NCBI GenBank assembly: GCA_017411435.1
Contig: JAFQQD010000060.1
Location: 1 to 35,338, forward strand
Origin: Clostridia bacterium
GTDB taxonomy: Bacteria; Bacillota; Clostridia; UMGS1883
DNA: 35,338 bases
Direction: 5' to 3'
Under the pieces are notes generated by a model that worked only from the letters and a program-made list of their open reading frames with translations, did not search any database and had not been told where the DNA came from. The position numbers and the translations under genes were made by a program. Below, piece by piece: positions 1 through 35,338 of the stretch (position 1 is its first letter; every line of letters starts with the position of its first letter).

Positions 1-77
1 ACAACGAGAAAAGAATCAAAGAAAAACTTGGGTGGATGAGTCCGGTACAGTATCGACTCAATGCCTTGGCTGCATAA
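1..77 (+). CDS. IS3-family transposase OrfB, C-terminal end (partial)
   Basis: The reading frame enters from the left edge and stops at TAA 75-77. The visible residues include ERIKEKLGWMSPVQYRL-type wording (here NEKRIKEKLGWMSPVQYRLN), the typical C-terminus of the IS3-family DDE transposase (rve_3 region). The catalytic core lies outside the window. An IS end follows at once, so this is the 3' end of an element read towards the window interior. Confidence 0.9.
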   Translation, partial: NEKRIKEKLGWMSPVQYRLNALAA

Positions 78-79
78 AA

Positions 80-138
80 ATAGCGTAGCAGTCATTTAAA
101 CTACTACGCTATAAAAAGTCTAACTTTTTGGGGTCACA
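80..138. mobile_element. Right end of IS3-family element with terminal inverted repeat
   Basis: After the transposase stop there is a perfect 9-bp stem (ATAGCGTAG 80-88 / CTACGCTAT 104-112). On the minus strand it is followed by a T run, so it can stop transcription entering the element. The sequence GTCTAACTTTTTGGGGTCA (119-136, or two bases longer) reads in reverse complement as TGACCCCAAAAAGTTAGAC, the usual IS150-like IS3 terminus with TG...CA ends. A second, different IS3-type end lies at 35201. Confidence 0.8.
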
Positions 139-148
139 TTAGATTTAA

Positions 149-880
149 TTGAGATGTCCGTTGTGTGGAGGAGAAATTCCCTCCGGTGCAAGATTTTGTC
201 CAAGATGTGGTTGGAGTGCTCAGGGGAATGGCAAAAGAAGCACCGTGAAAACGAGCGAAATTGTAATTGTTGTTGTATTGATTTCTGCCGTAATATTACT
301 GGCAGCAGTTGCGTACAGTATGTTTGTTGACAGAAAAAATGACGCAACTGAAAGTGACAAGAAAAATCCAGCCATAGAAACACAAGAGGTTGTTGAGAAT
401 CCCACCGATAAAGGCGAGGAGCTTTACACAGAAGAAACTGAGAAAAAGGATTATGTAGAGCCCCAGCCACAGCCCCAACAAAAACCTGAGCCTGTACCCG
501 CGCCAAAGACTGATACAACTGCAAAATATGCTAAAAAAGATGAATTTTTGCAGACGGCAAGCGACATTGAGTGGTACTCGGAAAATTATATGGATACAGC
601 CGAGACCCAATATGAGATAAATGTGGAAACAGCTGCCGTTTATAAAAAATGGGACACGCTCTTGAATGATGTATATCAATATCTGAAAAAAACCATGCCT
701 TCTGCTGAATTCAAAAAACTTCAGAATGATGAGCTTCGTTGGATAAAAGAAAAAGATGCTGCAATAGAAGCTGCCGGTGCAGAGTGGTCAGGCGGTACAG
801 GTGAGCCAATGGCGCGTAACCTTGCCGGTATAGAATATACCAAGGAAAGATGTTATTATCTGATATCCCTGATAAACTAA
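149..880 (+). CDS. Zinc-ribbon membrane protein with LprI-like (DUF1311) C-terminal domain
   Basis: The 243-residue protein opens with a zinc ribbon (CPLC...CPRCG, residues about 3-21). A single hydrophobic helix follows (about 38-60), then an acidic and Pro/Gln-rich linker (about 70-125), and a C-terminal domain resembling the LprI/DUF1311 fold (NVETAAVYKKWDTLLNDVY, then LRWIKEKDAAIE). The likely topology is a cytoplasmic ribbon, one membrane pass and an extracytoplasmic domain. LprI-like domains are linked to lysozyme inhibition in some bacteria, but the role here is unknown. The only in-frame start is TTG 149, because a stop codon lies at 146-148. No Shine-Dalgarno sequence precedes it and the IS end is about 11 bases upstream, so the element may have replaced the native promoter and start region. 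Confidence 0.75.
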   Translation: MRCPLCGGEIPSGARFCPRCGWSAQGNGKRSTVKTSEIVIVVVLISAVILLAAVAYSMFVDRKNDATESDKKNPAIETQEVVENPTDKGEELYTEETEKKDYVEPQPQPQQKPEPVPAPKTDTTAKYAKKDEFLQTASDIEWYSENYMDTAETQYEINVETAAVYKKWDTLLNDVYQYLKKTMPSAEFKKLQNDELRWIKEKDAAIEAAGAEWSGGTGEPMARNLAGIEYTKERCYYLISLIN

Positions 881-922
881 CGGAATAAATATTTATGATT
901 AAAGCAGGAAGAAGGGGTTATT

Positions 923-1630
923 ATGCGCATTGATAAATTCGTATCTGATGCCGCGGCAATGACAAGAAAAGAGTCGCGAAAAGCCATAAAGAGCGGCAGA
1001 GTTTCGCGAGGGGATGAAATTGTAAAGGATATTTCCCTCTCTGTTTCGGAAAATGAAAGAATCCTTCTTGACGGCAAAGAAATTACCTACAAAAAATATG
1101 TGTATATAATGCTACATAAACCAGGCGGCTATGTAAGCGCAACTGAAGATAAAAGACAAAAAACAGTTCTTGACCTTCTTGACCCGTCCTATGCAAGATA
1201 CGGACTCTTCCCTGTAGGAAGACTTGATATCGATACGGAAGGATTCCTCCTTCTGACGAATGACGGCGACCTTTCTCATAGTGTGATTTCCCCGAATAAA
1301 AATGTGGGAAAAACCTATTTTGTGAGACTTGAGAAAAATATAACTGACAGGGAAATCTCTCTTCTTGAAAATGGTGTTGATATAGGAGAGTGTATAACAA
1401 AGCCTGCAAAGGTAAAAAGAGTGTCGGAAAACGAAATCAACCTTACCATAACAGAGGGGAAGTTTCACCAGATTAAGCGCATGGCAAAAGCTGTGGAAAA
1501 TACTGTCATATATCTGAAACGGCTTGCATACGGTGAGTTTTACCTCGATGAGACGCTTGAAAAAGGCGATTATCGCGAACTTTCGGACAAAGAAGTCGAA
1601 AACTTGTGCAATGTTTACAAAAGAAAATAA
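923..1630 (+). CDS. rsuA: RsuA-family 16S rRNA pseudouridine synthase
   Basis: The 235-residue protein has an N-terminal S4 RNA-binding domain (residues 1-48) and a pseudouridine synthase domain. The catalytic motif GRLDIDTEGFLLLTNDG puts the nucleophilic Asp at residue 102. Family members isomerise one uridine in the small-subunit rRNA (U516 in E. coli) or, in the RluB/E/F branch, in 23S rRNA. LHKPGGYVSA and KFHQIKRM are further family blocks. The start ATG has AGGAAG upstream. The target nucleotide cannot be told from sequence reading, so the symbol is a best fit. Confidence 0.88.
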   Translation: MRIDKFVSDAAAMTRKESRKAIKSGRVSRGDEIVKDISLSVSENERILLDGKEITYKKYVYIMLHKPGGYVSATEDKRQKTVLDLLDPSYARYGLFPVGRLDIDTEGFLLLTNDGDLSHSVISPNKNVGKTYFVRLEKNITDREISLLENGVDIGECITKPAKVKRVSENEINLTITEGKFHQIKRMAKAVENTVIYLKRLAYGEFYLDETLEKGDYRELSDKEVENLCNVYKRK

Positions 1631-1652
1631 AAAATTTGTGTAATGAAGGTAT

Positions 1653-1680
1653 TTGAAAATTCGTGGGGTTGTGCTAGAAT
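1653..1680 (+). promoter_or_regulatory. Sigma-A promoter for the ABC ATPase gene
   Basis: TTGAAA (1653-1658) and TAGAAT (1675-1680) are separated by 16 bp. They lie about 50 bp before the start codon, after the previous gene has ended. AGGAGG precedes the ATG at 1733. Confidence 0.6.
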
Positions 1681-1732
1681 ACTAGTAGTGTAATTTTGAT
1701 AATTGCGTTTATTTTTTAGGAGGTCATAACAA

Positions 1733-2839
1733 ATGGCAAGTTTACAGCTCAAAAACATTTATAAGAGATATCCCGGTGGCGTTACAGCTGTTTCTGATTT
1801 CTCACTTGACATCGCAGATAAGGAATTCATAATTTTTGTTGGTCCTTCAGGCTGCGGTAAGTCAACAACACTCAGAATGATTGCCGGTCTTGAGGAAATC
1901 AGCGAAGGCGAGCTTTACATCGGTGAAAAGTATATGAACGACGAAGCTCCTAAGGATAGAGATATTGCGATGGTTTTCCAGAACTATGCTCTTTATCCCC
2001 ATATGACAGTTTACGAAAACATGGCATTTGGTCTTAAGCTTCGTAAGACTCCCAAGGAAGAAATCGACAAGAGAGTTCACGAGGCAGCTCGTATTCTTGA
2101 TATCGAACACCTTCTTGAAAGAAAGCCCAAGGCTCTTTCAGGTGGTCAGCGTCAGCGTGTAGCACTTGGTCGTGCTATCGTTCGTGAACCAAAGGTATTC
2201 CTTATGGACGAACCTCTCTCTAACCTTGACGCTAAGCTTCGTGTACAGATGAGATCTGAGATTTCAAAGCTTCATCAGAGACTCCAGACAACATTCATCT
2301 ATGTTACTCATGACCAGACAGAAGCTCTTACAATGGGTACAAGAATCGTTGTTATGAAAGACGGTATCATGCAGCAGGTTGATTCTCCCCAGGAGCTTTA
2401 CAATAACCCCTGCAACATCTTCGTTGCCGGCTTCATCGGATCACCTCAGATGAACTTCTGTGATGCAACAATCGTTGAAGAAAACGGCAAGGTATGTGTT
2501 AAGTTCGGTTCTAACACAATTGTTCTCAGCGATGAAAAGGCTGCAAAGGCTAAACAGTATGTTGGCGAAACAGTTATTATGGGTATCCGTCCTGAAGACC
2601 TTTACGATGATTCAGAAACTCTTGAAAAGTACGCAGCATCAGTTGTAAATGCAGATGTTGAAGTTACTGAAATGATGGGTGCTGAAACATACCTTTACCT
2701 CATAGTAGACGGTATGAACTTCATCGCTCGTGTTAAGCCTGACAGCACAGCAGCAATCAACACAACAATCAAGATTGCTCTTGACCCTGCAAAGATTCAT
2801 CTCTTTGACAAGGCAACTGAAAAGGTTATCACAAACTAA
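1733..2839 (+). CDS. ugpC: Sugar ABC transporter ATPase, UgpC/MsmX type
   Basis: This 368-residue cytoplasmic ATPase powers carbohydrate uptake through ABC (CUT1) permeases. Walker A is GPSGCGKST (37-45), the signature is LSGGQRQR (135-142), Walker B is VFLMDEP (155-161) and the H-loop His is residue 193 in VTHDQ. The C-terminal 120 residues form the TOBE/MalK-like regulatory domain (GIRPEDLYD). No permease or solute-binding gene is adjacent and the gene has its own promoter and terminator. It is therefore an orphan, multitask ATPase like MsmX of Bacillus, probably serving several sugar transporters encoded elsewhere. Its codon use resembles that of the highly expressed ribosomal genes, consistent with shared use. 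Confidence 0.92.
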   Translation: MASLQLKNIYKRYPGGVTAVSDFSLDIADKEFIIFVGPSGCGKSTTLRMIAGLEEISEGELYIGEKYMNDEAPKDRDIAMVFQNYALYPHMTVYENMAFGLKLRKTPKEEIDKRVHEAARILDIEHLLERKPKALSGGQRQRVALGRAIVREPKVFLMDEPLSNLDAKLRVQMRSEISKLHQRLQTTFIYVTHDQTEALTMGTRIVVMKDGIMQQVDSPQELYNNPCNIFVAGFIGSPQMNFCDATIVEENGKVCVKFGSNTIVLSDEKAAKAKQYVGETVIMGIRPEDLYDDSETLEKYAASVVNADVEVTEMMGAETYLYLIVDGMNFIARVKPDSTAAINTTIKIALDPAKIHLFDKATEKVITN

Positions 2840-2852
2840 TTTGGTAAATTTT

Positions 2853-2884
2853 AAGACCGTTCCAGATGGAACGGTCTTTTTTTG
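2853..2884 (+). terminator. Rho-independent terminator after ugpC
   Basis: A perfect 11-bp stem AAGACCGTTCC / GGAACGGTCTT with loop AGAT is followed by a T run (2877-2883). Confidence 0.92.
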
Positions 2885-3056
2885 CTGTATAGGAAATTGC
2901 GCGTTTTTTCGCGAGCAGCATTTGCCAGTTTGAAATTCAGTTGGAACGCGAAATGGATGAAGCTGCACGCTTCTTTTTTGCCTCTGCAGGCAGGAGGCAA
3001 ATGCTGCAAAACCTCAAAAAAATGGCTTTTTTATTACTTTTTTGCCGTAAAAACAC
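2885..3056 (+). other. Structured intergenic element between ugpC and dnaD
   Basis: No convincing gene is seen here. A perfect 12-bp inverted repeat, GCAGCATTTGCC (2915-2926) and GGCAAATGCTGC (2996-3007), encloses two local hairpins. These are GAAGC/GCTTC followed by a T run (2959-2978), and TTGCCTC/GAGGCAA (2978-3000), which overlaps the outer stem. A competing pairing TTTCGCG (2907-2913) / CGCGAAA (2947-2953) would exclude or knot with the outer stem. It may be a small RNA, a decayed repeat or a leader; function unknown. Confidence 0.4.
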
Positions 3057-3085
3057 TGTACATTTTGAAAAAAGTATGGTATAAT
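3057..3085 (+). promoter_or_regulatory. Extended -10 promoter for dnaD-dnaI
   Basis: TATAAT (3080-3085) is preceded by TGG, forming an extended -10. A weak -35, TGTACA (3057-3062), lies 17 bp upstream. The start codon of the DnaD-like gene is 52 bp downstream. Confidence 0.65.
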
Positions 3086-3137
3086 GATTCTAATTGTAAA
3101 AAAATATGAAAGAGATGTAATTCTGGAGGGAAAATAG

Positions 3138-4112
3138 ATGGCAAACTTTTTGCATTTTGGTAAATCTGTTCCGCTTCCGCTGGAATTTATAAATAAATAT
3201 ATGATAAGTGCAAACGCAACCTATGTAAAGGTCTACCTCTACGGTCTTGCTAAATGTTATGAGGGTGATAGCGATGTTTCAAATGAAGAAATTGCGCAGG
3301 CACTTGACATACTTGAAACCGATGTAAGCAAAGCATGGCGCTACTGGAAAAGGGTCGGTCTTGTACATAGTGAGGGTAAGGGAGTTCTTGTTTTTGACCC
3401 GATGCCTGCACAGACTGTAAAGGAAGAAACCTCCACAAACGAAAAAGAAGCGGTAAAGGAAACTTCAAAAACTACTTCAATAAAAGAAATTTCCAAGACC
3501 ATGGGGATAAATCCCAAAATGAAAGAAACCGTCAGGATGGCGGAACAGCTTCTTAAAAAGCCTCTTACACAGCGGGAGATTACATCACTTTATACCTTTA
3601 TGCAGGAATATTCTATGACCCAGGAAATGGTGCTTGTTCTTTTAGAGTATTGTGTAACGCTTGATAAGACAAACTTTTCATACATAGAAAAAGTTGCGCA
3701 TGGATGGAATGAGCAGGGAGTGACTACTCTGCGTGAGGCGACTAAGGTGTTAAACCGCCTTACAAAAGAAATGAATATGATTAAAAAGTGTAAAAAGACT
3801 TTCGGGCTTGACCGCGAATTTTCGCAGACTGAAAAGAATTACATATCACACTGGGTGAGCGAGCTTTCAATGAGTGAAGCCATGATTAAAAATGCGTATG
3901 AAAGAACAATTACCAATACAGGAAAACTTTCAATGCCTTATATGAACACTATCTTAAAATCATGGTTTGAAAAGGGTATAAAAACAGTTTCGCAAATCGC
4001 TGAAAAGGAAACCGCCCCCGCTCCAAAAGGAAAGGGCAAAAACAGCGGTTACCAACTCGATGAAATGGCAGCACTTGAGCGCAAACTCAGATTACAGAAA
4101 CAAAAAAACTGA
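3138..4112 (+). CDS. dnaD: DnaD-like primosome/replication initiation protein
   Basis: The 324-residue protein has an N-terminal winged-helix region (about 1-92), a polar Lys/Glu/Thr linker (95-125), and two copies of the DnaD/DnaB C-terminal fold. Each copy carries the family YxxxxxxxW signature: YIEKVAHGWNEQGV (about 181-194) and YMNTILKSWFEKGI (about 267-280). In Firmicutes DnaD and DnaB remodel DNA at origins and stalled forks and bring the helicase loader. The next gene encodes a DnaI-like loader 14 bp downstream, which supports the call. GGAGGG precedes the ATG. It could equally be named DnaB-like, since the family members are hard to separate by eye. Confidence 0.85.
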   Translation: MANFLHFGKSVPLPLEFINKYMISANATYVKVYLYGLAKCYEGDSDVSNEEIAQALDILETDVSKAWRYWKRVGLVHSEGKGVLVFDPMPAQTVKEETSTNEKEAVKETSKTTSIKEISKTMGINPKMKETVRMAEQLLKKPLTQREITSLYTFMQEYSMTQEMVLVLLEYCVTLDKTNFSYIEKVAHGWNEQGVTTLREATKVLNRLTKEMNMIKKCKKTFGLDREFSQTEKNYISHWVSELSMSEAMIKNAYERTITNTGKLSMPYMNTILKSWFEKGIKTVSQIAEKETAPAPKGKGKNSGYQLDEMAALERKLRLQKQKN

Positions 4113-4126
4113 GAGGGTGACCTTCT

Positions 4127-5119
4127 TTGAAGGGTATATATGAAAAAATATCTGCTATTACAGAAGAGCGTAAAGAAAACCGCCGCCGCGAAAATGAAAG
4201 GCGCAGACGCGAGGTTTTTGCCGCCAGTCCTAAAATACAGGAAATTGAAGCAGAGCTTGACCGCTTTGGCATCAGAATGCTTAACCTCATTGCAAACGGT
4301 GAGTGTGACAGCGACAAGGCCACAAGCAGTATTATGGCTGAAAACAAGGCTTTTATAAAAGAGCGCGACCGTCTTCTTTGTGAAGCAGGTTTTGATAAGA
4401 ATTATCTCGATGTTCCGCCATACTGCACTAAATGTGACGATAACGGATTTATTGACGGAAAACTTTGTTCCTGCCTTCAGAATGAGATTACCGCGATTGC
4501 ACTTCGTGAGGCGAATCTTTCCGAAAACCTTGCAGGACATACATTTGAAAACTTCAGACTTTCATATTACAGCGATGAATATGTAGCAGAATACGGCTGC
4601 TCTCCGCGTGAAAATATGCAGGCAATACTAAGTGATTGCAAAGCGTTTGTCGAAAACTTCGACCGTGCAGATGAGAACCTTCTCTTCTGCGGTAGCTGCG
4701 GTCTTGGAAAGACATTTCTTTCCTCAGCAATCGCGAACGAACTTATAAAGCGCGGCAAAGATGTTCTTTATGTAAGCTCGAATGCGCTTTTCCCGATACT
4801 TGAGGATATGCATTTCGGAAGAACAGTTGACGAGAGCGCGCAGTATATCGTAAATAAAATAGGAAGCTGCGAGCTTCTGATACTTGATGACCTTGGAAGT
4901 GAGTTTGTAACGCAGTTTACCTGCGCCGAGCTTTTCAGAATTATCAACACCCGCCTTAACTCAGGCAGAAAGATGATTATTTCCACCAACCTTAACCGCA
5001 ATATGCTTCAGAATACATATAATGAAAGAATCGCATCGCGAATCACGGGCGGATTTTCAATGCTTGAATTTTTAGGCGAGGATATAAGGCGCATCAAGAA
5101 ACTTGAAGGAAAAATGTAA
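4127..5119 (+). CDS. dnaI: DnaI/DnaC-like replicative helicase loader ATPase
   Basis: The 330-residue AAA+ protein loads the DnaB-type helicase (DnaC in Bacillus naming) during primosome assembly. Residues 1-60 are charged and helical. A Cys cluster CTKCDDNGFIDGKLCSC (about 100-116) matches the zinc-binding N-terminal region of DnaI. Walker A is CGSCGLGKTF (about 187-196) and Walker B is LLILDDLGSE (about 249-258), followed by sensor 1 STNLN. The start is TTG 4127, placed by GAGGGTGA eight bases upstream; the first in-frame ATG is far inside the conserved region. The gene follows dnaD and the downstream gene starts two bases after its stop. Confidence 0.85.
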   Translation: MKGIYEKISAITEERKENRRRENERRRREVFAASPKIQEIEAELDRFGIRMLNLIANGECDSDKATSSIMAENKAFIKERDRLLCEAGFDKNYLDVPPYCTKCDDNGFIDGKLCSCLQNEITAIALREANLSENLAGHTFENFRLSYYSDEYVAEYGCSPRENMQAILSDCKAFVENFDRADENLLFCGSCGLGKTFLSSAIANELIKRGKDVLYVSSNALFPILEDMHFGRTVDESAQYIVNKIGSCELLILDDLGSEFVTQFTCAELFRIINTRLNSGRKMIISTNLNRNMLQNTYNERIASRITGGFSMLEFLGEDIRRIKKLEGKM

Positions 5120-5121
5120 TT

Positions 5122-5409
5122 ATGAAAAACGCAAAAGAAATCCTTTCCTCCCTTGTGGAGCGGGCAGAAAAAGTAATAATAGAATTAAACTTTAACGAGG
5201 AAGAAGGAATTAAACTTTTAGATGCCCTTAAAAAATCTCTTTCCGAAAAGGAAAATGTGGGGGAGCTACAGGAGCTTTATGACGCGTGCGTATATAACGC
5301 ACTTGCAACAATAAACACCTGTCCCAACCAGGAAAAGAAGAATCCCCAGCTTCTCAGTGCCATTACAGATGCGAAAGAGGAGATAAAGGCAATAATTGAG
5401 TATATGTAA
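5122..5409 (+). CDS. Small helical protein of unknown function
   Basis: A 95-residue acidic and probably all-helical protein with no signal peptide or membrane segment. It starts two bases after the helicase loader stops, so the two are almost certainly co-transcribed and perhaps translationally coupled. The second half contains one short CP-containing segment (NTCPNQEKKNP). I recognise no family. Its position makes a replication-related or merely hitch-hiking role equally possible. Confidence 0.65.
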   Translation: MKNAKEILSSLVERAEKVIIELNFNEEEGIKLLDALKKSLSEKENVGELQELYDACVYNALATINTCPNQEKKNPQLLSAITDAKEEIKAIIEYM

Positions 5410-5472
5410 TCTCGTTTTTTGCTCATTGAAGGCACAAAACATAACGAAAATCATCCATAAACCAAAAAAATA

Positions 5473-5501
5473 TTGACACTCTCTTTGTTTGTGGTTATAA
5501 T
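5473..5501 (+). promoter_or_regulatory. Full-consensus sigma-A promoter of the branched-chain acid cluster
   Basis: TTGACA (5473-5478) and TATAAT (5496-5501) have an ideal 17-bp spacer. This is the only convincing promoter between the unknown gene ending at 5409 and the LeuA-like gene at 5730. Transcription would start near 5508 and first cover the leader ORF. Confidence 0.85.
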
Positions 5502-5529
5502 CAAGCGTAAGAAATGTGAGGTAACAGGT

Positions 5530-5628
5530 ATGAATACATTGCTTTTTGCAAACTACATACTTCTCCTTATCGCTATTATTATTCTAATTACAAAGAAGAG
5601 TAAGAATAGCGCTATTTGTCGTGTGTAA
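5530..5628 (+). CDS. 32-codon Leu/Ile-rich leader peptide (or small membrane peptide)
   Basis: ATG 5530 is preceded by GTGAGGTAACAGGT, and the ORF ends at TAA 5626. Codons 10-20 (5557-5589) read ILLLIAIIILI, ten of eleven being Leu or Ile, and include ATA and CTA codons. The C-terminal part is basic and polar (KKSKNSAICRV). A perfect terminator follows 40 bases after the stop and lies between this ORF and genes for branched-chain metabolism. The best reading is an attenuation leader, comparable in size and design to IlvL of enteric bacteria. The alternative is a true single-pass membrane micropeptide, since a hydrophobic helix is by nature Leu/Ile-rich. Confidence 0.65.
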   Translation: MNTLLFANYILLLIAIIILITKKSKNSAICRV

Positions 5629-5685
5629 AAAGGGAAAAGTAAAGTGTATCTTATATTTTGCATTTTATGACCTGCGGCAAGTGGT
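5611..5685 (+). promoter_or_regulatory. Candidate antiterminator pairing in the leader
   Basis: GCTATTTGTCGTG (5611-5623), at the end of the leader ORF, can pair without a gap to TGCGGCAAGTGGT (5673-5685), the 5' arm and loop of the terminator. The 13 pairs comprise 7 Watson-Crick and 6 G-U. A ribosome finishing the leader would cover the first strand and let the terminator form. One stalled at the Leu/Ile codons would leave it free. The many G-U pairs make this moderate evidence only. Confidence 0.4.
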
Positions 5686-5701
5686 GCCGCAGGTCTTTTT
5701 T
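5669..5701 (+). terminator. Rho-independent terminator/attenuator before the LeuA-like gene
   Basis: A perfect 11-bp GC-rich stem, GACCTGCGGCA (5669-5679) / TGCCGCAGGTC (5685-5695), with loop AGTGG is followed by a run of T. Only 28 bases separate it from the next start codon and no promoter is visible in them, so transcription of the downstream genes must read through it. Confidence 0.85.
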
Positions 5702-5729
5702 ATGAAATTTTTTATGAGGAGAAAGAACG

Positions 5730-7115
5730 ATGAGAAAAATCAAAATCACAGACATCACACTTAAAAAACTGTCACAGGAGCGCGGTGTTTCTCTACTTTT
5801 CAGAGAAAAGACTGCTATTGCTGCCTGCGCAGATTCATTAGGCGTTGATGCCGTTGAACTATCTCCTATAAAAAGCCTTCGTGAAGATACTATCATCTAT
5901 AAAACTATCGCACAGAATGTTAAGAAAAGCACTCTTGCAATCCCCGTAGGATTTTGTGAAGAGGATGTTGAAAACGCATGGGAATGTGTTCGTGAGGCAG
6001 TAAATCCGCGTCTTCAGGTTGAGCTTCCCGTATCAACAGTTCAGATGGAATATATTTACCATGTAAAAGCAGACAAGATGCTTTCAAAAATAGCATCTCT
6101 TGTAAAAAAATCAAAAGAGCTTTGTGCAGATGTTGAATTTTCCGCACTTGACGCAACCCGTGCTGATGAGGAGTTTCTTATCTCCGCAGCAAAAGAGGCT
6201 GAGGCAAACGGTGCAAGCATGATTAACCTTTGTGACGATGCAGGAATTTCTCTTCCGGAGGAAATTGCCGCACTTGTTAAAAAGGTTAAGGAAAATGTAA
6301 AAATCCCCGTTTTTGTGCAGGTTTCAAATGGTATCGGTATGGCAATTGCCTGTGCAGTTTCAGCGGTAAATGCGGGAGCTGACGGTCTTAAATGCCTTAT
6401 GACCGAGGGAGATGCTCTTTCCATGAGCGCAATTGCAAATGCAATCAAGTCACGCGGTGCAGACCTTAAAATTGAAGCATCGCTCGACAATACAAAGATA
6501 TATGCAAGCATAGAGGAAATGCTTTCTAAAATAAACCACGAAACATACGAGAACAAGGCTGTCAGCGAAAAGAATAAGATTCTTCTTGATTCTGACAGTA
6601 CTCTTACAGATGTTGCAGCTGCAGCGGCAATCTTGGGCTACGACCTTTCAGACGAAGACAACGGCAAAGTGCACAAGGCTCTTTCTCAGGTATGCGAAAA
6701 GAAGGGCAGCGTAGGAGCAAAAGAGCTTGAAGCCCTTATCGCAAGTTATGCGATGCAGGCTCCCTCAACATACCATATTGAAAATTACACCACAAACTGT
6801 TCTAATCTGACCGGCTCTATGTCGCAGGTGACACTGCGTCAGGGAGACGAACTCCTGTGCGGCGTAAGTACAGGCGATGGCCCTATCGACTCAGTATTCC
6901 GCGCAATTGAGCAGAGCATCGGTTTTCATTATGAACTTGACGATTTCCAGATTCAGGCAGTAACCGATGGCAAGGAAGCACTCGGCAGCGCAATCGTGCG
7001 CCTTCGTAACAACGGCAAACTTTACAGCGGCAACGGTATTTCAACCGATATCGTGGCGGCAAGTATCAGAGCATATATAAATGCACTCAACAAAATAGTC
7101 TTCGAGGAGGAATAA
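5730..7115 (+). CDS. LeuA-like protein with degenerate active site and LeuA regulatory domain
   Basis: The 461-residue protein has the layout of 2-isopropylmalate/citramalate synthases: an HMGL-like TIM barrel (1-270), linker helices with the family wording LGYDLSDED and ELEALI (about 305-345), and a C-terminal LeuA allosteric domain (about 358-455; SQVTLRQGDE, GDGPIDSVFRAIEQ). The catalytic signatures are changed. The usual TTLRDGEQ reads DITLKKLSQERG (7-18), the metal-binding HxHND reads QVSNG (about 196-200), and GKHSG reads LDSDS. The protein therefore lacks the Arg and His ligands needed for acetyl-CoA condensation and is probably not a working synthase. It may be a leucine-sensing or regulatory subunit, or have other chemistry. 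AGGAGA precedes the ATG and the gene is first after the attenuator. Confidence 0.8.
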   Translation: MRKIKITDITLKKLSQERGVSLLFREKTAIAACADSLGVDAVELSPIKSLREDTIIYKTIAQNVKKSTLAIPVGFCEEDVENAWECVREAVNPRLQVELPVSTVQMEYIYHVKADKMLSKIASLVKKSKELCADVEFSALDATRADEEFLISAAKEAEANGASMINLCDDAGISLPEEIAALVKKVKENVKIPVFVQVSNGIGMAIACAVSAVNAGADGLKCLMTEGDALSMSAIANAIKSRGADLKIEASLDNTKIYASIEEMLSKINHETYENKAVSEKNKILLDSDSTLTDVAAAAAILGYDLSDEDNGKVHKALSQVCEKKGSVGAKELEALIASYAMQAPSTYHIENYTTNCSNLTGSMSQVTLRQGDELLCGVSTGDGPIDSVFRAIEQSIGFHYELDDFQIQAVTDGKEALGSAIVRLRNNGKLYSGNGISTDIVAASIRAYINALNKIVFEEE

Positions 7116-7116
7116 T

Positions 7117-9579
7117 ATGAAAATCACTTTTTCAACCAAGCATGTAAACCGTGCTTCCTTCCTCGATATGTGCAACTACGCCTATGATTACGGCTATGCA
7201 GGGTTTGAGATATATGACGCGATTCAAGAACGCAAGCAGCATCACGACAGTATTCTCCGTACTGACCGCGTACCCGACTCCAAGCGCAAGCTCGTGAATC
7301 GTGGGCTTACAGTTTCGGCGCTCGTATATCCTTGCAGCATCGAAAGTGAAGAAGCAAACGGTGACGCAATCTTAAAATATGTTGATATGGCGCGCAGCGC
7401 AGGAATAGAAAGAATTATTCTTCGTAATGAGGTTAAAACATCAAACGAAGTTCTTTCCGAAAAACTCAGTAAGGCTATAAAGCGTGCTGAGGAGACAGAT
7501 ATCCAGATTCTTTTTGAAACCGCAGGATATCTTGCCGAAACCGAGAATGTAATTGATATCATAAATTATTTCTCGTCTGCGGCAGTCGGTGCCGCGTGGA
7601 ATATGCGCGAAACCTACTTTAACGCAGGGGAGAGCGCAGAAACAACAATCAAGTCGCTCGGTGCATACATAAAATATGCAAGAATGGGCGATATGAAAGA
7701 CGGCAAAACAGTTTTAATCGGTGAGGGCGACCTCCCCGTAGAAAACTTTATCAATGCTCTTTCATCACTTAACTATGACGGATTTATCTGTGTAGCGTGG
7801 AACGAAGAAGTAAACGATTCCGACATTGTACTTACTCATTTTGCAAACTACATTGGTAACATCTCACGCGAAAAGATAGAATACGATAAGCCGTACTACA
7901 ATCGTGACAAGACAGGAACATTCGTCTGGAAAAAGTACGATGTTATTGACGCAACTTTTTCAGATGTGCTTGACACAATGGCGGAAAAGTACCCCGACCA
8001 GTACGCATTCAAGTATACAACACTTGACTATACAAGAACATACTCGCAGTTCCGCCGCGATGTTGATGAATGTGCAGCGGCACTTATATCGCTCGGCGTA
8101 AAGGCAGGCGACCATGTTGCCATATGGGCGACTAATGTTCCTGCGTGGTATGTCACATTCTGGGCAACAACAAAAATCGGTGCAGTTCTTGTAACGGTTA
8201 ATACTGCATATAAAATTCACGAAATCGAGTATCTCTTAAAGCAGTCCGACACACATACACTCGTTATGATAGAAGATTGCAAGGATATCAATTATAAGGA
8301 AATTATAGAAGAACTTTGCCCCGAACTTAAAACTATGACCGCGGGCGATGCTCTCTATTCTAAAAAACTTCCCTTCCTTCGCAATGTTGTAACAGTCGGC
8401 TTTACTATGGACGGCTGTCTTACATGGGAACAGATGCTTTCACGCTCTGCACTCGTTCCGCAGGAAGAGGTCAGACGCCGCGCATCACTTGTAAAGCCTG
8501 ACGATGTATGTAATATGCAGTATACCTCAGGAACAACAGGCTTCCCCAAGGGTGTAATGCTTACCCACAGAAACATTGTAAATAACGGTAAAACAATCGG
8601 TGACAGAATGGATTTATCAACTGCCGACCGTATGATGATTCAGGTGCCGATGTTCCACTGCTTCGGTATGGTGCTCTCAATGACATCAACGATGACACAC
8701 GGCGGAACACTCTATCCAATGCCGTACTTCTCGCCCAAGAGCTCACTCGCGTGCGTGAATGATGAGCATATCACTTGCTTCAACGGTGTTCCGACAATGT
8801 TTATCGCAATGTTCAATCATCCCGATTTCGCAAAGACAGATTTTTCGTATATGCGTACTGGTATTATGGCAGGTGCAAACTGTCCTGCAGACCTTATGCG
8901 CCGTGCCGCAGATGAGATGAATATGCGCGAAATCATTTCCGTTTACGGCCAGACCGAGGCTTCGCCCGGTTGCACAATGGGCGAGGTTAATGAGGACCTT
9001 GACCACCGTGTTGAAACTGTCGGAAGTGCGTTCCCCGGAGTTGAATGTAAAATCATTGACCCCGAAACAGGCGAAGAGCTTCCCGATGGTGAAAGCGGCG
9101 AATTTGTTGCACGCGGCTTTAATATAATGAAAGGCTACTATAAAATGCCCGAAGCAACCGCGCAGACCATTGATAAAGACGGATGGCTCCATTCAGGCGA
9201 TATATGTTGCCGCACTTCTGACGGATATTTTAAGGTAACAGGCAGACTTAAGGATATGATTATCCGCGGTGGCGAAAACCTTTATCCGCGCGAAATTGAG
9301 GAGTTTTATCTTACTAATCCCAAGGTTCGCGATGTCCAGGTTGTCGGTGTGCCGGATGAAAGATATGGCGAAGAATGTTGCGCATGGGTAATTCTTCACA
9401 AGGGCGAAGAATCCAGCGAGGAAGAAATGAAGGAATACGGCTACGCGTCAATCGCGCGTCATAAAGTACCGCGTTACTTCATCTTCACAAACGAATTCCC
9501 CATGAATGCCGCAGGCAAAATCTTAAAGTACAAGATGCGTGAAGAATCAATCGAGCGCCTCGGACTTAAAAAGAATTAA
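7117..9579 (+). CDS. Fusion of sugar-isomerase-like TIM barrel and AMP-forming acyl-CoA synthetase
   Basis: The 820-residue protein has two parts. Residues 1-250 resemble the xylose isomerase-like/AP endonuclease 2 TIM-barrel superfamily (GYAGFEIYD near 28-36, IQILFETAGY near 128-137, GFICVAWNEE near 225-234). Residues 265-820 are a full ANL-superfamily adenylating enzyme: YTSGTTGFPKGV (about 468-479), YGQTEASPG, GWLHSGD, GRLKDMIIRGGENLYPREIE, and the catalytic-Lys motif NAAGKILKYK near the end. The second half should activate a carboxylic acid to its acyl-CoA through an acyl-adenylate. The role of the first half is not clear. The gene starts one base after the preceding stop with GAGGAGG upstream. 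Between a LeuA-like gene and ilvE, the substrate is likely a short branched-chain acid. Confidence 0.85.
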   Translation: MKITFSTKHVNRASFLDMCNYAYDYGYAGFEIYDAIQERKQHHDSILRTDRVPDSKRKLVNRGLTVSALVYPCSIESEEANGDAILKYVDMARSAGIERIILRNEVKTSNEVLSEKLSKAIKRAEETDIQILFETAGYLAETENVIDIINYFSSAAVGAAWNMRETYFNAGESAETTIKSLGAYIKYARMGDMKDGKTVLIGEGDLPVENFINALSSLNYDGFICVAWNEEVNDSDIVLTHFANYIGNISREKIEYDKPYYNRDKTGTFVWKKYDVIDATFSDVLDTMAEKYPDQYAFKYTTLDYTRTYSQFRRDVDECAAALISLGVKAGDHVAIWATNVPAWYVTFWATTKIGAVLVTVNTAYKIHEIEYLLKQSDTHTLVMIEDCKDINYKEIIEELCPELKTMTAGDALYSKKLPFLRNVVTVGFTMDGCLTWEQMLSRSALVPQEEVRRRASLVKPDDVCNMQYTSGTTGFPKGVMLTHRNIVNNGKTIGDRMDLSTADRMMIQVPMFHCFGMVLSMTSTMTHGGTLYPMPYFSPKSSLACVNDEHITCFNGVPTMFIAMFNHPDFAKTDFSYMRTGIMAGANCPADLMRRAADEMNMREIISVYGQTEASPGCTMGEVNEDLDHRVETVGSAFPGVECKIIDPETGEELPDGESGEFVARGFNIMKGYYKMPEATAQTIDKDGWLHSGDICCRTSDGYFKVTGRLKDMIIRGGENLYPREIEEFYLTNPKVRDVQVVGVPDERYGEECCAWVILHKGEESSEEEMKEYGYASIARHKVPRYFIFTNEFPMNAAGKILKYKMREESIERLGLKKN

Positions 9580-9613
9580 AAAGTATAAGAATTTTAGAAA
9601 GGAAGTTTTATAT

Positions 9614-10681
9614 ATGCTTAATATCACAATTGAGAAAACAACCAATCCCAAGACAAAACCTGCCAAGGGCGAAAAACTCGGCTTTGGTAAAATCTTTACA
9701 GACCATATGTTTGTAATGGACTATACCGAGGGCAAGGGCTGGCATGACGCAAGAATCGTTCCCTTCCAGGACCTTGTAATGAGCCCTGCCGCAATGGTAT
9801 TCCACTACGGTCAGGAAATGTTTGAAGGTCTTAAGGCGTATAAGGGTGTTGACGGAAAGGTTCGCCTTTTCCGCCCCGATATGAACGCCAAGAGAACAAA
9901 CGACACTAACGACCGTCTTTGCATTCCGCGTCTTCCCGTGGAAGATTTCGTAGAAGCAGTTAAGGCAGTTGTTAAGGTTGACGAGGACTGGATTCCTACA
10001 GAAGACGGCACATCACTTTACATTCGCCCCTTCATTATCGCGACAGACGAATTTTTAGGTGTTGCCCCCTCAAAGACTTATAAGTTCATCATCATCCTTG
10101 CTCCCAGCGGTGCATACTACGAAAGCGGCCTTGCTCCCGTAGGTATCTGGATTGAAGACGAATATGTAAGAGCCGTTAAGGGCGGTATGGGCTTTGCAAA
10201 GACAGGCGGTAACTACGCAGCAAGCCTTATTGCACAGGTTAAGGCACATGACGACGGTTACTCACAGGTACTCTGGCTTGACGGTGTTGAAAGAAAATAC
10301 ATCGAAGAAGTTGGCGCTATGAACATCTTCTTCAAGATTGACGGGAAAATCGTAACTCCAATGCTTAACGGTAGCATCCTTCCAGGTGTTACAAGAAACA
10401 GTGTAATTCAGCTTTGCAAAAAGATGGGCTACGAGGTTGAGGAACGCCGCATCAGCGCAGAAGAACTTATCACCGCGCAGAAGAGTGGCAAGCTCGAAGA
10501 ATGCTTCGGCACAGGTACTGCGGCTGTTATTTCTCCCGTTGGAAAACTCCGTTATGTTGATGATGTAATGGTTATCAATAACAACGAAATCGGTGAAGTA
10601 AGCCAGAAACTCTACGATACACTCACAGGTATTCAGTGGGGTAAGCGCGAGGATGATATGGGATGGACAGTAGAAGTATAA
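9614..10681 (+). CDS. ilvE: Branched-chain amino acid aminotransferase
   Basis: The 355-residue class IV PLP aminotransferase interconverts Leu, Ile and Val with their 2-oxo acids, using glutamate/2-oxoglutarate. The PLP Lys lies in FAKTGGNYAASL (Lys196), and EEVGAMNIFF and GTGTAAVISPVG are typical of the BCAT group. The start at ATG 9614 has GAAAGGAAG upstream; an in-frame extension to 9539 overlaps the previous gene and adds unrelated basic residues. The next gene begins inside the last 19 bases of this one. IlvE supplies the link between the cluster's 2-oxo acids and amino acids. Confidence 0.94.
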   Translation: MLNITIEKTTNPKTKPAKGEKLGFGKIFTDHMFVMDYTEGKGWHDARIVPFQDLVMSPAAMVFHYGQEMFEGLKAYKGVDGKVRLFRPDMNAKRTNDTNDRLCIPRLPVEDFVEAVKAVVKVDEDWIPTEDGTSLYIRPFIIATDEFLGVAPSKTYKFIIILAPSGAYYESGLAPVGIWIEDEYVRAVKGGMGFAKTGGNYAASLIAQVKAHDDGYSQVLWLDGVERKYIEEVGAMNIFFKIDGKIVTPMLNGSILPGVTRNSVIQLCKKMGYEVEERRISAEELITAQKSGKLEECFGTGTAAVISPVGKLRYVDDVMVINNNEIGEVSQKLYDTLTGIQWGKREDDMGWTVEV

Positions 10682-11352
10682 AACGCATTACAATTTTCAG
10701 CGGTCATTACGGCAGCGGAAAAACAAATGTCGCAGTAAACTACGCTCTCTGGCTCAAAAGTCAGGGGGGAGAGGTTTCGATAGCCGACCTTGATATAGTT
10801 AATCCTTATTTCAGAACAAAGGATTCGATGAAAGTTCTTTTGGAAAACGGAGTAAAACTTATATCATCGGAATACGCCAACAGTAATGTCGATGTACCTG
10901 CTCTTCCTGCAGAAACATATTCTGTGCTCCACGACAAAAAACAGCGTTGCGTGATTGATGTCGGCGGAGACGACCGCGGTGCACTTGCACTCGGGCGCTA
11001 CAGTGAAGGCATTATAGAAGATGGCGATTATGAACTTCTTTTCGTAATCAATAAATTCCGCCCACTTACAAGAAATGCATGTTTGACACTTGAAATTATG
11101 GCGGAAATTGAAAATGCGTGTCATATGAAATTTACCGCAATAGTAAATGATTCAAACCTCGGTGATGAAACGGGCGAGGAAGATGTACTGTCTTCGGTAG
11201 CTTACGCAAACGAGGTTTCAGAAAAAGCAGGCATACCCATAAAGATGACTTGCGTCAAAAAAGATTTGTATGAAAAGCTTTCCGGAAAAATAGAAAATTT
11301 AATGCCCATTGACCTTTATGTAAGACAAAGCTGGGCAGAAAGGAATGAATAA
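10663..11352 (+). CDS. P-loop ATPase, CobQ/MinD/ParA-like, associated with VOR genes
   Basis: A 229-residue protein with a deviant P-loop FSGHYGSGKT (12-21), switch-like segments DLDIVNPYFRTKD (about 43-55) and VIDVGGDDRG (about 96-105), and VINKFRPLT further on. It belongs to the SIMIBI/MinD-type nucleotide-binding group but has no Cys pair for carrying Fe-S clusters. It overlaps ilvE by 19 bases, and the ferredoxin-type subunit gene starts one base after its stop. An accessory role in maturation or regulation of the oxidoreductase is plausible but unproven. Confidence 0.75.
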   Translation: MDSRSIKRITIFSGHYGSGKTNVAVNYALWLKSQGGEVSIADLDIVNPYFRTKDSMKVLLENGVKLISSEYANSNVDVPALPAETYSVLHDKKQRCVIDVGGDDRGALALGRYSEGIIEDGDYELLFVINKFRPLTRNACLTLEIMAEIENACHMKFTAIVNDSNLGDETGEEDVLSSVAYANEVSEKAGIPIKMTCVKKDLYEKLSGKIENLMPIDLYVRQSWAERNE

Positions 11353-11353
11353 A

Positions 11354-11557
11354 ATGGCAAAAGTAACCTTTGATAAGGATTTGTGTAAGGGTTGCGGTCT
11401 TTGCGTGACTGCCTGCCCGAAAAAAATTGTTGCTCTTTCAAGTGACCTCAATAAGCGCGGATATCATCCCGCCGAGGTGAAAGAGCAGGATAAGTGCATC
11501 GGTTGTGCATTCTGTGCAACAATGTGCCCCGACTGTGTAATCACGGTTGAGAAGTAA
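11354..11557 (+). CDS. vorD: 2-oxoacid:ferredoxin oxidoreductase, delta (2[4Fe-4S]) subunit
   Basis: This 67-residue bacterial-type ferredoxin subunit has two cluster motifs, CKGCGLCVTACP (11-22) and CIGCAFCATMCP, which carry two [4Fe-4S] clusters. It passes electrons between the thiamine-diphosphate site and soluble ferredoxin. The start at ATG 11354 is preferred over ATG 11345, because AAAGGA at 11339-11344 is nine bases from the former and touches the latter. It is followed by the alpha, beta and gamma subunit genes. Confidence 0.88.
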   Translation: MAKVTFDKDLCKGCGLCVTACPKKIVALSSDLNKRGYHPAEVKEQDKCIGCAFCATMCPDCVITVEK

Positions 11558-11570
11558 GGAGGAAGAAAAA

Positions 11571-12635
11571 ATGGCTGATAAAGTTTTAATGAAAGGTAAC
11601 GAAGCTTTAGCCGAAGCCGCTATCATGGCAGGCTGTAAGCATTACTTCGGTTACCCCATCACACCGCAGACAGAGGTTGCGGCTTATATGGCAAAGAAAA
11701 TGCCTAAGACAGAAGGCGGCGTTTTCCTTCAGGCAGAAAGTGAAATCGCGGCAATTAATATGGTTATCGGTGTTGCTTCTACAGGAAAGAGAGTTATGAC
11801 ATCTTCCTCAAGCCCCGGAATCAGCCTTAAGAGTGAAGGTATCAGCTACCTTGCAGGTTGCGACCTTCCTGCGCTTATCATCAATGTACAGCGTGGCGGC
11901 CCCGGTCTTGGCGGTATCCAGCCCTCGCAGTCTGACTATTTCCAGGCTACAAAGGGTGGCGGACACGGTGACTTCCATCTTCTTGTACTTGCTCCAAACA
12001 GCGTTCAGGAAATGGTTGATATGGTGTTCAAGGGATTTGACCTTGCTGAAAAGTACCGTATGCCCGCAATGATTCTTTCTGACGGTACTATGGGTCAGAT
12101 GATGGAACCCGTTTCGCTTGAAAAAGGCGTAATCAATGAGTACGACAAGTCATGGGCACTTACAGGAACAAAGGGCGAGAGAAAACCCAACATCGTAAAT
12201 TCTCTTTACATTTCACCCGATGAACTTGAAAAACTCAACTTTGAGCGTTACGAACGCTACAAGAAGATAGAAGAAACAGAGGCTATGTACGAAGAATACC
12301 TTATGGACGATGCCGAAATCTGTATCGTTGCATTCGGTGTAGCATCCCGTGTTTCAAAGAATGCTATCGACATCGCAAGAAAAGAAGGCATCAAGGTTGG
12401 TATGATTCGTCCTATCACACTTTGGCCCTTCCCCAAGAAGGTTCTCAACGATGCTGCTGACAAGGTAAATAAGTTCATCAGTGTTGAACTTTCAATGGGA
12501 CAGATGATTGAGGATATCGAGCTTGCTATCCGTTGCAAGAAGGAAGTTCTTCTCTGCAACCGTACAGGCGGTATGATTACCACAACAGGGGATGTTCTTG
12601 ACAAAATCTACGAAGCGAACGGAGGTAAAAACTAA
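11571..12635 (+). CDS. vorB: 2-oxoacid:ferredoxin oxidoreductase, alpha subunit (VorB type)
   Basis: The 354-residue alpha (pyrimidine-binding) subunit contains GYPITPQTEV (about 25-34), the Glu-containing block LQAESEIAAINMVIG, SSSSPGISLK, and GGPGLGGIQPSQSDYFQATKG-type wording. It matches 3-methyl-2-oxobutanoate (2-oxoisovalerate) ferredoxin oxidoreductase VorB and is also close to KorA (2-oxoglutarate). Neighbouring ilvE and the Leu/Ile-rich leader favour branched-chain substrates. AGGAGG precedes the ATG, and its stop overlaps the next start (TAATG). Confidence 0.88.
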   Translation: MADKVLMKGNEALAEAAIMAGCKHYFGYPITPQTEVAAYMAKKMPKTEGGVFLQAESEIAAINMVIGVASTGKRVMTSSSSPGISLKSEGISYLAGCDLPALIINVQRGGPGLGGIQPSQSDYFQATKGGGHGDFHLLVLAPNSVQEMVDMVFKGFDLAEKYRMPAMILSDGTMGQMMEPVSLEKGVINEYDKSWALTGTKGERKPNIVNSLYISPDELEKLNFERYERYKKIEETEAMYEEYLMDDAEICIVAFGVASRVSKNAIDIARKEGIKVGMIRPITLWPFPKKVLNDAADKVNKFISVELSMGQMIEDIELAIRCKKEVLLCNRTGGMITTTGDVLDKIYEANGGKN

Positions 12636-13381
12636 TGGTAGTATTTGAAAAACCCAATGCACTTACAGAAAACACACTCCATTATTGCCCCGGTTGTACA
12701 CACGGTATTATTCACCGTCTTGTAGCAGAGGCTCTTGACGAACTTGGCGTAACCGGCAGAACAATCGGTGTTGCATCGGTTGGTTGCAGCGTATTCACAT
12801 ACAATTACTTCAACTGCGATATGGTTCAGGCGGCTCACGGTCGTGCTCCGGCAGTTGCAACAGGTGTAAAAAGAAGTGACAAAAACAATATCGTATTCAC
12901 ATACCAGGGCGATGGAGACCTTGCCGCTATCGGTACTGCTGAAACTGTTCACAGTGCGGCTCGTGGCGAAAACATCACAGTAATTTTCGTAAACAACGCA
13001 ATCTACGGTATGACAGGCGGTCAGATGGCGCCCACAACACTTCCCGGACAGAAGACACAGACTTCTCCCTACGGTCGTGATGTAGAAGCAGTTGGTTATC
13101 CCGTAAAGGTATGCGAAATGCTTTCTCAGGTTGACGGTGCTACATACCTTGAAAGAGTTGCAGTAAACAATGTTGCAAATGTTAAAAAGGCAAAGGCTGC
13201 AATCAAAAAGGCTTTCCAGAATCAGATTGAAGGCAAAGGTTTCTCACTTGTAGAAGTTCTTTCAACCTGTCCTACAAACTGGGGCCTTGCTCCTGATAAG
13301 GCACTTTCATGGCTTGAAGAAAATATGCTTCCCTACTATCCGTTGGGAGTATATAAAGATAAGTATGCCGAGGAAAAGTAA
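12635..13381 (+). CDS. vorA: 2-oxoacid:ferredoxin oxidoreductase, beta (thiamine diphosphate) subunit
   Basis: The 248-residue protein has the ThDP/Mg motif GDGDLAAIGTAE followed by VNNAIYGMTGGQ (about 92-130), and an N-terminal YCPGCTHGIIHR block. It carries out the thiamine chemistry: decarboxylation of the 2-oxo acid, or in reverse carboxylation of acyl-CoA using reduced ferredoxin. The start codon overlaps the stop of the alpha subunit, indicating translational coupling and equal amounts. Confidence 0.88.
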   Translation: MVVFEKPNALTENTLHYCPGCTHGIIHRLVAEALDELGVTGRTIGVASVGCSVFTYNYFNCDMVQAAHGRAPAVATGVKRSDKNNIVFTYQGDGDLAAIGTAETVHSAARGENITVIFVNNAIYGMTGGQMAPTTLPGQKTQTSPYGRDVEAVGYPVKVCEMLSQVDGATYLERVAVNNVANVKKAKAAIKKAFQNQIEGKGFSLVEVLSTCPTNWGLAPDKALSWLEENMLPYYPLGVYKDKYAEEK

Positions 13382-13399
13382 GAGAGGAGAGAATTTATA

Positions 13400-13930
13400 A
13401 TGAATAAAGAAATTTTAATTGCCGGTTTCGGCGGACAGGGAATTCTCTTTTCAGGTAAATTCCTTGCATACGAAGGACTTATCGATGGTAAGGAAGTAAG
13501 CTGGCTTCCTTCATACGGCCCCGAAATGCGCGGTGGTACAGCAAACTGCAGTATCATTTTAAGTGATAATGCAATCGGTTCTCCCATCGTTTCGGAACCC
13601 GACATTTTAATCGCGATGAATCTTCCCTCGCTTGATAAGTACGAAAATGAAACTAAAAAGGGCGGACAGATTTTCATCGACAGCTCTCTTATCGACAGAA
13701 AGGTAGAGCGCACAGATGTAGAAACATACTACATCCCCGCAACAAAAATGGCTTCTGATGAGGGACTTACAGGTCTTGCAAATATGATTATGATTGGACA
13801 TATGATTGCAAAGAGCGGCATCATTCCCGAAGAAAACATTGAAAAAGCAATGCAGAAGGTCGTTCCCCCCACAAAGCAGAATATGTTTGACCTTAATATG
13901 AAGGCAGTAAAGCTCGGATACGAATTCTAA
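13400..13930 (+). CDS. vorC: 2-oxoacid:ferredoxin oxidoreductase, gamma subunit
   Basis: The 176-residue gamma domain protein has the signature IAGFGGQGILFSGK (7-20) and SYGPEMRGGTANC (about 38-50), involved in CoA binding and subunit contact. It completes a four-subunit enzyme in the order delta-alpha-beta-gamma. GAGAGGAGAG precedes the ATG. Confidence 0.88.
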   Translation: MNKEILIAGFGGQGILFSGKFLAYEGLIDGKEVSWLPSYGPEMRGGTANCSIILSDNAIGSPIVSEPDILIAMNLPSLDKYENETKKGGQIFIDSSLIDRKVERTDVETYYIPATKMASDEGLTGLANMIMIGHMIAKSGIIPEENIEKAMQKVVPPTKQNMFDLNMKAVKLGYEF

Positions 13931-13966
13931 AAACAAATTAAAAATATGTAAAATGGAGGTATAGCT

Positions 13967-14518
13967 ATGAATACACAGATTAAAGATATCGGAATGCGTC
14001 TTGCTTCACTTCGTGAGGATTTTGAAATTAGTATTGAAGAAATGGCACAAAAACTTGGCGAAGACATAGAAATTTATAAGAAGTATGAAAACGGCGAAAT
14101 GGATTTTTCATTCAGTTTTATTTACAATGCTGCAGAAATCTTAGGCGTTGATGTTCTTGACCTGATTAGCGGAGACCAGCCGACACTTTCTATGTGTAGC
14201 ATGGTTAAAAAGGGTCAGGGCTACAGCGTAAAGCGTGAACACGAGTACGACTATAAGCATCTGGCATACACCTTCAGGAATAAAAAAGGCGAACCGTTTT
14301 TGGTTACTATTACCCCTGACAAGGCAGCACCGGTACTTCACGGTCACGAAGGACAGGAGTTCAACTATGTCATTTCAGGCAAAATGAAACTCTTCATCGG
14401 GGATATTTCCTACGAACTTGAAGAGGGCGACAGTGTTTACTTCGACTCAAGTGTGCCCCACGCGGTACAGGCAATAGGCGATGACGACGCACAGTTCATC
14501 GCAGTAGTTATGAAATGA
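13967..14518 (+). CDS. XRE-cupin transcriptional regulator
   Basis: The 183-residue protein has an N-terminal helix-turn-helix of XRE type (residues about 5-62) and a C-terminal single cupin barrel (about 115-183; LHGHEGQEFNYVISGKMKLF, then EEGDSVYFDSSVPHAV). XRE-cupin proteins usually bind a small ligand in the cupin and act as local regulators. It sits after the VOR genes with GGAGG before the ATG, and directly before an acyl-CoA synthetase. Its ligand may be the acid or acyl-CoA handled by the cluster; this is inference. Confidence 0.85.
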   Translation: MNTQIKDIGMRLASLREDFEISIEEMAQKLGEDIEIYKKYENGEMDFSFSFIYNAAEILGVDVLDLISGDQPTLSMCSMVKKGQGYSVKREHEYDYKHLAYTFRNKKGEPFLVTITPDKAAPVLHGHEGQEFNYVISGKMKLFIGDISYELEEGDSVYFDSSVPHAVQAIGDDDAQFIAVVMK

Positions 14519-14547
14519 CAACAAACCAAGAATGGAGGCGCCATGTT

Positions 14548-16245
14548 ATGGCAATATATGAAAAATTTGTTGGTGCATCAAGAGATGATTTCCTTTCCCT
14601 CAAGGATGCACAGACAAACTATACACTTAAGTACCGGGACGATTTTAACTTCGCATACGATGTAATAGATGTTCTCGGCACAGAAAAACCCGACAAACTC
14701 GCAATGGTATGGCTTTCAGCAGACAAGAGCGTGGAGAAAAGATTTACTTTCCGCGATATGATGCTTGCGTCAAACAAGGCGGCAAACTACTTTAAGTATA
14801 TGGGCATCAAAAAGGGCGATACAGTAATGCTCACCCTTAAGAGAAGCTACTTCTTCTGGTTCTGTATCCTCGGTCTTCACAAAATAGGTGCAGTCGTTGT
14901 TCAGGCAACTGATATGCTCAAGGGTAAGGACTATGTTTATCGCTGTAATGTTGGTAACATCAAGGCTGCAGTTATCACAGGCGACGGTCATGCTACCGAA
15001 TATTTCGATGAAATGCAGGACCAGTACGACCATCCTATCCTTAAGTTTGTAACAAAGCATAAAGACGCAGGCGAAGGCTGGATAGATTTCGAAGCAGGCT
15101 TTGAAATGGCAAGCGACCAGTGGCAGAGACCGTCAGGCGATGAGGATACCAATGTAAACGATACAATGCTTATGGCATTTTCATCAGGTACAACAGGCTA
15201 TCCCAAAATCATCACACATAACTTCAAGTATCCGCTTGGCCACATTATGACAGGCGTATTCTGGCACAGAGTTGTAGACGGTGGCTTGCACTTTACAATC
15301 TCTGACACAGGATGGCTCAAATCCCTTTGGGGCAAAATCTACGGTCAGTGGTTTGGCGAATCTGCAGTTCTCGTTTACGATTTTGACAAGTTTGACGGTG
15401 CAGACATTCTCAAAGTTTTGCAGGATTATAAGGTTACCACCTTCTGCGTACCGCCTACAATGTACAGAATGATGCTCTTAAACGATGTTGAAAAATACGA
15501 CCTCTCATCACTTACGCATTGTTGTACAGCAGGCGAGGCATTAAACCCCGAAATCTACAACAACTGGCTCAAGGCAACAGGTCTTAAAATTTACGAAGGC
15601 TTCGGTCAGACAGAAACGACTCTTTGTATCGCGACAATCTATCCGTGGACAGAACCTGTTCCCGGTGCAATCGGTCTTCCCGTTCCCGGATTTGATGTTC
15701 ATATCCTCGATAGTGAGGACCAGTCATGCCCCCGCGGTACTACTGGCGAAATCTCTATCCGTGTTTTAAGCCGCGACAGAAAGGCGTGTGGCCTTCTCGA
15801 CACCTACAACTTCAGCAAGGAAGATACGAAAAAGGCAATGCACGACGGCTTCTATCACACAGGCGACACCGCTTATCGTGATGAGCGCGGACTCTTCCGC
15901 TATGTGGGTAGAAACGATGATGTTATCAAATCTTCCGGTTACAGAATCGGACCCTTTGAAATCGAGAGTGTTCTTCTTGAACATGCCGCAGTTGCCGAGG
16001 TTGCCGTAACAGGTGTACCCGATCCCATCCGTGGATTTGCAGTAAAGGCGACAATCGTTCTTGCAAAGGGCTTTGAGCCATCAGATGAGCTTACAAAAGA
16101 GCTCCAGACATATGTAAAGACAAATACGGCTCCCTACAAATATCCCAGAATTGTGGAATATGTAGCAGAGCTTCCCAAAACCTTCAACGGAAAAATCAAG
16201 CGTAATGCAATCCGTGAAAAGGATTTGGAGAATACTTTGCAGTAA
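14548..16245 (+). CDS. AMP-forming acyl-CoA synthetase (acetyl/medium-chain type)
   Basis: This 565-residue ANL-superfamily ligase has FSSGTTGYPKII (core P-loop), YEGFGQTETTL, GFYHTGDTAYRDERG, GRNDDVIKSSGYRIGPFEIE (hinge region) and the catalytic Lys in FNGKIKRN near the C-terminus. It converts a carboxylate, ATP and CoA to acyl-CoA, AMP and pyrophosphate. The wording resembles ACSM-type short/medium-chain or aryl-acid ligases more than acetate-specific Acs. ATG 14548 is preferred because GGAGG lies nine bases upstream; an in-frame ATG at 14515 overlaps the regulator stop and has no such site. It ends the cluster, just before a strong terminator. Confidence 0.88.
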   Translation: MAIYEKFVGASRDDFLSLKDAQTNYTLKYRDDFNFAYDVIDVLGTEKPDKLAMVWLSADKSVEKRFTFRDMMLASNKAANYFKYMGIKKGDTVMLTLKRSYFFWFCILGLHKIGAVVVQATDMLKGKDYVYRCNVGNIKAAVITGDGHATEYFDEMQDQYDHPILKFVTKHKDAGEGWIDFEAGFEMASDQWQRPSGDEDTNVNDTMLMAFSSGTTGYPKIITHNFKYPLGHIMTGVFWHRVVDGGLHFTISDTGWLKSLWGKIYGQWFGESAVLVYDFDKFDGADILKVLQDYKVTTFCVPPTMYRMMLLNDVEKYDLSSLTHCCTAGEALNPEIYNNWLKATGLKIYEGFGQTETTLCIATIYPWTEPVPGAIGLPVPGFDVHILDSEDQSCPRGTTGEISIRVLSRDRKACGLLDTYNFSKEDTKKAMHDGFYHTGDTAYRDERGLFRYVGRNDDVIKSSGYRIGPFEIESVLLEHAAVAEVAVTGVPDPIRGFAVKATIVLAKGFEPSDELTKELQTYVKTNTAPYKYPRIVEYVAELPKTFNGKIKRNAIREKDLENTLQ

Positions 16246-16251
16246 AAATAA

Positions 16252-16279
16252 AACTCCGCATCAACGATGCGGAGTTTTT
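16252..16279. terminator. Bidirectional terminator between the acid cluster and mscL
   Basis: A perfect 11-bp stem AACTCCGCATC / GATGCGGAGTT with a 3-base loop has an A-rich tract on its left and a T run on its right. It can stop transcription of both converging units. Confidence 0.92.
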
Positions 16280-16293
16280 AATTTCGCTTTTAA

Positions 16294-16719
16294 TTACTGA
16301 TTAACCTTTTCCTTTGCAAGAAGGTCACGGATTTCTTCAAGAAGAACAATGTCATCCGGCTTGGGAGCAGGTGCTTCCTCTTCTGGCTCTTCTACAGGTT
16401 TGGGGTTTTTAAGTTTATTCATAACTTTTACCATAATGAACAGACACAGAGCGATAATTACAAAATTAACAATATTCTGGATAAACATTCCATACTTGAT
16501 ACCGCCGACAAGGGTACCGTCCTCTGCATATTCTGCAAAAGCAACGAGCTGTGAAAAATCGCTCTTGCCGAAGATGAAAGCAAACGCAGGCATCATTAAA
16601 TCATCTACGATAGACTTAACAACTGCGTTGAATGATGTAGCAATAATCATACCTATAGCAAGGTCAATCATATTGCCTTTGAGTGCAAACTCTTTGAATT
16701 CAGCTATAAACTTTTTCAT
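16294..16719 (-). CDS. mscL: Large-conductance mechanosensitive channel MscL
   Basis: The 141-residue membrane protein opens with MKKFIAEFKEFALKGNMIDLAIG, where the N-terminal helix and GN motif are diagnostic of MscL. It has two membrane helices (about 15-45 and 75-98) and a C-terminal cytoplasmic helix ending in LLEEIRDLLAK, after a Pro/Glu-rich linker. It opens on membrane tension to release solutes during osmotic downshock. GGAAAGGA lies upstream on the minus strand. It converges on the acid cluster across the shared terminator. Confidence 0.96.
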   Translation of the reverse strand: MKKFIAEFKEFALKGNMIDLAIGMIIATSFNAVVKSIVDDLMMPAFAFIFGKSDFSQLVAFAEYAEDGTLVGGIKYGMFIQNIVNFVIIALCLFIMVKVMNKLKNPKPVEEPEEEAPAPKPDDIVLLEEIRDLLAKEKVNQ

Positions 16720-16758
16720 TTGATTAAATCCTTTCCGCTACAAAATTCTACAAATAAT

Positions 16759-17667
16759 TTACCATAAATCGGGGAGGATGTCAATCCTGTCAAGCTGAAT
16801 TTGACTGTCTTTGAGGTAAGAAAGAACGCCTTCATATTCCTCCGTAAAGCCAAACCTTATCCTGTATGAGCACAGTGCCTGACCGCCATTTGTTTTTGCA
16901 CCATATTTACCATCGCCCACAAGAGGACAACCTATTGACGAAAAATATGCCCTTATCTGATGGCTTCTTCCTGTGTGGAGAAGCACCTCAACGAGTGCCT
17001 TCCCGTCAAATTCCTTTATTACTTTATATTCCATCGAAATTTCTTTTCCGTCATCTGCGATGCGGCTTTTGTTTTCTTTTTCTTCCTTTATTATATGTGT
17101 GTTTACAAAAGCACCTTTTTCCGAAGGGATGTTTTCAAGAGCACACAGATAGTATTTATACACATTCCGTTCTCTTATCTGCTCGTTCATATCACGAAGT
17201 GCCGCGGCATTTTTTGCGCCTATCACAAGACCGCAAGTGTTCGTGTCAAGACGGTTGCAAAGAGCAGGGGAGAAACTGCTTTCCTCTTCAGGATTATATT
17301 CGCCCTTTTCAATGAGATAACTTTTCAGCATATCTGAAAGTGTGCCGTCTTTATGATTTTCGTCAGGCTGGCAGGGAAGAGAGGCGGGCTTATTGAATAT
17401 AATAATATTCTCATCCTCAAACACAATCGGTGCAGTAAGTGGAACTTTTGAAATTTCCTTTTCTTTGCGAAAATCTTCCTTTATATATATACGCAGTACA
17501 TCTCCCTCTTGGAGAATGTAATCCTCCTTTATCCATTTGCCGTTTATTTTGACATCTTTTTTGCGAAATGCCTTGTAGATAAGTGAACTCGGGGCAGTAG
17601 TAGCCTTTATAAGAAACCTGTCCGCGCGAAGAGAGGCGGAGTTTCTTCCTATTATATATTCAAGCAT
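16759..17667 (-). CDS. RluA-family large-subunit rRNA pseudouridine synthase
   Basis: The 302-residue protein has an S4-like N-terminal region (about 14-64) and an RluA catalytic domain. The nucleophilic Asp is residue 141 in CNRLDTNTCGLVIG, and HTGRSHQIRAYF and PLVGDGKYG are family blocks. It belongs to the RluC/RluD branch, but the target uridine is not decidable here. The start ATG has AGCAGGTG upstream. The gene is divergent from the small membrane peptide locus at 17796, and the two promoter regions overlap. Confidence 0.9.
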   Translation of the reverse strand: MLEYIIGRNSASLRADRFLIKATTAPSSLIYKAFRKKDVKINGKWIKEDYILQEGDVLRIYIKEDFRKEKEISKVPLTAPIVFEDENIIIFNKPASLPCQPDENHKDGTLSDMLKSYLIEKGEYNPEEESSFSPALCNRLDTNTCGLVIGAKNAAALRDMNEQIRERNVYKYYLCALENIPSEKGAFVNTHIIKEEKENKSRIADDGKEISMEYKVIKEFDGKALVEVLLHTGRSHQIRAYFSSIGCPLVGDGKYGAKTNGGQALCSYRIRFGFTEEYEGVLSYLKDSQIQLDRIDILPDLW

Positions 17668-17692
17668 AATATCACCTGCTTTTGAAAAAGTA

Positions 17693-17721
17693 TTGAATAA
17701 AACCTTAATATGCTATATAAT
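17693..17721 (+). promoter_or_regulatory. Promoter of the small membrane peptide locus
   Basis: TTGAAT (17693-17698) and TATAAT (17716-17721) are separated by exactly 17 bp. The transcript would start near 17728 and have a leader of about 70 bases rich in short inverted repeats. Confidence 0.7.
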
Positions 17722-17795
17722 GTAAATCAAGGTAAGACTTCTTAACGGTGGTTAACACCGGCGGTTATGCCACTCTCCGAGAGGAGGTGGTTGTT

Positions 17796-17867
17796 ATGGA
17801 ATACATATTCAAAATATTGATTTTGATGATTGTGTTTCTTTTAGCATTTACTATAAAAGTAAAATAA
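17796..17867 (+). CDS. Holin-like toxin-type small membrane peptide (23 residues)
   Basis: ATG 17796 has GAGAGGAGGTGG upstream. The peptide MEYIFKILILMIVFLLAFT plus IKVK is a single hydrophobic helix with a basic tail. The layout matches short Firmicute loci annotated as putative holin-like toxins: a structured leader (GGTGGTTAACACC and CTCTCCGAGAG dyads, the latter beside the ribosome site), a tiny membrane ORF, and a terminator that begins in the stop codon. Such peptides may be type I toxins controlled by antisense RNA, or membrane-acting regulators. No antisense gene could be confirmed. Confidence 0.65.
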   Translation: MEYIFKILILMIVFLLAFTIKVK

Positions 17868-17902
17868 CCGCCCCATCCGTCAAAATGTAGCGGTTATTTT
17901 AA
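17862..17902 (+). terminator. Terminator of the small membrane peptide gene
   Basis: AAATAACCGC (17862-17871), which includes the stop codon, pairs perfectly with GCGGTTATTT (17890-17899) and is followed by TTT. Confidence 0.85.
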
Positions 17903-18009
17903 TCTAAACATTTTTGGCATAACCGTTTGAGGTCTTGCCTTTTTCTATGTTCATTATATACAATGATATTTGCTTTGTCAACTATTTGTTTGAAATCTAT
18001 GATTTACTA

Positions 18010-18258
18010 TTACCCGAAATCGTGCCTCGATAAATCTGCGCAATTCAAATTTTCAAATTCTATAACAAGTCTTTCAATTCTTTCAAAACATTCCTTATCC
18101 TCAAGAGAATCATCATTTAATATGTCTTTTATTCTTCGAATTATCTTGAAACATTCTTTTTCAAAGAGCTTTTCGACATCTGTATCAAAATGAGGAAATG
18201 AAATCTGTATTTCTTCTTTTGCCAAAGCACTAACTAATATTTCTTTACATAAATCCAA
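18010..18258 (-). CDS. Small protein of unknown function downstream of an RHH protein
   Basis: An 82-residue acidic helical protein beginning MDLCKEILVSALAKEE. The start is TTG 18258 because GAGGTG lies six bases upstream; a further in-frame TTG at 18297 would place the start inside the preceding gene without such a site. It follows the ribbon-helix-helix gene with only 10 bases between them, so both are one unit. I do not recognise the family. Pairing with a small RHH protein recalls toxin-antitoxin or plasmid copy-control pairs, but this remains a guess. Confidence 0.55.
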   Translation of the reverse strand: MDLCKEILVSALAKEEIQISFPHFDTDVEKLFEKECFKIIRRIKDILNDDSLEDKECFERIERLVIEFENLNCADLSRHDFG

Positions 18259-18268
18259 TACAAACACC

Positions 18269-18439
18269 TCACTTTTTAGAATTAAGGCAAAATTCAATCA
18301 TTGAAATAACAACATTGTTCCAACTTGTTTCATTGTCAGAAGCAATTACCTCTATTTTATCAGATAACTCTTTTTGTATGTACAAGGTTTTGTATATAGA
18401 AGTTTTCTTTTGCTTTGTCTTCTTTAGTACGAAATTCAT
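18269..18439 (-). CDS. Ribbon-helix-helix (CopG/Arc-like) DNA-binding protein, 56 residues
   Basis: ATG at 18439 (minus strand) has GAGGTGG upstream, and the ORF stops at TGA 18271-18269. After a basic N-terminus (MNFVLKKTKQKKT) comes a short strand SIYKTLYI, helix one ELSDKIEVIASDN and helix two SWNNVVISMIEFCLNS, the pattern of an RHH dimer-forming repressor or antitoxin. Its stop overlaps the ribosome site of the next gene. Likely an autoregulator of the pair. Confidence 0.6.
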   Translation of the reverse strand: MNFVLKKTKQKKTSIYKTLYIQKELSDKIEVIASDNETSWNNVVISMIEFCLNSKK

Positions 18440-18557
18440 ACATTCCACCTCAAAAACATTTTAACATATATTTTGTCATCAAAACATATTAGAAAATTAT
18501 GTTTTAAGGTATATCAGAATTTTCTGTGGTATTCCTCTGATGAGAGGAGGCCTGTGT

Positions 18558-18690
18558 CCTTTTGGTTACAAAAGAACATAATCCCCTTTTGACACCAAAA
18601 GTACATCCTTCTTTGGTTACAAAAGAACATCTATTCTTGCAATTCTGCAAGATTTTGCCTCTTTTACCTATAAAAGAGCATTATTTCCCC
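18558..18690. repeat. Cluster of CTTTTG-N4-CAAAAG palindromic repeat units, copy 1
   Basis: At least four short dyads occur in tandem: CTTTTGGTTACAAAAG followed by AACAT (18559-18579), CCTTTTGACACCAAAAG followed by TACAT (18585-18606), CTTTGGTTACAAAAG followed by AACAT (18611-18630), and CTCTTTTACCTATAAAAGAG followed by CAT (18659-18681). Weaker relatives continue to about 18730. The first two units recur in the same order and spacing at 34683-34730. No real gene is seen in 18440-18790. Confidence 0.75.
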
Positions 18691-18791
18691 ATTTTTACCC
18701 AAAAATACTATACATATTATACAAAAACAAAGCCCCTACTTGTGCAATCCTACAAAAATTCAAAAAAATGTACTTTTTTACTCAATACCAC

Positions 18792-18820
18792 TTGCAATTT
18801 TTCCTTATTTAATATACAAT
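18792..18820 (+). promoter_or_regulatory. Promoter of the S10-spc-alpha ribosomal supercluster
   Basis: TTGCAA (18792-18797) and TACAAT (18815-18820) have a 17-bp spacer and lie about 260 bp before rpsJ. Sequence downstream changes from AT-rich to structured leader. Confidence 0.75.
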
Positions 18821-18826
18821 AGCGTG

Positions 18827-19077
18827 GCTGTGACATGACAGACGATGAAGCGGGAGGTTGCTACCATGTGGGTAGGTTTTTCCGTGGAGAATGTCCAATT
18901 CTTGAAATTGGGCGCCAGTCACTGTACAACATGATAAAGCTTTGCACATCTGTGCCCACTTTCATGTAGTACCCGGAGTCTAGCTCTGGGTTTTAATATG
19001 GCAAAAGGCGAAACGCCCGGCGCCGTGTACAGTCCGTCGCATGAGTCAGCGAAAAACTATTTTTAGGAGGCTTAGCA
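18827..19077 (+). promoter_or_regulatory. Structured 5' leader of the S10 operon
   Basis: About 250 bases of untranslated RNA with clear pairings. GACAT (18832-18836) / ATGTC (18891-18895) encloses CTACC/GGTAG (18861-18875). CCAATT/AATTGG (18895-18911) is a second hairpin. A long-range helix ACTGTAC (18921-18927) / GTACAGT (19027-19033) closes a domain holding ACATGA/TCATGT (18929-18967), GCACA/TGTGC, GGCG/CGCC and a terminator-like hairpin ACCCGGAG/CTCTGGGT (18971-18991) followed by TTT. Autogenous control by a ribosomal protein, as for L4 on S10 leaders elsewhere, is the likely role. Confidence 0.7.
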
Positions 19078-19407
19078 ATGGCAGCAAAGCAGAAAATCAG
19101 AATCAGGGTAAAGGCATATGACCATGTTCTTCTTGACCAGTCCGCAGAAAAGATTGTGGATACTGCCAAGAGAACAGGAAGCACAGTTTCAGGTCCTATT
19201 CCGCTCCCCACAGAGAAGGAAGTTGTTACAATCCTTCGTGCAGTTCACAAGTACAAGGACAGCCGTGAGCAGTTCGAACAGAGAACTCACAAGAGATTGA
19301 TTGACATCCTTAATCCCACCCCCAAGACCATGGAAGCTCTTGGTAAGCTCGATGTACCCGCTGGTGTATCCATCGATATTAAGCTTATCGACAAGAGTGG
19401 AAGGTAA
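19078..19407 (+). CDS. rpsJ: Ribosomal protein S10
   Basis: 109 residues beginning [21 protein letters not shown], with [17 protein letters not shown] and the RTHKRLIDI loop, all typical S10. It is a 30S head protein and NusE antitermination partner. It is the first gene of the cluster, after the structured leader, with AGGAGG upstream. Confidence 0.98.
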
Positions 19408-19451
19408 TGTTGGCGAAAGTCAACCAATAACCATATAAGGAGGAAAAAATA

Positions 19452-20078
19452 ATGCAGAAAGCAATTATCGGTAAGAAAATCGGTATGACACAGATTTTCG
19501 ATGCTGACGGCAAGGTAGTTCCGGTTACTGTAATCCAGGCCGGCCCCTGCAGCGTAATTCAGAGAAAAACAGCCGAGACAGACGGTTATGAGGCTGTTCA
19601 GCTCGGTTTTGGCGAAGTAAAGGAAAAGCATGTTAACAAGGCTATCCGCGGTCACTTCGCAAAAAGCGGTGTATCAGTAAAGAAGGTTCTCAAAGAGTTC
19701 CGTCTTGACGAAATTACACTTAATGTTGGTGATGAAGTAAAGGCAGACATCTTCGCAGAAGGCGAATGTGTTGATGTAACAGGTATCAGCAAGGGTAAAG
19801 GCTATGCAGGTACTGTTAAGAGATGGGGCACACACCGTGGACCTATGACACACGGTAGCGGCTACCACAGAGGACCCGGTTCAATGGGCGCTTGTTCTTC
19901 ACCCTCACGCGTTTTCAAGGGTAAAAAGCTTGCAGGTCATTTGGGTTGCGAGAAGGTTACAGTTCAGAACCTTGATGTTGTTAAGGTTGATATGGACAGA
20001 AACCTCATCCTCGTTAAGGGTGCTATTCCCGGACCTAAGGGCGGTATAGTAACTATCAAGAATACAGTAAAGGCGTAA
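19452..20078 (+). CDS. rplC: Ribosomal protein L3
   Basis: 208 residues starting with an [11 protein letters not shown] block. The extended loop [18 protein letters not shown] reaches towards the peptidyl transferase centre. It is an early 50S assembly protein. AGGAGG precedes the ATG, 44 bases after rpsJ. Confidence 0.98.
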
Positions 20079-20103
20079 GCCATACGGAAAGGAGATGCTA
20101 TAA

Positions 20104-20727
20104 ATGCCTACAGCAGTATTATATAATATGCAGGGCAGCAAGGTTGGCGAGTTCGAGCTCAGCGCAGCTCTCTTCGGCGCAGAAGTTAACAAGTCAGTTC
20201 TTCATGAAACAGTTGTTAATTACCTTGCTAACCAGAGACAGGGTACACAGAGTACCAAAACCCGTACGGAAGTTTCCGGCGGTGGCGCAAAGCCTTTCAG
20301 ACAGAAGGGTACAGGTCGCGCAAGACAGGGTAGCACACGCGCTCCCCAGTGGATTAAGGGTGGCGTAGCTCTTGGCCCCAAGCCCAGAGATTACTCTTAC
20401 TCAATCAACAAGAAGGTTAAGAAGCTTGCTATGATTAGTGCACTCAGCGCTAAGGCAGCAGAAGATTGCGTACTCGTAATCGAAGACCTTAAGATGGATG
20501 AAATCAAAACAAAGAAAATCGCTGATATGCTTAAGGCTATGGGCGTAGACAGCAAGGCTCTTATCGTTACAAACGAAATGGAAAAGAATGTATACCTTTC
20601 AGCTAGAAACATTGAAGGCGTAAAGGCTTCATATGTTGGTATGCTCAATGTATACGATGTTCTTAACCACGACAAGTTTATCGTAGCGAAAGACGCTATT
20701 GCAAAACTTGAGGAGGTGTATGCATAA
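20104..20727 (+). CDS. rplD: Ribosomal protein L4
   Basis: 207 residues with the Arg/Gly-rich tunnel loop [19 protein letters not shown]. In several bacteria L4 also binds the S10 leader to repress the operon, so it is the natural candidate ligand for the leader at 18827-19077. Its stop codon overlaps the rplW start (TAATG). Confidence 0.98.
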
Positions 20728-21017
20728 TGATGTCATATGAAATCATTAAGAAGCCTGTTATAACAGAAAATTCTATGGATCAGATGGCTGACAGAAAGTA
20801 TACCTTCGAGGTTGCTAAGGATGCCAACAAAATTGAAATCAAGAAAGCAGTTGAAGAAGTTTTCGGCGTAAAAGTTGAAAAGGTAACAACAATGCGCGTT
20901 CTTGGTAAGGTTAAGCGTATGGGCGCTAACAGCGGTAAGAGACCCGACTGGAAGAAAGCTATCGTTAAACTTACAGCAGACAGTAAGACAATCGAGTTCT
21001 TCGATGGATTGATGTAA
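20727..21017 (+). CDS. rplW: Ribosomal protein L23
   Basis: 96 residues with PVITENSM and [15 protein letters not shown] blocks. L23 lies at the tunnel exit and docks trigger factor and SRP. Two adjacent ATG codons (20727, 20730) follow AGGAGGTG at 20711-20718; the first has the better spacing. Confidence 0.97.
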
Positions 21018-21031
21018 AGGAGTGAAAACAA

Positions 21032-21865
21032 ATGGCAATAAAGAAGTATAAACCTACTTCACCTGCACGCAGACAGATGACTGTTTCCACTTTTGAGGAA
21101 ATCACAAAGAAGACTCCCGAGCGTTCTCTTCTCGAACCTCTTAAGTCGAATGCCGGAAGAAACTCTTACGGTAGAATCACAGTTCGTCATCGTGGCGGCG
21201 GTGCAAAGAGAAAGTATAGAATCATCGACTTTAAGCGTGACAAGCGCGATATGAAGGCAACAGTACTTGCAATCGAGTACGATCCTAACAGAAGCGCTAA
21301 CATCGCTCTCGTTCAGTATGAAGACGGCGAAAAGAGATATATCATCGCTCCCGTAGGTCTTTATGTTGACGATGTAATCGTTTGCAGCGAAAACGCAGAT
21401 ATCCGTCCCGGTAATGCTCTTCCCATTGCAAACATCCCCGTAGGTACAATCATTCATAACATCGAACTTATGCCCGGCAAGGGTGCTCAGCTTGTAAGAG
21501 CTGCAGGAAACAGCGCTCAGCTTATGGCTAAGGAAGGCAAGTACGCACAGGTTCGTCTTCCCTCAGGCGAAGTTAGAATGATTCGTATGGATTGTATCGC
21601 TACAATCGGTCAGGTTGGTAACCTTGACCATGAAAATATTTCAATCGGTAAAGCAGGTCGTAAACGCCATATGGGCTGGAGACCTACCGTTCGTGGTGTT
21701 GTAATGAACCCCAACGACCATCCGCACGGTGGTGGTGAAGGTAAGTCACCCATAGGTATGCCTTCTCCTGTTACCCCCTGGGGTAAGCCTGCTCTCGGTT
21801 ACAAGACTCGCAAGAACAAGAAAGCTTCTACTAAGTTTATTGTGAAGCGTCGTAACCAGAAGTAA
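21032..21865 (+). CDS. rplB: Ribosomal protein L2
   Basis: 277 residues, standard length, with the C-terminal signature [16 protein letters not shown] containing the conserved His near the peptidyl transferase centre, and [16 protein letters not shown] at the N-terminal side. Primary 23S rRNA binder needed for subunit joining. Confidence 0.99.
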
Positions 21866-21883
21866 TGAGAAAGGAATGAGAGT

Positions 21884-22153
21884 ATGAGCAGATCTATTAA
21901 AAAGGGACCCTTCGTGGAACCCAAGCTTTTGGCAAGAGTAGTTGCAATGAACGAAGCGGGCGAAAAGAGAGTTTTGAAGACATGGTCCCGCAGCTCCACT
22001 ATATTCCCCGAATTTGTTGGCCATACAATCGCTGTTCATGACGGAAGAAAGCATGTTCCGGTATATGTTACAGAGGATATGGTAGGTCACAAGCTGGGAG
22101 AATTCGCTCCCACAAGAACCTACAAGGGCCACGCGGGCGCAAAGAGTAAATAA
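21884..22153 (+). CDS. rpsS: Ribosomal protein S19
   Basis: 89 residues beginning [15 protein letters not shown], with [23 protein letters not shown]-type wording. 30S head protein that forms a complex with S13 near the A site. Confidence 0.98.
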
Positions 22154-22171
22154 GTAAGGAGGACATGACAA

Positions 22172-22519
22172 ATGGAGGCTAAAACACAGGCCAAGGCAGT
22201 GCTGCGTTATGCACGCATCTCGCCCAGAAAAGTCAACATTGTAAACGACCTTATCAGAAATAAAGATGTAAGCGTTGCAAGAGGTATTCTTATGAATACT
22301 CCCAAGGCTGCTTCTGAACTTCTTATCAAGCTTCTTGATAGCGCAGTAGCAAACGCTGAAAATAACTTCGGTATGGACGCTGATAAGCTTTATATCGCAG
22401 AAATCTATGCAAATGCAGGTCCTACACTCAAGAGAGTTAGACCCAGAGCACAGGGCAGAGCATTCCGCATCAGAAAAAGAACAAGTCACATTACAATCGT
22501 TGTAAAAGAAAAAGAGTAA
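22172..22519 (+). CDS. rplV: Ribosomal protein L22
   Basis: 115 residues including [16 protein letters not shown] and the tunnel hairpin [20 protein letters not shown]. Lines the exit tunnel beside L4; GGAGG upstream. Confidence 0.98.
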
Positions 22520-22533
22520 AGGAGGCGTAATAT

Positions 22534-23202
22534 ATGGGTCAGAAAGTTAATCCGCACGGTCTTAGAGTCGGCGTTATCAAGGATTGGGACTCCAGATGGT
22601 ACGCCGAGGACCATATGTTTGGAGACAACCTTGTAGAGGACTACAAGATCAGAGAATATCTCAAGAAGAGACTTTACAGCGCTGGCGTTGCAAAGATTGA
22701 AATTGAGAAGAAAGCAAACACAGTTAAGGTATCTATCCACACAGCTAAGCCCGGTATTGTTATCGGTAAGAAGGGTGAAGATATCGAAAAGCTTAAGAAA
22801 GAAATTTCCAAGCTTACAGATAAGCAGGTATTCGTAAATATCGTTGAAATCAAGCAGCCCGACTTAAGCGCACAGCTTGTTGCTGAAAGCATCGCTTCTC
22901 AGCTTGAAAGAAGAATTTCTTTCCGCCGTGCAATGAAGGGCGCTATGAGCCGCGCTATGAAGCTCGGTGCTAAGGGTATCAAGACTACTTGTAGCGGTCG
23001 TCTTGGCGGTGCTGAAATCGCAAGAAGCGAGCACTACCATGAAGGTACAATTCCGCTGCAGACACTTCGTGCTGATATAGACTACGGCTTTGCAGAAGCT
23101 AATACCACATACGGTAAGATCGGCTGTAAAGTTTGGATCTACAAAGGCGAGGTTCTTGCTGAGGCTAGAAAGCCTAAGTCTCAGGAAGGAGGAAGAAAAT
23201 AA
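22534..23202 (+). CDS. rpsC: Ribosomal protein S3
   Basis: 222 residues starting [18 protein letters not shown] type 2 domain lies in the first half ([20 protein letters not shown]) and the S3 C-terminal domain in the second ([12 protein letters not shown]). It is part of the mRNA entry helicase site. Its stop overlaps the rplP start. Confidence 0.98.
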
Positions 23203-23636
23203 TGTTAACACCTAAAAGAGTTAAACATAGAAAGCAGTTCAGAGGCAGAATGACAGGTAAGGCTCTCCGCGGTAACAAGGTTACTTACGGTGAATTCGGT
23301 CTTCAGTCAACAGAGCCCTGCTGGATTACAAGCAACCAGATCGAAGCAGCCCGTGTTGCTATGACTCGTTATATCAAGCGTGGCGGTAAGGTTTGGATTA
23401 AGATTTTCCCCGACAAGCCCATCACAGAAAAGCCTGCTGAAACCCGTATGGGTAGCGGTAAGGGTTCACCCGAATACTGGGTAGCAGTAGTTAAGCCCGG
23501 TAGAGTGATGTTCGAAATCGGCGGAGTTGCGGAAGAAACAGCTCGCGAGGCTCTTCGTCTTGCTATGCACAAGCTTCCCGTAAAGTGCAAAATCGTTGCG
23601 CGCGAAACACAGGAAACGGAGGGTGACAACGAATGA
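23202..23636 (+). CDS. rplP: Ribosomal protein L16
   Basis: 144 residues beginning [15 protein letters not shown], with the [20 protein letters not shown] block near the A-site tRNA elbow. It overlaps rpsC by one base and rpmC by four bases (ATGA), which indicates translational coupling. Confidence 0.98.
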
Positions 23637-23833
23637 AAATCAAAGAAATTCGTGATTTAACTACCGAAGAATTACAGCTCAAAGTTACTGAGCTTAAGAA
23701 GGAACTCTTCACACAGAGATTTGCTCTTGCAACAAACAACCTTGAAAACCCCATGAAGATATCTGCTCTTAAGAAAGATATCGCAAAGGTTCTCACTGTT
23801 ATCCGCGAGAGAGAAATCAAAGGCGAAGAGTAA
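23633..23833 (+). CDS. rpmC: Ribosomal protein L29
   Basis: 66 residues, two antiparallel helices, starting [15 protein letters not shown]. Sits at the tunnel exit with L23. The start is within the last codons of rplP. Confidence 0.97.
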
Positions 23834-23856
23834 GGCATAGGAAGGAGGAAAATTAA

Positions 23857-24114
23857 ATGGCTGAAAGAAATTATCGTAAGGTAAGAATCGGCAGAGTCGT
23901 TAGCGACAAGATGGACAAGACAATCGTTGTTGCAATCGAAGACAGTGTAAAACATCCTCTCTATGGCAAGGTTGTTAAAAGAACTGTAAAAATTAAAGCT
24001 CATGATGAGGAAAACACCTGTGGTATCGGTGATCGTGTTAAGGTTATGGAAACACGCCCTTTGAGCCGAGACAAGAGATGGAGACTCGCAGAAATTATCG
24101 AGAAGGCAAAATAA
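23857..24114 (+). CDS. rpsQ: Ribosomal protein S17
   Basis: 85 residues with an OB-fold, [17 protein letters not shown] and [18 protein letters not shown]. Primary 16S rRNA binder of the 30S body. Confidence 0.98.
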
Positions 24115-24146
24115 TTCTTCTCTAAGAAAAGAAGGAGTGAAAAAAC

Positions 24147-24515
24147 ATGATTCAACAGCAAACTCTGCTTAAGGTTGCTGACAATACAGGTGCAAAAGAG
24201 CTTATGTGTATCCGTGTATTGGGTGGCTCCCTTAGAAGATATGGCAACATTGGTGATGTAATAGTTGCTTCTGTTAAGAAAGCAGCTCCCGGCGGTATGG
24301 TTAAGAAGGGTGATGTTGTAAAGGCTGTTATCGTACGCTCTAAGAAAGGCGTAAGAAGAGCTGACGGAACATACATCAAGTTTGATGAGAATGCCGCTGT
24401 TATCATTAAAGAAGATAAAAACCCCAGAGGTACAAGAATTTTTGGACCGGTAGCAAGAGAACTTCGTGACCACGATTACATGAAGATTCTTTCTCTCGCT
24501 CCCGAAGTACTCTGA
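24147..24515 (+). CDS. rplN: Ribosomal protein L14
   Basis: 122 residues beginning [18 protein letters not shown], with [16 protein letters not shown] at the end. It contacts the 30S subunit through bridge B8 and is the docking site of the silencing factor RsfS. First gene of the spc section; no promoter or terminator separates it from S17. Confidence 0.98.
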
Positions 24516-24531
24516 TTGGGAGGTGCGCTTA

Positions 24532-24855
24532 ATGAAATTCAATCACATTAAAAAAGATGACCAGGTTATCGTAATTTCCGGTAACGACAAGGGTAAAAAA
24601 GGTAAGGTTCTCACAGTTGACCATGAAAACGGTCGTGTAATTGTTGAGGGCGTGAATATCGCAACAAAGCACAGAAAACCCCGCAGACAGGGTGAGCAGG
24701 GCGGCATTATTAAGCAGGAAGCTGCTCTTAACATGAGCAATGTTATGCACATCTGCAAAAAGTGCGGCAAGCCCACCAGAATCGGCTACACAGTTCTTAA
24801 GGACGGAAGCAAGGTTCGTGTTTGCAAAAAGTGTAATGAAAACTTTGATGATTAA
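24532..24855 (+). CDS. rplX: Ribosomal protein L24
   Basis: 107 residues with a KOW motif (DQVIVISGNDKGKKGKVL) and a CxxC...CxxC tail (CKKCGKPTRIG...CKKC), which suggests zinc binding. ATG 24532 is chosen over an in-frame GTG at 24523 because GGGAGGTG (24518-24525) would overlap the latter. Initiator of 50S assembly. Confidence 0.97.
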   Translation: MKFNHIKKDDQVIVISGNDKGKKGKVLTVDHENGRVIVEGVNIATKHRKPRRQGEQGGIIKQEAALNMSNVMHICKKCGKPTRIGYTVLKDGSKVRVCKKCNENFDD

Positions 24856-24874
24856 TTGAAAGGAGGAAAGTGCA

Positions 24875-25417
24875 ATGTCAACAATGAAAACTCTTTATAC
24901 AAATGAAGTTGCACCGGCGCTTTTTAAGAAGTTCAACTACAAAAGCACCATGCAGATTCCCAAGCTTGACAAAATCGTAATCAACATCGGTCTTGGCGAA
25001 GCAAAAGAAAACCCCAAGGTTATCGATGCTGCTATGGGTGACCTTGCAAAAATCACAGGTCAGAAGCCCGTTGTTACAAAGGCGAAGAAGTCAATCGCTA
25101 ACTTTAAGCTCAGACAGGGCATGTCAATCGGCGTCAAGGTTACACTCCGTGGCGAAAAGATGTACGAGTTTATAGACAGACTCTTTAACGTAGCACTTCC
25201 CCGCGTTAGAGACTTTAGAGGAATTAATCCCAATGCTTTCGATGGCAGAGGTAACTATTCTCTTGGTATCAAAGAACAGCTCATATTCCCTGAAATCGAA
25301 TACGATAAGATCGATAAAATCAGAGGTATGGACATTATATTTGTTACTACAGCAAAAACTGATGAAGAGGGCCGCGAACTCTTAACTCTTATGGGTGCGC
25401 CCTTTACCAGAAGCTAA
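24875..25417 (+). CDS. rplE: Ribosomal protein L5
   Basis: 180 residues with [16 protein letters not shown] and [16 protein letters not shown]. Binds 5S rRNA and forms the central protuberance with L18. Strong AAAGGAGG site upstream. Confidence 0.98.
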
Positions 25418-25432
25418 GGGGAGGTATGAAAA

Positions 25433-25618
25433 ATGGCTAAAAAAGCAATGGTTAACAAACAGCAGAAAACACCTAAGTTTAGCACAAGAGCCTATAACAG
25501 ATGCAAGATCTGCGGAAGACCTCACGCTTATTTGAGAAAATACGGTATCTGCCGTATCTGCTTCAGAGAACTTGCATACAAGGGACAGATTCCCGGCGTT
25601 AAGAAGGCAAGCTGGTAA
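25433..25618 (+). CDS. rpsN: Ribosomal protein S14, zinc-binding type Z
   Basis: 61 residues with [20 protein letters not shown], a four-Cys zinc site that defines the short type Z form (also named rpsZ). Typical for Firmicutes and Thermus. Some genomes also carry a zinc-independent copy elsewhere, which cannot be judged here. Confidence 0.98.
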
Positions 25619-25648
25619 TATTAAAGCTTTGGAAAAGGAGGTTTACTC

Positions 25649-26047
25649 ATGCAAATCACAGATCCTATCGCTGATATGCTTACAAGAATCCGTAACGCAA
25701 ACTCAGCAAAGCATGAAACTGTTGATGTTCCCGTTTCCAACATGAAGAAAGCTATTGCAGACATTCTTCTCGAGGAAGGTTACATCAAGAGCTATGAGAT
25801 CATAGATGACGGAAAGCAGGGCATGATTCACATTACCCTCAAGTACGGCGCAAATAAAGAAAAGGTTATTTCAGGTCTTCAGAGAGTTTCTAAGCCCGGC
25901 CTCAGAGTTTATGCAGGTCGCGACGAACTTCCCAGAGTCCTTAAAGGCCTTGGTATTGCAATTGTATCCACATCAAAGGGTATCATGACAGACAAAAAGG
26001 CAAGAGCCGAAAAAATCGGCGGCGAAGTGCTTGCATTTGTTTGGTAA
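25649..26047 (+). CDS. rpsH: Ribosomal protein S8
   Basis: 132 residues beginning [17 protein letters not shown], with [19 protein letters not shown] at the end. In E. coli S8 represses the spc operon by binding at the L5 start; no such element was identified here. Confidence 0.98.
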
Positions 26048-26074
26048 TAATTTTTGAATTTAGGTGGTGAAAAA

Positions 26075-26617
26075 ATGTCTAGAATAGGTAGAATGCCTAT
26101 CACCGTTCCCGCAGGCGTAACCGTAACTATTACAGAAGATAACTTCGTAACAGTTAAAGGACCCAAGGGTGAGCTTAAAAAACAGCTTCACGGTGATATG
26201 ATTATAAAGCAGGAAAACGGCGCAGTAGAAGTACAGCGTCCCAGCGAAATCAAAAAGCATAAGGCTCTTCACGGTCTTACAAGAACACTTCTCAATAATA
26301 TGATTGTAGGTGTTACTGAAGGCTTTAAGAAAGAGCTTGAAATTAACGGCGTTGGTTACAGAGCTCAGATGCAGGGAAAAACACTTGTTATGAACCTTGG
26401 ATTCTCTCACAATGTTGAGATGACAGCTCCCGAGGGCGTAACTATCGAAGTTCCCAATCCTAACTCAGTCATTATTTCAGGTTCTGACAATCAGAAGGTT
26501 GGTCAGTTCGCAGCTGAAGTAAGAGAAAAGCGTCCGCCGGAACCTTACAAGGGTAAGGGTATCAAATACATTGACGAGCGTATCATCCGCAAGGAAGGTA
26601 AAGCTGGTAAGAAGTAA
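26075..26617 (+). CDS. rplF: Ribosomal protein L6
   Basis: 180 residues beginning MSRIGRMPITVPAGVTV, with the C-terminal RRPPEPYKGKGIKY-type block (here KRPPEPYKGKGIKYIDE). ATG 26075 follows AGGTGGTG; an in-frame extension to 26054 adds only seven residues without a ribosome site. Confidence 0.98.
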   Translation: MSRIGRMPITVPAGVTVTITEDNFVTVKGPKGELKKQLHGDMIIKQENGAVEVQRPSEIKKHKALHGLTRTLLNNMIVGVTEGFKKELEINGVGYRAQMQGKTLVMNLGFSHNVEMTAPEGVTIEVPNPNSVIISGSDNQKVGQFAAEVREKRPPEPYKGKGIKYIDERIIRKEGKAGKK

Positions 26618-26635
26618 GAGAGGAGATAAAGCGAT

Positions 26636-26992
26636 ATGGTTAGCAAGACTAACAGCAATAAGGCAAGACTTAAGAGACACGGCCGCATCCGTAACCACAT
26701 CAGTGGTACAGCAGTTCGTCCCCGTCTTAATGTTTTCAGAAGCCTTAAAAATATCTATGCTCAGATCATCGATGATGAAAAGGGCGTAACACTTGTATCC
26801 GCTTCAAGTCTCGAACTTAAAGAAACTTACGGCGGCAACAAGGATGCAGCAAAAGAAGTTGGTAAAATGGTAGCTCAGAAGGCTATCGAGGCAGGTATTA
26901 CTGAAGTGGTTTTTGACCGCGGCGGTTACATCTACCACGGTAGAGTTGCTGAGCTTGCAGAAGGCGCTCGTGAGGGCGGCCTTAAGTTCTAA
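26636..26992 (+). CDS. rplR: Ribosomal protein L18
   Basis: 118 residues with [19 protein letters not shown] and the C-terminal [23 protein letters not shown]. Binds 5S rRNA. AGAGGAG upstream. Confidence 0.98.
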
Positions 26993-27009
26993 GAGAAGGA
27001 GGGAAACTT

Positions 27010-27507
27010 ATGTCAGAGCGTATTGACGCATCAACACTTGATATCAAAGAAAAGGTTGTTCACATCAGCCGTGTAGCAAAGGTTGTTAAGGGTGGTCGTA
27101 CATTCCGTTTCAGTGCTCTTGTTGTTGTAGGTGACGAAAACGGCAAGGTTGGTTACGGTCTTGGTAAGGCAGCCGAAGTTCCCGATGCTATCAGAAAGGG
27201 TATTGAAGACGCTAAGAAGAACATGGTTTCTGTTCCTTTGGTGGATTCAACAATTCCCCACGAAATTACAGGCGAGTTTGGCGCAGGAAGAGTTCTTCTT
27301 ATGCCGGCTAAAGAAGGTACAGGTATCATCGCAGGCGGCGCTGTTCGTGCAGTAGTTGAGCTTGCAGGTATCAAGAACATCAGAACAAAGTGCCTTCGCT
27401 CAAACAATCCCAGAAATGTAGTACGCGCTACAATCGAAGGTCTTGCATCTCTTAAGGACGCAGCAGAAGTTGCTCGTCTCAGAGGTAAGGCTGTAGAAGA
27501 ACTGTAA
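27010..27507 (+). CDS. rpsE: Ribosomal protein S5
   Basis: 165 residues with [19 protein letters not shown] and [15 protein letters not shown]. Part of the mRNA entry site and translational fidelity centre. AAGGAGGG upstream. Confidence 0.98.
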
Positions 27508-27520
27508 GGGGGAGAGAATA

Positions 27521-27700
27521 GTGGCTAATCTTAAAGTAACTCTTGTTAAAAGCGTTATCGGTTCTAAAAAGGACCAGATCGCTACAGTAAAGGCTCTTGG
27601 CCTCAAGAAGATTCGCGATACCAAGGAGCATGCAGATAATCCCCAGATCAGAGGGATGGTTAACAAGGTATCTCATCTTGTTAAAGTTGAAGAAATCTAA
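27521..27700 (+). CDS. rpmD: Ribosomal protein L30
   Basis: 59 residues from a GTG start (27521), preceded by GGGGGAGAG. The sequence [20 protein letters not shown], then [19 protein letters not shown] and a C-terminal [13 protein letters not shown], is typical L30. Small, but position between S5 and L15 is as expected. Confidence 0.97.
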
Positions 27701-27720
27701 CATTAAGGAGGTGCGCAGAA

Positions 27721-28161
27721 ATGAAACTTAATGAGCTTAGCCCCGCACTTGGCAGCAAAACCGAAGGCAAGAGAAAAGGCAGAGGTGCCGGCAGCGGTAA
27801 CGGCAAGACAGCAGGTCGTGGTCATAAGGGCCAGAACGCCCGTAGCGGCGGCGGTGTAAGACCCGGCTTTGAAGGCGGCCAGATGCCTATTTACAGGCGT
27901 CTTCCCAAAAGAGGTTTCACTAATATTTTTGCAAAGAAATATACAGAAATTAATGTATCCGATCTCAACAAGTTTGAAGACGGCACAGTAGTAGACGCAA
28001 CTCTTCTTAAGGAGACTGGCGTTATTTCCAAAATACTTGACGGCGTTGTAGTACTCGGTCGCGGTGAACTTACAAAGAAGGTAACCGTAAAGGTAGCGCG
28101 CGTAACAAAGGGCGCAGCTGAAAAGATCGAAAAAGCAGGCGGCAAGGTGGAGGTGATCTAA
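27721..28161 (+). CDS. rplO: Ribosomal protein L15
   Basis: 146 residues beginning [20 protein letters not shown], with a long Gly/Arg/Lys-rich N-terminal arm and [17 protein letters not shown]. Late 50S assembly protein; secY starts within two bases of its stop region. Confidence 0.98.
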
Positions 28162-28162
28162 A

Positions 28163-29458
28163 ATGCTACAGACATTTCGTAATGCATGGAGGATCCCTGA
28201 ATTAAGAAAAAAAATACTTTACACAGTACTTCTTCTCGTAATATTCCGTTTCGGCAGTGTAATTCCCGTTCCGTGGATTAATACACTTGCCCTCCAGAAC
28301 TGGCTTGACGGTAGTGCGGGAAGCACCCTGTTTGATTTGCTCGACACCTTCTCAGGTGGTGCATTCTCACAGGCAACAATCTTTGCAATGTCAATTTCAC
28401 CCTACATCAACAGCTCAATTATTATGCAGCTTTTGTGTGTAGCAATCCCTGCTCTCGAAAGACTCAGCAAGGAAGGTGAAGAAGGCAGAAAGAAGATTAC
28501 AGCTCTTACTCGTTATCTCACAGTAGTACTTGCAGCAGTTCAGGCATACGGTCTTTTTGTAACTCTTCACAATAAGGGTGCAATCAACTATGCTCAGGCT
28601 ACAGGTGTTCCGAGATTTGTTGTAGGACTTACAATTGTTCTTGCTTTCACAGCAGGTACAGCATTTTTGATGTGGCTTGGTGAACAGATTACAGGTCGTG
28701 GAATCGGCAACGGTATCTCAATGCTTATCTTTGCAGGTATCGTATCTAGTATTCCCACAATGATTCATACAGCTTGGGTAGGTTTCTTCCCGAAGCAGTG
28801 GTGGATGCTTATATTCCTTGTAATCTATACACTCGCATCAATCGTATTCGTAATCCTTATTAATGAAGGTGAACGCAGAATCCCCGTACAGTACGCTAAG
28901 CGTGTTGTGGGCAGAAAGATGTATGGCGGACAGAGCACTAACATCCCGATTAAGGTTGCTATGGCAGGTGTTATTCCGATCATCTTTGCTATGAGTATTA
29001 TGTCTTTCCCCGGAACACTCGCTCAGCTTTTCGGTAAGCCCGATGGAGTTTTGGTTAGCATAACTAACTTCCTCACAACCGGTGCTATTTACCCGATTCT
29101 TTATTTCCTTCTTATCGTAGGATTCACATACTTCTACACATCAATCACATTTAATCCTATCGAAGTGTCTAACAATCTCAAGACAAACAACGGTGCAATC
29201 CCCGGTATCCGTCCGGGCAGACCTACAACAGAGTATATCTCTAAGGTTCTTAGCAGACTTACACTGATTGGTGCACTTTGCCTTGGTGTTATCGCAGTTC
29301 TTCCTATCGTTATTACAATGGTTATGAAGACAGTTGATATTTCAAGACTTTCTCTTACAGGAACAAGCCTTCTCATCGTAGTTGGTGTTGCTCTTGAAAC
29401 AGTAAGAGAAGTTGAAAGTCAGATGCTCATGAGACACTACAAGGGTTTTCTTGAATAA
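28163..29458 (+). CDS. secY: Protein translocase channel SecY
   Basis: The 431-residue inner membrane protein has ten predicted membrane helices. It carries the plug region (GGAFSQATIFAMSISPYINSSI-type wording near residues 65-85) and the cytoplasmic loop EGERRIPVQYAKR that contacts SecA and ribosomes. Forms the SecYEG channel for export and membrane insertion. Co-transcribed with rplO as in most Firmicutes. Confidence 0.98.
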   Translation: MLQTFRNAWRIPELRKKILYTVLLLVIFRFGSVIPVPWINTLALQNWLDGSAGSTLFDLLDTFSGGAFSQATIFAMSISPYINSSIIMQLLCVAIPALERLSKEGEEGRKKITALTRYLTVVLAAVQAYGLFVTLHNKGAINYAQATGVPRFVVGLTIVLAFTAGTAFLMWLGEQITGRGIGNGISMLIFAGIVSSIPTMIHTAWVGFFPKQWWMLIFLVIYTLASIVFVILINEGERRIPVQYAKRVVGRKMYGGQSTNIPIKVAMAGVIPIIFAMSIMSFPGTLAQLFGKPDGVLVSITNFLTTGAIYPILYFLLIVGFTYFYTSITFNPIEVSNNLKTNNGAIPGIRPGRPTTEYISKVLSRLTLIGALCLGVIAVLPIVITMVMKTVDISRLSLTGTSLLIVVGVALETVREVESQMLMRHYKGFLE

Positions 29459-29462
29459 GAAG

Positions 29463-29489
29463 CCTTTGGGCCATAGGGAAAGGTTTTTA
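29463..29489 (+). other. Small hairpin with T run between secY and adk
   Basis: CCTTT (29463-29467) pairs with AAAGG (29479-29483), with inner CC/GG, and TTTTT follows. Too weak for a full terminator; it may attenuate or protect mRNA ends between secY and adk. Confidence 0.3.
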
Positions 29490-29508
29490 TCCCAGAGGAA
29501 GTGAAGTT

Positions 29509-30147
29509 ATGAGGTTAACAATAATGGGCCCCCCGGGAGGCGGAAAGGGTACTCAGGCTGAAATTCTCAGCGAGAAGCTCTCTATCCCGCACATCTCCAC
29601 AGGGGCTATAATCCGAAATGCTATCAGGGAAAAAACGCAGCTTGGTATTGTGGCGGAAGGATATATCGAGAAAGGACAGCTTGTTCCTGACGACCTTGTT
29701 ATTGATATGGTCTCTCATCGTCTTTCCCAGAAGGATTGCGAAAATGGGTACATCTTAGATGGATTCCCGAGGACCCTTCCCCAAGCCAGTGCGATGGACA
29801 AAATTGGTATAAAGCTTGACGCAGCTCTTAATCTTGTCGTAGCCGATGAGGTTATCGTAAAACGCCTTGCAGGCAGACGCGAGTGCAAGAGGTGCGCAGC
29901 TCCGTACCATATTGATTTTAACCCACCCAAGGTGGACGGCGTATGTGACAAATGCGGTGGTGAACTTATCACCCGTGAGGATGATGTCCCCGAAACAATA
30001 CGCCAAAGACTTGATGTTTATCATCAGCAGACAGAACCGCTTATAGGTTTCTACAAAGAAAAAGAGCTTCTTGTGAATGTGCAGGGGCGCGACACTATTG
30101 AAGAAACTACAATGGCAGTTCTTGATGCATTGGGAGTTAAGTGTTAA
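29509..30147 (+). CDS. adk: Adenylate kinase, zinc-containing LID form
   Basis: 212 residues with P-loop GPPGGGKGTQ (7-16), DGFPRTLPQA, and a four-Cys LID (Cys126, 129, 146, 149) that binds structural zinc, as common in Gram-positive Adk. Interconverts AMP plus ATP with two ADP in the cytoplasm. The stop overlaps the map start. Confidence 0.98.
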   Translation: MRLTIMGPPGGGKGTQAEILSEKLSIPHISTGAIIRNAIREKTQLGIVAEGYIEKGQLVPDDLVIDMVSHRLSQKDCENGYILDGFPRTLPQASAMDKIGIKLDAALNLVVADEVIVKRLAGRRECKRCAAPYHIDFNPPKVDGVCDKCGGELITREDDVPETIRQRLDVYHQQTEPLIGFYKEKELLVNVQGRDTIEETTMAVLDALGVKC

Positions 30148-30896
30148 TGATTATTATTAAATCATCAGACGAAATACAAAAAATAAGGGAAGCAGGAAAA
30201 ATCGTCAGCGAGGCACTCTGCCTTGCAGGTGAATCAGTAAAAGACGGAATGACAACATGGGAGCTTAATGTTCTTATTGAAAAAGTTATTACGGGACACG
30301 GTGCCCGTCCGTCCTTTAAGAATTATAACGGTTTTCCTGCAGCAAGCTGCATTTCACCGGGCTGCATCGTTGTTCACGGAATACCTTCCAAAAAGGTTAT
30401 TCTTCGTGAGGGCGATATAGTCAGCGTGGATGTAGGTGCTTTCCTTAACGGTTATCACGCAGATGCGGCGCGAACCTTTGCAGTCGGAAACATCGACCCT
30501 GAGGCGCAAAAGCTTATTGATGTGACACGCGAATGTTTCTATAAGGGCGCAGCTATGGCTGTGGAAGGAAACAGAGTTGGCGATATCGGCTTTGCAGTGC
30601 AGTCTCTTGCTGAAGAAAACGGATACGGAGTAGTTCGTGAACTTGTCGGCCATGGTGTCGGCAGAAATCTTCACGAAGAACCCGATGTTCCGAATTTCGG
30701 TAACGCAGGACGCGGAATAAGGCTTAAAAATGGCATGGTAATTGCTATCGAGCCTATGATTAACGCAGGATGCAAAGAAGTTGATTTCGACCAGAGTGAC
30801 GGATGGACAGTAAGAACTCGCGATAGAAAACTTTCAGCTCACTATGAAAACACTGTTGCGATTACTCCTGACGGCCCCATCTTCCTTACAGAGTAG
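30147..30896 (+). CDS. map: Methionine aminopeptidase type I
   Basis: 249 residues. The five metal ligands are visible: two Asp in VDVGAFLNGYHADAARTF, His in ELVGHGVGRNLHEEP, Glu in MVIAIEPMI, and Glu in HYENTVAIT. Removes N-terminal Met from new proteins. ATG 30147 overlaps the adk stop (TAATG); the upstream in-frame GTG at 30141 gives only two more residues. Confidence 0.97.
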   Translation: MIIIKSSDEIQKIREAGKIVSEALCLAGESVKDGMTTWELNVLIEKVITGHGARPSFKNYNGFPAASCISPGCIVVHGIPSKKVILREGDIVSVDVGAFLNGYHADAARTFAVGNIDPEAQKLIDVTRECFYKGAAMAVEGNRVGDIGFAVQSLAEENGYGVVRELVGHGVGRNLHEEPDVPNFGNAGRGIRLKNGMVIAIEPMINAGCKEVDFDQSDGWTVRTRDRKLSAHYENTVAITPDGPIFLTE

Positions 30897-30904
30897 GTGG
30901 GAGT

Positions 30905-31171
30905 ATGAATATAGGAGCAGTTGTGGTGTCTCTTTGTGGGCACGACAAAGGAAAACTGTATGTCGTAACAGGTAAGGACAGAGAAAAGGTTCTCCTGTGT
31001 GACGGAAAGTGTAAAAAGCTTTCTCATCCAAAAAGAAAAAACAGAAAGCATCTTAAGGAAATTGGAAAGATTGACCTTTCCACATACAACCCTCTTTATG
31101 ATGCGCACATCAGAAAAGAGCTTAAGGGCATACAAAAATGCGTTGATGACACATTCGTTTATAATTATTAA
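30905..31171 (+). CDS. KOW-domain RNA-binding protein (L14e/L19e-like, small)
   Basis: 88 basic residues beginning [21 protein letters not shown], a KOW-type motif, then [14 protein letters not shown]. Similar small KOW proteins lie between map and infA in many Clostridia and are sometimes labelled as L14e-like. Likely RNA-binding and ribosome-associated, but without a proven role. It sits 9 bases after map and 14 bases before infA, so it is co-expressed with translation genes. Confidence 0.8.
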
Positions 31172-31184
31172 GGAGGTTGTAGCC

Positions 31185-31403
31185 TTGGCTAAGGAAGATG
31201 TATTAGAACTTGAAGGTACCGTACTTGAGGCACTGCCAAACGCAATGTTTCAGGTAGAACTTGAAAACGGTCACCAGATACTGGCACATATATCCGGTAA
31301 GTTAAGGATGAACTTTATAAGGATTTTGCCCGGAGACAAGGTTACTGTGGAGCTTTCTCCATACGACCTCACTCGCGGGAGAATTACTTGGCGAGCAAAA
31401 TAA
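31185..31403 (+). CDS. infA: Translation initiation factor IF-1
   Basis: 72 residues of S1-like OB fold, [21 protein letters not shown] and [22 protein letters not shown] start at 31185, set by AAGGAGG nine bases upstream; the resulting N-terminus matches IF-1 exactly. Binds the 30S A site during initiation. Confidence 0.97.
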
Positions 31404-31426
31404 ATTAAGTAAAAGCAAAGCGTTAG

Positions 31427-31555
<129 letters not shown>

Positions 31556-31675
31556 TTTTTTAGTCCGTTAAGGGCGCGGCTGAAATCATTTTGTGTGATT
31601 GCCCAAAACGCATAATCAATTACCCCTAATCCAATAAAAAGTATGTTTCATTTAATTTTGGAGGTGTATTAACAG
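31556..31675 (+). other. Spacer between rpmJ and rpsM with a bulged hairpin
   Basis: 120 bases without a gene, long for this cluster. GGGC (31572-31575) / GCCC (31601-31604) and AATCA (31584-31588) / TGATT (31596-31600) form a bulged stem. It lies where the alpha-operon leader bound by S4 is found in E. coli; no sequence match to that element was seen. Confidence 0.35.
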
Positions 31676-32044
31676 ATGGCGAGAATAGCCGGTGTTGACC
31701 TGCCCCGTGAAAAGAGAGTTGAGATTGGTCTCACATATGTTTACGGTATTGGCAGAACAAGTGCAAAGAAAATCCTTGAAGAGACAGGTATCAATCCTGA
31801 TACTCGTGTAAAGGATCTTACCGAAGAAGAAATCGGTAAAATCAGAGATGCAATAGATGCGAACTTCACTGTTGAAGGTGACCTTCGCCGTGAAGTAGCG
31901 CTTAACATTAAGCGTCTTGTAGAAATTGGCTCTTACAGAGGTATCCGTCATAGAAAAGGACTTCCCGTAAGAGGACAGAGAACTAAGACAAACGCAAGAA
32001 CCCGCAAGGGCCCGAAGCGTACAATCGCTAATAAGAAGAAGTAA
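31676..32044 (+). CDS. rpsM: Ribosomal protein S13
   Basis: 122 residues beginning [21 protein letters not shown], with [18 protein letters not shown]-type C-terminal wording. Head protein making bridges to the 50S subunit. GGAGGTG upstream. Confidence 0.98.
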
Positions 32045-32056
32045 GGAGGAGAGAGC

Positions 32057-32452
32057 ATGGCTAAGACAGTTAAAAAAGCAACTCGTAAGAGAAAAGAGCG
32101 CAAGAATATCGAGCGCGGTGCAGCACATATCCGCAGCACATTTAACAACACAATCGTAACCATGACCGATGTAAACGGTAACGCTCTTTCCTGGGCAAGT
32201 GCCGGTGGACTTGGTTTCCGCGGTTCTAAGAAGAGCACCCCGTTTGCTGCACAGACTGCAGCAGAAACAGCTGCTAAGGCAGCTATGGAACACGGTCTTA
32301 GGACTGTAGAAGTATTCGTTAAGGGTCCCGGCGCAGGCCGTGAGGCAGCAATCCGTGCACTTCAGGCAGCAGGTCTTGAAGTTAGCATGATTAAGGATGT
32401 TACTCCTATTCCTCACAACGGTTGCCGTCCCCCCAAGAGAAGAAGAGTCTGA
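32057..32452 (+). CDS. rpsK: Ribosomal protein S11
   Basis: 131 residues with [20 protein letters not shown] and the C-terminal [18 protein letters not shown]. Platform protein near the E site. GGAGGAG upstream. Confidence 0.98.
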
Positions 32453-32470
32453 TGGAGGTGCAAAAGTAAT

Positions 32471-33097
32471 ATGGCAAGATATACAGGTGCGGTGTGCAGA
32501 CAGTGCCGCCGTGAAGGACAGAAGCTCTTTTTGAAGGGCGACAGATGTTATTCTGACAAATGTGCTATTGCAAGACGCGAATATGCTCCCGGCCAGCACG
32601 GTCAGGGCAGAAAGAAGATTTCTGAATACGGTCTTCAGCTTCGCGAAAAGCAGAAAGTTAAGAGATACTACGGTATCGCTGAGAAGCAGTTTGCTCATTA
32701 CTTTGAGCTTGCTTCCAAGAAGAGTGGTATTGTCGGTGAAAACCTTCTTATCCTCTGCGAAAGCCGTCTTGACAATGTTTGCTACAGAGCAGGCTTTGGT
32801 ATGAGCCGTCCTGAAGCTCGTCAGCTTGTAAGACACGGTCATTTCACAGTAAACGGTAAGAAAGTAAATATTCCTTCATATATCATTAAAGAGGGCGATG
32901 TTATCGCACTTACTGATAAGAGTAAGGATTCTCCCAAGATTAAGGCAGTACTTGAAGCTAATGAGGGTAAGACTATCCCCGCATGGCTCGACCTCGATAG
33001 TAACGCGCACAGCGTAAAGGTAACAAGCCTTGCTAAGCGTGAAGACATCGAATACGAGATCAACGAAACACTTATTGTCGAGTTGTACTCCAAGTAA
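32471..33097 (+). CDS. rpsD: Ribosomal protein S4
   Basis: 208 residues with an S4 RNA-binding domain ([22 protein letters not shown]). The N-terminal part contains four Cys (CRQC...CYSDKC), consistent with the zinc-binding C+ form. Primary assembly protein and, in many bacteria, a translational repressor of its own operon. Confidence 0.98.
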
Positions 33098-33106
33098 TGA
33101 CTTATG

Positions 33107-33176
33107 GTGTGCGGGGAGTATTCCCCGTATGCTTAAGCAGACAATACTGTGTCTGCTGTACCCTCGGGTATTTTAT
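33107..33176 (+). other. Three consecutive hairpins between rpsD and rpoA
   Basis: Hairpin 1: CGGGGA (33112-33117) / TCCCCG (33122-33127), extendable with G-U pairs to 33107-33132. Hairpin 2: AGCAGACA (33136-33143) / TGTCTGCT (33150-33157). Hairpin 3: TACCC (33159-33163) / GGGTA (33166-33170), followed by TTTTAT. They fill most of the 110-base gap before rpoA. Possible roles are attenuation, processing, or binding of S4. Confidence 0.6.
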
Positions 33177-33207
33177 CTGAATATAAAAAAATGGGAGGGT
33201 TATTTTA

Positions 33208-34164
33208 ATGACTGATTTAAGATTTGAAAAGCCTCGTGTAGAGCGCGTTGAGCTCAGCGAGGACGGTTCTTACGGTAAATACACTGTAGCTCCGCTTCAG
33301 CGCGGATATGGTACAACCCTTGGAAATTCACTTCGCAGAATGATGCTCTCTTCACTTGAAGGTGCAGCAATTTCATCTGTAAAGATTGAAAATGTTCAGC
33401 ATGAATTTTCAACAATTCCCGGTGTTAAGGAAGATGTCAGCGAGATTGTCCTTAACTTAAAGCAGGTTATCATTAAGCTTCATTCAGACGGCCCCAAGAC
33501 TGTTTACATTGAAGCAGAAGGCTCAGGTGAGCTTTGCGCACGCGACATCAAGGCCGACAGCGATGTTGAAATCATCAACGGCGACCTTCATATTGCAACA
33601 CTTAATGATGACGCAAAACTTTATATGGAAATCACAATCAATAAGGGCAGAGGCTATGTTTCTGCAGACAAGAACAAGGCTCTTCTTCAGCCCCTTATCG
33701 GACTGATTCCTGTGGATTCTATCTACACACCGGTTGAAAAGGTTAACTACTATGTAGAAAACACCCGTGTAGGACAGAATACTGATTTCGACAAGCTTAC
33801 TGTTGAAGTATGGACAAACGGCACAAAAACTGCAGACGAGGCAATCAGCCTTTCTGCAAAGATTATTAACGATCATATGATGCTCTTCATCCAGCTTACA
33901 GACGAAGCTATGAATGTTGAAACAATGGTTGAAAAGGGAACAGAAAAGAAGGAGAAGGTTCTTGATATGACTATCGAAGAACTTGACCTTTCCGTTCGTT
34001 CTTACAACTGCCTTAAGAGAGCAGGTATCAACACAGTTGAAGACCTTACTCTCCGCAAGGAAGAAGAAATGATGAAGGTAAGAAATCTGGGACGCAAGTC
34101 GCTTGACGAAGTTATCGGTAAACTTAAAGAGCTCAAGCTTTCATTTGCACCCGATGAAGACTGA
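33208..34164 (+). CDS. rpoA: RNA polymerase alpha subunit
   Basis: 318 residues. The N-terminal dimerisation domain (1-230) has [21 protein letters not shown]. The C-terminal DNA-binding domain (about 250-312) has [22 protein letters not shown]. It assembles the polymerase core and contacts UP elements and activators. GGGAGGG upstream. Confidence 0.99.
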
Positions 34165-34208
34165 TTCACAAATTGACTTATCAGAAGTTTTGAAGGAGGA
34201 AACCTAAC

Positions 34209-34553
34209 ATGGCAGGAACAAGAAAACTCGGTCGTCCTACTGACCAGAGAATTGCAATGCTCCGCGGTATGGTAACTGCTCTTTTGGAAAATGGCAAAAT
34301 CGAAACAACTGTAACTCGTGCAAAGGAAGTTCGTCCCCTTGCTGAGAATATGATTACTCTCGGTAAGCGCGGTGACCTCCATGCAAGAAGACAGGCTCTT
34401 AGCTTCATCACAAAAGAAGATGTTGTTAAGAAGGTGTTCGAGGAGCTTGCTCCCAAATACGCAGAACGCAACGGCGGTTATACACGCATTATTAAGACAG
34501 GTGTTCGCCGCGGTGACAATGCTCCCATGGCAATAATTGCACTTGTTGACTAA
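34209..34553 (+). CDS. rplQ: Ribosomal protein L17
   Basis: 114 residues beginning [20 protein letters not shown], with [24 protein letters not shown] at the end. It ends the supercluster here. The ECF transporter genes often found next are absent. Confidence 0.98.
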
Positions 34554-34567
34554 TTAACAAAACTTAA

Positions 34568-34613
34568 AAAGGCATCTATGACGATTACTAGTATCGCCAT
34601 AGATGCCTTTTTT
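34568..34613 (+). terminator. Terminator of the ribosomal supercluster
   Basis: A perfect 13-bp stem AAAGGCATCTATG (34568-34580) / CATAGATGCCTTT (34598-34610), with an inner CGAT/ATCG extension, is followed by T residues. Confidence 0.92.
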
Positions 34614-34616
34614 GTT

Positions 34617-34755
34617 ATGTTCTTTTGTAGCTAAAAGAACCAAAGTTTTTGCAGAATTGCAAAGAGACCTGTCCTTTTGGTTCTTTTGGTTACAAAAGAA
34701 CATAGTTTCCTTTTGACACCAAAAGGACATAGGCTTTGCAATACTGCAAAAATAC
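34617..34755. repeat. Cluster of CTTTTG-N4-CAAAAG palindromic repeat units, copy 2
   Basis: Units: an inverted ATGTTCTTTTGTAGCTAAAAG (34617-34637 without the last bases), CTTTTGGTTACAAAAG followed by AACAT (34683-34703), and CCTTTTGACACCAAAAGG followed by ACAT (34709-34730). Short dyads TGCAGAATTGCA and TTGCAATACTGCAA flank them. The middle 48 bases match 18559-18606 with about four differences. No gene is seen in 34614-34784. Confidence 0.75.
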
Positions 34756-34784
34756 ATAATATGGAGACAATTTTATTGATTGTC

Positions 34785-35027
34785 TTATTCCAATCCCAGT
34801 AGCCAATCAACACTTACTTTCAATATTTTTGATAATTCCCGTAATTCATAATCTGCAACAAATCTTGTTCCAATCTCAATTCGCGAAATACTATTTCTTT
34901 CGATTATTATGTCTGCTAATTGTAATTTGGCAGCTAAATCACTCTGCGTCATTCTCAATTTACATCTTGCTTCGTGGATTCTTTCACCACAAATATTTTT
35001 CTTTCCGTCATAATCATAGATTTTCAT
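34785..35027 (-). CDS. Small XRE-family transcriptional regulator
   Basis: 80 residues, mostly one helix-turn-helix domain: ERIHEARCKLRMTQSDLAAKL (about 13-33) and NSISRIEIGTRFVADYEL, ending SVDWLLGLE. The start at 35027 has AAGGAGG seven bases upstream; an in-frame extension to 35045 begins before that site. Proteins of this type are often autoregulators in mobile or recently acquired DNA. It is divergent from a consensus promoter that carries an inverted repeat. Confidence 0.85.
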   Translation of the reverse strand: MKIYDYDGKKNICGERIHEARCKLRMTQSDLAAKLQLADIIIERNSISRIEIGTRFVADYELRELSKILKVSVDWLLGLE

Positions 35028-35046
35028 AGAAAACCTCCTTGGCATT

Positions 35047-35083
35047 TGTGTTAAACATAAGAATTTATCTTGACATTAACACA
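35047..35083. promoter_or_regulatory. Operator-like inverted repeat beside the XRE gene
   Basis: TGTGTTAA (35047-35054) and TTAACACA (35076-35083) are a perfect 8-bp inverted repeat 21 bp apart. The right arm begins exactly after the -35 box at 35070 and the left arm lies just upstream of the regulator start, so a bound XRE dimer could control both directions. Confidence 0.6.
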
Positions 35084-35098
35084 TTTTTAATATATAAT
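35070..35098 (+). promoter_or_regulatory. Full-consensus promoter reading toward the right-hand IS
   Basis: TTGACA (35070-35075) and TATAAT (35093-35098) with a 17-bp spacer point away from the XRE gene. Only a 25-codon ORF (35109-35186, no ribosome site) lies before the IS end, so the original target gene appears to be displaced or interrupted. Confidence 0.8.
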
Positions 35099-35200
35099 TG
35101 TGCTAAAGATGAGAAGCAGGCTTTTTTATAAGTTTGTACACACAAGCTCCTTGTTGCCAAACAAAATCAAAATTAAAGGAGAGTAAAGAGAACTATAAAG

Positions 35201-35338
35201 TGAACCCAAAAGTTTAGACAAAAATTCAATATTAACTTGCTTGTGAATGAGTTCGGTATTGCACCGGACTCATTCCTTTTAGTTTGATAGAAATTCTTTC
35301 GTTGTTGTAGTAATTAATATATTGTTTTAACTCATCAA
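35201..35338 (-). mobile_element. End of a second IS3-family element (truncated by window edge)
   Basis: TGAACCCAAAAGTTTAGAC begins at 35201 and matches the style of IS150-like IS3 termini (compare TGACCCCAAAAAGTTAGAC at the left element). The transposase gene follows on the minus strand. The element differs in sequence from the left one, so they are two distinct insertion sequences. Confidence 0.8.
35232..35338 (-). CDS. IS3-family transposase OrfB, C-terminal end (partial)
   Basis: On the minus strand the frame reads LDELKQYINYYNNERISIK followed by LKGMSPVQYRTHSQAS and stops at 35234-35232. YYNNERI...GMSPVQYR is the IS3-family transposase C-terminus. The remainder lies beyond the right edge. 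Confidence 0.9.
   Translation of the reverse strand, partial: DELKQYINYYNNERISIKLKGMSPVQYRTHSQAS

Follow-up and report, generated by a model that had tools for sequence, protein, structure and literature searches.

The window, a stretch of 35,338 nucleotides (contig JAFQQD010000060.1, assembly GCA_017411435.1), belongs to an uncultured Clostridia genome of 2.0 Mb that is 97% complete (G000). Its relatives named below are metagenome-assembled genomes, mostly from the ruminant gut. The locus comprises a leader region at 5473–5729 and the operon that follows it, with the genes listed here.

5730–7115, forward strand: LeuA-like gene (HMGL and LeuA_dimer), first in the operon
7117–9579, forward strand: TIM-barrel/acyl-CoA synthetase fusion
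9614–10681, forward strand: branched-chain aminotransferase ilvE (TIGR01123, 412.7 bits against a cut-off of 250)
10663–11352, forward strand: P-loop NTPase-like gene (ParA-like match below cut-off)
11354–11557, forward strand: ferredoxin-like delta subunit of a 2-oxoacid oxidoreductase
11571–13930, forward strand: VorB-like alpha, beta and gamma subunits of a 2-oxoacid:ferredoxin oxidoreductase (PRK07119 VorB, 541 bits against a cut-off of 399)
13967–14518, forward strand: HTH-cupin regulator-like gene
14515–16245, forward strand: acyl-CoA synthetase, nearest model MbcS (branched-chain acids), below the MbcS cut-off

The ilvC model found no match in the window's genome and matched in 14/14 control genomes, and the leuC model gave only a sub-threshold match there, in a 654-residue frame. 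Given these results and the gene content, the operon probably turns branched-chain acids into amino acids via acyl-CoA synthetase, the VorABCD-like oxidoreductase and ilvE. Through it, this genome probably makes its branched-chain amino acids from such acids, which would be relevant in the rumen and hindgut. Elsewhere in the window (18836–18918), an S10-Clostridia ribosomal protein leader precedes a ribosomal protein operon.

The leader region contains the following parts.

5473–5501, forward strand: promoter, TTGACA (5473–5478), 17-nt spacer and TATAAT (5496–5501)
5517–5522, forward strand: putative ribosome-binding site TGAGGT of the leader ORF, with GAGG 8 nt upstream of the ATG
5530–5628, forward strand: leader ORF MNTLLFANYILLLIAIIILITKKSKNSAICRV, 32 codons, from ATG at 5530 to TAA at 5626–5628; homologous in-frame ORFs occur in relatives
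5560–5568, forward strand: candidate Leu control codons CTT-CTC-CTT (codons 11–13); Leu is found here in the five closest leaders
5584–5586, forward strand: rare candidate Leu control codon CTA (codon 19), aligned with CTA in 7/7 leaders of the genus
5571–5611, forward strand: pause hairpin 1:2 (5571–5585 with 5597–5611), −12.4 kcal/mol, present in all leaders folded
5609–5622, forward strand: antiterminator strand (region 2) within the end of the leader ORF, carrying the near-invariant motif AGYGCTNNTTGTCGTG and pairing with 5674–5687
5674–5687, forward strand: antiterminator partner (region 3), the 5' arm and loop of the terminator, covarying with region 2 in family f12
5669–5701, forward strand: intrinsic terminator 3:4 and T run; outer pairs covary among seven leaders

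The initial annotation had read this region as a leader-peptide attenuator, and its account of the visible parts was borne out. The promoter matches the full consensus at 12/12 positions, and a TTGACA/TATAAT-like promoter is also found 5' of related leaders. The ORF has 32 codons, with ILLLIAIIILI at codons 10–20 as described. Between this ORF and the first gene lies the perfect 11-bp terminator (5669–5695, GACCTGCGGCA-AGTGG-TGCCGCAGGTC, followed by six T; −21.3 kcal/mol). It starts 40 bases past the leader stop, and one such terminator was found where shuffled sequences gave 0.1. The 28 bases between the end of the T run and the ATG at 5730 are indeed promoterless by our scan. An antiterminator of 13 positions with six G-U pairs had also been proposed; the pairing stood, but its extent did not. 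We find 14 contiguous pairs, five of them G-U, at −20.7 kcal/mol, an energy matched by 0/500 shuffles of the ORF strand. The pause hairpin (5571–5585/5597–5611) is a third element that had been overlooked, and its discovery completes the classical 1:2/2:3/3:4 layout.

Five other species of the window's genus (G001, G002, G004, G005 and G006) have leaders of this layout before the orthologous LeuA-like gene; four were recovered by DNA search and the fifth, G001, was recognized by position and sequence. In G003, of the same genus, the LeuA-like gene has a T-box, and it is ilvE that follows a leader of this kind. A first covariance model, built from seven leaders, found further examples in family f12 (G337 and G388, LeuA-like gene) and in family f18 (G322, O-acetylhomoserine sulfhydrylase). 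A second model added six more leaders before LeuA-like genes (G445, G449, G450, G452, G453 and G455) and one, in G464, before a methionine gene. Family f12 thereby reaches a total of eight genomes with a same-layout leader before the orthologous LeuA-like gene; the G445 leader, apparently identical to that of G337, is possibly a contaminant. In G099 (family f11), the LeuA-like gene follows a more diverged leader, with the codons CTA CTA CTC ... CTA CTT and an antiterminator of −14.5 kcal/mol that has GCCG for GUCG. The leader of G035 is more loosely related, and its antiterminator is weak (−9.4 kcal/mol). Weak model matches at L094, L098–L100, L123–L125 and L130 were rejected as not being leaders.

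Alignment of the orthologous leaders, which the initial annotation had called for, showed both Leu control codons and covarying pairs to be conserved. Three core pairs of the pause hairpin alternate across leaders (G-C/G-U/A-U, C-G/U-A and A-U/G-C), and the outer terminator pairs swap between GC, AU and UA among the seven aligned genus leaders. Within the genus, changes in the antiterminator are one-sided only. Two-sided change is seen in family f12, where one pair is A-U in three leaders and G-C in four, which may reflect one shared event. Exchanging strands among f12 leaders gave about −6 kcal/mol for an A-type motif with a C-type loop, against −12 to −16 kcal/mol with their own partners. 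Antiterminator energies range from −11 to −21 kcal/mol across the 15 leaders folded; those of G337, G453, G455, G449 and G452 were equalled or beaten by 45–150 of 500 shuffles. The alternative pairing was nonetheless present in every leader examined, weakly in G035, and mutually exclusive pause hairpin, antiterminator and terminator are kept in all related leaders except G035. The initial annotation had named freely varying codons and a lack of alternative pairing as grounds for dropping its reading; neither pattern was seen.

We then modelled folding of the nascent RNA up to the antiterminator end. With a ribosome placed at a control codon, the predicted antiterminator probability was 0.79–1.00 in the 15 leaders; with the ribosome at the stop codon, it was 0.00 in 14/15, the exception being G337 (0.39). 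Free nascent RNA of the window leader, with no ribosome, still gave 0.84, and the pause hairpin and antiterminator overlap by just 3 nt. At equilibrium, the full-length RNA of most leaders favours the terminator even when a ribosome is stalled on it, so the switch decision, here modelled, would have to be kinetic. A ribosome extends about 15 nt beyond the first base of its P site. With CTA codon 19 in the A site, it would end at about 5596, just before the 3' arm of the pause hairpin. At the stop codon, it is predicted to span 5608–5638 and hence the entire antiterminator strand.

Together, these features indicate that 5473–5729 very probably works as a ribosome-mediated transcription attenuator responsive to leucine supply. 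RNA synthesis would begin just past 5501, with a ribosome trailing the polymerase along the leader ORF. When leucyl-tRNA is plentiful, the ribosome would reach the stop at 5626 and cover 5609–5622. The nascent RNA would be left with the terminator at 5669–5695 only, and transcription would stop before the operon. When leucyl-tRNA is scarce, the ribosome would halt at CTT CTC CTT and then at the rare CTA at 5584, blocking the 5' arm of the pause hairpin. The strand 5609–5622 would then be free to pair with 5674–5687 once this is made, taking the 5' arm of the terminator first and letting the polymerase continue into the operon. If no ribosome is present, the antiterminator would face competition from the pause hairpin, and the terminator would be the default. 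The mechanism itself is that of classical ribosome-mediated attenuation and has strong comparative support from the aligned leaders, their compensatory changes and their codon enrichment.

The single hydrophobic stretch of the leader peptide is also typical of a small transmembrane protein. The ORF could then be a membrane protein gene with its own terminator, the operon being fed by read-through and free of starvation control. We consider this very improbable. It is the codons rather than the residues that are conserved: codons 10–19 are identical at 8/10 positions in five species, versus 10/42 of the conserved Leu, Ile and Ala codons in the downstream gene. Between families, just the RNA-pairing part of the ORF is kept, and the RNA pairs show compensatory changes. 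The leader of G337 (L095, 1475–1580) has an ORF ending in TAG right before the motif, which runs on in frame (NSAICRV-stop). An ORF that stops ahead of the conserved part speaks against a protein function, and suggests that it is as RNA that the motif is retained.

Codon choice also bears on the amino acid sensed. CTA makes up 5/554 Leu codons in the window's genes. It accounts for 8/36 Leu codons in the genus leaders versus 12/218 in LeuA-like genes (p 0.003), and for 21/41 in f12 leaders versus 14/251 (p 4e-12). Window genes and LeuA-like genes served as the codon-use baseline, and these p-values are optimistic, as related leaders are not independent. The ribosome-binding site, the Leu codons and the CTA enrichment all point to a translated ORF with control codons. 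In the Salmonella leu attenuator, the rare CUA likewise serves as the control codon (PMC1183508).

A joint Leu/Ile signal had been proposed initially. Leucine as a signal was upheld and is the likelier one, because orthologous genes carry T-boxes with a Leu CUC specifier and the rare CTA codons appear to be selected; the joint part of the proposal fared less well. The same attenuator sensing isoleucine, or isoleucine and leucine together, is an unlikely alternative overall. It would account for the ILLLIAIIILI stretch and the seven Ile codons in the window ORF, and a ribosome stalled at Ile codons 16–18 would mask the pause hairpin. These are, however, the common codons ATT and ATC, with ATT ATT doubling as pause hairpin sequence, and f12 leaders have fewer Ile codons and many Leu and CTA codons. 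The Leu CUC T-boxes of the orthologous genes likewise weigh against it. Leucine is thus the likely signal of the window leader, judging from sequence comparison.

T-boxes, which sense uncharged tRNA directly, precede the orthologous gene in most other genera, and the closest ones carry GAA-CUC-A/G, a leucine specifier. Rfam T-box scores before these LeuA-like genes were 129–143 bits, with one at 103. The window leader showed no match to the T-box covariance model (RF00230), no GGUACCGCG sequence and no specifier loop. On a tree of 56 LeuA-like proteins, 33 genes had T-boxes and 12 had this leader, and the leader label changed at least twice on well-supported branches. Row L097, with an abnormal branch and probably a broken gene model, was left out of the argument. 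The window's genus is nested inside a 22-row clade that otherwise has T-boxes, so the leader probably replaced a T-box in the window's lineage. Its source in this genus may have been transfer from f12-like bacteria, or an ilvE leader as in G003; its presence in separate lineages may likewise reflect transfer or parallel origin. One contig of JAFUKG010000032 carries two LeuA-like genes (L047 and L048), both 70% identical to the query and each with a T-box.

The putative control codons vary with the downstream gene, being Leu for the LeuA-like gene, Leu/Ile for ilvE and Met for O-acetylhomoserine sulfhydrylase. The f18 leader (G322) encodes MISNAFFIVNMMCAVMLLKKGMHKSADCRVK, in which Met codons replace the Leu run. 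At L096 and L128 (G322 and G464), an O-acetylhomoserine sulfhydrylase gene stands behind the same arrangement, with Met codons. We tentatively propose, at slightly less than an even chance, a transferable cassette: a near-fixed antiterminator strand (AGYGCTNNTTGTCGTG) with a matched terminator, whose upstream codons are swapped to pick the amino acid, and which moved between Clostridia families and displaced the Leu T-box here. An exact-pattern scan for AGYGCTNNTTGTCGTG in 391 genomes of the class gave 14 matches, one being the window. Nine of the 14 were dismissed as chance, lying inside other genes or lacking a leader, in agreement with a reversed-pattern control. A phylum-wide search of 398 genomes found nothing beyond the window itself, so the cassette is rare. 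A separate leader at L129 (1370–1680, G477:C136) places a DAHP synthase gene behind a Phe/Tyr-rich ORF, MRNLLALTSAYFYFSFTGFYYRKAYLRA, and a terminator. This leader lacks the SAxCR motif and is probably a further case of ribosome-mediated attenuation.

Conservation is stronger in the motif AGYGCTNNTTGTCGTG than in the strand it pairs with. This hints at some additional constraint, such as would exist if the leader RNA bound a protein or metabolite (a riboswitch or T-box variant) and the ORF were incidental. There is little to recommend this reading. No Rfam cis-regulatory family reached its gathering score in the window leader and the T-box signature is missing, and Leu/CTA enrichment, with Met codons in the leader before a methionine gene, also speaks against it. 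Attenuation by a translating ribosome remains our preferred explanation. The leader family is apparently new, as an RNA family absent from Rfam, in its replacement of a T-box and in its exchangeable control codons; the literature searched, which omits most subscription journals, held no earlier description. Our results suggest that enteric-style attenuation is an alternative to the T-box on one operon in uncultured gut Clostridia, and closely related genomes allow comparison of the two on orthologous genes. They also suggest that new amino acid specificity could arise by codon change with the switch kept. The conserved cassette offers a search model for leader peptides overlooked by gene finders and Rfam.

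Among known systems, the T-box (RF00230) regulates the orthologous LeuA-like gene in most relatives through a leucine specifier, and its signature is missing in the window. The ilv-leu attenuator of S. aureus also belongs to a Firmicute and controls a branched-chain amino acid operon through a Leu/Ile leader peptide. In layout, its 26-aa peptide has Ile then Leu codons, with the terminator 52 nt after the stop, and it stands in place of the B. subtilis T-box (PMC5794164). It differs from the window in serving a canonical operon, with no reported cassette common to other operons. Exchange of T-boxes and leader peptides in Firmicutes is likewise seen with His leader peptides, which replace T-boxes before hisS*/hisZ in Bacilli (PMC2965389) and include one for hisZ in C. 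difficile (PMC4833913), but these concern histidine and other genes. The enteric leu and ilv attenuators share ORF control codons, the 1:2/2:3/3:4 structures and the rare CUA with the window (PMC1183508). They belong to another phylum. A further difference is the antiterminator strand, which in the window forms part of the ORF's end and is conserved between operons of different families.
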